Of a stretch of DNA of 64,000 nt, positions 1-64,000 are shown piece by piece. The translations under genes were made by a program, and so were the position numbers. Position 1 is the stretch's first letter. Every line of letters starts with the position of its first letter. The stretch lies in assembly GCA_002784145.1 (NCBI GenBank), contig PFKE01000064.1, forward strand, positions 1-64,000, in the 5' to 3' direction. The notes under the pieces were generated by a model that made no database searches, was not told the DNA's origin, and saw only the letters and a program-made list of their open reading frames with translations. This stretch comes from Flavobacteriaceae bacterium CG_4_10_14_3_um_filter_33_47. GTDB taxonomy: Bacteria; Bacteroidota; Bacteroidia; Flavobacteriales; Flavobacteriaceae.

Positions 1-310
1 AAATCAACTAAAAACCTAAAAATGAATGAAATTTAGACCGAAATTTGATATTGGAAATGCAAATTGAAATTAATCTAGGTTTTGCAATGGTCTTGATATA
101 CACAATGCCTAGATTTAATAATGACTGTCTTATTGCAATACGTAATAAAATTTTGGTTGATAATTAAGTGTGAATTATTAGAAAAGTTTTATGGGGAAAA
201 TATCTTTTCGGGTCACTATTTAATAAAGCGAGGTTTTTGATTACTACCAACAAATAAATAATCAATACTTACAAGGTAGTCTATTTAATCTTAGCAATGG
301 CTTATTTAAA

Positions 311-349
311 AAAAACCACTTAAAGCATTAAACTTTAAGTGGTTTTCTT
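311..349 (-). terminator. Rho-independent-type hairpin downstream of the minus-strand lipoprotein gene
   Basis: AAAACCACTTAAAG-cattaaa-CTTTAAGTGGTTTT, 14-bp perfect stem with A/T tracts on both sides. Confidence 0.75.
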
Positions 350-375
350 AACTAAATAACCAAACCAAACTAATT

Positions 376-1317
376 TTATCCACGAGAGTTTACCCTAGGG
401 TTTTCTACTTTATTTTTTCGTTCTTTACGCATCTTTTCTGAGGATGCCTTTTTATTTTTTGTGTTTGCAATTTTTAAATATTGAATATATCCTTTACCCA
501 CAAATTCATAAACCGTTTCTGAGTTTGGATGATATAACTCAATCTTCCCGTCATTTATAACGGTTAATTCAAAATATTCATTGTTGAAGAAATCATAATC
601 TAATGTTAAAGTTTTTAGATACGCATTTCCATTTACTTTGCCTACGCCATAAACGCCTGTATAATCCCAGTATAAATTAGAAACACTAGTTCCTGATACA
701 TCTTGTGAGCTTCTAAATTCTGAATCGTTACCGCCAGCTAAAAACTGTAAGAAGTTTTCATTATCAAACTCGTTAATGGCGCCAAAAGTGCTGGTGTATG
801 TTTTTTCCCAAGCTTCGTATTCTTGTAAGAAATAATGAATGTTATCATAAAACACAAAATCATAATCAAACTGACTGCGTTGATAACCTTTTAAAAAGTA
901 AGACGTATCGTTATTTGGGTTGTAGAGTTCAATGGTATTATTATTTGCCTGAAAGACATCAAAGGTTGAAAAACCATCCACATCATGATACACATCTAAA
1001 ATCATCTTATACGCATCATAATCTGCAACAGCAATTCCGTAACCGTTTCCTGTACTTCCTATCCCTACTAAATTGTTATTAGCAAACAAAACACCGTTTC
1101 TAAAAGACAGCGTAAATGCTTTTTGTAAAAATGGTGTAGAACCATACCCAATGGTTTCATTAATATCTACATACCACAATTCGTAAGAGCCTAATAATTG
1201 GTATAATGAAATGCTGGGTTCATCAACCACAATATCATCCACAATAACTTCTGTATAACACGACGTAAAAAGTGTTGCTGATAAGGCAAATGCCAAGAGT
1301 AATTTTATAGTCTTCAT
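376..1317 (-). CDS. Hypothetical secreted lipoprotein
   Basis: ORF track; N-terminus MKTIKLLLAFALSATLFTSC is a lipoprotein signal peptide with lipobox. Confidence 0.8.
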   Translation of the reverse strand: MKTIKLLLAFALSATLFTSCYTEVIVDDIVVDEPSISLYQLLGSYELWYVDINETIGYGSTPFLQKAFTLSFRNGVLFANNNLVGIGSTGNGYGIAVADYDAYKMILDVYHDVDGFSTFDVFQANNNTIELYNPNNDTSYFLKGYQRSQFDYDFVFYDNIHYFLQEYEAWEKTYTSTFGAINEFDNENFLQFLAGGNDSEFRSSQDVSGTSVSNLYWDYTGVYGVGKVNGNAYLKTLTLDYDFFNNEYFELTVINDGKIELYHPNSETVYEFVGKGYIQYLKIANTKNKKASSEKMRKERKNKVENPRVNSRG

Positions 1318-1449
1318 AATCGCTCATTTTAAGGGTTAATACTTAAAGGTTTTCAAAACACGTGCCAAAAAAAAATTAATAAGAATTTAAGTGCTTAACT
1401 ATGACTAATATTTTATGTACTTTTGAATCCGTAACCATTGATTTTAAGT

Positions 1450-2451
1450 ATGAACCATGAGCTAAAATATGCTGTTTTTGGTGCCGGAAGCTGGGCAACG
1501 GCCATTGTAAAAATGCTTTGTGAAAACCTTAATGAAGTAGGTTGGTACATGCGAAGCGTTTATACTAAAGAGCATTTATTGAAAGAGCAACATAACCCAA
1601 ATTATTTAAGTTCGGTTGAATTTAATTTAAACCAGCTAAAATTAAGTAACGACATTAATGAAATTGCTTCTTATGCTGATGTGCTGATTTTTGTAATTCC
1701 ATCTGCGTTTATGCACAGCGAATTAGAGAAATTAACCCTTGACATTTCTGATAAAATTGTAGTCTCTGCTGTTAAAGGTATTATTCCAGAATCTGGTTTG
1801 TTAGTAGGTGAACATTTTAATGAGCTGTATAAGGTCCCTTTTGAGAACATAGCCGTCATTGCTGGTCCTTGCCATGCAGAAGAAGTGGCGCTTGAACGCT
1901 TATCGTACCTTACCATTTCATGTGCAGATCCTATAAAAGCCAAAGAAATAGCCAAGCAACTCTCTTGTGATTATATTAAAACCAAAATAAGTGATGACAT
2001 TATGGGTACAGAATATGCCGTCATGCTTAAAAACATTTATGCTATTGCTGCTGGAATTGCTCATGGTTTAGGATATGGTGATAATTTTCAAAGCGTGCTT
2101 ATGAGCAATGCCATTCGAGAAATGCGTCGTTTTATTAAGAAAATGCACAAAATGAAACGCAATATCAATAACTCTGCCTATTTAGGCGATTTGTTGGTTA
2201 CGGGATACTCTGTTTTTTCAAGAAATCGAATGTTTGGAAACATGATTGGTAAAGGATACACCGTAAAATCTGCCCAAATGGAAATGAGCATGATTGCTGA
2301 AGGGTATTATGCCACCAAAAGTGCACACTTGCTCAACAAAAAAAACAAGAAAAAAACCAAACTTCCCATTATTGATGCTGTTTATGAGATTTTATACGAA
2401 GGTAAAGACCCAAAAAAAACCTTTAAAAAGTTGACTGAAAAATTAGATTGA
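1450..2451 (+). CDS. gpsA: NAD(P)H-dependent glycerol-3-phosphate dehydrogenase; start probably MNHELK rather than the longer ORF start at 1438
   Basis: N-terminal Rossmann motif FGAGSWATAIVKML, VVSAVKGI, AGPCHAEEVA, KNIYAIAAGIAHGLGYGDN. Confidence 0.93.
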   Translation: MNHELKYAVFGAGSWATAIVKMLCENLNEVGWYMRSVYTKEHLLKEQHNPNYLSSVEFNLNQLKLSNDINEIASYADVLIFVIPSAFMHSELEKLTLDISDKIVVSAVKGIIPESGLLVGEHFNELYKVPFENIAVIAGPCHAEEVALERLSYLTISCADPIKAKEIAKQLSCDYIKTKISDDIMGTEYAVMLKNIYAIAAGIAHGLGYGDNFQSVLMSNAIREMRRFIKKMHKMKRNINNSAYLGDLLVTGYSVFSRNRMFGNMIGKGYTVKSAQMEMSMIAEGYYATKSAHLLNKKNKKKTKLPIIDAVYEILYEGKDPKKTFKKLTEKLD

Positions 2452-2847
2452 TTACTTCAACAAAACACCTCTTTTATCCATTAAAGGAATAGGTTGCAAA
2501 GCTTTTAAATTAATGGTGTTTTTTCTAAATAAATAGGTTTTATCAAACATCTTATTCCCTTCAAAAAAAGAGACTTTAAAACTGTTGTTCAATTGCAACA
2601 CAGCTTCTTGCATTAGTTCTACTTTAGCATAGCTCTTTGCAGGAAGTTTTTCTATTTTATGTCGCATGGTTGAGGTAATTTTAGTTTCAGTATAACCATT
2701 AACAACCATTAAAACCATATCTAAATCTACCTCTTTATCGTTTATAATATAGGCGTTCCAATCTTGAGTTTTATAAACATCATTATACTCATGGACTACC
2801 GCAATGTAAACGTGTTCAACTTCTGGTATTTGAATGTCTTTTTTCAT
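2452..2847 (-). CDS. Conserved hypothetical protein between gpsA and pheS
   Basis: 131-aa ORF with coherent coding composition, convergent with gpsA; no recognised domain. Confidence 0.75.
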   Translation of the reverse strand: MKKDIQIPEVEHVYIAVVHEYNDVYKTQDWNAYIINDKEVDLDMVLMVVNGYTETKITSTMRHKIEKLPAKSYAKVELMQEAVLQLNNSFKVSFFEGNKMFDKTYLFRKNTINLKALQPIPLMDKRGVLLK

Positions 2848-3072
2848 TTGTTTTATTTATTGTTTTAACGGTCAGATGCCATGCCTTTATTTGTCCGTTT
2901 GGATGGTTTGGATTATCTTAAAAAGGCATTTCATAATTAGCAAGTTATCAGTATTTCAAAAATACTTATTTTCAATGATAATAATCTAAAAAGTCTTAAA
3001 TTCAATGTTTATTGTAAACACTAATATAATGCGTGTTTTCTTCAACATGCCAAACTAAAAAAGGGTATTTAA

Positions 3073-5580
3073 ATGAATCATCAAGATCACATAAACGACC
3101 TTCATAAAAAACTTGATCTTCTTTTAAAAAAACAGGAAGCGTTTTCAAAAGAAGTTGCTGAGTTGCAAAATGAATTAAAGCTATTAAAAGCTTATGAAAA
3201 ACAACAACCTGTTGAAAAGAAAACACTTGTTGAAGAGCCTACTTTTAAAGACACTATTTCAACAAATGCTGAAAATCGAAAAGGACTTTTTAGAGACACC
3301 TATCATCGTGGGTTAGGTGGCGTTTGTTCTGGTTTAGGAAATTATTTTGGCATGAACAGATATGTGGTTCGTTTTCTTTGGATACTGCTTTCTTTATTCT
3401 TTGGACTTGGCTTTTTCCTGTACATCATCCTTTGGATGGCGGTTCCAAAATCCAAAACAACAAGCCATAATCCTATAAAGGAACCCATTAAAATACCTGC
3501 TCAAAAACCTCTAAAAATAAGCAACGAACTTGAGAAATTCATTGGGGAAAATCTTATCAATAAAATAGGGATTGCCATTTTAATTATTGGTGTTGCTATT
3601 GGTGCTAAATATTCTATTGAAAACGATTTAATTAGTCCGCTAACCCGTATTATTCTTGGATATTTATTAGGATTAGGCTTGTTAGGATTATCTATAAAAC
3701 TAAAAGCCACATACGAAAATTTCAGCGCGGTTTTAGTTAGCGGTTCTATGGCTATTTTTTACTTTCTTACTTATGCAGCTTATAGTTATTACGAGTTAAT
3801 ACCACAATTAATAACCTTTGCTCTTATGGTTATTTTTACAGTATTCACGGTTATTGCTGCTTTACAATACAACAAACAAATTATTGCTCATATTGGTCTT
3901 GTTGGCGCCTATGCCGTGCCTTTTTTATTGAGTGACAACTCTGGAAACACCTATGTTTTATTTAGTTACATGGCCATTATTAATACTGGTATTCTGGTTT
4001 TAGCTTTTAAAAAATATTGGAAACCGCTGTATTATGTGTCGTTTGTTTTAACCTGGCTTATTTATGTCTCTTGGTTTGTGTTTAGCTACATTAAAACGGA
4101 TGATTTCACAACAGCATTAACCTTTGCGAGTATATTTTTCATCCTATTTTATATTACTTTTTTGGTTTATAAACTTATTAAAAAAGAATCGTTTGAAACA
4201 CTCGATATTATTCTGTTATTAACAAACTCTTTTGTGTTTTACGGCCTTGGTTTTGTAATTTTAAATGACCATGAAACTGGCCATCAATTACTCGGATTAT
4301 TCACGCTTTGTAATGCCATGTTACATTTTATAGTAAGCGTTGTTATTTTTAAATTAAAACTAGCAGATAAAAACTTGTACTACTTAATAGCCGGATTGGT
4401 TTTAGTGTTTATTACCATGGCCATTCCTGTTCAACTTGATGGTCATTGGGTAACTTTATTGTGGGTTGGCGAAGCTGCATTGCTGTTTTGGATTGGAAGA
4501 ACAAAACAGGTTCCCATTTATGAATACTTATCTTACCCATTAATGGCTTTGGCAACCTTAAGTCTGTATCAAGATTGGACCCATATTTATATAGATTATT
4601 ACCTGTTTGATGGTTCTGAAAAAATAACACCGCTGCTTAACAGTCATTTTTTTAACACCGTTTTGTTTATTGCCGGTTTTGGGTTTATTCATTATTTACA
4701 GAACCACAACGTTTATAAAACTGCTATTCTATCAAAAAAGAAATGGAGTAAGTGGTTATCCATCGTGGTTTCTGCCATTATAATAAGTACCGTTTATTTT
4801 GGTTTTTTCTTTGAGATTAGGCATTATTTTAATTCGCTTTACCAAGAATCAATACTAACTATTAATCAATATGAACGCTATAGCAATGGTGACATATTAA
4901 ATTTTAAAACCATTTGGCTGCTTATTTATTCCATGGTATTTGTTTCTGCACTATCTATGATTAATATCAAACGGATAAAAAATAAATTTCTTGGACACCT
5001 AAATTTAGGACTTAATGGTTTGGTGGTGTTGGCCTTTTTGTTTTCAGGATTGTATATGCTTAGCGAATTAAGAGAAAGTTATTTAAATGAAATCCCTTCT
5101 AAATATTATCAAATAAGTTCGTTTCATATCATCATTCGTTATATTTCATTTGTGTTTCTTGCCATAACCTTATTGGTAAGTTATAAATACCTCCAAGCAT
5201 CGTTTATAAAATTAACACACAAAACCTTATTTGGTGTTTTACTGCAAATAACGGCCATTTGGATTTTAAGCAGTGAACTTATAAACCTAATGGATTTATC
5301 TGGCTCTATACAATCACATAAATTAGGTTTAAGTATTTCTTGGGGCTTGTACGCATTGTTTTTAATTGTATTGGGTATCTGGAAAAAGAAAAAGTATTTA
5401 CGCATTGGCGCTATTGCTCTATTTTCTTTAACTCTTATAAAATTATTCTTTTATGACATTGTTCATTTAGAAACACTCTCAAAGACCGTTGTATTTGTAT
5501 CTTTAGGTATTCTTTTATTAATCATTTCATTCTTATACAACAAATTTAAAAACAGTATTTCAGATGATGTTGAAGACTAA
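3073..5580 (+). CDS. PspC-domain + DUF2339 polytopic membrane protein
   Basis: N-terminal coiled coil, then PspC-like RDTYHRGLGGVCSGLGNYFGMNRYVVRFLWILLSLFFGLGFFLYIILWMAVP, then many TM helices typical of DUF2339. Confidence 0.82.
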   Translation: MNHQDHINDLHKKLDLLLKKQEAFSKEVAELQNELKLLKAYEKQQPVEKKTLVEEPTFKDTISTNAENRKGLFRDTYHRGLGGVCSGLGNYFGMNRYVVRFLWILLSLFFGLGFFLYIILWMAVPKSKTTSHNPIKEPIKIPAQKPLKISNELEKFIGENLINKIGIAILIIGVAIGAKYSIENDLISPLTRIILGYLLGLGLLGLSIKLKATYENFSAVLVSGSMAIFYFLTYAAYSYYELIPQLITFALMVIFTVFTVIAALQYNKQIIAHIGLVGAYAVPFLLSDNSGNTYVLFSYMAIINTGILVLAFKKYWKPLYYVSFVLTWLIYVSWFVFSYIKTDDFTTALTFASIFFILFYITFLVYKLIKKESFETLDIILLLTNSFVFYGLGFVILNDHETGHQLLGLFTLCNAMLHFIVSVVIFKLKLADKNLYYLIAGLVLVFITMAIPVQLDGHWVTLLWVGEAALLFWIGRTKQVPIYEYLSYPLMALATLSLYQDWTHIYIDYYLFDGSEKITPLLNSHFFNTVLFIAGFGFIHYLQNHNVYKTAILSKKKWSKWLSIVVSAIIISTVYFGFFFEIRHYFNSLYQESILTINQYERYSNGDILNFKTIWLLIYSMVFVSALSMINIKRIKNKFLGHLNLGLNGLVVLAFLFSGLYMLSELRESYLNEIPSKYYQISSFHIIIRYISFVFLAITLLVSYKYLQASFIKLTHKTLFGVLLQITAIWILSSELINLMDLSGSIQSHKLGLSISWGLYALFLIVLGIWKKKKYLRIGAIALFSLTLIKLFFYDIVHLETLSKTVVFVSLGILLLIISFLYNKFKNSISDDVED

Positions 5581-6796
5581 ATTTTTTACTTGTTTTTCAT
5601 TGGTTGCTTTTGCTTTGTCTTTTGGGCAAATGCAAGAATACAAGTATAAACGTAGCTTGATTGGTGTACAAGATTCGTGGCATCAAGTAAGCTTGCCTGA
5701 TGATATCTTTGAAAAACTTTTGCCAAATTTAGCTGATATTAGAGTTTATGGCATTACCATTAAAAAGGATACTATTGAAGCCTCTTATGTGTTACAACTT
5801 AATGATGATAAAAGGGTAACAACCCAAGTGCCTTTTAAAATATTGAACACCTCGCACAATAACAAAGGATATTATATTACGTTTGAAGTGCCCTCAGAAG
5901 CTACCATAAACCAATTACAATTAAGTTTTAAGTTATTTAATTTTGATTGGCGTATTGATTTAGAAGGCAGTCACGAACAAAAAGAATGGTTTTCTATTTT
6001 AGAAGATTACAGAATATTGTCCATAAAAAACGCGAAAACTTTTTATGAGTTTACTAACCTAATATTCCCAAATTCGAATTATCGTTTTTTTAGACTCTTG
6101 ATAAAAAGCACCATTAAACCCGAATTAAAATCTGCCAATGCCAGCTATAACGCCATTAAACAGGGCGTTTTTAAAGATTATGCCATAAAACATTGGAACA
6201 TTAAAAACTATAAAGCCGAAAAACGAACAGACATTGAGGTAGAACTTTTCCAAGCAGTTCCTGTAAACCATGTAAAGGTTCACGTAAACGTAGCCTATGA
6301 TTATTACAGGCCAACAACCATTCAATGGGTTTCAGATAGTATTAAAACCCAAAAAGGATACCAATATAACTACAGAACATTAACCAAAAACACTTTAAAT
6401 TCTATTGAAAAAACCGAGTTCATGTTCGAAAATACGATTGCCAAAAAATTAAAGATTACCATTGAAAACCAAGACAATCAACCTTTAACTATTGAGCAAG
6501 TTTCTGTAAAAGGCAGCGTTTATGATGTAATGATACGTTTTACTGAACCCGCAAACTACTATTTGGCCTTCGGTCATTCAACAGCCTTTAAACCATCTTA
6601 TGATGTAAACCGGTTTATTTCAAAAATACCAGAAACCATTTCCAGAATAACCTTAGGAAACGAAGAAATCATTTATAAAGAACCGAAAGCAACCAAATCG
6701 CCCTTATTTGAAAACACCCTTTGGTTATGGGCTATTCTCATTGTTATTATAGTGCTCCTTGGCGGCTTTACTTTTAAGATGATGAAGTCTAAATAG
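5564..6796 (+). CDS. DUF3999-like membrane-anchored protein
   Basis: Overlaps the end of the DUF2339 gene; signal peptide, beta-rich body, C-terminal TM helix; DUF2339/DUF3999 pairing is a known context. Confidence 0.75.
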   Translation: MMLKTKFFTCFSLVAFALSFGQMQEYKYKRSLIGVQDSWHQVSLPDDIFEKLLPNLADIRVYGITIKKDTIEASYVLQLNDDKRVTTQVPFKILNTSHNNKGYYITFEVPSEATINQLQLSFKLFNFDWRIDLEGSHEQKEWFSILEDYRILSIKNAKTFYEFTNLIFPNSNYRFFRLLIKSTIKPELKSANASYNAIKQGVFKDYAIKHWNIKNYKAEKRTDIEVELFQAVPVNHVKVHVNVAYDYYRPTTIQWVSDSIKTQKGYQYNYRTLTKNTLNSIEKTEFMFENTIAKKLKITIENQDNQPLTIEQVSVKGSVYDVMIRFTEPANYYLAFGHSTAFKPSYDVNRFISKIPETISRITLGNEEIIYKEPKATKSPLFENTLWLWAILIVIIVLLGGFTFKMMKSK

Positions 6797-6861
6797 ACTG
6801 AAGTTAGGGAGTATTCTCTTAAAGTAAACAAAACTTCCTGGAAAAACTTTAAAATAAAAAA

Positions 6862-7881
6862 TTACAACGCCGATTTAAACTGCTCTAAAAACCTTACATC
6901 ATTTTCGCTTAACAATCTAATATCGCTAATTTGATGAAGCAATAAGGCAATACGGTCAATGCCCATTCCAAACGCAAAACCAGAATACACTTTAGAGTCT
7001 ATCCCACAGTTTTCAAGTACATTTGGGTCAACCATACCACAACCCATAATTTCTAGCCAGCCAGTTCCTTTGGTCATTTTATAATCGGTTTCAGTTTCCA
7101 AACCCCAATACACATCAACCTCAGCACTTGGTTCTGTAAAAGGGAAATAGGACGGGCGCAAACGTATTTTAGACTTTCCAAACATTTCTGTGGTGAAATA
7201 CTGAATCGTTTGTTTAAGGTCTGCAAAACTCACATCTTTATCTATGTACAAGCCTTCAACCTGATGGAAAAAACAATGGGAGCGAGCTGAAATAGCTTCA
7301 TTTCTAAATACTCTGCCTGGAGAAATAGTTCTAATGGGTGGTTTATTGTTTTCCATATAACGCACTTGTACAGAACTGGTATGCGTACGCAATAAAATAT
7401 CTGGTTGGGTTTGAATAAAAAACGTATCCTGCATATCACGTGCTGGATGATATTCTGGTAAGTTTAACGCTGTAAAGTTGTGCCAGTCGTCTTCCATTTC
7501 TGGGCCTTCACTCACGTTAAAACCTATGCGAGAAAATATATCAATGATCTGGTTTTTTACAATGGATATAGGGTGACGCGCCCCTATTTCAATAGGTTCA
7601 CCTGGCCTTGATAAATCGCCATAAACGCTTTGAAGGTCTTCTTTGTTTTCAAGCTCTTCTTTTAAAGCATTTACTTTATCTTCGGCTGTTTTTTTAAGTT
7701 TATTAATGACCTGACCAAATTCTTTTTTCTGGTCGTTGGCTACATTTTTAAACTCGGCAAAATAGTCACTTAATAATCCTTTTTTACCTAAATATTTTAT
7801 ACGGAACGTTTCAATCTCTTCTTTGGACTGTGCACTAAAAGCCTCGGCTTCAGCAATAAGTTCTTTTATCTTCTCTATCAT
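6862..7881 (-). CDS. pheS: Phenylalanyl-tRNA synthetase alpha subunit
   Basis: Class II aaRS motifs: HPARDMQDTFFI, LRTHTSSVQVRYM, GRVFRNEAISARSHCFFHQVEGL, FGMGIDRIALL. Confidence 0.97.
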   Translation of the reverse strand: MIEKIKELIAEAEAFSAQSKEEIETFRIKYLGKKGLLSDYFAEFKNVANDQKKEFGQVINKLKKTAEDKVNALKEELENKEDLQSVYGDLSRPGEPIEIGARHPISIVKNQIIDIFSRIGFNVSEGPEMEDDWHNFTALNLPEYHPARDMQDTFFIQTQPDILLRTHTSSVQVRYMENNKPPIRTISPGRVFRNEAISARSHCFFHQVEGLYIDKDVSFADLKQTIQYFTTEMFGKSKIRLRPSYFPFTEPSAEVDVYWGLETETDYKMTKGTGWLEIMGCGMVDPNVLENCGIDSKVYSGFAFGMGIDRIALLLHQISDIRLLSENDVRFLEQFKSAL

Positions 7882-7921
7882 GATATCAATTCAAAAATGA
7901 TGGCAAATTTAATCAATTTAT

Positions 7922-7956
7922 CGTTATTACGAGGAGTAACCGACGAAGTTATCTTT
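7922..7956. repeat. Palindromic-type intergenic repeat resembling the widespread 'cattgcgaggag...cgacgaagcaatc' family
   Basis: CGTTATTACGAGGAGTAACCGACGAAGTTATCTTT; GTTAT/ATAAC-type symmetric arms. Confidence 0.45.
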
Positions 7957-8014
7957 TGAGTTGTTAAGTTATGAGGTTTGAGCACAGTTAACCAAAAACC
8001 ATCAACCATCAACC
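7956..8014. repeat. Heptanucleotide-period intergenic array (array A)
   Basis: AACCATC AACCATC AACC at 7997-8014, preceded by an opposite-sense heptad-like arm (GAGTTGTTAAGTTATGAGGTTTGAG). Confidence 0.6.
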
Positions 8015-8019
8015 AAAAC

Positions 8020-8376
8020 CTAATCAATATATTCCGTTTCTACAAAGTAGTTTACAATAGCTTCTTTCATCAACACGCTTTGTTCGCCTGCTTTAAGATG
8101 AGGTAAGGCTTCTAAGGTTTTATAATGTGGCCAGCCATCTTCGTCTACAAAATCAAGTTCATAATAGCCATAAGGCATTAATAACTTACAGATGGCAATG
8201 TGCATTAAGTCTAGTTTTTGTTCTTTTTTAAAGCTTCTTTCTAGTTGTCCCAATTCCTGTACACCAATTAAATATATTATAGCATCAAGGTCTAAAGTGT
8301 CTCCATCCGCAAACTGATTGGACAATTTTTTTGTTACCAATTCCCAGCGTTGTTTTAATTGTTCGTCTCTTGACAT
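8020..8376 (-). CDS. Conserved hypothetical protein
   Basis: 118-aa ORF with normal coding composition. Confidence 0.8.
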   Translation of the reverse strand: MSRDEQLKQRWELVTKKLSNQFADGDTLDLDAIIYLIGVQELGQLERSFKKEQKLDLMHIAICKLLMPYGYYELDFVDEDGWPHYKTLEALPHLKAGEQSVLMKEAIVNYFVETEYID

Positions 8377-8408
8377 CCTTATTTTTTAATAGATTAAAAG
8401 TGGCAAAG

Positions 8409-8439
8409 TTACAAAGTTCTAAAGTTCTAAAGTTGTTTG
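8409..8439. repeat. Octanucleotide-period tract (CAAAGTTA CAAAGTTC TAAAGTTC TAAAGTTG)
   Basis: Four consecutive 8-nt units in the divergent intergenic region. Confidence 0.7.
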
Positions 8440-8477
8440 CAACCAAAACTTTATATTTGTGATAAAAAGTAAGACTT

Positions 8478-9011
8478 ATGAGTATTTTAGACATCGTTCT
8501 GTTAACCTTACTTGTTTTAGGATTAATACGGGGTTTTATGCGCGGTTTTTTTGTTGAATTAGCCTCTTTAATTGCCTTGATTGCCGGTGTTTATGGCGCA
8601 TTTCATTTTAGTAATTATGCGGCATCATTTTTAAAAGACCGTGTTGACTGGGATGAAAATACGGTTAACATCGCCGCGTTTATCATAACGTTTGTTATCA
8701 TCATCATAGTGATTGGATTGGTGGGAAAAGCTTTGACAAAAATAGCGGATTTTGCCATGTTGGGGCTTATAAACAAACTATTAGGTGCTCTTTTTGGAGG
8801 TTTAAAAGTAGCTTTTATTCTAAGTGTTGTTCTGATTGTTTTAGATAAAATGCAAGCTAATATTCCGTTTGTTCAAGCGGTAGATCAACAAGAATCCGTT
8901 CTTTATATGCCATTAAAATCTCTGGTTCCAACCCTATTCCCTAACATTAAAGTCAATGGAAAACCTATTGGCGAAGCGTATCAAGAAGAACATGAAACGG
9001 CTAAAAACTAG
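8478..9011 (+). CDS. CvpA family membrane protein
   Basis: MSILDIVLLTLLVLGLIRGFMRGFFVELASLIALIAGVYGA... typical CvpA N-terminus. Confidence 0.9.
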   Translation: MSILDIVLLTLLVLGLIRGFMRGFFVELASLIALIAGVYGAFHFSNYAASFLKDRVDWDENTVNIAAFIITFVIIIIVIGLVGKALTKIADFAMLGLINKLLGALFGGLKVAFILSVVLIVLDKMQANIPFVQAVDQQESVLYMPLKSLVPTLFPNIKVNGKPIGEAYQEEHETAKN

Positions 9012-9018
9012 CATTGAA

Positions 9019-9645
9019 TTAATCTAAGTGATAAATTTCCATAATATCTTTTAAATACTTCTTAAAATCTATTTTTAAATCAATCAGTTTACCGGTATGG
9101 ACATCAAACACCCAACCATGAACCTGAAGACCTCTATCTCTGAAGGCTTTTTGAACCGCTGCCGTTTTAATTAAATTAACACATTGTTCTTTAACATTGA
9201 GCTCAACAAGGCGATCGTACTTTTTATCTTCATCTGTAATATGGTTCAATTCGTTTCTATGAATACGGTACACATCACGTATGTTGCGCAGCCAAGGATT
9301 TAAAATACCTAAATCTGCCGATTGCATGGCGGCCTTAACACCACCACATTCATAATGGCCACAAACTATAACATGGTTAACTTTAAGGTATTCAACAGCG
9401 TAATTAACCACAGACATGACATTTAAATCAATGCTAATAACCATGTTGGCAATGTTGCGATGCACAAAGACTTCGCCTGGGCCAAGACCCATTAGTTCTT
9501 CTGAAGTAACGCGACTATCTGAGCAGCCAATAAATAAGAGTTCCGGATTTTGTCCTTTGCCTAAATTTTCAAAATATTCAGGATCCTTAGAAAGTTTATC
9601 TTTAATCCATTGTTTATTGTTTTCAAATACTTTATCTAAATTCAT
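9019..9645 (-). CDS. can: Beta-carbonic anhydrase
   Basis: FIGCSDSRVTSEELMGLGPGEVFVHRNIAN and HVIVCGHYECGGVKAAM zinc-site motifs. Confidence 0.95.
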   Translation of the reverse strand: MNLDKVFENNKQWIKDKLSKDPEYFENLGKGQNPELLFIGCSDSRVTSEELMGLGPGEVFVHRNIANMVISIDLNVMSVVNYAVEYLKVNHVIVCGHYECGGVKAAMQSADLGILNPWLRNIRDVYRIHRNELNHITDEDKKYDRLVELNVKEQCVNLIKTAAVQKAFRDRGLQVHGWVFDVHTGKLIDLKIDFKKYLKDIMEIYHLD

Positions 9646-9684
9646 CGCACTTAAATTGTTTGAGATAAAGATACTTGAAATAAA

Positions 9685-10434
9685 CTAAAGTTCTTTAATA
9701 TCATCATTTTCTATCCATCCTGTTTTTCCATCAGAAAGTTTTATTTCCTTCCACAGATTTACGGTATCCAGAATTTGAACTTTAGTGCCTTCATGAAGTC
9801 TGAATATTTCTTGACTCCTGTTGTTTGGTTCGCTCTTGATAACAGTTTCCTGAGCAAAAATAATGGCTGGATTATCCTTTTTACTCTCATTGAATTTATG
9901 AAACGCTATAACCAAAGAAATCACTGCTAAAAACAGAAATAAGTTACTGCTTATAAATGCCAAACGCTTTTTTAAGGTTGAATAGGTTAGGTAGTAAATT
10001 AAAAATATAAGCACAAACAAGATGACCGAAGCTACGGCTAGTTTCGCCCAATTATCAAAACCCATAAGGTCTGTAACCTTTCGTAATAATTTAGAAAATC
10101 CCGCATCAGGCATAATCTCAATGGCATCAATGGTCATGTTTTTGGCAAATGCTAAATTATTCTTAATGTCTTGATCATTGGGTGCTAACTGTAATGCTTT
10201 TTCATAATAATATATACTTGGCGCAATATGGTTTAACTTGTAATGCGCATTGGCCAAATTAAAGTATAGGGCCTCTGAATGATTATTTGTTTCTAATATC
10301 GCTTCATATTTTTGAATGGCTTCAGCATATTTACCATCATTATAAAGCTTATTCCCTTGTTCAAATAAGGTTTGGTTTTGGGCAAAAATACCTGTACTAA
10401 ACAACGCTAAAATGAGATACAAAATTCGGTTCAT
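9685..10434 (-). CDS. batE: BatE: TPR protein with TM segment and C-terminal SH3-like domain; start probably MNRILYLIL
   Basis: TPR repeats and SH3-like VIKSEPNNRSQEIFRLHEGTKVQILDTVNLWKEIKLSDGKTGWIENDDIKEL; directly follows batD. Confidence 0.85.
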   Translation of the reverse strand: MNRILYLILALFSTGIFAQNQTLFEQGNKLYNDGKYAEAIQKYEAILETNNHSEALYFNLANAHYKLNHIAPSIYYYEKALQLAPNDQDIKNNLAFAKNMTIDAIEIMPDAGFSKLLRKVTDLMGFDNWAKLAVASVILFVLIFLIYYLTYSTLKKRLAFISSNLFLFLAVISLVIAFHKFNESKKDNPAIIFAQETVIKSEPNNRSQEIFRLHEGTKVQILDTVNLWKEIKLSDGKTGWIENDDIKEL

Positions 10435-10435
10435 A

Positions 10436-12208
10436 TTAATTGGCTTGTTTATCAATTAAAGAGATTGTTTTAGCGGCTATATCATAATCTTGCTGCATGG
10501 TAACTGCGGTTATTGGCGTATATCGGGCTAGGTCACAATTTTCCATAAGGTTACTAAAGTCTGAAATGGTTTCTTCATTAACACCTCTTTCAGAAAGCAG
10601 CATTTTAATTTTATCTTTGCTTAAATCGCTGGTTTCTAAATGCAATTTGGCCTTTAAATAATTGTGTAAAGCTTTTTCGAGCGCAATGTAAAACGCTTCT
10701 TTTTGACCCAATGCTTTTTTGGCATGACCCAAATACTTTTTGGCCAATTTATCGGCGTTTCTTATTCTATTTCCAAAAATATCGGCATCACGTTCTGCCT
10801 TTTTTCTTCTAATTAGAATGGCCAGAGGAATGACTAAAAAGGGTAATAATAAAGATGCCCAGAATAATTTGGTTTGAAAAAAGTATGTCGGTGTTATGGA
10901 CGTAAAATTTGATTTTGTTTTAATAAATGCAAACTGTTCACTGCTTAAGATAACCGGTTGTTTTGAATTGCTTGTTATTAAATTATCTTGAGAACCCGTT
11001 CCAGATATTGGCCCTTGTAAAACATTTATAACAACTTCTTTAGACTCCAACCTTTTGTAAGTCTCTGATTTTAAATCGAAATAACTAAATGAGATGCTAG
11101 GTGTTGGATAGGTGCCTTTAAATTGTGGAACAACTGTGTATGTGTCTGAAATACTACCTTGCATGCCATCTATATTGGTTTGCACATTTTCATGATGTTC
11201 TGGCTCATAAACCTCTAAAGAACTAGGTAGGGATATTTTAGGAAGATTAAATAGTTTTAAATTTCCTTTTCCTTTAACTTCTACTTTTGCCTGAAATGAT
11301 TCTGAGGCATTCAATTCTGTTTTTGACATGGAAACATTAAAATCAAAAACACCAACAGCTCCAGAAAAATCAGCAGGTTTACCCGCTTCTGGCAATGGTT
11401 TTACGTGAATGGTTTTATTTCCTGCCGAAACGGTTCTGTTTGCTTGTGCCATTAAGCGTCTTCCAAAAATATCGCGTCTGTTGGTTGGCACCTGAACCGA
11501 AATATTTAAACTTAAAGGCTCAATATCTAACTTTCCTGTTTTTTGTGGATACAAGACGGTTTTCCTTAATACCAGATATCGATAATCTTCACCGTTATAC
11601 GTGCCTGTTTGCACTTTTTGGCCTTGCATATCAATATTCTGACTCCAAAAATCATTGTACCTTGGACTGTTTATTTCTTGCCAATTATCAACGCCGGTGT
11701 TTGGTGACACATATAATTTGTAAACAATAGTGATGGCTTCATTTAAATAAGGGTTTTCTTTAGAAATTTCAGCGACTAAATGAATGTTTTCTGCAGCCAG
11801 ATAATCTGGATCGTTAGGATCTTTTGGAATGTCGACCGCAGAGGTAACTTCAATTTTTAAAGGAATTGTTTTATACGTTTCGCCATCAATAGTAATGGAG
11901 GCTTGATTTATGGTAAAATTTCCTTGCTTTTTTGGAGCCAAAAAATAACTGTAGGTTTTTGTAAAAGATCGAACGCCGTTAATCCATGAATTACTAACAG
12001 ATTGGTTTGGCCCACCAACGACGGTGAAATTGCTAAAATCTGGCGGAATAAAATGGTCGCCATCCTTATTCATTTCAAAATCCACACGCAAGCGCTCATT
12101 AACACCAAGCTTACTTTTGCTTACTTTAGCCTCAAATTTAACTTGAGCCAAGGTGCTAGCTGTTATAAGCAGTGTTAATAATAGGGTTATGTATGCTTTT
12201 AGTTTCAT
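10436..12208 (-). CDS. batD: BatD oxygen-tolerance family protein; start probably MKLKAYITLL
   Basis: KFEAKVSKSKLGVNERLRVDFEMN..., FTINQASITIDGETYKTIPLKIEV typical of BatD; operon context. Confidence 0.9.
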   Translation of the reverse strand: MKLKAYITLLLTLLITASTLAQVKFEAKVSKSKLGVNERLRVDFEMNKDGDHFIPPDFSNFTVVGGPNQSVSNSWINGVRSFTKTYSYFLAPKKQGNFTINQASITIDGETYKTIPLKIEVTSAVDIPKDPNDPDYLAAENIHLVAEISKENPYLNEAITIVYKLYVSPNTGVDNWQEINSPRYNDFWSQNIDMQGQKVQTGTYNGEDYRYLVLRKTVLYPQKTGKLDIEPLSLNISVQVPTNRRDIFGRRLMAQANRTVSAGNKTIHVKPLPEAGKPADFSGAVGVFDFNVSMSKTELNASESFQAKVEVKGKGNLKLFNLPKISLPSSLEVYEPEHHENVQTNIDGMQGSISDTYTVVPQFKGTYPTPSISFSYFDLKSETYKRLESKEVVINVLQGPISGTGSQDNLITSNSKQPVILSSEQFAFIKTKSNFTSITPTYFFQTKLFWASLLLPFLVIPLAILIRRKKAERDADIFGNRIRNADKLAKKYLGHAKKALGQKEAFYIALEKALHNYLKAKLHLETSDLSKDKIKMLLSERGVNEETISDFSNLMENCDLARYTPITAVTMQQDYDIAAKTISLIDKQAN

Positions 12209-12236
12209 AATGATTAACACGGGTTGATTTCCGAAC

Positions 12237-12251
12237 AACGATTAACGATTT
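12237..12251. repeat. Left arm of 15-bp perfect inverted repeat flanking the four-helix-bundle gene
   Basis: AACGATTAACGATTT; reverse complement at 12636-12650. Confidence 0.9.
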
Positions 12252-12619
12252 TTGATATTTGAATTATTGTTTTTAGATGTTTTTATACTCGCAACAAATA
12301 TTGATATTAATTGATTATTTTCATCTATAACTTTTTCTATATTATTTTGATTTCCATTATATAAATTAGCTTTATTGATAATCTTTAAACAATTATAAGA
12401 TTATCTTAGCTCTTTCAAGCAAATACCCATTTTATGAACGAAATCTTTATGAGATTCTGCACTTCTGGCTTCACCATAGTTAAGCGCTGGAGCTCCCGAG
12501 GAGCGAATTAATTGATTCCCATAATAATTACCAGAATAATTGTTATTAACGTCTTCAATAATTTTTATAATAGAAACTGCAAAGTCAATTATTCGTTCTT
12601 CTAAATCATTCGTTTTCAT
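12242..12619 (-). pseudogene. Four-helix-bundle protein (S23/IVP family), interrupted by a single in-frame TAA at 12401-12403
   Basis: MKTNDLEERIIDFAVSIIKIIEDVNNNYSGNYYGNQLIRSSGAPALNYGEARSAESHKDFVHKMGICLKELR-*-SYNCLKIINKANLYNGNQNNIEKVIDENNQLISIFVASIKTSKNNNSNIKNR*; the frame stays open on both sides of the stop. Confidence 0.85.
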
Positions 12620-12635
12620 TAAATCCTTATTTCTG

Positions 12636-12650
12636 AAATCGTTAATCGTT
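12636..12650. repeat. Right arm of 15-bp perfect inverted repeat
   Basis: AAATCGTTAATCGTT. Confidence 0.9.
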
Positions 12651-12688
12651 AATCAGATTTCATTAGAATTAATAAATTATCCGTTTTA

Positions 12689-13537
12689 TTACCAATCTTT
12701 TTCAGTTTTTACTTTAACACCTTTTTGTTTTTCAGCATTCATTTTTTCTTGAACTTTTTGTTCTTGATTATTCATGGCTTCTAATAAACTCTTTATTTGC
12801 TGATCGGACAGTTTTCCGGGTTGTGGTTGTGGTTGTTGCTGATTTTTATTCTGCTCGTCTTGTTTGCCCTTATCTTGTTCTTTCTTGTCTTCTTTAGGCT
12901 TTCCTTCTTCATCTTTTTTGTCGTCGCCTTCTTTTTTATCTTGGTCTCCTTTGTCTTTTTGGTCTTTTTTATTATCGCCTTCTTTATCTTTTTGATCTTC
13001 CTTATCTTTTTTCTCTTCTTGCTTGTCCTCTTGATCTTTATTGTCTTTGTTTTTATCTTCCTTATCTTTTTGTTGCTCTGCACATTCTTTGGCTAAACCA
13101 AGATTGTAACGCGTTTCATCATCCGTTGGGTTGTTTCTTAGGGCATTTTTATAAGCTTCAACAGCTTCTTTACATTTTTTACTCTGCATTAAAATATTAC
13201 CAATATTATGAAATGCCTTATGTTTTTCTTCTTTAGAGGTTGATGTTTCTACCACTTCCTGTTGCCTAAATAGGGCTTCTTCCAAGCTTCCTTTTTTGTA
13301 ATAGGCATTGGCCAAATTATAAGCACCTACAGCACTTGACGGGTTTTCTGAAATAGCTTTTCGGTATTCCATTTCTGCCGAATTAAAATCATCTTGTTTA
13401 GCTAATTGATTGCCTTCAAATAGATATTTAGTAGCTTTTTTTAATGAAAGCTCATCTTGTTTTTCTTTTTCTTGTGAAAAAGAAATCAAGCTAAATAATA
13501 CTGAAAAAAGGACAACTAATATGTTTTTCATGTTCAT
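12689..13537 (-). CDS. batC: BatC-like TPR protein with long low-complexity K/D/E/Q linker
   Basis: TPR motifs (AVGAYNLANAYYKKGSLEEAL; AVEAYKNALRNNPTDDETRYNLGLA), charged tail, operon position. Confidence 0.85.
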   Translation of the reverse strand: MNMKNILVVLFSVLFSLISFSQEKEKQDELSLKKATKYLFEGNQLAKQDDFNSAEMEYRKAISENPSSAVGAYNLANAYYKKGSLEEALFRQQEVVETSTSKEEKHKAFHNIGNILMQSKKCKEAVEAYKNALRNNPTDDETRYNLGLAKECAEQQKDKEDKNKDNKDQEDKQEEKKDKEDQKDKEGDNKKDQKDKGDQDKKEGDDKKDEEGKPKEDKKEQDKGKQDEQNKNQQQPQPQPGKLSDQQIKSLLEAMNNQEQKVQEKMNAEKQKGVKVKTEKDW

Positions 13538-13622
13538 AATCTTACTACACTTTAAAAAAATCCATTAAAATAAAACTCACAATAAAGATATTAAACCAAT
13601 AGATTTCAGATAGTTAAAGGTT

Positions 13623-14660
13623 TTATAAATTCTCATTAAATAAATTTAATTTCTTTAACCATTCTGTTTTGCGTTCTAATAAGAAAATATCTAAAAACAA
13701 AAAGATTAACGCAAAGCCTAAAAACCATTGAAATTGGTCTTTAAAGTCGGCATATTGTTTTGCTTCAAACTCTGTTTTATCCATTTTATTTAAAATCTCA
13801 CTAATATTATCCACCACCTTTTTAGTGTCTCTGCCATTAATATATATCCCATCTGCATTTTCAGCAATGTTTATAAGCATCTCTTCATTTAAACGGGTTA
13901 TTACGGTTTCTCCATTGCTGTCTTTTTTATAATTTAAGACAATGCCGTTTCTTTTTTCTGGGATTGGACCGCCTTTAACATCTCCAACACCAATGGTAAA
14001 TATCCGGATGCCTTCTTCATTAGCTTCTTCGGCTACAGAAGCGGCTTCTTCGCTATGGTCTTCTCCGTCAGAAATAATAATAAGAACTCGATTGGTTTGT
14101 TCTTCATCATCATAATAGGTTTTTGCTAGCTTAATAGCTTCATTGATTGCAGTTCCTTGTGATGAAAGCATGTCTGTATTCATGCTCTGTAAAAACATTT
14201 TTGCAGCTGCATAATCTGTTGTGATGGGCAACTGAGGAAAAGCCTTCCCTGCATAAGCAATAATCCCTACGCGGTCGCTTGCGAGATTATTTATGATTTG
14301 AGTAACTAATTGTTTTGTTTTTTCTAACCTGTTTGGAGCAATATCTTCAGCCAACATACTTTTAGACACATCAATAGCAAATACAATATCAACTCCTTCG
14401 CGCTTTACAGTTTCCAATTTAGTTCCAATCTTTGGATTCACTAAGGCAATGGCCAAACAAGCGAATGCTAAACTTAAAACGACTAGTTTTAATATGGATT
14501 TAAACAAAGAACGATTGGGACTTAATCTTTTAAGCAGTTGTTTATCTGCAAACTTGCTTTGTGATTTATATTTCCAAATTTGAAGTATTATAAAACATAG
14601 AATTATTACAGGAATAATTCCTAAAACCCAAAACCATATTTTTTCATCTAACTGATACAT
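13623..14660 (-). CDS. batB: BatB vWA-domain membrane protein
   Basis: DIVFAIDVSKSMLAEDIAPNRLEKTK MIDAS-type motif, TM segments at both ends. Confidence 0.92.
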   Translation of the reverse strand: MYQLDEKIWFWVLGIIPVIILCFIILQIWKYKSQSKFADKQLLKRLSPNRSLFKSILKLVVLSLAFACLAIALVNPKIGTKLETVKREGVDIVFAIDVSKSMLAEDIAPNRLEKTKQLVTQIINNLASDRVGIIAYAGKAFPQLPITTDYAAAKMFLQSMNTDMLSSQGTAINEAIKLAKTYYDDEEQTNRVLIIISDGEDHSEEAASVAEEANEEGIRIFTIGVGDVKGGPIPEKRNGIVLNYKKDSNGETVITRLNEEMLINIAENADGIYINGRDTKKVVDNISEILNKMDKTEFEAKQYADFKDQFQWFLGFALIFLFLDIFLLERKTEWLKKLNLFNENL

Positions 14661-14709
14661 TAATGTTCTTTGTTTTTTGTGGATTTATTGATTTCTTTTA
14701 CCACGAATT

Positions 14710-14766
14710 TTTTGTCTAAATTCTCTAATCTTTTGTCTGTTTTCTCTAGTCTATTATCTTAAAGTC
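14710..14766. repeat. Heptanucleotide-period array between batB and batA (array C)
   Basis: TTTTGTC TAAATTC TCTAATC TTTTGTC TGTTTTC TCTAGTC TATTATC TTAAAGTC; every unit ends TC. Confidence 0.7.
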
Positions 14767-14771
14767 TATTT

Positions 14772-15776
14772 TTAAACAAAACTTCTAAAAATAGTAACTC
14801 TTAATAAAAATTCTATCAATAAGAATAACCCAGCTATAAGCACTAGAGGCCTGAACTTTTCCTGATAGTTGTAATACTTAAACTCATCAATATCTGTCTT
14901 TTCAAGTTTATTGATTTCGCCATAGATTTCTTCTAGCTTTTCGTTATTGGTCGCCCTAAAATATTTACCTCCAGTAACGTCTGCAATTTCTTTAAGTAAG
15001 GCTTCGTCAATTTCAACTTGAACACGTCCGTACTGAAAATCTCCATTGGGCAAAATAGCTATGGGCGACAAAGCGGTTCCGTTAGTTCCTAATCCAATGG
15101 TGTATGTTTTTATACCGTATTCAACGGCCAATTCACTGGCAATTTTAGGGTCAATAAACCCAGAGTTGTTAACTCCATCCGTCAATAAAATAATGACTTT
15201 ACTTATGGCTTTACTGTCCTTTAGCCTGTTTACCGCAGTTGCCAGCCCAGAACCTATGGCTGTTCCGCCTTCTATAATAGTATTATATCTAACCTCTTTT
15301 AAAGATCTTAAAATAATGGATTTATCACTGGTTATTGGGGTTCTGGTATAACTTTCTCCTGCATATTCTACCAGTCCAATCCTATCATTAGGTCTTCCTT
15401 TTATAAATTCGGCAGCAACTTCCTTAAGAGCTTCTAGTCTGTTAGGCGACAAATCCTTTGCCAACATACTTGCAGACACATCTATAGCCATGACAATATC
15501 TATCCCACGTGTTGTTTTTGTTCGTGTAGATACATCTACCGTTTGTGGTCTTGCTAATGCAGTAATGATTAAAGCTAAAGCCAACAGTCTTAATGCAAAT
15601 AATAAATGTTTTAATTTTGGCAACCATGACTGGGTTATTTTAAAACCTTTTAAACTTGATATTTTAAGTGCTGCTGTTTGTTTTTTAAATGTAATAATGT
15701 ACCAAAGCAGAGCTATTGGAAGCAGCAAAAACAACCAAAACAATTCTTTGTTTACAAATTCAATGCCATCAAACAT
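14772..15776 (-). CDS. batA: BatA vWA-domain membrane protein
   Basis: DIVMAIDVSASMLAKDLSPNRLEALK; paralogous to batB. Confidence 0.92.
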   Translation of the reverse strand: MFDGIEFVNKELFWLFLLLPIALLWYIITFKKQTAALKISSLKGFKITQSWLPKLKHLLFALRLLALALIITALARPQTVDVSTRTKTTRGIDIVMAIDVSASMLAKDLSPNRLEALKEVAAEFIKGRPNDRIGLVEYAGESYTRTPITSDKSIILRSLKEVRYNTIIEGGTAIGSGLATAVNRLKDSKAISKVIILLTDGVNNSGFIDPKIASELAVEYGIKTYTIGLGTNGTALSPIAILPNGDFQYGRVQVEIDEALLKEIADVTGGKYFRATNNEKLEEIYGEINKLEKTDIDEFKYYNYQEKFRPLVLIAGLFLLIEFLLRVTIFRSFV

Positions 15777-17485
15777 TATTCTTTAGGTTTAATAAGTTCT
15801 ACTGAATTTAAAATACGATCAACCATTTGGTCAGCATAAACATCATCAGATCTCCAGGATAAAATAACTTGTTGAACTACATTGCCTGAATTAAAAGCTA
15901 ATATCATATAATTACCTTTTGAAAGCTTGTTTGATGTTCCTATGGGAAAATCTCCATTTCCAAAGGTTTTCAAGCCTTCTGCACCATTAGGCGTAACAAA
16001 TTTTTCGTTTTGAACAATGATATTCTGAACACCACTGTTTTCCCAAGTTTTAATATTATTTTCAACAACTTGATTTAAGTCTATCTTGTTTTCTTCTTTA
16101 TTTTCAGCATTGTTTTCGCCTTGTGAATTTACCTTTGATGTTGCCACGACAATACTAAATTGTTCTAACAAACTACCATAACCAAACATGGTAATTTGGG
16201 CTTGTTGAGCCACTTCTTTTGGGAGTTCTGGATTTATTCTTTTTAAAACCTTTGGTGTTGAGATGGTAATTGGGGGCACCCCATAATCGCTGGTTACCCA
16301 ATCTCCTTCCAATAACTCTAAACTTTGATGACCAATGAGGGTGTCTTTTACATAGTTAAATCCGTACTTTATAGAAAATCCAACCAAGGTTGCAATGAGC
16401 AGGAACAAAGAAATGGCTACGGTAATGAATATTTTTTTTCGCTTTTCCTTTCGTTCTAATTCCAGTTTATATTTTTCGTCTAAGCGTTTTTCTTCTTCGC
16501 TTGGTTCTGGCAATACTTCCTTTACATGATCAATTTCAAGATTAATGGTTTCTCTGTCAAGTTCCGCCAGGGCAACTTCAGGAGCAGATTTTGCAAATTT
16601 TACTAAATCGGCTCGCTTTAAGATGTTTTCTAAATTTTTAATGGTTTCTGGACTTAAGTCTATTTGATTACCATCTTTAAGCAATCTAAGTCTTGTTATG
16701 AGTTCGTCTGTGGTACTTTCCATAGAATGGTCATAGACTTTTTCATCTAAATATTTTCTAATGATTAAGGTAAGTTCAGAATAGTATTCTTTAAATTCTG
16801 CTTGCTTTAAATAAGGGCTTTCTTCTAATTTTTTTAAAGCCAATTTAGCTCGGTCATAAGGTGGTAACAAGGCTATTTGTTCTTCTTCGGTCAATGGTTT
16901 TTTTCGCCATACAAACCAATACAATAAGCCTGAAACAACCCCTAATGCCAATAAAATGAGTAATGCATATTTCCACCATTGACTTGCTGGTTTTTCAACT
17001 TCAAAGATGGGTTTAATATCATATAGGCCTTGTTTTGTTGAATCGACCAGAATATTTCTAACTTCAATCTTTAAGGAATCTGTTGAAAAAATTTTGTCTC
17101 CAATACTGATTTTTTGGGGTGGAATGGTAAAAGTACCCGAATCAAATTGTGTTAAACCGTATTTTTTTATAAGGTTGTATCTATCCTTTTTCTTAAGGGT
17201 ATCTGTTTTATACGATTCAATCATTTCTAAGGGCAAAAATGATTGCCCTTCTGGAAATACCACTAAGCTGGTAGTATCGGTTTCAACTTGAATTTTATAG
17301 GTTATTTGTTCTCCAATTTTTATGGAGGTTGAATCTATAGATGCTGTTACTTGCGAAAAAGAGACTAAAGACGTTAGGGCCAAGAATACAGACAACCATA
17401 TTTTGAAATAAAAAGGGTTTTTATCTTGACGCTTTATTCTTGGGGCTTTGTTTTTTAATTCCAATATTTTTAAATCGTAATTCAT
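15776..17485 (-). CDS. BatD-like/DUF4381-type membrane protein of the Bat operon with extra C-terminal domain
   Basis: N-terminal beta-rich ASIDSTSIKIGEQITYKIQVETDTTSLVVFPEG, TM, LTEEEQIALLPPYDRAKLALKKLEES, second TM and C-terminal domain. Confidence 0.75.
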   Translation of the reverse strand: MNYDLKILELKNKAPRIKRQDKNPFYFKIWLSVFLALTSLVSFSQVTASIDSTSIKIGEQITYKIQVETDTTSLVVFPEGQSFLPLEMIESYKTDTLKKKDRYNLIKKYGLTQFDSGTFTIPPQKISIGDKIFSTDSLKIEVRNILVDSTKQGLYDIKPIFEVEKPASQWWKYALLILLALGVVSGLLYWFVWRKKPLTEEEQIALLPPYDRAKLALKKLEESPYLKQAEFKEYYSELTLIIRKYLDEKVYDHSMESTTDELITRLRLLKDGNQIDLSPETIKNLENILKRADLVKFAKSAPEVALAELDRETINLEIDHVKEVLPEPSEEEKRLDEKYKLELERKEKRKKIFITVAISLFLLIATLVGFSIKYGFNYVKDTLIGHQSLELLEGDWVTSDYGVPPITISTPKVLKRINPELPKEVAQQAQITMFGYGSLLEQFSIVVATSKVNSQGENNAENKEENKIDLNQVVENNIKTWENSGVQNIIVQNEKFVTPNGAEGLKTFGNGDFPIGTSNKLSKGNYMILAFNSGNVVQQVILSWRSDDVYADQMVDRILNSVELIKPKE

Positions 17486-17492
17486 AAATGGG

Positions 17493-18356
17493 TTATGCTC
17501 TCGCTTTAAAATATCCTAATAATTTTTTTACATAGCTTTCATCAACACGGCAATCAATAGCTCCAGCACCAGATTTTGAAAAGCTATCTTTGTAATAATT
17601 CACTCGGTCGTGGTAGAATTTACCATAATTAAGCCTTACTTTGTTTGAAGCTGTATTGACCAACATGAACTCTCCTGTTTCTTCATCTTCCATTTGAACC
17701 ATTCCTAAATTTGGGATATTTTCTTCACGCTTATCATACACACGTATGCCTGTAACATCATGTTTTTTAGCCGCTATTTTCATGGTATGCTGAAAATCAT
17801 CGGCTATAAAATCTGAAAGCACAAAAACAATGGCTTTCTTCTTCATAACACTCGATAAAAATTTCAAGGCTTCGGCAATATTGGTTTTTTTACTTTTTGG
17901 TTCAAATTCTATAAGCTCCCGTATAATTCTCAACACATGAGATCGCCCTTTTTTGGGCGGAATGTATAGTTCTATTTGGTCTGAAAACAAGATCAGTCCA
18001 ATTTTGTCATTGTTTTGAGTGGCAGAAAACGCTAAGGTTGCAGCAATTTCTGTTATGACTTCATTTTTGAATTGTTCTTGAGTTCCAAAAAATTCAGAAC
18101 CAGAAATATCAACCATGAGCATCATGGTCAATTCTCGCTCTTCTTCAAAGACTTTTATATAGGGCTCGCTATACCTTGCCGTAACATTCCAGTCTATATT
18201 TCTAACATCATCACCATATTGATATTGTCTTACCTCACTAAAAGTCATACCTCGCCCTTTGAAGGTAGAATGGTATTCGCCTCCAAATATATGATCGGAC
18301 AACCTGCGTGTCTTAATCTCTATTTTTCGTACTTTTTTTAGTAATTCTTTAGTATC
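17493..18356 (-). CDS. DUF58 family protein; start probably MDTKELLKKVRK
   Basis: GRGMTFSEVRQYQYGDDVRNIDWNVTARYSEPYIKVFEEERELTMMLMVDISGS; adjacent to moxR. Confidence 0.93.
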   Translation of the reverse strand, partial: DTKELLKKVRKIEIKTRRLSDHIFGGEYHSTFKGRGMTFSEVRQYQYGDDVRNIDWNVTARYSEPYIKVFEEERELTMMLMVDISGSEFFGTQEQFKNEVITEIAATLAFSATQNNDKIGLILFSDQIELYIPPKKGRSHVLRIIRELIEFEPKSKKTNIAEALKFLSSVMKKKAIVFVLSDFIADDFQHTMKIAAKKHDVTGIRVYDKREENIPNLGMVQMEDEETGEFMLVNTASNKVRLNYGKFYHDRVNYYKDSFSKSGAGAIDCRVDESYVKKLLGYFKARA

Positions 18357-18365
18357 CATTTTTAA

Positions 18366-18436
18366 ATTGTCTATTGAATATTTATTATTGATTAATTTTC
18401 TCTTAATAATCAATTGTCAATTATCAATTGTCAATT
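18366..18436. repeat. Inverted heptanucleotide-period array between moxR and DUF58 gene (array D)
   Basis: Left arm ATTGTCT ATTGAAT ATTTATT ATTGATT; right arm CAATTGT CAATTAT CAATTGT CAATT. Confidence 0.7.
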
Positions 18437-19441
18437 TTAAGGTACTTCTATTTCGTTAACAATTTTGTTGATAATGTCTTCAGAGGTTACGTTTTCAGCT
18501 TCTGCCTCATAAGTAATGCCAATTCTATGTCTTAGCACGTCATAAACAACAGCTCTAACATCTTCTGGAATTACATAACCACGACGCTTTATAAAAGCGT
18601 AACATTTTGCAGCGATTGCTAGATTAATGCTTCCACGAGGTGATGCTCCAAAAGAAATGAGTGGTTTTAAATCTGGAAGTTTAAATTTTTCTGGATAACG
18701 AGTCGCAAAGATGATGTCTAAAATATATTTTTCAATTTTTTCATCCATATATACTTCACGAACTGCTTGTTGAGCTTTCAATATGGTATCAATGGAAACT
18801 ACAGGATTCACTTTATCCCAAGAACCTTTCATATTCGCTCTCATAATGAGTTGTTCTTCGGCTAACTTTGGATAATCAATGACAGTTTTTAACATAAAAC
18901 GATCAACCTGAGCTTCTGGTAATGGGTAAGTTCCTTCTTGCTCAACGGGGTTTTGAGTAGCCATAACCAAAAAAGGCTTATCTAAAATAAAGGTTTCGTC
19001 ACCAATGGTAACTTGTTTTTCTTGCATGGCTTCAAGCAAAGCCGATTGCACTTTGGCTGGTGCTCTGTTTATCTCATCAGCCAACACAAAATTTGCAAAA
19101 ATTGGCCCTTTTTTTATAGAAAAATCATTAAGCTTGATGTTGTAAATTAAGGTTCCCGTTACATCTGCGGGCAATAAGTCTGGTGTAAACTGTATTCTGC
19201 TAAACGAACCATCAATAGCTTTTGCTAAGGTGTTGATTGCTAAAGTTTTTGCTAAGCCTGGAACACCTTCAAGCAAAATATGTCCTTGCCCAAGAAGTCC
19301 GATAAGCAAGCGTTCTACCATATGCTTTTGACCCACAATAACCTTGTTCATTTCCAACATGAGTAAATCAACAAAAGCACTTTCCTTTTCTATCTTTTCA
19401 TTAATTGTTTTAATATCAATTGTACCTGTTTCTTCCATCAT
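18437..19441 (-). CDS. moxR: MoxR family AAA+ ATPase
   Basis: VGQKHMVERLLIGLLGQGHILLEGVPGLAKT Walker A, FVLADEINRAPAKVQSALLEAMQE, MATQNPVEQEGTYPLPEAQVDRF. Confidence 0.95.
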   Translation of the reverse strand: MMEETGTIDIKTINEKIEKESAFVDLLMLEMNKVIVGQKHMVERLLIGLLGQGHILLEGVPGLAKTLAINTLAKAIDGSFSRIQFTPDLLPADVTGTLIYNIKLNDFSIKKGPIFANFVLADEINRAPAKVQSALLEAMQEKQVTIGDETFILDKPFLVMATQNPVEQEGTYPLPEAQVDRFMLKTVIDYPKLAEEQLIMRANMKGSWDKVNPVVSIDTILKAQQAVREVYMDEKIEKYILDIIFATRYPEKFKLPDLKPLISFGASPRGSINLAIAAKCYAFIKRRGYVIPEDVRAVVYDVLRHRIGITYEAEAENVTSEDIINKIVNEIEVP

Positions 19442-19661
19442 TTTTTAATTTTTTAAAAGCTCGAATATACTGCCCTTAATTGAGCAATGCAAATTGTTAA
19501 AATTTTAAATGGTAAGCTGTTAATAATTGGTTAAAATATTCTCTCAATGCCGTTAATTATTGGTTAAATGCCCTAATTTTTTATCTTAAAACTAACCTGC
19601 TTTACTTGTTAGAAGGTTTTTGAGTATTTTTATACATGAAATGCATTAAGATCTATATAAA

Positions 19662-20417
19662 ATGAATAAAATTGCCTTAATAACAGGAGCCACCAGTGGT
19701 ATAGGTAAAGCTACAGCCTATGAATTTGCCAAACACGGCATTTCATTAATATTATGTGGCAGACGACAAGAACGTCTTGAAGCTATAAAAAATGAATTAA
19801 GCGCTACAACAAAAGTTTACACATTATGTTTTGACGTTAGAAACAGAAAAGACGTTGAACAAGCTATACATTCGCTTCCAGACCATTTTAAAACCATCGA
19901 TATCCTCATTAATAATGCTGGTAATGCCCATGGATTGGATTCTATAGAAACAGGCAGCATTGATGATTGGGATGCCATGATGGATATTAATGTAAAGGGA
20001 TTGTTATATGTGAGCAGGGCCGTTATTCCACAAATGACAGAACGGCAAGCCGGACACATTATCAACATTGGCTCTTCTGCTGGAAAAGAAGTCTATCCAA
20101 AAGGCAATGTGTATTGCGGTAGTAAACATGCTGTATTGGCCATAACTGAAGGCATGCGCATTGATTTAAACCCATATGGAATCAAGGTTGGTGCAGTTAA
20201 TCCCGGATTGGTGGAAACCGAATTTTCAAAAGTCCGCTTTAAAGGCGAAAAAATAGCCGATACGGTTTACAAAGGGTTTGAAGCTTTGCAAGCCCGGGAT
20301 ATTGCAGAGATTATATACTTTGTAATATCAAGACCAAAACACGTAAATATTGCTGATTTGCTGGTGTTTCCAACGGCTCAGGCAAATAGTACAACCGTAA
20401 AAAAAACTAACTTTTAA
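19662..20417 (+). CDS. SDR family NAD(P)-dependent oxidoreductase (YdfG-like)
   Basis: TGATSGIGKATA, NNAGNA, YCGSKHAVLAITEGMR. Confidence 0.94.
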   Translation: MNKIALITGATSGIGKATAYEFAKHGISLILCGRRQERLEAIKNELSATTKVYTLCFDVRNRKDVEQAIHSLPDHFKTIDILINNAGNAHGLDSIETGSIDDWDAMMDINVKGLLYVSRAVIPQMTERQAGHIINIGSSAGKEVYPKGNVYCGSKHAVLAITEGMRIDLNPYGIKVGAVNPGLVETEFSKVRFKGEKIADTVYKGFEALQARDIAEIIYFVISRPKHVNIADLLVFPTAQANSTTVKKTNF

Positions 20418-20447
20418 GTTGTTGTTTTTTATTAAATGTAAGCTCCA

Positions 20448-21581
20448 ATGATTAATAAACGCCTACTTATAAAACACCTTTTAGCTCACAACGATGAGAA
20501 TAGTTTTTATGACAAAAAGCGAAAAATTGATATCAGCCATAAAGAGGGCAAGGCAAAGTTTTTAAAACATGTATGCGCCTTGTCTAACAGCAACCCAAAG
20601 AACAACTCGTTTATTGTTATTGGGGTAGAAGATGAAGACAACAACATTGTTGGTGTTGATTTTTTTGATGATAGCAAAATACAAAACCTTATCAATGCCT
20701 ATCTTACCAATCCACCCATTGTACAATACGAAAATATTCCTTTTCCGCATTTACCAGATGATAAAGTTGTTGGTTTAGTAACCATCAGGCCCATTGAAAA
20801 AATAACATCTCTCAGAAAAAACATTTGGAAGTATTACGGTGGTTCTGTTTTTTTTAGAGATGGCAGTATGAGTATGCCAAAAGTATTTGACGTTGAAATA
20901 AAAGATATTAATTCAAAAATTGTTGAGGCTATTGAAAAAAATGCTCAAAACAACATTCAGCATACTTTAGATGGTGTTTTTGATTTTATGAACAAACGAA
21001 AAGACTACAACCCACAATACAAAGTGTTTAAAGAATATTTTGTGGTTTGTTGGGCCGGACAAAAAAAAGAGGTGAAAGATGAAACGTTTTTATCAAGAGT
21101 AGATATTGAATTGATTAATGAACAGGTTCGTTTGTTTTTTTCAAACTTAGATGAAGTGTCTATAACGATTCATGAAAACTATTTTAAAATCATTGAATAT
21201 GTAAAACTTGGATTGCAAAACAATCATAAATACTATCCATTGGAAGAAACCATAATTAGTTTTGAAGAAAACGCTAATTATAATATTGACACAAAATTAT
21301 TATTTGAACCGCCACAATATGACAAAAAAACATTATATCACATTTATAACAGCAATAATTCGATTTTAGAAAAACTAAAAAAAGGATTAACCCTAACAAA
21401 AATGGAGGCCTTAGATTTAAAAAACTTATCAGCAACCTACCTCATTTGCTATTTGAATTTATTTCACGAAGCCATAGATAAACTCAATGAAGCAAGACCA
21501 TATCTAAAAAATTACAGTAAAGACCTGTACAATACTTATAAGGATTCTATTAGAATTTTAAGAAAAGTAAAATACAGTTAA
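20448..21581 (+). CDS. AlbA_2/Schlafen-type putative DNA-binding (divergent AAA_4) protein
   Basis: HKEGKAKFLKHVCALSNSNPKNNSFIVIGVEDEDNNIVGVDFFDDSKIQNLINAYLTNPPIVQYENI. Confidence 0.8.
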   Translation: MINKRLLIKHLLAHNDENSFYDKKRKIDISHKEGKAKFLKHVCALSNSNPKNNSFIVIGVEDEDNNIVGVDFFDDSKIQNLINAYLTNPPIVQYENIPFPHLPDDKVVGLVTIRPIEKITSLRKNIWKYYGGSVFFRDGSMSMPKVFDVEIKDINSKIVEAIEKNAQNNIQHTLDGVFDFMNKRKDYNPQYKVFKEYFVVCWAGQKKEVKDETFLSRVDIELINEQVRLFFSNLDEVSITIHENYFKIIEYVKLGLQNNHKYYPLEETIISFEENANYNIDTKLLFEPPQYDKKTLYHIYNSNNSILEKLKKGLTLTKMEALDLKNLSATYLICYLNLFHEAIDKLNEARPYLKNYSKDLYNTYKDSIRILRKVKYS

Positions 21582-21732
21582 TTTTAAACCATATTTAACC
21601 AAAACTTAACAATAAAACAGCATCAATCATCAACTTTTTGTTGATTTTTGCCATGCTATTAATCAGTTATAAATAAAGCCTTGTCTCTCCCGAAAAAAAT
21701 CGGCATTGAAGCAGGGTTTTTTTTATCCTATT

Positions 21733-23286
21733 TTACAAATCAAATTTAATTCCCTGAGCTAAGGGTAGATTAGTTGTGTAGTTAATGGTATTGGTTTGCC
21801 TTCTCATATACACTTTCCAAGCATCACTGCCCGACTCGCGTCCACCGCCAGTTTCTTTTTCGCCTCCAAAAGCGCCACCAATTTCAGCACCAGAGGTTCC
21901 AATATTTACATTGGCAATGCCACAATCTGATCCAGCAACCGATAAAAAATGTTCAGCTTCGCGCAAATTATTGGTCATGATGGCAGATGATAAACCTTGC
22001 ACAACATTATTTTGAATGGCTATGGCATTTTCAACCGTTCCAGAATATTTTAACACATATAAAACTGGAGCAAACGTTTCGTGCTGTACAATTTTAAATT
22101 CAGGTTTTGCTTCGGCGATGGCCGGTTTTACATAACAACCGCTTTCGTAACCTTTACCAGAAAGCACAGCGCCTTCAACGAGCATACGTCCGCCTTCTTC
22201 AATAACCTGATTTAAAGCTTTTTGATACATGGCTACCGCATCTTTATCTATGAGTGGTCCCACATGATGATGTTCATCTAATGGATTTCCAACACGTAAT
22301 TGTTTATAAGCATCTGTTATAGCTATAATTACCTTATCGTAAATCGAGTCATGAATAATTAACCGTCTAGTAGAAGTGCATCGCTGTCCTGCGGTTCCTA
22401 CAGCACCAAAAACAGCGCCTATAACCGTCATTTTTATATCAGCATCTGGGGTTACAATAATGGCATTATTACCTCCTAATTCTAATAAAGACCTTCCTAA
22501 ACGTGCGGCAACTTCTTGCGCCACAATTTTACCCATTCTAATAGAGCCAGTGGCAGAAATTAATGGAATACGTTGGTCTTTTGTCATAAATTCCCCAACC
22601 TTGTAATCTCCGTTTATTAAACATGAAATACCTTCTGGTAAATTATTGTTGGCAAAAACTTCTGCTGCAATGTTTTGGCAAGCAATCCCACATAATGATG
22701 CTTTTTCGCTGGGTTTCCATACACAAACATCGCCACAAACCCAAGCTAAAGCTGTGTTCCAAGCCCAAACAGCCACCGGAAAATTAAAAGCTGAAATAAT
22801 TCCAACCACACCTAAAGGATGGTATTGTTCATACATTCTGTGTCCAGGTCTTTCGCTATGCATGGTTAACCCATGAAGTTGTCGTGATAATCCAACAGCA
22901 AAATCACAGATATCAATCATTTCTTGAACTTCACCTAGTCCTTCTTGAATACTTTTACCCATTTCATACGAAACCAAGGTTCCTAAAGCCTGTTTTTTTT
23001 GTCTTAGTTTATCCCCAAACTGACGAACAATCTCACCTCGTTGAGGTGCTGGTGTCGTTCTCCAGATTTTAAAGGCCGCTGTTGCAACATCCATTACTTT
23101 ATCGTAATCTGCTTTAGACGTAGTTTTTATTTTTCCTATTAAAAGACCATCAACAGGCGAATAACTTTCAAGCAATTCTCCGCTTGAAAAATTGTTAACA
23201 CCTGTAGAAGTACCGTCATTAATATCTTTAACACCTAATTGTTTTAAAGCTTGTTTTATTTCGAAATCAGCAGCAATTGCCTTCAT
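21733..23286 (-). CDS. Aldehyde dehydrogenase family protein (ALDH7/aminoadipate-semialdehyde dehydrogenase-like)
   Basis: GIISAFNFPVAVWAWNTALAWVCGDVCVWKPSEK, LLELGGNNAIIVTPDAD, GTAGQRCTSTRRLIIH, GGAFGGEKETGGGRESGSDAWKVYMRRQTNTINY. Confidence 0.93.
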   Translation of the reverse strand: MKAIAADFEIKQALKQLGVKDINDGTSTGVNNFSSGELLESYSPVDGLLIGKIKTTSKADYDKVMDVATAAFKIWRTTPAPQRGEIVRQFGDKLRQKKQALGTLVSYEMGKSIQEGLGEVQEMIDICDFAVGLSRQLHGLTMHSERPGHRMYEQYHPLGVVGIISAFNFPVAVWAWNTALAWVCGDVCVWKPSEKASLCGIACQNIAAEVFANNNLPEGISCLINGDYKVGEFMTKDQRIPLISATGSIRMGKIVAQEVAARLGRSLLELGGNNAIIVTPDADIKMTVIGAVFGAVGTAGQRCTSTRRLIIHDSIYDKVIIAITDAYKQLRVGNPLDEHHHVGPLIDKDAVAMYQKALNQVIEEGGRMLVEGAVLSGKGYESGCYVKPAIAEAKPEFKIVQHETFAPVLYVLKYSGTVENAIAIQNNVVQGLSSAIMTNNLREAEHFLSVAGSDCGIANVNIGTSGAEIGGAFGGEKETGGGRESGSDAWKVYMRRQTNTINYTTNLPLAQGIKFDL

Positions 23287-23409
23287 ATGGATAATATTTT
23301 TACGAATTTTATAATTATGAGATAAAGATACTAATAAAAAATTGTTTTAAAACCAGACTTTATTTCTAAATAATGTAACTTTAATGCTTCTCTACATTTT
23401 ATTTTAAAC

Positions 23410-24462
23410 ATGAAAAAACGTTTTATTTTAGGTTTAATTGCAATCGTTTTAGCTGGTTGTAAAAATGATGTTAAGCCCATCCATTCAAAATCATCTTCTG
23501 AAAAACAAAATGAATTTGCCATTGTCATTCACGGTGGTGCTGGCACCATTTTAAAAGAAAACATGACACCTGAAAAAGAAGCGGCTTACCAAGCAACATT
23601 AGAAGAAGCTATTAGAGTTGGGTATGAAATTTTAAAACATGGTGGCAGTAGCATAGAAGCCGTTCAAAAAACAATTAATGTCATGGAAGATTCTCCTCTG
23701 TTTAATGCCGGTAAAGGAGCTGTTTTTACCAATGCTGGTACAAACGAGCATGATGCTTCCATAATGGATGGAAAAACATTGAATGCAGGCGCCTCGGCAG
23801 GGACGAAAACCGTTAAAAACCCTATTGATTTAGCTAGGGCTATTATGGATAATTCTCCTCATGTAATGCTTTCAGGAAGTGGTGCTGAAGCGTTCGCCGA
23901 AGAACAAGGGTTGAACCTAGTTAAACCCGAATATTTTTACACTGAAAGTAAATTTAAATCGCTTCAAAAAATTAAAAATACGACTCATGTTTTATTAGAA
24001 TATAACCCTAAAAAGGCTTTTTATGATTCAACCATTAAAGATTCAAAATTTGGCACGGTTGGCTGTGTTGCATTAGATAAAAATGGAAATCTGGCTGCTG
24101 GAACTTCTACAGGAGGCATGACCAATAAACGTTGGGGACGCATTGGTGATGCTCCCGTTATTGGAGCAGGAACCTATGCCAATAACAACACTTGTGCAGT
24201 ATCAAGTACTGGTTGGGGCGAATTTTTTATACGAGCCGTTGTCGCTCATGATATTTCAGCCTTGATGGAATATAAAGGCTTATCTTTAGCAGAAGCCGCC
24301 AAAGAGGTTATTCAAAATAAAATTCCTAAACTTGGAGGTGATGGTGGTATTATTGCAGTTGATAAAAATGGCAACATGGTTATGGAATTTAATACAGCAG
24401 GCATGTTTAGAGCAACCATGAATGATAAAGGAGATTTAATTATTGGAATGTATAATGACTAA
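23410..24462 (+). CDS. Isoaspartyl peptidase/L-asparaginase (Ntn hydrolase), predicted lipoprotein
   Basis: IVIHGGAGTI, catalytic SKFGTVGCVALDKNGNLAAGTSTGGMTNKRWGRIGDAPVIGAGTYA; signal MKKRFILGLIAIVLAGC. Confidence 0.95.
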   Translation: MKKRFILGLIAIVLAGCKNDVKPIHSKSSSEKQNEFAIVIHGGAGTILKENMTPEKEAAYQATLEEAIRVGYEILKHGGSSIEAVQKTINVMEDSPLFNAGKGAVFTNAGTNEHDASIMDGKTLNAGASAGTKTVKNPIDLARAIMDNSPHVMLSGSGAEAFAEEQGLNLVKPEYFYTESKFKSLQKIKNTTHVLLEYNPKKAFYDSTIKDSKFGTVGCVALDKNGNLAAGTSTGGMTNKRWGRIGDAPVIGAGTYANNNTCAVSSTGWGEFFIRAVVAHDISALMEYKGLSLAEAAKEVIQNKIPKLGGDGGIIAVDKNGNMVMEFNTAGMFRATMNDKGDLIIGMYND

Positions 24463-24781
24463 AAAACTTCCGTATTACGCCGTTATTTTTATCTCAAAGC
24501 ACTCTGAAAATATTGAGGGCTATTTAGAAATGTCTCATAAAATGGAATCTCTTGCTAAATTGCAAGATGGGTTTTTAGGTTTGGACAGCGCAAGAGATGA
24601 CATTGGAATTACCATCAGCTACTGGGAAAGTTTAGAAGCTATTAAAAACTGGAAAAAGCAAACCGACCATCTTGAAGCCCAACAAAAAGGACAAAAAATT
24701 TGGTATCACTGGTATCATGTTAAAATTTGTAAGGTAGAACGCGAGTATGAATTTGGAATGCACTTAAAACTTAACCATTAA
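24455..24781 (+). CDS. Antibiotic biosynthesis monooxygenase (ABM) family protein
   Basis: YYAVIFISKHSENIEGYLEMSHKMESLAKLQDGFLGLDSARDDIGITISYWESLEAIKNWK; overlaps asparaginase stop (ATGACTAA). Confidence 0.85.
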   Translation: MTKKLPYYAVIFISKHSENIEGYLEMSHKMESLAKLQDGFLGLDSARDDIGITISYWESLEAIKNWKKQTDHLEAQQKGQKIWYHWYHVKICKVEREYEFGMHLKLNH

Positions 24782-24851
24782 AAAAACAGATATACTCAGA
24801 AACTTTAAGCAACCATTTGCTTAAATTAACATCTACATAGAAATAATTATT

Positions 24852-25307
24852 GTGAAATACTTTTCTTTATTGGTTTGCTTGTTATGTCTTTTCTCTTGTA
24901 AAAATAATGATAAAGAAGATATCGATTGTGCCTTATTTGATCCTTTCATTGCGAATCTATTTATCAAATTAGTCGATTCCGAAGGAAATAACCTAATAGA
25001 AAACAACACTTTTATAGCAAATAATATAACCATTTTATTTAATGGCAATACCTTTACCAATGTTGTTTTTACTAATGTTCCTGATTTAGAAAATTTAATG
25101 GCTTTAAATTTAATTGGAGTAGATGGCAATAACCTTTTTGAAATTAAATTATCTGATAATGAAACAGACTCTTTGATTATGAATTTAACCACTGAATCTA
25201 AAGTTTGTGGTTTAACTTTTTTTAAATTAAATTCTGTAACTTATAACGAAACCATTCAAACCCTAGAGAATTTTAATGGAAACTATATGATAACAGTAGT
25301 TAAATAG
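24852..25307 (+). CDS. Hypothetical lipoprotein
   Basis: VKYFSLLVCLLCLFSCKNND lipobox; short ORF; ORF track gives a non-ATG (GTG) start. Confidence 0.7.
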   Translation: MKYFSLLVCLLCLFSCKNNDKEDIDCALFDPFIANLFIKLVDSEGNNLIENNTFIANNITILFNGNTFTNVVFTNVPDLENLMALNLIGVDGNNLFEIKLSDNETDSLIMNLTTESKVCGLTFFKLNSVTYNETIQTLENFNGNYMITVVK

Positions 25308-25319
25308 TTTGCATTGGCC

Positions 25320-26189
25320 TTATTTTCGAATAAAGGTTTTTAACAAACCATGATCTGATTTGGTTGTGAATAACTTCTGGGTTTTTAAAATTTTCAAATC
25401 TTTAGAAACCCAAATATGGTCCAAAGAAAGTACTGGCAGATTATAAAACCAGGTTTCTCTAAAACCATTGCCTTTTTTGTTAAACGCGTGATAAAAATTA
25501 TTTTTTAAAGGGTTTAAAAATTTAGACTCAAAAGGCACGTTAAAGTCGCCTAAAACAACGGTATTATTGGTTTTCTTAATAAGTTGGTTTACATAGGTAA
25601 GTTCCCAGTTTCGTGGTACATCGGCACTTCCAGTAACATCGACCGCATAAAAATTAATGCCTGCTGTATTAAAGTTTATTACCGAAGAATTATAATTTGA
25701 AGTATCGTCGCTATAAACCTTCAAAGGTGTTTTTGAGAAAATAAATAGTTCTCTGTTTGATTTAAAGAAATGGTATTTGGGAAATCTTTTTTGAAGGCTT
25801 TTTAAATCGTTTTTACTGGATTCTACTAACACCAGAATGTCTGGAATCTCCCCATTTTCTTTAAGAGACATTTCAAATTGGTTTTCTCTAGACGCATTCC
25901 AAAACACAATTTCTAAATCGTTTTCAGTAACCGCTTCTGGAATATGGATTTTAAAACTTCTGCCCAGCCAAATCATCGTCAAAATCCCTGCTAAAATTAT
26001 ATTGTATTTCCATTGTTTTAAAAATACTGATAGTATTAAAACTATAGCTATAATAACGGGCAACGGAAGCATGTAGAAATATATGGACTCCCAATAGCTG
26101 CGTTCTTTTATAACAAAATGTATGGCTAATAGTGTTACAATTATTGCTACATTTATGAGATGCAAAACAACTCTTAGTATCTTTAACAT
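25320..26189 (-). CDS. Endonuclease/exonuclease/phosphatase family protein with N-terminal TM helices
   Basis: LEIVFWNAS, NNTVVLGDFNVPFES, LSLDHIWVSKDLK, TTKSDHGLLKTFI. Confidence 0.88.
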   Translation of the reverse strand: MLKILRVVLHLINVAIIVTLLAIHFVIKERSYWESIYFYMLPLPVIIAIVLILSVFLKQWKYNIILAGILTMIWLGRSFKIHIPEAVTENDLEIVFWNASRENQFEMSLKENGEIPDILVLVESSKNDLKSLQKRFPKYHFFKSNRELFIFSKTPLKVYSDDTSNYNSSVINFNTAGINFYAVDVTGSADVPRNWELTYVNQLIKKTNNTVVLGDFNVPFESKFLNPLKNNFYHAFNKKGNGFRETWFYNLPVLSLDHIWVSKDLKILKTQKLFTTKSDHGLLKTFIRK

Positions 26190-26677
26190 TATCTTAAAGG
26201 GAATCCTTTTGCTGCCCACCACGGATGTATTTCAATAATTAATCTACCAGCTTTAACCATGGGGTCAGAATTGGCTAGACTATCGGCTATATTAAACGTG
26301 GGTACATTATAAATGGTTATCCCTCTAATTTCACCATTATCACCAAACGGACCAGAAATATCTGCATAACCCAATTCATACATTTTACTTAAATGCGCTA
26401 AATGCAAGGATTGCAAACTATCTGCTTCCTGTTTGGTTTGAGAACGCATAGAACCACTTTTTAAAAAAGCAATAAAATATTGTTGCATTAAAATGGTGTC
26501 TTTGGTAGTTTCATCAATATAATCAAAGGTTTGAAACCCTCTTTTTGTAAGTTCTTCTTTTAGTTGTTTAGAGGTCTTTTGTATGTCTTTATTTTCTGAG
26601 ATACTTAGCTTGTCAATATCCTTTTTACAAGAAATAATTTGCATTAAAACCAACAGACCTAATAGTAGCTTTCTCAT
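26189..26677 (-). CDS. YciI-related lipoprotein
   Basis: Lipobox QIISCKKD; YQQYFIAFLKSGSMRS...HLAHLSKMYELGYADISGPFGDNGEIRGI... YciI-like pattern. Confidence 0.75.
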   Translation of the reverse strand: MRKLLLGLLVLMQIISCKKDIDKLSISENKDIQKTSKQLKEELTKRGFQTFDYIDETTKDTILMQQYFIAFLKSGSMRSQTKQEADSLQSLHLAHLSKMYELGYADISGPFGDNGEIRGITIYNVPTFNIADSLANSDPMVKAGRLIIEIHPWWAAKGFPLR

Positions 26678-26681
26678 TTTA

Positions 26682-27149
26682 TTACCAAGTTTTATAAGGT
26701 TTTTTACTTAACTGAGCGTTGTAATATTTAACATTGCCCGTAACTTCTTCGCCAATCCAATGGGGTTTTTTAAAGGTTTCTTTTTTGCTTTTCAACTCAA
26801 TCTCTGCTATGATTAAACCTTCATTATCACCAGAAAAAACATCTACTTCAAATAGGTGATTTTCAATGTTTATTTCATAACGAATTTTATCGATAACTCC
26901 AGGTTCACAAAGATTTAATAAGGCCTCTGCTTCATGCTTGGATATTTCCTTTTCCCACTCAAAACGTGTTAAGCCCTCATTATCTGAAAGTCCTTTTACC
27001 GTTATAAATCCATGGTCTTCTTTTAATCTAACCCTTACTGTTCTGGCTTTATCGGTATTTAAAAATCCTTGAATAATTCTAGTGCTTTTAAATGCTTCTT
27101 CTTTAAAATCAAGTGAGGTTACTAAAAACTTCCGTTCAATCTCAATCAT
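26682..27149 (-). CDS. CYTH domain protein
   Basis: MIEIERKFLV, RTVRVRLKEDHGFITVKG, RFEWEKEI, DVFSGDNEGLIIAEIEL. Confidence 0.92.
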   Translation of the reverse strand: MIEIERKFLVTSLDFKEEAFKSTRIIQGFLNTDKARTVRVRLKEDHGFITVKGLSDNEGLTRFEWEKEISKHEAEALLNLCEPGVIDKIRYEINIENHLFEVDVFSGDNEGLIIAEIELKSKKETFKKPHWIGEEVTGNVKYYNAQLSKKPYKTW

Positions 27150-27808
27150 ATATCCTGAGCTATTTTTTGAATATCGTCTGAAGGAATTCGTCCAGACTTA
27201 TAACTGTTATTAGCTAACCAAATCATTGCTTTTACAATGCTTTTTGGATGAATGCTGCGATATTTTTTTAAGCCTCCAATTAAAACCGGATTTAAAACTG
27301 ACATAAAAATCTTTGCCATTTTTTCGCCAAATCTTTTTTCTGCTCTATCTCCAGTAATTAAAGATGGTTGAAGAATATATGTGTTTTTAATGTTTTCTTT
27401 CAAAACGCTTTCCTCCATTCTTCCTTTAGTTCTGTTATAAAACAATTTGCTGGTTTTGTTAGCGCCTAATGCAGAGATAACAACCAGTGTGTTAATATTT
27501 TTTTTAACACAGAGGCGTGCTAGCGTTACAGGAATGCCATAATCAATTTTAAGATACATGGCTTCATCAGGCGTTTTTGCTTTGGTTGTGCCTACACAGC
27601 AAAACACTTCATCTGCAGTAAATTCATTTTCATGTTTTTCTAATTCAAAAACATCTATCAGATGCTCTTCAATTTTTGGATGGGTTATTTCACAAGAACT
27701 TCTACTAAATAATTTAATACAATCATATCTATCATCCACTAAAAGATCTTGCAATAATGTGCTTCCAGTTAAACCCGTTGCCCCAATAATAATTGCTGTT
27801 TTTGCCAT
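27146..27808 (-). CDS. NAD(P)H-binding Rossmann-fold protein (HTATIP2-like)
   Basis: MAKTAIIIGATGLTGSTLLQDLL; FCCVGTTKAKT; RIPSDDIQKIA. Confidence 0.88.
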   Translation of the reverse strand: MAKTAIIIGATGLTGSTLLQDLLVDDRYDCIKLFSRSSCEITHPKIEEHLIDVFELEKHENEFTADEVFCCVGTTKAKTPDEAMYLKIDYGIPVTLARLCVKKNINTLVVISALGANKTSKLFYNRTKGRMEESVLKENIKNTYILQPSLITGDRAEKRFGEKMAKIFMSVLNPVLIGGLKKYRSIHPKSIVKAMIWLANNSYKSGRIPSDDIQKIAQDI

Positions 27809-27850
27809 GGCATGTATTTCTCTTTGCTAAAGATATTATATTTTTACTAG

Positions 27851-28963
27851 ATGTCTGAGATTCCTCCTATTAGAAAAATTATTCATGTTGATATGGATGC
27901 ATTTTATGCGTCTGTAGAACAAATGGATTTTCCTGAGCTAAAAGGAAAACCTATTGCCGTTGGTGGAAGTGAAAAAAGAGGTGTTGTAAGCGCCGCCAGT
28001 TATGAAGCTAGAAAGTTTGGTGTTAAAAGTGCTATGAGTGGTTTGCAAGCTAAACGAAACTGTCCTGAGCTTATTTTTGTAAAGCCTCGTTTTGAAAGAT
28101 ATCACGAAATCTCAAAAAAAATTAGAACCATCTTTTTGGATTATACAGATTTGGTAGAGCCGCTTTCTTTAGATGAAGCCTATTTAGATGTTACACGCAA
28201 TAAAAAAGGGAATCCTAGTGCTTCTTTAATTGCTAAAGAAATTAGGGAACGTATTTTTAAGGAAGTAGGTTTAACAGCTTCTGCTGGAATTTCAATCAAT
28301 AAGTTTATTGCTAAAGTTGCCAGCGACTATAATAAACCAAACGGACAGAAAACCGTAAACCCAGAAGAAGTTATTGGGTTTCTTGAACAGTTAGATGTTA
28401 GGAAATTTTATGGTGTTGGCAAAGTTACCGCAGAAAAAATGTACCAATTAGGCATCTTCACAGGAAAAGACTTAAAATCTAAAACCATTGATTATTTAGA
28501 TGACCATTTTGGGAAGTCAGGCAGATACTATTATTATGTGGTTAGAGGCATTCATAACAGCGAAGTTAAACCCAACAGAACCAGAAAATCTTTAGCTGCT
28601 GAACATACTTTTAATGAAAACCTCTCAAGCGAAATATTTATGCTTGAAAAATTAGATCAAATAGCTCAGGAAGTTTCAAGACGCTTAAATAAAAGTAAGG
28701 TTGCAGGAAAAACAATCACTTTAAAAATTAAGTACAGCGACTTTACCATACAAACCAGAAGCAAAACATTACATTATTTTATTAGTGATAAGGTTTTAAT
28801 TTTTGATACCGCTAAAGATTTATTATATCAAGATAAACTCAATAACTCTGTACGCCTTTTAGGCATTTCAATATCAAATTTAAACACCAATAAAACCCCT
28901 TCAAAAAAAGATATTGATGAAAAAGAAAAAAAAGTAAGCGTACAATTACAGTTTGAATTTTAA
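27851..28963 (+). CDS. dinB: DNA polymerase IV (Y-family)
   Basis: IIHVDMDAFYASVEQ, GVVSAASYEARKFGVKSAM, PLSLDEAYLDVT, SAGISINKFIAKVASDYNKPNGQ. Confidence 0.96.
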   Translation: MSEIPPIRKIIHVDMDAFYASVEQMDFPELKGKPIAVGGSEKRGVVSAASYEARKFGVKSAMSGLQAKRNCPELIFVKPRFERYHEISKKIRTIFLDYTDLVEPLSLDEAYLDVTRNKKGNPSASLIAKEIRERIFKEVGLTASAGISINKFIAKVASDYNKPNGQKTVNPEEVIGFLEQLDVRKFYGVGKVTAEKMYQLGIFTGKDLKSKTIDYLDDHFGKSGRYYYYVVRGIHNSEVKPNRTRKSLAAEHTFNENLSSEIFMLEKLDQIAQEVSRRLNKSKVAGKTITLKIKYSDFTIQTRSKTLHYFISDKVLIFDTAKDLLYQDKLNNSVRLLGISISNLNTNKTPSKKDIDEKEKKVSVQLQFEF

Positions 28964-28987
28964 TTGCTACGTCTGTCTTTTAAAAAA

Positions 28988-29022
28988 TGAAAACCTCTTG
29001 AGTATGACACAAGAGGTTTAAT
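28988..29022. terminator. Bidirectional terminator between convergent dinB and pyk
   Basis: AAACCTCTTG-agtatgaca-CAAGAGGTTT, 10-bp perfect stem. Confidence 0.75.
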
Positions 29023-29041
29023 ATTTATAAAAGAAACTGGT

Positions 29042-30484
29042 TTATATTGGACAAGAAGTAATCTCGGTAACACGCAAAGTATTTACCATTCCCTTATCTT
29101 GAATAGGCATAGCAGCTAAACTAATGAGCATATCTCCAACTTCTAAATATCCCATTTTACAAGCAATGTTATTGACATCTTCAATGGTTTCATCAGTACT
29201 TACAAATTTATCATAGAAAAATGCCTTTACACCCCAAAGTAAACTTAGTTGTGTAAGGATACGTTTATTGGAGGTAAATACTAATATATGGGATATTGGT
29301 CTCCATGCAGAAATTTGAAATGCTGTATATCCGCTATTGGTTAAGGTTGAAATGGCTTTTGCGTTAATTTCATTTGCCATATTAGCCGCGTGATAACAAA
29401 TAGATTTTGTAATGTATCTGTTGGTGCGAATATGTGGTGCTAACTGTGGAACTTTTATTAGTGTAGAATCTTCCACTCTCTTTAAAATGTTTGCCATTTG
29501 TTTAATGACTTGAACCGGATACATCCCTACCGAGGTTTCGCCTGAAAGCATAACCGCATCGGCACCATCCATTACAGAATTTGCCACATCATTAACTTCT
29601 GCTCTTGTTGGCGTTAAACTGGTAATCATGGTTTCCATCATTTGAGTAGCTATAATAACCGGGATTCTTGCTTTTTTAGCTCTCAAAACCAATTGTTTTT
29701 GAATGAGCGGAACTTCCTCAGCTGGAATTTCAACACCAAGATCGCCTCTTGCTACCATTAAACCATCGCAATGAGCAACAATTTTATCAATATTTTCAAC
29801 AGCTTCTGGTTTTTCAATTTTAGCTATAATAGGGATTTTTTCGTCACTATATTCATTGATTAAATCTCTTAACTGAATTAAATCTTCTGCATGACGAACA
29901 AATGATAACGCTATCCAATCAACCTTTTGGTTAATGGCAAAAATGGCATCTTCAATGTCTTTTTCGGTTAAAGCAGGTTGAGAAATGTTGGTGTTGGGTA
30001 AGTTTACTCCTTTTTTTGATTTTAAAGGTCCGCCTTGAATTACTCTTGCTTTTACCTCATTTTCTTTGTTTGTTGAAACTACTTCAAAAATTAATTTACC
30101 ATCGTCCAATAAAATACGCTCTCCTGGTTTTGCGTCTTGTGGAAACCTCTCGTAGGTCATATAAACACGTTCTTTGGTGCCTTCAAAACGCTCTCCAGTT
30201 GCAAAAATAATTTCGTCTCCTGGATTTACTACGACTTCTTCTTTCATGACTCCAACGCGGAGTTTTGGGCCTTGTAAATCTGCTAAAATAGCAGCATTAT
30301 ATCCATAGCTGTCATTGAGCTCTCGGATCATTTTTATTCGCTCGGCTACATCATTATAATCTGCATGCGAGAAATTAATTCTAAATACATCAACACCTTC
30401 ATCAAGCATTGCTTTTAAAACTTCTTTTGTACTGGTTGCAGGCCCTAATGTGGCCACTATTTTTGTTTTTTTTCTGATTGGCAT
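29042..30484 (-). CDS. pyk: Pyruvate kinase
   Basis: TKIVATLGPATS, DVFRINFSHADY, IIAKIEKPEAVEN, DGLMVARGDLGVEIP, ATQMMETMI. Confidence 0.97.
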   Translation of the reverse strand: MPIRKKTKIVATLGPATSTKEVLKAMLDEGVDVFRINFSHADYNDVAERIKMIRELNDSYGYNAAILADLQGPKLRVGVMKEEVVVNPGDEIIFATGERFEGTKERVYMTYERFPQDAKPGERILLDDGKLIFEVVSTNKENEVKARVIQGGPLKSKKGVNLPNTNISQPALTEKDIEDAIFAINQKVDWIALSFVRHAEDLIQLRDLINEYSDEKIPIIAKIEKPEAVENIDKIVAHCDGLMVARGDLGVEIPAEEVPLIQKQLVLRAKKARIPVIIATQMMETMITSLTPTRAEVNDVANSVMDGADAVMLSGETSVGMYPVQVIKQMANILKRVEDSTLIKVPQLAPHIRTNRYITKSICYHAANMANEINAKAISTLTNSGYTAFQISAWRPISHILVFTSNKRILTQLSLLWGVKAFFYDKFVSTDETIEDVNNIACKMGYLEVGDMLISLAAMPIQDKGMVNTLRVTEITSCPI

Positions 30485-30969
30485 TAGTTAAAAATTAAAT
30501 TATCTTTAGATTTTAATTGACTTTGGTCAATAATGTAGGAGGTTGCTATTTGAGGAATACTAAGTATGGTATTTATTATGAGTTTTTCTTTTTTATTATG
30601 AAATTCATCATCGATTTTTAATAAATAATTTACGGTTTTAAATTCTGGCAACAAATGCAATGTTTTGGTAATACTTTGTGTGGTCTCAAACAACGGCCCT
30701 AAATTAGGCTGAGAATAATCATTTGTTTTACAAACATTGGACACTAAATTCCATGTTAAAAGCTGTTTGCTATCTTCCCATTTATAGATGGAATACGTTG
30801 CTTTACCATGATTAAAATCTAAATCTAATTTCTTCCTTCTCAGATTTATCTTTAAATACTTATTAAGAAGATAGGCTAACCGATAATCTTCAATGGTGCA
30901 ATGTATAGCTACTAACGTAAACACCGAATCATCAAAAACATCGTCAAGAATAAGTTTGTGTACCGCCAT
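30484..30969 (-). CDS. IPExxxVDY family protein
   Basis: Conserved position between pyk and rnc; IPQIATSYIIDQSQLKSKDNLIFN C-terminus. Confidence 0.8.
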   Translation of the reverse strand: MAVHKLILDDVFDDSVFTLVAIHCTIEDYRLAYLLNKYLKINLRRKKLDLDFNHGKATYSIYKWEDSKQLLTWNLVSNVCKTNDYSQPNLGPLFETTQSITKTLHLLPEFKTVNYLLKIDDEFHNKKEKLIINTILSIPQIATSYIIDQSQLKSKDNLIFN

Positions 30970-31092
30970 AACTTACATAAATCGCTGTAAATATAATATT
31001 TAAAATATTCAAAGTTATAAGTTTTTATAAATCTTAATAAGAAACAACAACTAAATCGTTGTAGTTAATTTTTTTATTGAAATAAAAAAAAT

Positions 31093-31827
31093 CTATTTTG
31101 ACATTCTTGTTTGAAATACAAAAAAGGCGCGTTTTGAAGCTTTTTCTTCGGCTTTTTTCTTTGAAGTGGCTCTTGCTTTGGTAATAACCTTATTATCAAC
31201 AGATAATTTTACCGAAAAGTGTCTAACGTCATCATTTCCAGTGTCTTCATATACATTATAATTAAATGTTTTCTTTTCTTTTTGGCACCATTCTATCAGT
31301 AAACTTTTATAACTAATTACTCTTCCTTCTAACTGAGCAATGTCAACATAAGGAATTATAACGCGTTGATAAATAAATTTTTCACAATACTTAAATCCTT
31401 TATCCAAAAAAATAGCGCCAATTAACGATTCAAATAAATTACCATGTATATTGTCTCCAAATTGTGAGGCAGCTATTTTACTTTCTATAAGATTGATAAG
31501 GTTTAAATCTTTGCCAAGCTCGTTTAAATGTTCTCTACTTACAACTTTAGAGCGCATTTTTGTTAAATACCCTTCATCGCCACCAGGAACTTCGGTGTAT
31601 AAATGCGATGCTATAACGGCACCAAGTATGGCATCTCCTAAAAACTCCAACCGCTCATAATTAATAGTATTACCTTCATCGTCTTTTATGTTCATGGATC
31701 GATGCGTAAAGGCTGTTTTATAAATCTGTATATTTTTGGGCCTAAATCCTAAGATTTTTTTTAACTGAATAAAAAAATTCCCGCTACTTCTAGTACGGGA
31801 ACTTAATATGTATTTAATACGTTTCAA
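31093..31827 (-). CDS. rnc: Ribonuclease III
   Basis: NYERLEFLGDAILGAVIASHLY, NLFESLIGAIFLDKGF, C-terminal dsRBD. Confidence 0.96.
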   Translation of the reverse strand: MKRIKYILSSRTRSSGNFFIQLKKILGFRPKNIQIYKTAFTHRSMNIKDDEGNTINYERLEFLGDAILGAVIASHLYTEVPGGDEGYLTKMRSKVVSREHLNELGKDLNLINLIESKIAASQFGDNIHGNLFESLIGAIFLDKGFKYCEKFIYQRVIIPYVDIAQLEGRVISYKSLLIEWCQKEKKTFNYNVYEDTGNDDVRHFSVKLSVDNKVITKARATSKKKAEEKASKRAFFVFQTRMSK

Positions 31828-31835
31828 TCTGGATA

Positions 31836-33086
31836 TTATTCTAATCTCTTAAATACGACACATGCATTATGACCACCAAAACCAAAGGTATTACTAATGC
31901 CTACTTTAACGTCGCGCTTTTGAGCCTTATTCAATGTTAAATTTAACTCAGGATCAATCTTTTCATCTACCGTGGTATGGTTAATAGTTGGAGGAACTAT
32001 GCCGTTTTGTATGGCTAAAATTACAGAAATTGCTTCAATAGCTCCAGCAGCACCAAGTAGGTGTCCTGTCATTGACTTTGTTGAGTTAATATTGATGTGC
32101 TTAGCATGGTCACCAAAAACCTCAGAAATTGCTTTAAGTTCTGCCACATCGCCTAAAGGAGTAGAAGTACCATGCGTGTTAATGTGGTCAACATCTTCAG
32201 GTTTAAGGCCAGCATTTTCTAGACAATTTTTCATAACCGCAACAACCCCAATGCCATCAGGATGTGGTGCTGTCATATGATAAGCATCTGATGACAATCC
32301 GCCACCAACAAATTCTGCATAAATTTTTGCGCCTCGTTTTTTTGCGTGTTCATATTCTTCTAAAACTAGTGCACCAGCACCTTCACCTAAAACAAACCCA
32401 TCTCTTGTACCATCAAACGGTCTGGATGCTGATTCAGGGGTTTCGTTTCTTGTAGATAGTGCATGCATGGCATTAAAACCGCCCATTCCTGCAATGGTAA
32501 CAGCTGCTTCACTTCCACCTGTGACAATGATATCACAATGTCCTAATCGAATATAGTTTAAAGCATCAAACATAGCATTTGCAGAAGAAGCACATGCAGA
32601 AACTGTGGTGTAATTTGGACCCATAAAACCATATTTTATGGAAATATTGGCTGGGGCAATATCTGCAATCATTTTAGGAATAAAAAATGGGTTAAATCTT
32701 GGAGAGCCATCACCCGATGCGAAGTTTAAAACTTCCTCTTGAAATGTTTCCAAACCACCTATTCCTGCTCCCCAAATTACCCCTACTCGCAATTTATTGA
32801 CCTCATCCAGATTTAAATGTGCATCAGCAATGGCCTCATCAGCTGCAACCATGGCATACTGCGCAAATTTATCCATTTTTCTGGCCTCTTTTCTATCGAG
32901 AAAATCGGTCGGATCAAAGTTTTTTATCTCGCAAGCAAATTTTGTTTTAAACTTTTCAGTATCAAAATAGGTTATAGGTGCAGCTCCACTTTTACCGCCA
33001 ATTAGTGCTTTCCAAAATTCATCTTTGGTGTTACCAATAGGGGTTAAAGCGCCTAATCCTGTAACTACAACTCGCTTTAATTCCAT
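31836..33086 (-). CDS. fabF: Beta-ketoacyl-ACP synthase II
   Basis: VVVTGLGALTPIGN, TVSACASSANAMFDALNYIRLG, HINTHGTSTPLGD, NSTKSMTGHLLGAAGAIEA. Confidence 0.97.
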   Translation of the reverse strand: MELKRVVVTGLGALTPIGNTKDEFWKALIGGKSGAAPITYFDTEKFKTKFACEIKNFDPTDFLDRKEARKMDKFAQYAMVAADEAIADAHLNLDEVNKLRVGVIWGAGIGGLETFQEEVLNFASGDGSPRFNPFFIPKMIADIAPANISIKYGFMGPNYTTVSACASSANAMFDALNYIRLGHCDIIVTGGSEAAVTIAGMGGFNAMHALSTRNETPESASRPFDGTRDGFVLGEGAGALVLEEYEHAKKRGAKIYAEFVGGGLSSDAYHMTAPHPDGIGVVAVMKNCLENAGLKPEDVDHINTHGTSTPLGDVAELKAISEVFGDHAKHININSTKSMTGHLLGAAGAIEAISVILAIQNGIVPPTINHTTVDEKIDPELNLTLNKAQKRDVKVGISNTFGFGGHNACVVFKRLE

Positions 33087-33098
33087 AAAAGTTATTAC

Positions 33099-33332
33099 TT
33101 ATTTTGCAGCCTCTATATATGATATAGCTTGACCTACTGTTGCGATATTTTCAGCTTGATCATCTGGTATTTGAATATCAAATTCTTTTTCAAATTCCAT
33201 GATTAATTCAACTGTGTCCAATGAGTCCGCTCCTAAATCGTTTGTGAAGCTAGCTTCAGTTACAACTTCGTTCTCATCAACTCCCAATTTGTCTACGATA
33301 ATCGCTTTTACTCTTGATGCAATGTCTGACAT
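33099..33332 (-). CDS. acpP: Acyl carrier protein
   Basis: [25 protein letters not shown] phosphopantetheine site. Confidence 0.98.
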
Positions 33333-33514
33333 AATCTTTTAATTTAAGGTTTTAATTAGTTGGCAAAAATAAAAAACTTTATTCTTAAAACACGAATTTA
33401 GTTTAAAAATGTGTTTCCAATGTACCAAAATAGTTTAAGTATTTTAATTTTGCCTATTAATTGTTAATAATTATTCTTTTTTTTGTTTGAATATTCCAAA
33501 CAAAATGCCTTGAT

Positions 33515-34087
33515 ATGAAACGTATTGTAATTTTTGCGTCCGGAAGCGGTACTAATGCTGAAAATTTAATCAAGTTTTTTCACAATAGGGAAAATGCTTT
33601 TGTTACTCTTGTGCTTACAAACAATCCTCATGCCAAAGTTTTAGACCGATGCAAAACCCTTGGAGTTAGTGCCATTTCGTTCAATAAAATAGCTTTTTAC
33701 AATACAAGCCATGTTTTAGATGTGTTAAAAACCTGTCATCCTGATATCATTGTGCTTGCTGGTTTTTTATGGAAATTTCCTGAGTTTATTTTAAATGAAT
33801 TTCCTGATAAAGTGATTAATGTGCATCCTGCGCTTTTACCAAAATATGGAGGCAAAGGTATGTATGGCATGCATATTCATGAAGCTGTTGTTGCTAATAA
33901 TGAACCCAAAACCGGTATTACCATTCACTATGTTAATGAACATTATGATGAAGGCGCTGTTATTTTTCAGGCAACTTGTGATATTTTAAGTTCAGATTCA
34001 GCCGAAGACGTGGCTGCTAAAATTCATGTGTTAGAAATGGAACATTTTCCTAAGGTGGTTGAATCTCTTATATTTCCAAATGAGTAA
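33515..34087 (+). CDS. purN: Phosphoribosylglycinamide formyltransferase
   Basis: VIFASGSGTNAENLI, VINVHPALLPKYGGKGMYG, GITIHYVNEHYDEGAVIFQ. Confidence 0.95.
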   Translation: MKRIVIFASGSGTNAENLIKFFHNRENAFVTLVLTNNPHAKVLDRCKTLGVSAISFNKIAFYNTSHVLDVLKTCHPDIIVLAGFLWKFPEFILNEFPDKVINVHPALLPKYGGKGMYGMHIHEAVVANNEPKTGITIHYVNEHYDEGAVIFQATCDILSSDSAEDVAAKIHVLEMEHFPKVVESLIFPNE

Positions 34088-34721
34088 AAAAAAGAAGAAA
34101 TATTACACCGTTTGGAAAGGACATCACACTGGTGTTTTTGAATCTTGGGATGATTGTAAAGCCCAAATAACCCATTTTGAAGGAGCACAATACAAATCTT
34201 TTGAAAGTTTTGATGAAGCAAAAAAAGCTTACCAAGGAAATTACAAAGACTTTATTAGAAAGTCAAAATCATTTAAAAGCCAGTTAAACGAAGAACAACT
34301 CAAAAAAATTGGCCAGCCAAACTATGATTCAATTTCGGTAGATGCCGCATCAAGCGGAAATCCTGGTAAAATGGAGTACCGTGGCGTAGATACTAAAACA
34401 AAAAAGCAGCTTTTTATTCAAGGTCCATTTCATGAAGGCACTAACAATATCGGTGAGTTTTTAGCCATCGTCCACGGATTGGCTTTTTTAAAAAAACTCG
34501 ATAGCAATAAAATTATTTACACAGACTCTAAAACAGCCATAAGTTGGGTAAAAAAGAAAACTTGTAATACAAAACTAGAACCCAACGAAAAAAACAAAAC
34601 CCTGTTTGACTTAGTAGAAAGGGCCATTCAATGGTTGAATAATAACCCCTATAAAACCGTTATTGTTAAATGGGAAACCAAAGCTTGGGGAGAAATTCCT
34701 GCAGATTTTGGGCGAAAATAA
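34080..34721 (+). CDS. Ribonuclease H with N-terminal viroplasmin-type domain; overlaps purN stop
   Basis: KKKYYTVWKGHHTGVFESWDDCKAQITHFEGAQYKSFESFDEAKKAY then SVDAASSGNPGKMEYRGV, IGEFLAIVHGL, IYTDSKTAISWV. Confidence 0.92.
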   Translation: MSKKKKKYYTVWKGHHTGVFESWDDCKAQITHFEGAQYKSFESFDEAKKAYQGNYKDFIRKSKSFKSQLNEEQLKKIGQPNYDSISVDAASSGNPGKMEYRGVDTKTKKQLFIQGPFHEGTNNIGEFLAIVHGLAFLKKLDSNKIIYTDSKTAISWVKKKTCNTKLEPNEKNKTLFDLVERAIQWLNNNPYKTVIVKWETKAWGEIPADFGRK

Positions 34722-34777
34722 ATTCGTTTTTTAGCACCTAAAAGACTTATATTTGCACAAAAATACCAATCCTCTTA

Positions 34778-35713
34778 ATGAGTAAATTAGTTATTGTAGG
34801 TACTGTAGCTTTTGATGCTATTGAAACGCCTTTCGGGAAAACCGATAAAATTCTTGGTGGCGCAGCTACCTTCATTGGTTTATCGGCATCACAATTTGAT
34901 GTAGATTCTGCGATAGTGTCTGTAGTTGGCGGAGATTTTCCCCAAGAATATTTAGATCTTCTTTCGAGTAAAAATATTGATATTTCAGGCATTGAAATTA
35001 TTAAAGAAGGAAAAACTTTTTTCTGGAGTGGAAAATATCATAATGATATGAACACTCGCGATACTCTGGCAACAGAGCTCAACACCTTAGCCGATTTTAA
35101 ACCAGTAGTTCCAGAAAATTATCGCGATGCTGAAGTCGTTATGTTAGGAAATTTACATCCTATGGTACAATCAAGTGTGTTAGATCAAATGACTACTAAA
35201 CCCAAATTGGTGATTCTGGACACTATGAACTTTTGGATGAATAGTGCTCTTGATGATTTACATCAGGTTATTAAACGCATAGACGTTATTACCATTAATG
35301 ATGAAGAAGCCAGACAATTAACAGGTGAATACTCGTTAGTAGTGGCCGCTAGAAAGATTCATGAAATGGGTCCAAAATATGTCGTTATTAAAAAAGGTGA
35401 GCATGGTGCTTTGTTGTTCCACAATGAGAATGTGTTTTATGCACCAGCTTTACCACTAGAAGAAGTTTTTGACCCAACTGGAGCAGGAGACACCTTTGCT
35501 GGTGGATTTGCTGGCTATATTGCCAAAACAAATGATACCTCTTTTGAAAACATGAAGAATGCCGTTATTTATGGGTCCACATTAGCCTCGTTTTGTGTTG
35601 AAAAATTTGGCACTCAACGCATGAAAAACCTCACCAGAGATGAGGTTTACAAACGCTTATTACAATTTAAGAAACTAACTCAATTTGAAATCGTCTTAAA
35701 CGATAATTTGTAA
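34778..35713 (+). CDS. PfkB family carbohydrate kinase
   Basis: KILGGAATFIGLSAS, DPTGAGDTFAGGFAGYI. Confidence 0.93.
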   Translation: MSKLVIVGTVAFDAIETPFGKTDKILGGAATFIGLSASQFDVDSAIVSVVGGDFPQEYLDLLSSKNIDISGIEIIKEGKTFFWSGKYHNDMNTRDTLATELNTLADFKPVVPENYRDAEVVMLGNLHPMVQSSVLDQMTTKPKLVILDTMNFWMNSALDDLHQVIKRIDVITINDEEARQLTGEYSLVVAARKIHEMGPKYVVIKKGEHGALLFHNENVFYAPALPLEEVFDPTGAGDTFAGGFAGYIAKTNDTSFENMKNAVIYGSTLASFCVEKFGTQRMKNLTRDEVYKRLLQFKKLTQFEIVLNDNL

Positions 35714-35797
35714 TTTTAAGTCATGGAAATTAAACGATTATATATGACCTTTAAAAAGCAAATTTTAAAAACACATAACATAAAGTTAACATAACAT

Positions 35798-35825
35798 AAC
35801 GCGCTCAAAATAGAGCGCGTTTTTT
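35798..35825 (+). terminator. Intrinsic terminator after pfkB-like gene
   Basis: AACGCGCTC-aaaata-GAGCGCGTTTTTT. Confidence 0.88.
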
Positions 35826-35843
35826 AATTAAAAAAATACTGAA

Positions 35844-37742
35844 ATGAGTGATGCTTTAAAACATGAATGCGGCATAGCTGTTTTAAGACTTTTAAAACCA
35901 TTGGAGTTCTACAAAGAAAAATACGGAAGTGCTTTCTATGGTGTCAATAAAATGTATCTTATGATGGAAAAACAGCACAATAGAGGTCAAGATGGTGCTG
36001 GTTTTGCAAGTATTAAATTAGACACCAATCCTGGAGAACGCTATATAAGCAGAATTCGTTCCATAGCACAACAACCCATTCAAGACATTTTTGCTCAAAT
36101 AAATCAGCGAATCAATAAGGAGTTTTCTGAAAACCCTGAATATGTTGACAGTGTACACCTTCAAAAAAAGAATATCCCTTATATTGGCGAACTTTTCTTA
36201 GGCCATGTTAGATACGGTACGTTTGGAAAAAACAGTGTTGAAAGTGTTCACCCTTTTTTAAGACAAAATAATTGGCAACACAGAAACCTTATCCTAGCGG
36301 GTAATTTTAACATGACCAATGTTAAAGAATTATTTCAGAACCTGATCGATTTAGGACAGCATCCCAAAGAATATACGGATACTATTACCATTATGGAAAA
36401 AATTGGTCACTTCTTAGACGATTCTGTCAGTAAAATTTACAAAGACTTAAAAAATGAAGGATATAGCAAAAATGAATGCTCTCCTCTGATCGCCGATAGG
36501 TTAAATGTTGCTAAAATGCTAAAAAGAGCTGCCAAAAATTGGGATGGTGGCTATGCCATGGCAGGATTATTAGGCCATGGAGATTCTTTTGTTTTGCGCG
36601 ACCCAGCCGGCATTAGGCCTGCTTTTTATTACAAAGACGATGAAATTGTGGTGGTAGCCTCAGAACGACCTGTAATACAAACGGTTTTTAATGTAAAGTA
36701 TGAAGATGTTAAGGAATTAGAACCTGGGCATGCAATCATTACCAAGAAATCTGGAAAAACAGCCATTAAAAAAATATTAAATCCTCTAGAACGAAAAGCT
36801 TGTTCTTTTGAGCGAATTTATTTTTCAAGAGGAAGTGATGCCGATATTTATCAAGAACGTAAAATGCTTGGCAGATTATTGATGCCTAAAGTACTGGACG
36901 CTATTGAAAAAGACATTAAAAACACCGTGTTTTCTTTCATCCCTAATACAGCTGAAACCTGCTTTTTTGGCATGATAGAAACCGTTGAAGAGTTTCTTAA
37001 TAAAAAGAAAACAAAAGCTATTTTAAGTGGCACAAGAAATTTATCAGCAGAACGCGTTACAGAGATTTTATCAGAAATGCCTCGAATTGAAAAAATTGCC
37101 ATTAAAGATGTTAAATTAAGAACCTTTATTACTGAAGATAGTAGCCGAGATGACTTAGTAGCTCACGTATATGATGTAACTTATGGCGTCATTAAACCTA
37201 CAGATAATTTGGTGATTATTGATGATAGCATTGTTCGTGGCACTACGTTAAAGATGAGTATTATTAAAATGTTAGACCGATTAAAACCAAAAAAAATAAT
37301 CATTGTTTCATCGGCACCACAAATACGCTACCCAGATTGTTATGGCATTGATATGGCAAACCTAGAAAGTTTGATAGCTTTTAGGGCTGCCTTAGAGCTT
37401 CTTAAAGAATCCAATCAATATCATAAAGTAGAAGAGGTTTATAAAAAATGTGTTGAGCAAACAGATTTAGAAGATAAATATGTTCAAAACTTTGTTAGAG
37501 AAATTTATGACCCATTTACAGATGAGCAAATTTCAGATAAAATAGCAGAGTTACTTACCGGCGATAATGTTACGTCTGAAATAAAAATAATTTTTCAATC
37601 TGTAGAAAATTTACATCAAGCATGTCCAAAACATTTGGGTGATTGGTACTTTACAGGTTTTTACCCAACTGTTGGAGGAAATAGGGTTGTTAATCGTGCT
37701 TTTATTAACTTTTATGAAGGCAATAAAAAAAGAGCCTATTAA
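35844..37742 (+). CDS. Amidophosphoribosyltransferase-like class II glutamine amidotransferase (long form)
   Basis: KHECGIAVLRL, RGQDGAGFASIK, GHVRYGTFG, FVLRDPAGIRPAFYY, PRT motif VIIDDSIVRGTTL. Confidence 0.9.
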   Translation: MSDALKHECGIAVLRLLKPLEFYKEKYGSAFYGVNKMYLMMEKQHNRGQDGAGFASIKLDTNPGERYISRIRSIAQQPIQDIFAQINQRINKEFSENPEYVDSVHLQKKNIPYIGELFLGHVRYGTFGKNSVESVHPFLRQNNWQHRNLILAGNFNMTNVKELFQNLIDLGQHPKEYTDTITIMEKIGHFLDDSVSKIYKDLKNEGYSKNECSPLIADRLNVAKMLKRAAKNWDGGYAMAGLLGHGDSFVLRDPAGIRPAFYYKDDEIVVVASERPVIQTVFNVKYEDVKELEPGHAIITKKSGKTAIKKILNPLERKACSFERIYFSRGSDADIYQERKMLGRLLMPKVLDAIEKDIKNTVFSFIPNTAETCFFGMIETVEEFLNKKKTKAILSGTRNLSAERVTEILSEMPRIEKIAIKDVKLRTFITEDSSRDDLVAHVYDVTYGVIKPTDNLVIIDDSIVRGTTLKMSIIKMLDRLKPKKIIIVSSAPQIRYPDCYGIDMANLESLIAFRAALELLKESNQYHKVEEVYKKCVEQTDLEDKYVQNFVREIYDPFTDEQISDKIAELLTGDNVTSEIKIIFQSVENLHQACPKHLGDWYFTGFYPTVGGNRVVNRAFINFYEGNKKRAY

Positions 37743-37767
37743 TTTTAAAAAATGAAATTTGGGGCAC

Positions 37768-37840
37768 TTTATCCGTAAAAATCACATTTAATCTAAAAAA
37801 AGTGCTGTTTATCTAAAAAATAAATTTTTTATCTAAAATA
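37768..37840. repeat. Four phased direct repeats with exact 20-bp period (TTTATCTAAAAAA)
   Basis: TTTATCCGTAAAA 37768, TTAATCTAAAAAA 37788, TTTATCTAAAAAA 37808, TTTATCTAAAATA 37828. Confidence 0.8.
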
Positions 37841-37854
37841 CATATAAATTGGTA

Positions 37855-37928
37855 TCACCATAACATAAGTAGGTTAAGTTCATGGTAGATTTGGGGCAAA
37901 AAAAGGTGAACTTCTGTTCGCCTTTTTT
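37855..37928 (+). ncRNA. Putative small RNA unit 1 of a tandem pair
   Basis: TCACCATAACATAAGTAGGTTAAGTTCATGGTAGATTTGGGGCAAAAA (48 bp, one mismatch to unit 2), then AAAGGTGAACttctGTTCGCCTTTTTTT terminator. Confidence 0.6.
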
Positions 37929-38030
37929 TATGCCCTTCTTAATTTTTGAAGCCTTCCTTTTTGTTTCGTTTTTTAAAATCCTTTACTTTCCTCGCTTAAG
38001 CTAATATTTTAGTAGTTTGGCTAAAATATT

Positions 38031-38060
38031 TTTGCAGTTGTTGTTAGCTATATACTTTTG
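38031..38060 (+). promoter_or_regulatory. Bacteroidota-type promoter for unit 2 (TTTG-N18-TACTTTTG)
   Basis: TTTG at 38031-38034, TACTTTTG at 38053-38060; expected start coincides with the first base of the repeated unit. Confidence 0.65.
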
Positions 38061-38062
38061 GC

Positions 38063-38132
38063 TCACCATAACATAAGTAGGTTAAGTTTATGGTAGATTT
38101 GGGGCAAAAAGGTGAACTCTCGTTCACCTTTT
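38063..38132 (+). ncRNA. Putative small RNA unit 2 of a tandem pair
   Basis: Same 48-bp body as unit 1 (C->T once), followed by perfect stem AAAAAGGTGAAC-tctc-GTTCACCTTTTT. Confidence 0.65.
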
Positions 38133-38164
38133 TCATTTTTAAAACTTTATGAATTTTATTCAAA

Positions 38165-38194
38165 AAAAAAGCAATCCAAATTAGAATTGCTTTT
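38165..38194 (-). terminator. Terminator of the superoxide dismutase gene
   Basis: AAAAGCAAT...ATTGCTTTT stem; A9 tract gives U9 on the minus transcript. Confidence 0.75.
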
Positions 38195-38218
38195 CATTTT
38201 TAAAAATAAGTTTGATAT

Positions 38219-38827
38219 TTATTTTGCTTCAGCATAACGTCTTTCAACTTCATTCCAGTTAATGACATTAAAAAATGCATTGATATAATCCGGACGACGA
38301 TTCTGATAATTTAAATAATAGGCATGTTCCCAAACATCAAGTCCTAAAATGGGTGTTCCTCCACAAGAAACTCCTGGCATTAATGGGTTATCTTGGTTTG
38401 GTGTTGAACAAACTTCTACTTTTCCGCCTTTGTGAACACATAACCATGCCCAACCAGAACCAAAACGTGTGGCAGCAGCCTTGCTAAAGGTATCCTTGAA
38501 AGCATCTACAGAACCATAAGTTTCAATGATCGCGTCTTTTAATTCTCCAGATAAATATCCTTTTCCTTCAGGTTTCATAACATCCCAAAATAAGGAGTGA
38601 TTATAAAATCCGCCGCCATTATTTCTAACGGCAGCATTATTCATATCTAAATTTGTAAGAATATCTTCAATAGATTTACTTTCTAATTCGGTTCCCGCAA
38701 TAGCAGTATTTAAATTGTTTGTATAACCTTGGTGATGTTTAGTATGATGTATTTCCATGGTGCGTGCATCAATATGAGGCTCTAAAGCGTCATATGCGTA
38801 TCCTAACTTAGGTAATTCAAAAGCCAT
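38219..38827 (-). CDS. Superoxide dismutase (Fe/Mn)
   Basis: [65 protein letters not shown]. Confidence 0.97.
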
Positions 38828-38937
38828 AATTATTATGTTTTAATTAATTAATATTTAATTTCATTCAAATTTACGGATAAATGACCTCAATTAAAAATAA
38901 TTAATTGTTATGAACTCATCGATAGTTTTTATCTTGT

Positions 38938-41900
38938 ATGCAAATTACACGTTTTATGCAGCATAGTCCAGCTTTCTCTATTTATAATGCCTCTGCCGGC
39001 AGCGGAAAAACATACACGCTTGTAAAAGAATACCTTAAAATACTCCTTAGCTCAAAACAAAAAGAGCCTTTTAAAAATATTTTAGCCATTACATTTACCA
39101 ACAAAGCCGTTGCTGAAATGAAAGCGCGTATTATTGATACATTAAAAGAGTTTTCCTCAAAATCTATTTTAGAGAACTCTAACAGTATGTTTGATGCGCT
39201 TTGTGATGAATTAAAAATGGATGCGATTTCACTTCATTTAAAATCACACAAACTTTTAGGTAGCATTATTCATAATTATGCGGCTTTTGATATTTCAACC
39301 ATAGACGGTTTTACCCATAAAATAATAAGAACTTTTGCACACGACTTAAAACTGCCTTTTAATTTTGAAGTTGAATTAGACCAAGACAGTCTTTTAAATG
39401 AAGCTGTTGATAGCTTAATTTCTAAAGCCGGCATTGACAAAAACTTAACTAAGGTGTTGGTGGATTTTGCTATTGAAAAGGCTGATGATGATAAAAGTTG
39501 GGATGTGTCTTTTGATTTTAATAAGATTGCAAAGTTACTGGTTAATGAAAATGACATTCCATTTATTGAGATCTTAAAGGATAAGACTATTGAAGATTTT
39601 AATGCCCTTAAGGTTCTTTTAAAAAAACAGATTCAACATACAGAAACAAACATTATTGATACCGCCCAATCTACGTTAACTCTAATTGAAGCATGTGGAT
39701 TAGAATTTAAAGATTTTTCAAGAAGTACACTTCCTAATCATTTTAAAAAAGCTTCTGAATTAGATTTAGATAGACTCTATGATAATAAGCTTGAAGAAAA
39801 TATTATAGAGCGTACCGGTATTTACACAAAAACTTTAAATGCAGATTTAGCAAATACCATTGATTCTATTTTACCAGACATAGAAACGTTTTATAAAACC
39901 ATGAAGTCTTTAGTGTATCATCTTAAATTTTTAAAAGCATTTTATAAAAACATCACGCCTCTGTCTGTTTTAAGCGCTATTAATAACGAACTAAAATCTA
40001 TTAAAGAGGAGCAAAATAAAATGCTAATTTCTGAATTTAATACCATTATTAGCAACGAAATTAAAAATCAACCAACGCCTTTTATTTATGAGCGCATTGG
40101 AGAAAAATTTAAACATTATTTTATTGATGAATTTCAAGATACGTCTGTATTGCAATGGGAGAATTTAATTCCTTTAATTGACAACTCACTTTCATCAGAG
40201 CACGGAACCGTTATGCTAGTTGGCGATGCAAAACAAGCCATTTACCGTTGGCGAGGCGGAAAAGCAGAACAATTCATAAATTTGTTTAACGAGAAAGAAA
40301 ATCCGTTTCAAATCAAGCCAAACGTTGATAATCTTCCAACCAACTACCGCAGTTACAAAGAGATTGTAAATTTTAATAATCTTTTTTTTAAGTTTATTGC
40401 CTCAACCGTGTTTAATAACAAAGACTATGAAAAGCTTTACAATAAGGCTTCGCAAAATAACCATGCAGAAAACGATGGCTATGTCAATATGTCCTTTTTA
40501 GAAATTACCAGAGACGATGATAAGGACAATCTTTATGCCTTAAAAGTGTTTGAAACCATTAAAACTTGCCTTAGTAATAACTTTAAACTTGAAGATATTT
40601 GTATTCTGGTAAGAAAGAAAAAAGAAGGCGTTGCTATTGCCAACTATTTAAGCCAAAATAACATTCCTATCATATCTTCAGAAACTTTACTGCTCAATAA
40701 TTCTGAAGAAGTTCAATTTATAAACAACCTGTTAAGGCTTTTAATTCAACCTAAAAACAACGAAATAAAAGCAAGCGTATTAAGTTATTTAGCGGACTTG
40801 TTTCAAGTAAAAGATAAACATAATTTTTTTATCAATCATATTCATTTACCTGTAAATCAATTATTTAAAAGCTTTGCTGTTTTTGAAGTGTTTATTGAAT
40901 CTTATTCATTATTACAACATTCGCTTTATGATTTAATAGAAACCATCATTAGGCAATTTCATTTAGTAAAAACGTCTGACGCCTACATTCAGTTTTATTT
41001 AGACATTGTTTTAGATTTTACTCAAAAAAAAGGTTCTGATATTTCTGGTTTTTTAGACTATTTTGAAAAGAAAAAAGAATCCTTGAGCATTGTGTCTCCT
41101 CAAGGACAAAATGCAGTTCAAATCATGACCATTCACAAATCTAAAGGGCTTGAGTTTCCGGTAGTTATTTTTCCATATGCCGATTTAGATATTTATTCAG
41201 AATTAGAGCCTAAAGAATGGTTTTCTTTAAATCATGAAACTTATAACGGGTTTTCCCATACCCTTTTAAACTATACTAAAGATTTTGAATACTTTGGAGA
41301 TGAAGGGTTGCGTATTTTTAATCAGCATCAATCAGAACAAGAATTAGACAACATCAATCTGCTTTATGTAACCTTAACAAGAGCTATTGAGCAATTGTAC
41401 ATTATTTCAAAAAAGGAAATGTCTGCCAAAGGAGAGATTAGTGAGAAAAAATATTCGGGTTTGTTTATTAATTACTTGAAAAGCATTGGGTTGTGGAATG
41501 ATATTGATGTGACTTACAGTTTTGGAACACAAGAAAAATCTCCCAAAGAACCAAAGACTCAAAAATTTATTTTGGAAGAGCAAGCGTTTCATTCTACCGC
41601 AAAAGAAGAGCATGCCATTAATATTGTAACAAGTTCAGGCTATTTATGGGATTCATATACAGAAGACGCTATTGAAAAGGGCAATCTTATTCATACCATC
41701 ATGTCTAAGATTAAAACTAAACATGATATTGATTCTGTTTTAAATGAGTTTTTGGAGTCTTCAATCATTGATGAAGAACAAAGGGTAAAACTAAAAAAAA
41801 TAATCTTGGAAATTGTAGAACATTCAAGGCTTATAGAGTGTTTTAATCCAGAACATATCATATACAATGAAAGAGATATTATTACAAAAGATGGTCAAAT

Positions 41901-42093
41901 TTTAAGACCAGATAGAGTTGTTATAAATTCAAAAAACGACGTCATTATTTTAGATTATAAAACAGGCCAAGAAGATAAAAGTCATTTGCAACAATTAATA
42001 GGCTACCAAGATGTTTTAGAGTCCATGAACTTAAAAGTCATCAAAAAAATTCTTGTCTATATAAATGATACTATTACAATAAAAGAAATTTAA
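38938..42093 (+). CDS. UvrD/RecB-type helicase-nuclease (AddA-like)
   Basis: [20 protein letters not shown] Walker [60 protein letters not shown]-terminal PD-(D/E)[12 protein letters not shown]. Confidence 0.93.
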
Positions 42094-42109
42094 CTTTGTA
42101 AAAAAAACC

Positions 42110-43303
42110 ATGTACGGAAAACTGCAACAACATCTTCAGAAAGAACTAAAGACTATTGAACAAGAAGGCCTTTTTAAAAAAGAACGCATTATCACCTCGG
42201 CTCAAGGCGCTGAAATTACTTTAAACACCGGAGAAACCGTTTTAAATTTTTGTGCGAACAACTATTTAGGATTATCTTCTAACCCAGAGGTCATACAAGC
42301 CGCAAAAGATACTATGGATACGCATGGTTTTGGAATGTCATCCGTAAGATTTATTTGTGGTACACAAGATATTCACAAAGAGCTGGAGCAAAAGATTGCC
42401 AGTTTTTACCAAACAGAAGACACCATACTGTACGCCGCTGCTTTTGATGCAAATGGCGGTGTTTTTGAACCCTTGTTTGATGCCGAAGATGCTATAATAT
42501 CAGATTCTTTAAATCATGCTTCTATAATTGATGGGGTAAGATTATGTAAAGCTGCAAGATACCGCTATGAAAACAGCAATATGGCTGATTTAGAAAAACA
42601 ACTAATTTCTGCCAATAAAAATGGCGCGCGTTTCAAAATTATTGTAACCGATGGCGTTTTCTCTATGGATGGGTTGGTTGCACCACTTGACAAGATTTGT
42701 GATTTAGCAGACAAGTACGAAGCATTAGTGATGATAGATGAGTGCCATGCTGCAGGATTTATAGGAAAAACAGGCAGAGGAACTCTTGAAGAAAAAGGGG
42801 TTATGAACAGAATAGATATCATTACTGGAACATTAGGTAAAGCCTTAGGAGGCGCTATGGGTGGTTATACCACCGGGAAAAAAGAAATTATTGACATATT
42901 GCGTCAACGTTCCAGACCTTATCTGTTTTCGAATTCCCTAGCACCGGCCATAGTTGGAGCATCCATTAAAATTTTTGATATGCTAAGTAAGGATACAAGG
43001 TTAAGAGATACCTTAGAGTGGAATACCAATTATTTCAAAAAAGGAATAAAAGAAGCCGGTTTTGATATTATTGATGGCGATTCTGCCATTGTTCCAGTAA
43101 TGCTATACGATGCTAAATTGTCACAAACCATGGCAAACATGCTTTTAAACGAAGGCATTTATGCGATAGGCTTCTTTTTTCCAGTAGTACCAAAAGGAAA
43201 GGCAAGAATTAGAGTACAATTATCGTCGTCTCACACAAAAACACATTTAGACAAGGCCATCCTTGCATTTACTAAGGTTGGAAAAGCTTTAAAAATCATA
43301 TAA
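42110..43303 (+). CDS. kbl: Glycine C-acetyltransferase (2-amino-3-ketobutyrate CoA ligase)
   Basis: [77 protein letters not shown]. Confidence 0.96.
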
Positions 43304-43350
43304 AATCTCTTTGAACTATTGACGATTATTAGGTTAAATCAATTTTTTTA

Positions 43351-43358
43351 TATATTTG
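43351..43358 (+). promoter_or_regulatory. -7 box TATATTTG upstream of the ompA-like gene
   Basis: Matches TAnnTTTG, ~70 nt upstream of the start codon. Confidence 0.5.
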
Positions 43359-43426
43359 TCTTTGTTAATAACATTTAACAACTTACTTTTGTTTACAATT
43401 AACACTTAAAAATTAAACTTTTGAAT

Positions 43427-44788
43427 ATGAAAAATCTTAGCAGATTAATGTTCGCTATGTTGCTTGTACTTGGTTATAGCAACGCTAATGCGCAAGACAA
43501 AAACAACCCTTGGCAAATTACCATTGGGGCCAATGCAGTTGATGCTTTTCCTTCTGGAGATGGAGCTCCTTTTAGTGAAGGTATTTTTGATGAATATTTT
43601 AACGTGGGCGACCACTGGAATATTTTACCATCATTATCAACAATTTCCGTGTCGAAATACTTAAGTGACGGGTTCTCTTTTGGGGTAGCTGGATCAATTA
43701 ACAAAATTAAAGACTGGGGAGATGCTTCAGTAGACGATTTATCATACTATGGTGTAGATGGAACCATTAAATATAGTTTTAGTGAAATTCTTAACTCTAA
43801 CATTATTGAGCCTTATTTAGGTGTTGGTGGAGGTTACACTTGGGTTGATGAAATTGGAGCAGGAACACTAAACGGAACTTTAGGTTTCAATCTTTGGTTT
43901 ACTGAAAATATTGGTTTTACCATTCAATCTTCTTACAAACACTCTTTTGAAGATTATTTACAAACACATTTCCAACATACTGCTGGTATATCTATCAAAT
44001 TTGGTGGAACTGATACTGATGGTGATGGTATATATGACAAAGATGATGCTTGTCCAGATGTTGCTGGTTTAGAAGCATTCAACGGATGTCCAGACACAGA
44101 TGGTGACGGTATTGAAGATGCCAAAGATGATTGTCCTAATGAAGCTGGTTTAGCTGAGTTTAATGGATGTCCTGATACTGATGGCGATGGCGTTGCTGAT
44201 AAAAATGACAACTGCCCTACAGTTGCTGGTTTGAAAGCTTTAGCTGGTTGCCCAGATGCTGACGGTGATGGTGTAACAGATGCTGATGATGCTTGTCCAA
44301 GTGTTGCTGGTCCTGCTGCTAACAAAGGTTGTCCTTGGCCTGATACTGATGGTGACGGAGTTTTAGATAAAGACGATAAATGTCCAGATGTAAAAGGTAC
44401 AGTTGCTAATAACGGTTGTCCAGAAGTTTCTGAAGAAGTTCAAAAAACTTTAAATGCTTATGCTAAAACGATCTTATTTGATACTGGTAAATCAAGCATT
44501 AAATCTCAATCTGAAGCTGTATTGGGTGATATCATTAAAATACTTAATGAGTATCCAAATGCTAAATTTACTGTAGAAGGTCATACTGATAGTGTTGGTA
44601 GCGATAAATTAAACCAAACATTATCTGAAGCAAGAGCGTTATCAGTTAAAGAATACTTAACTAAAAACGGTGTTGATGAATTCAGACTTTCAGCTATGGG
44701 TTATGGTGAATCTAAACCAATCGATACTAACAATACTAGTAAAGGTAAAGCTAACAACAGACGTGTTGAAATTAACTTAGCTAAATAA
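43427..44788 (+). CDS. OmpA family outer-membrane protein with thrombospondin type 3 repeats; start probably MKNLSRLMF
   Basis: N-terminal beta-barrel, repeated DTDGDGxxDxxDxCP, C-terminal Omp[22 protein letters not shown]...[29 protein letters not shown]. Confidence 0.94.
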
Positions 44789-44816
44789 TTTTATAAAAAC
44801 TAAATAATAATAAGTT

Positions 44817-44848
44817 TAAAAACGCTTCGGATATCCGAAGCGTTTTTT
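44817..44848 (+). terminator. Intrinsic terminator after ompA-like gene
   Basis: AAAACGCTTCGGAT/ATCCGAAGCGTTTTTT perfect palindromic stem. Confidence 0.9.
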
Positions 44849-44859
44849 ATTTTTATACA

Positions 44860-47628
44860 ATGGCTACTTTTATTTTTGATGTATTAAAAGATTTACAAAA
44901 TAAACATGTAAATTTCTCTTCAATTACTTTTATTTTACCCAGTAGAAGATCTGGATTATTTTTAAAACATCAACTTTCTCAAGTTGTTCAGGAAACTATG
45001 TTTTCTCCTCATATCATAAGTATTGAGGACTTTGTTGAAGAACTATCATTGATTAAAACCATTTCTAACCCAGAACTCCTTTTTGAATTTTATAATACTT
45101 ATACTCAATTAACGCCTATTGATGATATAGAACCATTTGAATCATTTTCAAAATGGGCACAAGTTTTACTTCAAGATTTTAATGAAATTGATAGATATCT
45201 TATTTCTCCTAAACATATTTTCAATTATTTAACGGCTATTAAAGAAACTGAAAATCTGCATTGGTCGCTGGAAGAAAATCAAACGAAATTTATTAAAAAG
45301 TATTTATCATTTTGGAATAGGTTACCTCTTTACTATGCACATTTTAAAGAACAGTTAGTGTCTAAAAAATTGGGATATCAAGGACTTGTTTACAGACAGG
45401 CTGTTGAAAATTTAGAAACGTACATTCAATCCAATCCAGAAAAGCAACATGTGTTTTTAGGTTTTAACGCCTTAAATAAATCCGAAGAAACGCTCATCCA
45501 GGAATTACTTCAAAACAATCTGGCCAATATTTATTGGGACATCGATGAGCAATTTATAAATAATGATATCCACGATGCTGGATTATTTACTAGGGCTCAT
45601 AAAAATAATTGGAATTATTTTAAAAATAATCCTTTTCAATGGGTAACCAAAAACTATACAAAACATAAAAACATATCTGTTTACGGGATTCCTAAAAAAA
45701 TTGGCCAAGCAAAATATATTGGTACTCTTTTAGAAACCTTGAAAACAGAAAATAATTCTTTAAATAATACGGCCGTAATTTTAGGCGACGAAGATTTATT
45801 AATTCCAGTTTTGAACTCTCTTCCAGCAAATATAGACGCGTTAAATATTACGATGGGTTTGCCTTTAAAATCAATTCCTTTAGCAACTTTATTTGAGCAT
45901 TTATTTAAAATTCATAAAACTGCTTCAAACTCATTCTATTATAAAGATATTTTAAACTTAGTCTCTCACCCATTCATCAGACCTTTATTTTTCGTTAACG
46001 AGATAGACTACTCTTTAAAACTTACGGAGACTATTGAAAGCAATAACCTGATTTATTTAAGCGCAGAACGTGTTAAAGAAATTTCTGAAGAAACCCTTAA
46101 CGAACTCATTGACAGTTTATTTTTAAACTGGAATACTTCCATTGATTTAGCTTTAAAAAACTGTTCAAACCTTATTTATACAATAAAATCCCATTTGGAT
46201 ATAAACAAAGCTTCCAACTTTATTTCATTAGAATATTTGTTTAGATTTAATGAATTATTTAATGAACTAAAAAGGCTGAATTTAAAATACCATCATATTA
46301 AAAACATGGCCTCTTTATACAGTATTTACAAAGAATTGTTAGGCTCAGAAACCTTAGATTTTAAAGGAGAACCTTTACAAGGACTTCAAATTATGGGCAT
46401 GTTAGAATCTCGCGTTTTAGATTTTGAAACGGTTATCATTTCCTCTGTAAATGAAGGCATTCTTCCAGCGGGAAAAAGCCATCAATCTTTTATTCCTTTT
46501 GATGTTAAATTAGAAAACAAACTACCAACTTATAAAGAAAAGGACGCTGTTTATACCTATCATTTTTACAGACTTTTACAACGTGCTAAAAATATTTACA
46601 TCTTATACAATACAGAAGCCGATGGGCTATCGGGTGCCGAAAAAAGTAGGTTTATTTCACAATTGGATATTGAAGGTCTTCATAAATTATCGCATCATAT
46701 TGTTTCTCCCAAGGTGCCTGTAATAAATCAACCTTTAAATACTATTGAAAAAACACAAAATGTCATCGAGACTCTTATCAAAATTTCTGAAAAAGGGTTT
46801 TCACCATCATCACTAACCAATTACATTAGAAACCCTATTGACTTTTACTTTCAGAAAGTATTAAACATTCAAGACTATGATGATGCAGAAGAAACTGTTG
46901 CGGCGAATACCTTAGGAACCGTTATACACAATACTTTAGAAGATTTTTACAAACCATTAGTCAATACATTTTTAACGGTTGAAATCATCCAAACATTAAA
47001 ATCCCAAATTGATAAAACCGTCACAAATCACTTTAAAAAAACCTATAAAGAAGGCGATATTAGCAAAGGCAAAAACCTGATTGTCTTTGAAATTGCAAAA
47101 CGATACGTTTCAAATTTTTTAGATTTAGAAATCGCCGATTTAAAAGCAGGGAACCACATAAAAATAATGGCTATTGAAGCAGAGCATAAGGTACGCATCC
47201 CTATTCCAGAATTAAATTTTCCAGTACATATTACTGGAAAAATTGATAGAATAGACCAGTACAACGGTGTTACTAGAATTGTAGATTACAAATCGGGAAA
47301 AGTAGAGCAAACTGACGTGGAAATTGTACATTGGCAAGATATAGCCTCAGATTATAAAAAGTTCAGCAAAAGCTTCCAGATTCTGTCGTATGCCTATATG
47401 ATGCATCAATCAGGAAACATCAAACTACCAGTTGAAGCAGGTATCATTTCTTTTAAGAATTTAAAATCGGGGTTTTTAAAATTTGCCAAAAAGGATAAAA
47501 CAGGATCCTATGCTAAAAAAGATGTTTTAATAACAGAAGAAACACTCGATAGCTTTTCAAACCAACTCAAAAATCTTATTTTAGAAATCTGTAACCCAGA
47601 GATTCCTTTTACAGAAAAAGACGTTTAA
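44860..47628 (+). CDS. PD-(D/E)XK nuclease family protein (AddB-like)
   Basis: ITFILPSRRSGLFLKHQL, C-terminal GKIDRIDQYNGVTRIVDYKSGKVE nuclease motif. Confidence 0.88.
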   Translation: MATFIFDVLKDLQNKHVNFSSITFILPSRRSGLFLKHQLSQVVQETMFSPHIISIEDFVEELSLIKTISNPELLFEFYNTYTQLTPIDDIEPFESFSKWAQVLLQDFNEIDRYLISPKHIFNYLTAIKETENLHWSLEENQTKFIKKYLSFWNRLPLYYAHFKEQLVSKKLGYQGLVYRQAVENLETYIQSNPEKQHVFLGFNALNKSEETLIQELLQNNLANIYWDIDEQFINNDIHDAGLFTRAHKNNWNYFKNNPFQWVTKNYTKHKNISVYGIPKKIGQAKYIGTLLETLKTENNSLNNTAVILGDEDLLIPVLNSLPANIDALNITMGLPLKSIPLATLFEHLFKIHKTASNSFYYKDILNLVSHPFIRPLFFVNEIDYSLKLTETIESNNLIYLSAERVKEISEETLNELIDSLFLNWNTSIDLALKNCSNLIYTIKSHLDINKASNFISLEYLFRFNELFNELKRLNLKYHHIKNMASLYSIYKELLGSETLDFKGEPLQGLQIMGMLESRVLDFETVIISSVNEGILPAGKSHQSFIPFDVKLENKLPTYKEKDAVYTYHFYRLLQRAKNIYILYNTEADGLSGAEKSRFISQLDIEGLHKLSHHIVSPKVPVINQPLNTIEKTQNVIETLIKISEKGFSPSSLTNYIRNPIDFYFQKVLNIQDYDDAEETVAANTLGTVIHNTLEDFYKPLVNTFLTVEIIQTLKSQIDKTVTNHFKKTYKEGDISKGKNLIVFEIAKRYVSNFLDLEIADLKAGNHIKIMAIEAEHKVRIPIPELNFPVHITGKIDRIDQYNGVTRIVDYKSGKVEQTDVEIVHWQDIASDYKKFSKSFQILSYAYMMHQSGNIKLPVEAGIISFKNLKSGFLKFAKKDKTGSYAKKDVLITEETLDSFSNQLKNLILEICNPEIPFTEKDV

Positions 47629-47630
47629 AT

Positions 47631-48467
47631 ATGGATAAAAACAGCTTGGTTATTCAAGGAAAACATCATAAACCTATTTTAATTGACTTTCAATACATCT
47701 CTAATGGCTTACAAAAACCAATCATCATTTTTTGTCATGGATATAAGGGTTTTAAAGATTGGGGCGCATGGAATCTGATGGCTTTAACATTTGCTGAAGC
47801 TGGTTTTTGTTTTATTAAATTTAATTTCTCCCATAATGGTGGAACACTAAAAGAACCTATTGATTTTCCCGATTTAGAGGCCTTTGGAAACAATAATTAC
47901 ACGAAAGAACTAGATGATTTGGAAGCAGTTATTGATTGGGTTTTTAATAATAAAGGCTTTGAGAATGAAACAAATAAAAAGAACATAACATTAATAGGTC
48001 ACAGTAGAGGATGCGGTATTGTTTCTATTAAAGCTGAAGAAGATAGCAGAATTAAAAAACTTATAACCTTAGCTGGGGTTAGTGATTATGGGGTTAGATT
48101 TCCAAAAGGAAACGCTTTTGAAGCATGGAAAAAAAATGGGGTTTATAAGGTGGAAAATGCCAGGACAAAACAGCAGATGCCACATTATTTCCAGTTTTAT
48201 CAGGATTTTACTGAAAACGAAAAACGTTTAACCATAAAACGAGCGGTTTCAAACCTAAAAATTCCACATTTAATCATTCATGGAGATGCCGATACCAGCG
48301 TATCTATTGAAGAAGCAAAAAAACTTCATGAATGGAATCCAAACAGCACCCTAAAGATTATTAAAGATGCCAATCATGTTTTTGGTGCATCACACCCTTG
48401 GAAATCTTCTGAAACTCCACAGCATTTAAGTCAGGCCATTCAATCTATAATGCTCTTTTTAAGCTAA
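47631..48467 (+). CDS. Alpha/beta hydrolase
   Basis: IIIFCHGYKGFKDWGAWN, ITLIGHSRGCGIV, IIHGDADTSVSIEEA, NHVFG. Confidence 0.9.
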   Translation: MDKNSLVIQGKHHKPILIDFQYISNGLQKPIIIFCHGYKGFKDWGAWNLMALTFAEAGFCFIKFNFSHNGGTLKEPIDFPDLEAFGNNNYTKELDDLEAVIDWVFNNKGFENETNKKNITLIGHSRGCGIVSIKAEEDSRIKKLITLAGVSDYGVRFPKGNAFEAWKKNGVYKVENARTKQQMPHYFQFYQDFTENEKRLTIKRAVSNLKIPHLIIHGDADTSVSIEEAKKLHEWNPNSTLKIIKDANHVFGASHPWKSSETPQHLSQAIQSIMLFLS

Positions 48468-48651
48468 AATCTATACCACTAAAAAAAAAAGGTTGCCTTA
48501 AAGCAATTCTTAAGCATAAATTTTAAAAAACTGTTTTCTGCTCATCCCTAATTTTCAGATTTGCTCAACAAAAAACTGCTTCTTTTTTTAAAAAAGATTC
48601 TTTAAAACGCAACCATTTTGCTTAAAAAGCATCTTTCCATAAAACTTACTT

Positions 48652-49047
48652 ATGAAAAAAGTTTATGTGCCTGTATTTGCCTTATGCCTTGTTTTTATGG
48701 CATTTCAATGTGAAGATGACATTCATTTAACTCAGGAACAAGAAGCGTTGGAATTAAATACTTTAAAACAAACTATTGATGATTTAGCCTCTCAACCTCT
48801 TTGCAACGAATCTACAGAATGTAACTATATCGCTTTTGGAAGCAAACCCTGTGGTGGCCCTTGGGGTTATTTAATATATTCCACCGCTATTGATGAAGAA
48901 AAACTCATCATGCTAGTTGAGGAATACAACCAAAAACAAGATGCTTTCAATAAAAAATGGGATGTGGTTTCAGATTGCTCAGTAGCTTTACCTCCTACAA
49001 ACATAAATTGTGAAAATAACACCTGCATTGCTGTTTATCAAAACTAA
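48652..49047 (+). CDS. Hypothetical lipoprotein, Cys-rich
   Basis: MKKVYVPVFALCLVFMAFQCEDD lipobox; several Cys in LCNESTECNYIAFGSKPCGGPWGYLIYST. Confidence 0.75.
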   Translation: MKKVYVPVFALCLVFMAFQCEDDIHLTQEQEALELNTLKQTIDDLASQPLCNESTECNYIAFGSKPCGGPWGYLIYSTAIDEEKLIMLVEEYNQKQDAFNKKWDVVSDCSVALPPTNINCENNTCIAVYQN

Positions 49048-49068
49048 GTTTTTCCTTATTTTTGGGGC

Positions 49069-49806
49069 ATGCGAAAACTGTTGGCTTACCCTTTAACTAT
49101 TTTACATTTACTGTGTTTTTTTATAACATTAGTCATTTTTCATCCTATTCAGTGGCTATGTTTTAACCTTTCTGGCTATCAGGCACATAAAAAAAGCGTT
49201 GATATTTTGCAATGGTGTTTAATGCGTTGCGCCAATATATTAGGGACTCGGTTTACATTTACTAACCCTCATAACATAGAGACCAACCAACCTTTAATTA
49301 TTGTTTCAAATCATCAAAGTTTGCATGATATATATCCTATTACATGGTATATGCGAAAACATCATCCAAAATTTATTAGTAAAATTGAATTAGGAAAAGG
49401 AATTCCTAGTGTATCTTATAATTTACGTCATGGTGGCGCTGCTTTAATTGACAGAAAAAACCCAAGGCAATCACTACCTACGCTTATGAAATTTGGTGAG
49501 TATATTGAAGAAAATAAACGTTCCGCCGTTATTTTTCCCGAAGGCACAAGAAGTAAAAATGGCGAACCAAAGCCTTTTCAAACTAAAGGATTGGACATTT
49601 TATTCAAAAAAATTCCTTCTGCTGTTATTGTTCCCATCTCTATAAATAACTCATGGAAAATGTATCAATATGGCAAATTTCCTATGGGAATAGGTTCACA
49701 TATTACCTTTACGGTACATAAGCCCTTAAAATTGTCTACCTTTGCAGATAAAGAAGCCCTTATTAAAACGATTGAAACAACCATTAAAAATAATATTCAT
49801 CCCTAA
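49069..49806 (+). CDS. plsC: 1-acyl-sn-glycerol-3-phosphate acyltransferase
   Basis: VSNHQSLHDIYPI (NHxxxxD), FPEGTRSKNGEPKPFQTKG. Confidence 0.93.
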   Translation: MRKLLAYPLTILHLLCFFITLVIFHPIQWLCFNLSGYQAHKKSVDILQWCLMRCANILGTRFTFTNPHNIETNQPLIIVSNHQSLHDIYPITWYMRKHHPKFISKIELGKGIPSVSYNLRHGGAALIDRKNPRQSLPTLMKFGEYIEENKRSAVIFPEGTRSKNGEPKPFQTKGLDILFKKIPSAVIVPISINNSWKMYQYGKFPMGIGSHITFTVHKPLKLSTFADKEALIKTIETTIKNNIHP

Positions 49807-49815
49807 AAAATAACT

Positions 49816-50811
49816 ATGTCTTTAAAGAATGTTCGTTTAGAAGTCATGCAGTTTTTGGAAAAAGACGTTGAAGCTTTAATAGAAAAATACCTGATCCCCA
49901 TAGAAAAAATATGGCAACCCACAGATTTTTTACCTAATTCTGAAGGCCATACTTTTTTTGAAGACGTTAAAGAAATCCGTGAATTATCAAAAGAACTACC
50001 ATACGATTTTTGGGTGGTTTTAGTAGGTGATATGATTACAGAAGAAGCGTTACCAACCTACGAATCTTGGTTGATGGATGTTGAAGGCGTAGACAATGTA
50101 GATAAAACGAATGCTTGGGCTAAATGGGTTCGTCATTGGACCGCTGAAGAAAACAGACATGGCGACGTGCTTAATAAATACTTGTATTTATCTGGCAGAG
50201 TTAATATGAAAGAAATTGAAAAAACCACACAATATTTAATAGCAGATGGTTTTGATATTGGAACTGATAAAGATCCGTATAAAAACTTTGTTTACACCAG
50301 TTTTCAAGAATTAGCAACCTATATTTCTCACAACAGAGTGGCTAAAATTGCGACTCAAAGTGGAAATAAACAGCTAGGAAAGATGTGTAAAATCATTTCA
50401 GGTGATGAAATGAGGCACCATAATGCTTATTCTGAATTTGTAGAACGTATTTTTAAAGTAGATCCTAGTCAAATGATGATGGCTTTTCATTATATGATGA
50501 AACAAAAAATTACCATGCCCGCTCATTTTTTAAGAGAATCTGGAAACAAAATAAGCACCGCTTTTGAAGAGTTTTCAAACACGGCTCAGCGTATTGGTGT
50601 TTATACCTCTAGAGATTATATTGAAATTCTAGAAAAACTAATGGTCCGTTGGGAAATTGACAAAATCAATAACCTAACCGATGAAGCTGAAAAAGCCAGA
50701 GAATACTTAATGAAACTACCTGAAAGAATGTTACGATTAGCAGATAGAATGAAAATACCTGAAAATTCATTTCAATTTAAATGGGTTGAACCAGCTAAAT
50801 TAAAATTATAG
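49816..50811 (+). CDS. Acyl-ACP desaturase (ferritin-like)
   Basis: WVRHWTAEENRHGDVLNKYLYLSGRV and ISGDEMRHHNAYSEFVERIF diiron EExxH/DExxH motifs. Confidence 0.95.
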   Translation: MSLKNVRLEVMQFLEKDVEALIEKYLIPIEKIWQPTDFLPNSEGHTFFEDVKEIRELSKELPYDFWVVLVGDMITEEALPTYESWLMDVEGVDNVDKTNAWAKWVRHWTAEENRHGDVLNKYLYLSGRVNMKEIEKTTQYLIADGFDIGTDKDPYKNFVYTSFQELATYISHNRVAKIATQSGNKQLGKMCKIISGDEMRHHNAYSEFVERIFKVDPSQMMMAFHYMMKQKITMPAHFLRESGNKISTAFEEFSNTAQRIGVYTSRDYIEILEKLMVRWEIDKINNLTDEAEKAREYLMKLPERMLRLADRMKIPENSFQFKWVEPAKLKL

Positions 50812-50870
50812 ATTTTAGATAAATAATAAACTAATTCCTTTTGTTTCAAGAGGAATTTTTATTTTAGGGA

Positions 50871-51527
50871 ATGCTAACTAAAGAAGAACACATTTCAAAA
50901 ACCATCGCATTTGTAAAGCATCAATTAATCAATGCCGAAGGTGGACATGACTGGTTTCATATTGAACGTGTTTACAACAATGCCTTGTTGATTTCAAAAA
51001 CTGAACCCGTAGATGACTTTGTTGTAGCCTTAGCAGCCTTACTTCATGATATTGCCGATAGTAAATTCCATGATGGAAACGAAACCATTGGGCCTAAAAT
51101 AGCTCGTGAATTTTTATTCAAATTAAATGTAGATTCCTCTATAATGGAGCATGTCATTAATATTATAGAGAACATCTCATTTAAAGGCGGCCATGAAGTA
51201 CCAACATTTCATTCAGCAGAATTAGCCGTTGTTCAAGATGCCGACAGACTAGATGCTATGGGAGCTATTGGTATTGCCCGTTGTTTTAATTATGGTGGTT
51301 TTAAAAATCGTCAGCTTTACAATCCTGAAATACCACCAAATCTTGGCATGAATAAAGAAGAATACAAAGCTTCAAATGCTCCAACCATTAATCATTTTTA
51401 TGAAAAGCTGTTGCTATTAAAAGATAAAATGAATACCAAAACAGCAAAAAAAATTGCTTTAGAAAGACACCAATATATGGAAACCTTCCTAAAACAATTT
51501 TATAAAGAATGGAACGGACTTTATTAA
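50871..51527 (+). CDS. HD domain phosphohydrolase
   Basis: HDWFHIERVYNNALLI, AALLHDIADSKFHDG, VQDADRLDAMGAIGIAR. Confidence 0.93.
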   Translation: MLTKEEHISKTIAFVKHQLINAEGGHDWFHIERVYNNALLISKTEPVDDFVVALAALLHDIADSKFHDGNETIGPKIAREFLFKLNVDSSIMEHVINIIENISFKGGHEVPTFHSAELAVVQDADRLDAMGAIGIARCFNYGGFKNRQLYNPEIPPNLGMNKEEYKASNAPTINHFYEKLLLLKDKMNTKTAKKIALERHQYMETFLKQFYKEWNGLY

Positions 51528-52414
51528 CTTGCTAACAAAGGTTGTTCCATTATTTTTTTAATTTCCTTTCTATAGTTTGAAGCACTTTTTCCTGTAACCT
51601 CATTAAATTGTTTATTAAAATGAGAGAAATTGTTAAATCCGCACTCAAAACAAATATCGGCAATACTTAATTGGCTTTCATTTAACAACTTAGTGGCGTG
51701 AACAACTCTGTATTCATTTACCAGTTCTGTAAATGTTTTTCCTGTGGTCTTTTTAAAGAATCTGCAAAATGCTGGAACGGTCATGCTTACTTTATCTGAG
51801 ATTTCTTCCAAGCTTATATGCCTCTTAAAATTATTGTTTACAAACTTAAAGATGGTATCAATCTTTGAGCTGTCTTGTGGCTTGGTTTCAAAAGCAAATC
51901 CATCGGCGTTTAATAAGGTATAATCTTCAGACTCTGCCAAGTCGTTTAAAACCTCCAGAAGCTTTAAAATTCTTTCAAAGCCTTCTAAATCAGGTAGTTT
52001 TTCAATTTTTGGACCCACTACTTTTTTTGCTTCAGGTTTAAATAACAAGCCGCTTTTTGCACGTTCAAATAGCGATGCTATTTTAGCCATTTCTGGTGTA
52101 TTAAAAAACCCTTCTCCCAAGAAATCAGATTTAAACTGTACTACCGTTTCTGTACCATTGGCAGTAAGTCTGTCTGTAAATCCATTATGTGGAAGATTAG
52201 ATCCTAATAATATAAGCTGGCTATTGTTAAAATATGATAAGTGGTTTCCAATATGTCTTTTTCCTTTGCCTTTATTAACATAGACCAACTCCAATTCTGG
52301 GTGGAAATGCCAAAAAGCAAAATTATTTTCCCTTTTTTCGGTATGTTGCTTAACTACTAAGGAACTACCAAAGCCAGGGCTAACTTTTTCAAATGTAGGT
52401 TTCTTATTAAGCAT
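51524..52414 (-). CDS. AraC family transcriptional regulator with cupin-type sensor domain
   Basis: N-terminal FWHFHPELELVYVNKGKGKRHIGN; C-terminal HTH MTVPAFCRFFKKTTGKTFTELVNEYRV...IADICFECGFNNFSHFNKQFNEVTGKSASNYRK. Confidence 0.95.
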   Translation of the reverse strand: MLNKKPTFEKVSPGFGSSLVVKQHTEKRENNFAFWHFHPELELVYVNKGKGKRHIGNHLSYFNNSQLILLGSNLPHNGFTDRLTANGTETVVQFKSDFLGEGFFNTPEMAKIASLFERAKSGLLFKPEAKKVVGPKIEKLPDLEGFERILKLLEVLNDLAESEDYTLLNADGFAFETKPQDSSKIDTIFKFVNNNFKRHISLEEISDKVSMTVPAFCRFFKKTTGKTFTELVNEYRVVHATKLLNESQLSIADICFECGFNNFSHFNKQFNEVTGKSASNYRKEIKKIMEQPLLAS

Positions 52415-52526
52415 AATTAATTTTTAAACAAATTTACAATATTTCTATCTGAAAAAATATATTCTATTAACATAAATGTATGCTATTTTACCTTAACATA
52501 TAATTAACTTTAATTTTACAGTTAAA

Positions 52527-52585
52527 ATAACACACAAATTGATTAAAATGGATGTTTTTTAAGGTCTTAATCGGTTATACATTTG
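52527..52585 (+). promoter_or_regulatory. Promoter module copy 1
   Basis: ATAACACACAAATTGATTAAAATGGATGTTTT-N19-TACATTTG. Confidence 0.7.
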
Positions 52586-52615
52586 TCCTGTTGAACGTTA
52601 AAAAAAATCCAAATC

Positions 52616-53221
52616 ATGAAAAAAGTAATTAAAAACAGTATAATAATGGTAGCCATGTGTACTGCCTTATTAAGTAATGCCAATGAAGGTTCGTCTTTTA
52701 TTCCTAAAAAAGATAGCAATATTGCTAAAACCACATTAACCTTAACAGATGTTAAAGAAGGTCAAAGACTCATTATAAAAGACTTAAATGGTTTTATTTT
52801 ATATAAAGAGTTTATAAAAGAATCTGGTTTATATTCAAAAGTTTTTGATTTAACAGATCTACCGGACGGAGATTATTTCTTTGAACATGAAAAAGACTTA
52901 GAAATAAAAACGATTCCTTTTAGTGTAAAATCTAATACGGTAACTTTTGAAAAAGATAAAACAATAACCCTTTACAAGCCTTATGTTGTTTTAAAAAAGA
53001 ATACCATATATATGAATAAACTAGCTCTAAATGATGCGTCTTTAGATTTAACTATTCATTATGTAGGTTATAATGGTGGCAAAGAATTGATTTACTCCGA
53101 AACCATTAAAAACACAAAAAGTATTGAACGAGCCTATAAACTTATGAAAAGCAATAAAGGAAATTACATCGTTACAATCCATTCAGACAACAGAACGTAC
53201 TATGAGTATTTTACGTTATAA
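52616..53221 (+). CDS. Secreted protein, paralog 1 of a tandem pair (beta-sandwich, CTD-like modules)
   Basis: Signal peptide; about 40-50% visual identity with the next gene. Confidence 0.85.
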   Translation: MKKVIKNSIIMVAMCTALLSNANEGSSFIPKKDSNIAKTTLTLTDVKEGQRLIIKDLNGFILYKEFIKESGLYSKVFDLTDLPDGDYFFEHEKDLEIKTIPFSVKSNTVTFEKDKTITLYKPYVVLKKNTIYMNKLALNDASLDLTIHYVGYNGGKELIYSETIKNTKSIERAYKLMKSNKGNYIVTIHSDNRTYYEYFTL

Positions 53222-53252
53222 TTAAATTAAATAATCTATCATCTTTATAATT

Positions 53253-53278
53253 AGAGCCTCAATGGAGGCTCTTTTTTT
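53253..53278 (+). terminator. Intrinsic terminator after paralog 1
   Basis: AGAGCCTC-aatg-GAGGCTCTTTTTTT. Confidence 0.9.
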
Positions 53279-53409
53279 ATTTGTTCCTTTAGGTATTCAT
53301 TAAAAACCAGCCTTTTAAGCAAAAAATAGTATTCAAGATATATTTAAATTTAACATAAATATGTTCTATATTATCTTAACATTAAATTAACATATAGCGC
53401 ATTGATAAT

Positions 53410-53468
53410 ATAGCACATAAATCAGTCAAAATGGTTGTTTTGCCTATAGCATATCAGTTATACATTTG
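53410..53468 (+). promoter_or_regulatory. Promoter module copy 2
   Basis: ATAGCACATAAATCAGTCAAAATGGTTGTTTT-N19-TACATTTG. Confidence 0.7.
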
Positions 53469-53497
53469 CCTTGTAAAACGTTACAAAAACCCCAATT

Positions 53498-54094
53498 ATG
53501 AAAAATAGAAAAATTACATTAAGAAAAAGTATCCTAGTAGCTCTCATATTTACAGCTATGATTGGTAATGCAACCAATGAATTAAATAACGATCCTAAAA
53601 ACAGAATAAAGAAAACAACCTTTTCTTTAAACCATGTAAAAACAGGAAATCAATTAAAAATAAAAGATTTAAACGGAATCATTCTTTATAAAGAAGACAT
53701 TAAAACCTCTGGAACCTATTCTAAAGGCTTTGATTTAACCTCTTTACCAAATGAATCTTATGTATTTGAGCTTGAAAAAGATTTAGAAATTAAATCATTT
53801 CCATTTACAGTAACTTCTCAAACCGTTGTATTTGAAAAAGAAGAAACAATCATTCATAAACCTTTTGTTACTGTAAAAGACAACTATATTTATGTTTCTA
53901 AATTAGCTTTAAATGAAGAGCCTTTAGATATAAAAATATACTACCAAGAGGCATCAGACCTTATTTATTCTGAAAAAGTTGAAAACACAAAAAACATTCA
54001 AAAAATTTATAAGCTAAAATCAACTGCCAAAGGCGATTATAAAATTGTTTTAACTTCAAACGGAAGAGAATATTACGAAAGCATAACATTATAA
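53498..54094 (+). CDS. Secreted protein, paralog 2 of a tandem pair
   Basis: Colinear similarity to 52616..53221 (IKDLNGIILYKEDIKTSGTYSKGFDLTSLP versus IKDLNGFILYKEFIKESGLYSKVFDLTDLP). Confidence 0.85.
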   Translation: MKNRKITLRKSILVALIFTAMIGNATNELNNDPKNRIKKTTFSLNHVKTGNQLKIKDLNGIILYKEDIKTSGTYSKGFDLTSLPNESYVFELEKDLEIKSFPFTVTSQTVVFEKEETIIHKPFVTVKDNYIYVSKLALNEEPLDIKIYYQEASDLIYSEKVENTKNIQKIYKLKSTAKGDYKIVLTSNGREYYESITL

Positions 54095-54127
54095 TACTTA
54101 ATGTTTCACACTTAGTTTAGTTTGTTT

Positions 54128-54163
54128 AAAAGGTAAGTATTAGCGATAATCTTACCTTTTTAT
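54128..54163 (+). terminator. Terminator after paralog 2
   Basis: AAAAGGTAAG...CTTACCTTTTT stem. Confidence 0.8.
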
Positions 54164-54193
54164 TATTTCTTTTTAAAATTAAAAACTTGTTTT

Positions 54194-54487
54194 ATGGAAG
54201 CAATCCTTACCTTATTTGAAAACACTTTAATACTAAAGAGTCCTTTTAAACTTAGTTTTAGAAGTTCTTATAGTCATTATAAACTTAAACGATTATTATT
54301 AAATACTATCTGGGGCTTAATCAATATATTCATGATAGTGTTTGCAATTCAAAACATGATTGAATCGCATTTTGAAATGCTATGGATAGTACCATTAATA
54401 ATTTATGTCTTAAGCTACTGGATTATTTCATCTATGTTGATAGACACACTTATTGGTGATGAAATTGACAATCAATTATCTAAATAA
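54194..54487 (+). CDS. Small hypothetical membrane protein
   Basis: 97 aa with two hydrophobic segments. Confidence 0.65.
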   Translation: MEAILTLFENTLILKSPFKLSFRSSYSHYKLKRLLLNTIWGLINIFMIVFAIQNMIESHFEMLWIVPLIIYVLSYWIISSMLIDTLIGDEIDNQLSK

Positions 54488-54543
54488 AATATTATAATGT
54501 TATTTTAAACTTATTAAAATATTGAATTTTATTGGATGATAAA

Positions 54544-54602
54544 ATAGCATATAAATACATCAATATGGATGTTTTAAACATTTAGTAAGCAAAGTATCTT
54601 TA
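54544..54602 (+). promoter_or_regulatory. Promoter module copy 3 (orphan, no downstream CDS)
   Basis: ATAGCATATAAATACATCAATATGGATGTTTT-N19-TATCTTTA, ungapped to copies 1 and 2. Confidence 0.6.
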
Positions 54603-54608
54603 CTAAGA

Positions 54609-54707
54609 ATTTTTGAGTTGATAAAACACATCAGATATACATGATGTATTAATTAGTTTAGTTTGTTTTTAAAGAAGTCGCCTAAAGTTATTTTAGGCGA
54701 TTTTTTT
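54609..54707 (+). ncRNA. Putative ~100-nt small RNA from promoter copy 3
   Basis: No ORF; internal hairpin ACATCA-gatataca-TGATGT; ends in terminator TCGCCTAAA-gtta-TTTTAGGCGATTTTTTT (54678-54707). Confidence 0.45.
54678..54707 (+). terminator. Intrinsic terminator
   Basis: TCGCCTAAAgttaTTTTAGGCGATTTTTTT. Confidence 0.88.
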
Positions 54708-54873
54708 ATGTTCTATTCAATCAAAGACGATGTAAATCAGCTAATCGTACTTATTTAACAATGAAGTGGCCCCCGAATGTACTAAGAAGAATTATCTAAC
54801 CCCATTTAAGATGTTTTATAGTTGATTTTAAAAAAAATGAAAAGATTTTTTTATAATTAAGCACACAATCATT

Positions 54874-55734
54874 TTAACCATTAAGAGCATTGGCACCACC
54901 AACGATTTCTAAAATCTCATTGGTAATAGCCGCTTGTCGCGCTTTATTATAGGTTAACTTAAGTTGGTCTCTTAATTCGGTTGCATTATCTGTGGCTTTA
55001 TGCATGGCGGTCATACGCGCTCCATGCTCACTGGCAAAAGAATCTCTAATACCTTTATATAGTTGAGTTTTTAATGACTTTGGAATTAATTGCTCAACGA
55101 TTTCTACTTTTGAAGGTTCAAAAATATAGTCTAAATTTACATGAGCATTATTTTGAATGGGAACAATTGGCAAAAACTGTTCAGTCATTACTTCTTGAGT
55201 TGCGGCATTTTTAAACTTATTGTAAACAATGTCTATTTTATCAAACTCTCCAGAAACAAACTTCTCCATTAATGTTTCGGCAACTTCTGCAACATTATCA
55301 AATGTTAAATCATCAAAAAGCGTGCTCTTGTTTGCAATAACCATGCTTTTCTTCATAAAAGCATCATTCCCTTTTTTCCCTATGGCGAAAATGGATACTT
55401 TTTTTCCAGCATAATCATAATCAACCAAGCTTTGAGTTTGTTTAATAATGTTAGAATTAAAAGCACCACATAAGCCTCTATTTGATGTAATAGGAACAAT
55501 TAATACTTTTTTAACGTCTCTTTGAATTGAATATTTGCTCCCAGAATCTGCATCTAAAGTTGCACTTAAACTTTGTAAAAGTTCGGTTAACTTATTAGCA
55601 TAAGGACGCATAGCGGTAATAGCATCTTGTGCTTTCTTTAACTTTGCAGCAGATACCATTTTCATGGCACTGGTAATCTGCATGGTAGAGGATACCGATG
55701 CTATTCTGCTACGTATTTCTTTTAAGTTTGCCAT
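54874..55734 (-). CDS. atpG: ATP synthase F1 gamma subunit
   Basis: MANLKEIRSRIASVSSTMQITSAMKMVSAAKLKKAQ, ITSNRGLCGAFNSNI, C-terminal NKARQAAITNEILEIVGGANAL. Confidence 0.98.
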   Translation of the reverse strand: MANLKEIRSRIASVSSTMQITSAMKMVSAAKLKKAQDAITAMRPYANKLTELLQSLSATLDADSGSKYSIQRDVKKVLIVPITSNRGLCGAFNSNIIKQTQSLVDYDYAGKKVSIFAIGKKGNDAFMKKSMVIANKSTLFDDLTFDNVAEVAETLMEKFVSGEFDKIDIVYNKFKNAATQEVMTEQFLPIVPIQNNAHVNLDYIFEPSKVEIVEQLIPKSLKTQLYKGIRDSFASEHGARMTAMHKATDNATELRDQLKLTYNKARQAAITNEILEIVGGANALNG

Positions 55735-55744
55735 AGTTTAGTTG

Positions 55745-55799
55745 TTAGTATTGAGTATTCAGTAGCAAGTTTAAAAAACTCACTACTCAATACTAAAAT
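55745..55799. repeat. Inverted heptanucleotide-period array between atpA and atpG (array E)
   Basis: TTAGTAT TGAGTAT TCAGTAG ... CTCACTA CTCAATA CTAAAAT; 13-bp perfect inverted repeat TTAGTATTGAGTA/TACTCAATACTAA. Confidence 0.8.
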
Positions 55800-55803
55800 C
55801 TAA

Positions 55804-57384
55804 TTATGCTTTATATTTACTTGATAAATCTTTAGCCACAGCTGTCAATGTATCTGTAACTTCATCCGTTAATTTTCCTGCTTTTAAATCTGCCAACACA
55901 TTGGTATGTTTGGCTCTTAAGAATTCTAAATAATCTCTTTCAAACTCTTTTATTTTTTCAACAGGTACATCTCTTAATAAGTTTTTAGATCCTGCAAAAA
56001 TAATAGCCACTTGATCTTCAACTTTAAAAGGATCGTTTTGGGCTTGTTTTAAAATCTCAACGTTACGTTTTCCCTTTTCAATGACGTTTAAGGTTACCGC
56101 ATCCAGGTCTGAACCAAACTTGGCAAAGGCTTCTAACTCACGATATTGAGCTTGATCCAATTTTAAAGTACCAGCTACTTTTTTCATAGATTTAATTTGG
56201 GCATTACCACCAACACGAGATACAGAAATACCTACGTTAATAGCTGGACGAACACCAGAGTTAAATAAATCGCCATCTAAGAAAATTTGTCCGTCAGTAA
56301 TAGAAATTACGTTTGTTGGAATATATGCCGAAACGTCACCAGCTTGAGTTTCAATAATAGGTAATGCCGTTAATGAACCACCACCTTTAACTAGAGGTTT
56401 TAAGGACTCTGGTAAATCGTTCATGTTTTTAGCAATGGCATCGTCATTAATAATTTTTGCAGAACGCTCTAATAAACGAGAATGTAAATAGAACACGTCT
56501 CCTGGATACGCCTCACGTCCTGGTGGACGTCGTAATAATAAAGACACTTCACGATATGCTACTGCTTGTTTAGATAAATCATCATAAATGATTAATGCTG
56601 GTCGACCAGAATCTCTAAAATACTCTCCAATGGCGGCTCCTGCCATAGGTGCATATACCTGCATTGGTGCAGGGTCTGATGCATTTGCAGCAACAATAGT
56701 TGTATACGCTAAAGCGCCTCTGTCTTCTAAAGTTTTTGCAATGTTGGCAACGGTTGATGCTTTTTGACCAATAGCTACATATATACAATATACAGGTTTT
56801 CCTGCATCGTAAAATTCTTTTTGATTTAAGATGGTATCAATACAAACGGTTGTTTTACCGGTTTGACGGTCGCCTATAACCAATTCACGTTGTCCGCGTC
56901 CAACAGGAATCATGGCATCAATAGATTTGATACCTGTTTGTAATGGCTCTGTTACTGGCTCACGGAAAATAACACCAGGTGCTTTGCGTTCTAGAGGCAT
57001 TTCATATGTTTTACCAGCTATTGGTCCTTTTCCATCAATAGGACTTCCTAAGGTATCAACAACACGTCCTACAATGCCTTCACCTACGTTAATGGAAGCA
57101 ATTCGGCCTGTTCGTTTTACTGTTGAACCTTCTTTAACACCTACTGAAGGGCCTAATAATACAATACCAACGTTATCTTCTTCAAGGTTAAGTACAATAC
57201 CTTCTAAACCTCCTGTAAATTCAACTAACTCACCGTACTGAACATTTGAAAGCCCATAAGCACGAACAATACCATCACCAACAGTTAACACTGTTCCTAC
57301 TTCGTCTAATGAAGCTGAGGCATCAAATCCTGCAAGTTGTTGTTTTAAGATTGCTGATACTTCAGCTGGTTTTACTTCTGCCAT
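55804..57384 (-). CDS. atpA: ATP synthase F1 alpha subunit
   Basis: [15 protein letters not shown] Walker [49 protein letters not shown]. Confidence 0.98.
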
Positions 57385-57390
57385 CTTATT

Positions 57391-57927
57391 TTAGTTTAAT
57401 GTAAATTCTCTTTTTAATTTATTAAGCTTATTGGAGATGCTTGCATTATATTGTTTGTCCCCAACTCTTAAGATGAAGCCTCCTATGATACTTTCATCTA
57501 CTATGTTTTCTAGTGTCACTTCCTTATTGGTAAGCTCTCTAACTTTATCCAATACTTTTGCTTCCAACTCTTTGGTCATTGGAATTGCAGTCGTTACTTT
57601 TGCCTTTTCTTTTCCATTAACTGCATCAAACAAAACACTGTATTGAATAGCAATCTCTGGTAAAATATCAACTCTTTTATTGGTTATTAATACATCAAAC
57701 AAATCTGTGCTAATGCTATTTAATTTAGGAAATATTTTAAGTAAAACGGCCTTTTTTACTTCAGCCTTAATAACAGCATTTGTAAGCACGTCGTTTAACT
57801 CAATGTTTTCAGACATGGTATTAGCCATTAACTTCATGTCGTTATTAACAGATTCAGCACTTTTTTTATCGGTTGCCAAACTCAATATTGCTTTTGCGTA
57901 ACGTATCGCTGCTCTTGCTCCTGACAT
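57391..57927 (-). CDS. atpH: ATP synthase F1 delta subunit
   Basis: AAIRYAKAILSLA; C-terminal VDESIIGGFILRVGDKQYNASISNKLNKLKREF. Confidence 0.95.
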   Translation of the reverse strand: MSGARAAIRYAKAILSLATDKKSAESVNNDMKLMANTMSENIELNDVLTNAVIKAEVKKAVLLKIFPKLNSISTDLFDVLITNKRVDILPEIAIQYSVLFDAVNGKEKAKVTTAIPMTKELEAKVLDKVRELTNKEVTLENIVDESIIGGFILRVGDKQYNASISNKLNKLKREFTLN

Positions 57928-57988
57928 ATTTTTAGACTTTAGATTTCAAACGTTAAATACCTAACGCTCTTTAAAGTAATTTATACTT

Positions 57989-58489
57989 TTAATTTAATTT
58001 TGCTTCGCCTAACATAGACTCCACTAATTTTGTTTGTTTGTCTTTGTTAGATAATTCTTCACGAACTACTTTTTCTGCTATTTCAATGGATAAACTGGCT
58101 ACCTGAGCTTTTAATTCAGCAATGGCCGCTTTCTTTTCAGACTCAATAGATGCTTGAGCCTGAGAAATCATCTTTCCGGCAGCTTCTTTTGCTTCTTCTT
58201 TGGCATCTTCAATCATTTTGTTTTTTATGTCGCGCGCATCTTTTAACATCGCTTCACGCTCAACCCTAGCTTCTTTTAACAATTTTCGATTATCTGCCTG
58301 AAGATTTTGCATCTCTAATTTTGCCTTTTCAGCAGATTCCAATGCATTTTTAATACCTTCTTCCCTATCGTTAACCGAATCTAAAATAGGCTTCCATGCA
58401 AACTTTTTTAATAAAAACACCAGTGCTAAAAAAAGCACGGTTTGCCAAAAAAACAATCCTAATGAAAAACCACCAAATAATTCTTCCAT
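57989..58489 (-). CDS. atpF: ATP synthase F0 b subunit
   Basis: GLFFWQTVLFLALVFLLKKFAWKPILDSVNDREEGI. Confidence 0.97.
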   Translation of the reverse strand: MEELFGGFSLGLFFWQTVLFLALVFLLKKFAWKPILDSVNDREEGIKNALESAEKAKLEMQNLQADNRKLLKEARVEREAMLKDARDIKNKMIEDAKEEAKEAAGKMISQAQASIESEKKAAIAELKAQVASLSIEIAEKVVREELSNKDKQTKLVESMLGEAKLN

Positions 58490-58527
58490 AATACTTTATA
58501 TTTCTGTAATAAACTTAGTTTAATTAA

Positions 58528-58564
58528 AAAGAACAGCTATAACCAACCGTTATAACTGTTCTTA
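58528..58564 (-). terminator. Intercistronic terminator-like hairpin after atpE
   Basis: Minus strand AAGAACAGTTATAAC-ggttg-GTTATAGCTGTTCTTTTTAATT; 15-bp stem with one G-U wobble, followed by a U run. Confidence 0.75.
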
Positions 58565-58570
58565 AGTTGT

Positions 58571-58774
<204 letters not shown>

Positions 58775-58797
58775 TTAAAAATTAAACATTCAATTTG

Positions 58798-59904
58798 TTA
58801 ATGTGCCTCTTCATGATGGTGCTCTTCAACCGCCATACCAAAGTATAATGCAGAAAGTACCGTAAAAATATAGGCCTGTAAAGCGGCTACCAACAACTCT
58901 AATATTCCTAATACAAACGCTAATAACAACGACAATGAACTACCAATCCAACTATTGAAAACGAACATCATTCCAATAATACTCATGAGTACAATATGCC
59001 CCGCAGTAATGTTGGCATACAAACGAATCATTAAAGCGAATGGTTTAATGAACGTTCCTAATAATTCTATGGGTGCTAAAATTATTTTCATAGGAACAGG
59101 AACTCCTGGCATCCAGAAAATATGCTTCCAGTAATTCTTATTTCCTGAAAAAGTTGTGATTAAATACGTAATGATAGCCAAACAAAAGGTTACGGCAATA
59201 TTATTTGTTAGGTTCATACCTATGGGCGTTAATCCGAACAAGTTGACAATCCAAACAAAGAAAAACACGGTTAACAAATAACTCATGTATCTTCTGTAAT
59301 GCTTCTCTCCGATATTAGGAATTGCTATTTCATCACGAACATACAAAACTATAGGTTCTAAGAAACGCCCCATACCTTTTGGCATGCCGTTATTGCTTTT
59401 ATATGATTTTGCCATTCTGCTAAACATAAAAAACAAGAGGGCAAACACCATGAAAATCAAAGTAACATTTTTAGTAATTGAAAAATCTAATGGTTTTTGA
59501 TTAGTTGCATGATGTTGTTCATCTAAAACAATGTCTCCTTCTTTGCCATCAACTTTATAAATTTTTGAATGATGAACCTTGTAATAATTGCCATTTACTT
59601 CTGCAACCTCTTCTCCATGATGAAATTTTGATGAGGAAAACACCTGTAATCCATTATCCCATAAAATAACTGGTAATGGAAATCCAAAATACTTATGCTC
59701 TCCAGAATCATTAACCCAAGAAAATAATCCAAAATCATAAGAATCTTGCAGATGGTGTTGAATGTATTCCTTTATTTCTGTCTTTAAATCAGTTTTTGGC
59801 TCCTCCATGGAGTGCGTTTCTGAATGCCCTTCTTGCCCATAAGACATAAGGGTTAATAAAAACAATAATAATGTAATTGGTTTTAAAGTTGTTTTTCTTG
59901 GCAT
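58798..59904 (-). CDS. atpB: ATP synthase F0 a subunit with signal peptide and His-rich N-terminal extension
   Basis: LLGTFIKPFALMIRLYANITAGHIVLMSIIG, LVAALQAYIFTVLSALYFGMAV; N-terminal MPRKTTLKPITLLLFLLTLMSYGQEGHSE. Confidence 0.95.
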   Translation of the reverse strand: MPRKTTLKPITLLLFLLTLMSYGQEGHSETHSMEEPKTDLKTEIKEYIQHHLQDSYDFGLFSWVNDSGEHKYFGFPLPVILWDNGLQVFSSSKFHHGEEVAEVNGNYYKVHHSKIYKVDGKEGDIVLDEQHHATNQKPLDFSITKNVTLIFMVFALLFFMFSRMAKSYKSNNGMPKGMGRFLEPIVLYVRDEIAIPNIGEKHYRRYMSYLLTVFFFVWIVNLFGLTPIGMNLTNNIAVTFCLAIITYLITTFSGNKNYWKHIFWMPGVPVPMKIILAPIELLGTFIKPFALMIRLYANITAGHIVLMSIIGMMFVFNSWIGSSLSLLLAFVLGILELLVAALQAYIFTVLSALYFGMAVEEHHHEEAH

Positions 59905-60022
59905 ATCACTCCGATAATAGTGGCTTAAAAATCGCTGCAAAGGTATGTTTTTATCTCAAAAACAAAAACAAATTTATATTTTATTTATATGGCCTTTGGG
60001 TTACAGTATATCAAGGAAGTAC

Positions 60023-60409
60023 TCACAGTTTATTTAACCATTTACTTAAGCTAATTGTTTCTAAGATTAAACCTAATGCATATGGCACAAAAAAGGACGC
60101 AAATTCTAAGTTGGAAATACTATGGTCTTGCTTATAAAAAGGGTAAAAAACAATAAAAAATACGGCAAATTTTAAAAAACTCCCTGCTAAAAACAAAAAC
60201 CCTAATTGCGTTTTGTATTTGTTTTTTAGAAGATAAAGGCTTCCAAATACAACCATAATTAAGATTAAATTTATAATGTATGACAGTATTATTTTGTTAT
60301 CAAACAATGGCAGATGTAATACTTTTAAAACACCCACGTGCATAAAAAAAGCAAAGAAAAAGAGAATGATTGCTTTAACAGTAAATTCTGAAAAAGGGTT
60401 GCGCATCAA
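60023..60409 (-). CDS. Small polytopic membrane protein of the atp locus
   Basis: Four hydrophobic segments; overlaps the next upstream gene; atp operon position. Confidence 0.7.
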   Translation of the reverse strand: MMRNPFSEFTVKAIILFFFAFFMHVGVLKVLHLPLFDNKIILSYIINLILIMVVFGSLYLLKNKYKTQLGFLFLAGSFLKFAVFFIVFYPFYKQDHSISNLEFASFFVPYALGLILETISLSKWLNKL

Positions 60410-60636
60410 TATTTAATTCTGTTCACTTGTTTGATTACAACGTATAAAGAAATCCCAACACCTAAAAGCGTCATTATTATTAGGTATCCTTTATTACCAT
60501 CATTAAACTTGTTGTCAAGCCATTTTCCTAAAAGTACAAATAGATAAATTGTAACACCCATTTGAATAGCAATCCCAGATAAGACGGCTACATTTTTAAG
60601 CGGTTTTTCCGGTTTCCTGTTCTCTTTGTTGTCCAC
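60406..60636 (-). CDS. AtpZ/AtpI-like protein
   Basis: SGIAIQMGVTIYLFVLLGKWLDNKFNDGNKGYLIIMTLLGVGISLYVVIKQ. Confidence 0.85.
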   Translation of the reverse strand: MDNKENRKPEKPLKNVAVLSGIAIQMGVTIYLFVLLGKWLDNKFNDGNKGYLIIMTLLGVGISLYVVIKQVNRIKY

Positions 60637-61015
60637 CTTTATTCATTTCTTTAACGGTTCCTTTCATAACACAGGTTACATTGAATGTAGCGCCAGGTTC
60701 TACCGCCAATTTTCCAACAACAACTTCACCTTCAATATGAGCGGTTGATTTTAATGTTAAAGTTCCTGATAAGGCTAACTTTCCTGAAAACTTTCCTTCA
60801 AAATGGGCATCTGTACCTTGTAAAGATCCTTTAATAAAGCCAGATTTACCAACCACTACTTTTCCAGTGGTTTTTATGTTTCCTTCTATTTGTCCATCTA
60901 TTCTAAAATCGCCTTCACTATTAAAATCACCAGTGATTTTGGTGCCTTGGGCAACAATGTTTTGACTTGATTTAATGTCTTCCATGGGTTTCGTTTTTTT
61001 GTTATCCGAGAACAT
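60596..61015 (-). CDS. Bactofilin family protein (polymer-forming)
   Basis: NIVAQGTKITGDFNSEGDFRIDGQIEGNIKTTGKVVVGKSGFIKGSLQGTDAHFEGKFSGKLALSGTLTLKSTAHIEGEVVVGKLAVEPGATFNV. Confidence 0.93.
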   Translation of the reverse strand: MFSDNKKTKPMEDIKSSQNIVAQGTKITGDFNSEGDFRIDGQIEGNIKTTGKVVVGKSGFIKGSLQGTDAHFEGKFSGKLALSGTLTLKSTAHIEGEVVVGKLAVEPGATFNVTCVMKGTVKEMNKGGQQREQETGKTA

Positions 61016-61030
61016 ATGACTGCTGTTAAT

Positions 61031-63592
61031 TTAATGATTGTCTGTATTTAAATACGCTTCTAAATTTTTGTGAATTTGAACCGTTTGATAATTGGGCGAA
61101 GAAATGACGAAAAAAGATTTTTTTATTTTCTTTTTGTCTTCTTTAGTAAATAATTGATCAAAGGTTTTTGCAACGACGCTGTTTTTTAAACCATGAACTA
61201 ACACAAGCTTGGTGTTAGGGTTATAAACATCTACAGAGGTTGATAAATTATAATATTTGATAGTCTTTAAAACTTTATCTAAGGTGTCTTTAAAGGTGTT
61301 AATTTCTGTAGCTTCTGCGTTTTCAAATTTAAAAACCACGTTGTAATTATTGGCTACGCTGTCTGCAACAAACGTGTTGTTTTCAAGTTTGGGTAACACA
61401 TTTGTTTCTATGTCTTGTGCCTTTTGTCCTTCTGGTGTGTTGGCATAGGTAATGGCTACATAGTTAATAGCTTTACTGTAGGGTTCAAAACCTAGTAACC
61501 GTCCAGTAGCTGTTGCTTTTAAAAGTTCTAATTTTGAAACTATGGGTTCGCCATCAAAAATATTTATATAGTTCTCACACTTGGATATAACCTCATCATA
61601 TTCTTGATTTTCATGCTGTTTATAAATACTTTCATAGATGCTTTCTGGGCTATTTTCATCATGAACCGTTACCAATTCTGGGTTGCTTAAAATAGTGGCA
61701 TAACGCGATTCTGGGAAATTTGAAACAATATCGTTTTTAGCAATATCGGCTTCGTCTGGCTGTCCTAAAAGTGAATAGATTTTATACAGGTTATATTTTG
61801 ATGGCAATATTAACCGTTCTTCTGGGTTACTTTTAAGAACCATTTCAAACTTGCTTTTGGCGAGTTCGTATTCTTTAAACTTTTCTTTGTAAATCAACCC
61901 TAATTGATAGTAAGCAAAATTTCGCTCTTTTGAAATACTGTCAATGGTTTTGGGCTCAACTGGAATTTTAGAAATGTAGTATTTCGGGTCATAAAGCTCA
62001 TCTTCAGAGGCATCGGCAAATATTTCATTGTCTAAAACACTTTTATTGGTGTTTGATTTTACTTTGCTGGACCATCGCCAATCGTCTTCCAAAGTTCTAT
62101 TTCCCCATACTTTAACAAATTCATTTTTACCATAAGCCACGGTGGTTGGGTTGTAAAAATAAAATAAATCGCTTTGATTAGGTAAACCGCCTCTTGGAGC
62201 TATAGCATTTGAACCCTGTATGGTGTTGTTTACGGTTATTAAACCGTTGTTTCTTAGCGCCGTTTCTTGTTTTTGTTTTTCTTCTTCAGCTTTGGTTTTT
62301 AGTGTTTCAATGATGGTTTCAAAAAAAGCAACCCTTTCTGCTTCGGGCAAATTAACCAAGTTTAAAATACTATCATTAACTTGAGCAATGCCTTCATAAT
62401 AAATAACATCTTCCAGATTGTCTCTTTTGCGTTTTATAATACGGTATGGTTTTGAATTAAGCGTTAGGTTATTGAGTGTACTATCGTAATAAGCACCCGC
62501 TTCTTTATAAATTGAATTTTCAAAGTTTATATCGCCTAGTATTTGATAGTTTCTGGCTTTTAATTCTTTATCTCTAGACTCTGTTCTTAATGATTTGTTG
62601 TAATAAGAAACGGCAGAATATTCTGAATTGGTTTTTAAATAAAATGTGCCCATTTGGTGGTAAATTTTATCTAAAAAAGGTCTGTTTTCTCTGTTCTCTT
62701 CAAGCTCGTTTAACAACTCCTGGCACGCTAATTTATCGCCATTTTGATAATCGAAGTTTTTAATTTTTTCGAGATGAGCACCGATTAAATAAATACGAGG
62801 TATTTTGCGGTTTAATTCAATAACCTTACTAAAGGCAATGTTGGCACTGTCTTTATAACCTAAGGTGTTATAGAGTTGCCCTTGTATAAAACGATATCTA
62901 CCACGTTCTTCATTGTTTTTTGTGTTATTTGAAGCCATTTCCAATTGCGTGATGGCACTATCGATAGATTTTGTGTTTAAATACGCTTGGGCCAATATAG
63001 CTGTTGCATCTGCTAAATCTTGATTATTTAATTCTTCACGCTCTAAAAGCCGTTTTAGGTTTTTAATGGCAAGTTCATCATTGTCTAAACGGATATTGGT
63101 TTTTTCTCTCCAAATTTTAGCCTGATTGATTTTATCGCTAGCAGGATATTTGTAGAGGATGTGGTTAAATGCTTCTAAAGCTGGTACAAAACGCTGGTCA
63201 AAATATCTGGCTTTTCCCAAGAGCAAATAAGCTTCATCTATTTGAGGGTTTTTTTCTTTTCCTTGAATATTAATGCTATGCTTTTGAATGGCTTTTACCG
63301 CTTTTTCTTCGGCCCTGTTAAACTTTTCGTTTTTTGATTGTCCAGGAAGTATAATTTCGTCATTAATTTGCATGCGCTCTATGGGTAAAACATCCCAATA
63401 ATTATCGCTGTAAGCATCGTTTAGCGTTTTTCTGCCTTCTTCTAAAGCTACATATCCATTATAAAGTGTATTATATTCTGCTGTAACCGCATGAAAATTT
63501 CGGTTGATAAACTTGTCTTTTTTTCGTGAACAGCTTATCACAAAAAATGAGGATATTACTACGAGGAGTATGACTTTGAAAGATGTTTTCAA
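61031..63592 (-). CDS. sprE: SprE/PorW-like TPR lipoprotein (type IX secretion/gliding)
   Basis: Lipobox SSFFVISCSRKKDKFINRNFHAVTAEYNTLYNGYVALEEG; many TPRs; bactofilin/atp neighbourhood. Confidence 0.78.
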   Translation of the reverse strand: MKTSFKVILLVVISSFFVISCSRKKDKFINRNFHAVTAEYNTLYNGYVALEEGRKTLNDAYSDNYWDVLPIERMQINDEIILPGQSKNEKFNRAEEKAVKAIQKHSINIQGKEKNPQIDEAYLLLGKARYFDQRFVPALEAFNHILYKYPASDKINQAKIWREKTNIRLDNDELAIKNLKRLLEREELNNQDLADATAILAQAYLNTKSIDSAITQLEMASNNTKNNEERGRYRFIQGQLYNTLGYKDSANIAFSKVIELNRKIPRIYLIGAHLEKIKNFDYQNGDKLACQELLNELEENRENRPFLDKIYHQMGTFYLKTNSEYSAVSYYNKSLRTESRDKELKARNYQILGDINFENSIYKEAGAYYDSTLNNLTLNSKPYRIIKRKRDNLEDVIYYEGIAQVNDSILNLVNLPEAERVAFFETIIETLKTKAEEEKQKQETALRNNGLITVNNTIQGSNAIAPRGGLPNQSDLFYFYNPTTVAYGKNEFVKVWGNRTLEDDWRWSSKVKSNTNKSVLDNEIFADASEDELYDPKYYISKIPVEPKTIDSISKERNFAYYQLGLIYKEKFKEYELAKSKFEMVLKSNPEERLILPSKYNLYKIYSLLGQPDEADIAKNDIVSNFPESRYATILSNPELVTVHDENSPESIYESIYKQHENQEYDEVISKCENYINIFDGEPIVSKLELLKATATGRLLGFEPYSKAINYVAITYANTPEGQKAQDIETNVLPKLENNTFVADSVANNYNVVFKFENAEATEINTFKDTLDKVLKTIKYYNLSTSVDVYNPNTKLVLVHGLKNSVVAKTFDQLFTKEDKKKIKKSFFVISSPNYQTVQIHKNLEAYLNTDNH

Positions 63593-63710
63593 TACCTGTT
63601 AATTTAGTCTAATACATAACTTTAATCTCTTGCATATATTATGCAAAAAGGTAAAAATAAGCATCTTTTTTGATTAACGTATAATAAAGAAACGACTTTT
63701 GGATTAACTG

Positions 63711-64000
63711 TTAGCCTGCAAAATGCACTTCTAGTTCTTTTAAGGTTGCTGCGTTAGTTGCAAGGTCTTTAATGATGTCTCCTTTTTCAAGCACCACAAT
63801 GCGTTCGCAAACATCGGTAACGTGCATTAAATCATGACTAGAAATAAGCACCGTAACGCCTTTTGTTTCGGCCAGATTTTTAATGATTTGTTTTAATCTA
63901 ATCTGTGTTGTTGGGTCTAAATTAGCAAAAGGTTCGTCTAAAACAATAACTTCTGGATTACCTATTAAAGCTGCTACAATACCTACTTTTTTTTGGTTTC
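63711..64000 (-). CDS. ABC transporter ATP-binding protein, C-terminal part (runs off window)
   Basis: ...NQKKVGIVAALIGNPEVIVLDEPFANLDPTTQIRLKQIIKNLAETKGVTVLISSHDLMHVTDVCERIVVLEKGDIIKDLATNAATLKELEVHFAG*. Confidence 0.92.
   Translation of the reverse strand, partial: NQKKVGIVAALIGNPEVIVLDEPFANLDPTTQIRLKQIIKNLAETKGVTVLISSHDLMHVTDVCERIVVLEKGDIIKDLATNAATLKELEVHFAG

Follow-up and report, generated by a model that had tools for sequence, protein, structure and literature searches.

What are the two near-identical stretches that follow one another downstream of a purF-like gene in this flavobacterial genome? They lie in a window (the whole stretch of DNA analysed here, 64,000 nt) between the purF-like gene at 35844..37742 (+) and a convergent gene for an Fe/Mn superoxide dismutase (sod) at 38219..38827 (-; Pfam PF02777 and PF00081), and both genes are conserved neighbours of the array, the one upstream and the other downstream. 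The Flavobacteriaceae are major degraders of polysaccharides in marine and soil habitats and are also gliders, and to our knowledge almost nothing is known about control by small RNAs (sRNAs) in this family. The initial annotation proposed that the two stretches represent a small RNA family. The comparisons reported here support this reading through family-wide conservation, a covarying terminator and the absence of an Rfam match, and the interpretation of the units as copies of a small regulatory RNA present in most Flavobacteriaceae genera is well supported by sequence comparison.

Two units in the purF-sod gap

The repeat was found as the initial annotation described it. The 48-nt body, TCACCATAACATAAGTAGGTTAAGTTyATGGTAGATTTGGGGCAAAAA, is present at 37855-37902 and again at 38063-38110, with a C/T difference at y as the sole mismatch, and the alignable repeat between the two units is 61 nt at 90%, with a start-to-start spacing of 208 nt. 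Each unit has a length of about 72 nt and combines a TAnnTTTG promoter, the conserved body and its own terminator. Unit 1 occupies 37855..37928 and unit 2 occupies 38063..38134, both on the + strand, with covariance-model scores of 94.3 and 90.6 bits, respectively. In a dinucleotide-shuffle fold test both units folded better than the shuffles (z -4.0 for unit 1 and -3.8 for unit 2). No tRNA was found in a search of the window.

The hairpin claimed to follow each copy is also there. The intrinsic terminator of unit 1, a hairpin with a T run at 37898..37929 (+), has arms at 37898-37911 and 37916-37929 that include one G-U pair, and that of unit 2, at 38106..38134 (+), has perfectly paired arms at 38106-38117 and 38122-38133; the loops of the two are unlike. 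The units have no conserved ORF, as had been stated, because the reading frame shifts between them through the length of the A run and an optional extra A (GTAGATT or GTAAGATT).

Two further segments are assigned to each unit as putative seeds on the + strand, both belonging to the invariant core of the roughly 400 units compared below. The loop seed CATAAGTAGGTTAA, at 37864..37877 in unit 1 and 38072..38085 in unit 2, is complementary to the start regions of conserved targets and would pair with TTAACCTACTT-ATG. The linker seed TAGATTTGGGGC, at 37886..37897 and 38094..38105, would pair with GCCCCAAATCTA, and the element CCAAATCTA is found in the leaders of the small-ORF and CAP lipoprotein genes discussed below. 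Between purF and unit 1, at 37757-37816, an inverted repeat (GCACTTT...AAAGTGC) is accompanied by a TTTGGGGCA stretch. This element is probably the purF terminator, and the two upstream half-sites of unit 1 overlap with it.

Conservation across the Flavobacteriaceae

When 60 relatives were searched at the DNA level, most genomes of the same family proved to carry close homologues, which typically form tandem pairs or longer arrays (six units at most) with a spacing of mostly about 200 bp. The array is located in the purF-sod gap in most genomes, with additional solitary copies at other loci. The window's genome has one such tandem pair. A covariance model with 23 diverse units as input recovered the proposed family in 126 of 151 Flavobacteriaceae genera (one genome each), with 1-6 copies per genome. 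Named carriers include Zobellia, Maribacter, Winogradskyella, Algibacter, Aquimarina, Salegentibacter, Kordia and Flavobacterium (F. aciduliphilum and F. swingsii). When the same model was applied to a phylum-wide sample of Bacteroidota, 27 of the 31 Flavobacteriaceae members were matched, and no convincing match was found in that sample outside the family (best E 2e-4).

The repeat goes far beyond chance, with the same body in hundreds of units family-wide. The consensus of about 400 units reads ACCATARC-ATAAGTAGGTTAAGTTyATGGTA(A)GATTTGGGGCAAAA, with C or T at position y in nearly all of them, and across the family the body is near-invariant while the flanks drift freely. Units 1 and 2 of the window's genus can be identified by position in other species, and the flanks of such position-matched units do not align. 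This suggests that selection accounts for the identity of the bodies more than recent copying does.

The terminator stem covaries family-wide. Nine pairs have changed on both sides, giving 175 such cells compared with 45 +/- 6 in shuffles, and sliding the terminator pairing out of register led to a clear drop in covariation. Hairpin 1 (ACCAUAAC/GUUyAUGGU) is the predicted fold in every unit. However, the majority of its pairs are invariant, so covariation speaks neither for nor against it and it stands as a thermodynamic prediction. One unit is predicted to form two stem-loops. A locus at first read as a compensatory variant of hairpin 1 (L047) gives no evidence for it, since the sequence is the reverse complement of a short transcript that has a promoter and a terminator of its own.

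The promoter proposed for the units was borne out in part. The -7 boxes TAAATTGG (37845..37852, +) and TACTTTTG (38053..38060, +) are present, a TAnnTTnG box occurs at the same offset in 385 of 401 units, and the TTTG-N18 arrangement is found before unit 2. However, across the family the -33 TTTG of unit 2 shows no conservation, and an alignment of 381 distinct promoters on the -7 box gave no conserved -33 box. That alignment instead contains two TTTnAnCnA half-sites, in columns -58..-50 and -38..-30, 20 bp apart. In the window, this direct repeat lies at 37787..37815 (+) for unit 1, with half-sites TTTAATCTA (37787-37795) and GTTTATCTA (37807-37815), and at 37995..38023 (+) for unit 2, with half-sites CTTAAGCTA (37995-38003) and GTTTGGCTA (38015-38023). 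The TTTnAnCnA repeat has the appearance of a site bound by a dimeric activator and may resemble direct repeats of the LytTR type.

Predicted targets at start codons

Weak matches of the homologue search on the opposite strand correspond to mRNA leaders complementary to the sRNA. A second locus with 2-4 motif repeats, considered as a longer protein-sequestering RNA, was rejected; its other strand is an mRNA leader with complementary sites and a small ORF. This ORF of about 42 codons is conserved, and its copy in the window's genome, MNVTANLPEQPTNNESKFRETLREQVRFIKSLLYITKKVFML, lies at G000:C92:8027-8152 (L353; L049). No Pfam or NCBIfam match was found for the product. The leader and first codons contain 2-4 complementary stretches, for example CCCCAAATCTACCATAAACTTA...ACTT-ATG and CAAATCTACCTGAACAACCTAC. 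For 17 loci scored automatically, the best duplexes had energies of -34 to -53 kcal/mol compared with about -18 when the RNA was shuffled, which corresponds to z -5.3 to -11.5; at all 17 the observed energy was reached by none of 100 sRNA shuffles. The small ORF was recognised in 23 genera, all of them sRNA-bearing, and in none without the sRNA in the same sample; this count excludes a single spurious match, which lay within an 815-aa frame. Of all predicted targets of the sRNA, the small-ORF mRNA is the strongest. Similar TTTCATCGA-type repeats occur at its promoters, which suggests that the sRNA and this target may share a regulator.

Several loci related to these leaders were also seen. The small ORF in the window's genome adjoins a convergent ABC-transporter-like gene. 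Aequorivita has a related 29-codon ORF with an additional complementary site in the 3' UTR. The short transcript mentioned above (L047, G004:C4, ~630-668) is a candidate non-coding RNA that has a promoter (TATATTTG) and a terminator as well as two sites complementary to the sRNA, and could possibly be a stand-alone sponge of the sRNA. In another genome (G013), an element present in two copies (L377 and L378) has a start, CCCCAAATCTACCATAACTTACC, that is strongly complementary to the sRNA, and the copies have a downstream sequence with an inverted repeat in common; an ORF search in these two elements found none.

For an unbiased view, a relative (G030) was scanned over 1.6 Mb, covering 1,320 gene starts. 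At z <= -4 there were 29 starts compared with 3-9 for shuffled RNAs, and at z <= -5 signal-peptide-like N-termini were found in 9 of 11 starts compared with 33% overall (Fisher p 0.001). The latter set includes gldK and a PorP/SprF-family protein. Raw energy thresholds gave only a mild excess of start codons over other positions, so that caution is needed with any individual prediction, and conservation between genomes is the more powerful test. Three groups of envelope genes also scored well across genomes. The starts of a CAP-domain lipoprotein (PF00188), with leaders like CCAAATCTA-n-TTAACCTACTT-ATG, had a mean z of -3.0 over 30 loci, those of gldL -3.1 over 30 loci and those of gldK -3.25 over 23 loci, all from duplex energies that ignore the folding of target and sRNA and from orthologous leaders, which are non-independent observations. 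Random starts already lean to a mean z of -0.87, and in 20,000 draws of 30 random starts no group averaged less than -1.84. The gldK and gldL sites are in part short (UUUAACCU) and AT-rich. In the few genomes with no convincing sRNA copy, five in number, the loci had a mean z of -1.1 compared with -3.3 in the rest (Mann-Whitney p 0.0003, with orthologues not independent). The window's genome also has the CAP, gldK and gldL leaders (L479, L405).

Pairing of the variable y with the G of AUG in ACCAUGAAC sites was considered and rejected, as such sites were not in excess in the window's genome (12 compared with 19 for the reversed pattern); the start codon of the targets is instead predicted to pair with the CAU of CAUAAGUAGG. 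Exact TAACCTACTTATG sites in the window's genome outside the sRNA were all inside coding sequence and were set aside. A LytTR regulator gene whose start in G030 has a perfect 13-nt site was likewise dropped, as the site is not conserved (mean z -1.0 in the same test). In one stretch, G030:C2:378828-388515, genes for secreted proteins lie together with a histidine-kinase-like gene and two response regulators of the LytTR type; three of these genes have sRNA sites at their starts. In the window itself, a 131-aa lipoprotein-like ORF (MKKVYVPVFALCLVFMAFQCEDD...) starts at 48652 (+) with CCATAAAACTTACTT-ATG, and its site at ~48637-48654 (z -3.2, -26.5 kcal/mol) makes it a possible in-window target.

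Proposed mechanism and relation to known RNAs

As is general for trans-acting sRNAs, the units have their own promoter and intrinsic terminator and show conserved complementarity to mRNAs encoded elsewhere. We consider it probable that they encode a multicopy, independently transcribed, trans-acting sRNA of about 72 nt whose loop and linker seeds would block translation initiation, with the small-ORF and envelope mRNAs as targets. In this model, each unit would be transcribed from its own promoter, probably through an activator on the TTTnAnCnA direct repeat. The 5' hairpin would display the loop seed AUAAGUAGGUUAA, the linker would carry the seed UAGAUUUGGGGC and the terminator would close the RNA. 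Both seeds would pair with CCAAAUCUA...UUAACCUACUU-AUG in short leaders and cover the start codon, and the position of the sites suggests that ribosome entry and translation initiation would be blocked, with the sign of regulation assumed. With its several sites, the mRNA for the ~42-aa protein may also act as a decoy that soaks up the sRNA. Further likely targets would be envelope genes, namely the CAP-domain lipoprotein, gldK and gldL (type IX secretion and gliding) and species-variable secreted proteins. Because the bodies are identical, the multiple copies would probably serve dose and speed of response rather than different targets. The sequence basis of the mechanism consists of discrete promoter-terminator units, invariant seeds and conserved complementary sites centred on start codons.

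A broader version is possible but more tentative, in which a core family-wide sRNA would set the translation of gldK, gldL, PorP/SprF-like and surface lipoprotein genes and would be buffered by a dedicated decoy mRNA (42-aa protein, 2-4 tandem sites, similar upstream control element). An RNA kept nearly letter for letter in more than 80% of genera, with predicted targets in secretion, gliding and the cell surface, would be one of the best-conserved regulators in the Flavobacteriaceae. Such an RNA would also offer an entry to post-transcriptional control in bacteria whose genome, as here, shows no RbpB-type (RRM) protein, and the idea lends itself to direct testing, given the copy number, the seeds and the targets.

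It is unlikely, though it deserves the most weight among the alternatives, that the sRNA has a single real partner, the small-ORF mRNA, which it silences or which acts as a decoy that titrates it, and that the envelope targets are mostly noise. Duplexes of -34 to -53 kcal/mol with several sites occur at small-ORF leaders only, and the 3' UTR site in Aequorivita and the two-site short transcript in G004 look like decoys, although they give no more than a hint of this. However, the small ORF was recognised in only about one third of the sRNA-bearing genera, so that it alone cannot explain the invariant body, and the CAP, gldK and gldL sites are conserved and are weaker where the sRNA is absent. 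A protein-binding RNA module that titrates a regulator in the manner of CsrB/RsmZ would fit the many copies with an invariant hairpin and a single-stranded motif, but the multi-module RNA behind this idea is the mRNA leader with complementary sites on the other strand, and we regard this reading as very improbable.

A search of the window against Rfam at the gathering threshold gave nothing, and the best matches by E-value (mir-9447, STnc40 and an rpsL leader) were taken as chance, as their alignments run mostly over the terminator or over stretches rich in A/T. The closest functional parallel is FopS (RF04319)/GibS of Bacteroides thetaiotaomicron, which are short (65-70 nt), paralogous, multicopy sRNAs with an AUG-directed seed that covers the start codons of surface-protein mRNAs (PMC11697453). 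Like these, the units are short and multicopy (1-6 copies per genome, ~72 nt), have their own promoter and terminator and carry a predicted start-codon seed for surface-protein mRNAs; they contain the stretch UUCAUGGUA..AGAUUU, and the FopS and unit models have UUCAUGGUA..AGAUUU..GG in common. Nevertheless, a divergent member of the FopS/GibS family is quite improbable. The units belong to another order of Bacteroidota, score 20.6 bits against the FopS model compared with a gathering score of 56, and begin with a predicted hairpin rather than a single-stranded R1 seed, the R1-like stretch being internal and partly in hairpin 1. They also form tandem arrays at one syntenic locus and have an additional conserved upstream element, and the phylum sample contained no intermediates between the two families. 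A search for RbpB-type proteins (RRM-1, PF00076) found no match in the window's genome (97.6% complete), whereas a control search found one in Bacteroides. As far as the 1.6-Mb scan of G030 goes, in which SusC-like mRNAs were not among the top recognised candidates, the predicted targets lean to CAP, type IX secretion and the small ORF rather than to SusC. By analogy, the sRNA would work like FopS, yet it falls outside that family in score, 5' structure and partner protein.

Somewhat less improbable, but still doubtful, is an identity of the units with Rfp18 or a different Rfp RNA of Flavobacterium psychrophilum, in which case the RNA would already have been described in one species. As far as its published description goes, Rfp18 is the nearest candidate for an earlier report, being a conserved structured sRNA of the same bacterial family with an influence on secreted proteases and with a secreted adhesin as a predicted target (PMC9723704), and the unit family does occur in Flavobacterium. 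However, the same description has Rfp18 pairing by a third stem-loop and conserved in the genus Flavobacterium, whereas a unit has two predicted stem-loops, or four if a transcript ran through both units, and is found family-wide, and the main text mentions neither a purF nor a sod context (PMC9723704). Text searches of the literature brought up neither an sRNA in the purF-sod gap nor control of gldK by an sRNA. The sRNA family is apparently undescribed in Rfam and in the literature searched.

The arrangement of the units has parallels in more distant bacteria. OmrA/OmrB of enterobacteria and LhrC1-5 of Listeria are encoded in near-identical adjacent copies with stress-type activator sites and repress surface proteins, and the units resemble them in their near-identical adjacent copies, activator-type sites and predicted repression of surface proteins. 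We know of no sequence relation between these RNAs and the units, and the activators and hosts are different. PrrF1/PrrF2 of Pseudomonas are also a tandem near-identical sRNA pair, and PrrF targets a superoxide dismutase. Unlike PrrF, the units have no predicted site at the sod start, and none was seen at the purF start either; their upstream elements presumably also differ from the Fur sites of PrrF. What they have in common with PrrF1/PrrF2 is the tandem near-identical pair, here with a sod gene adjoining it.
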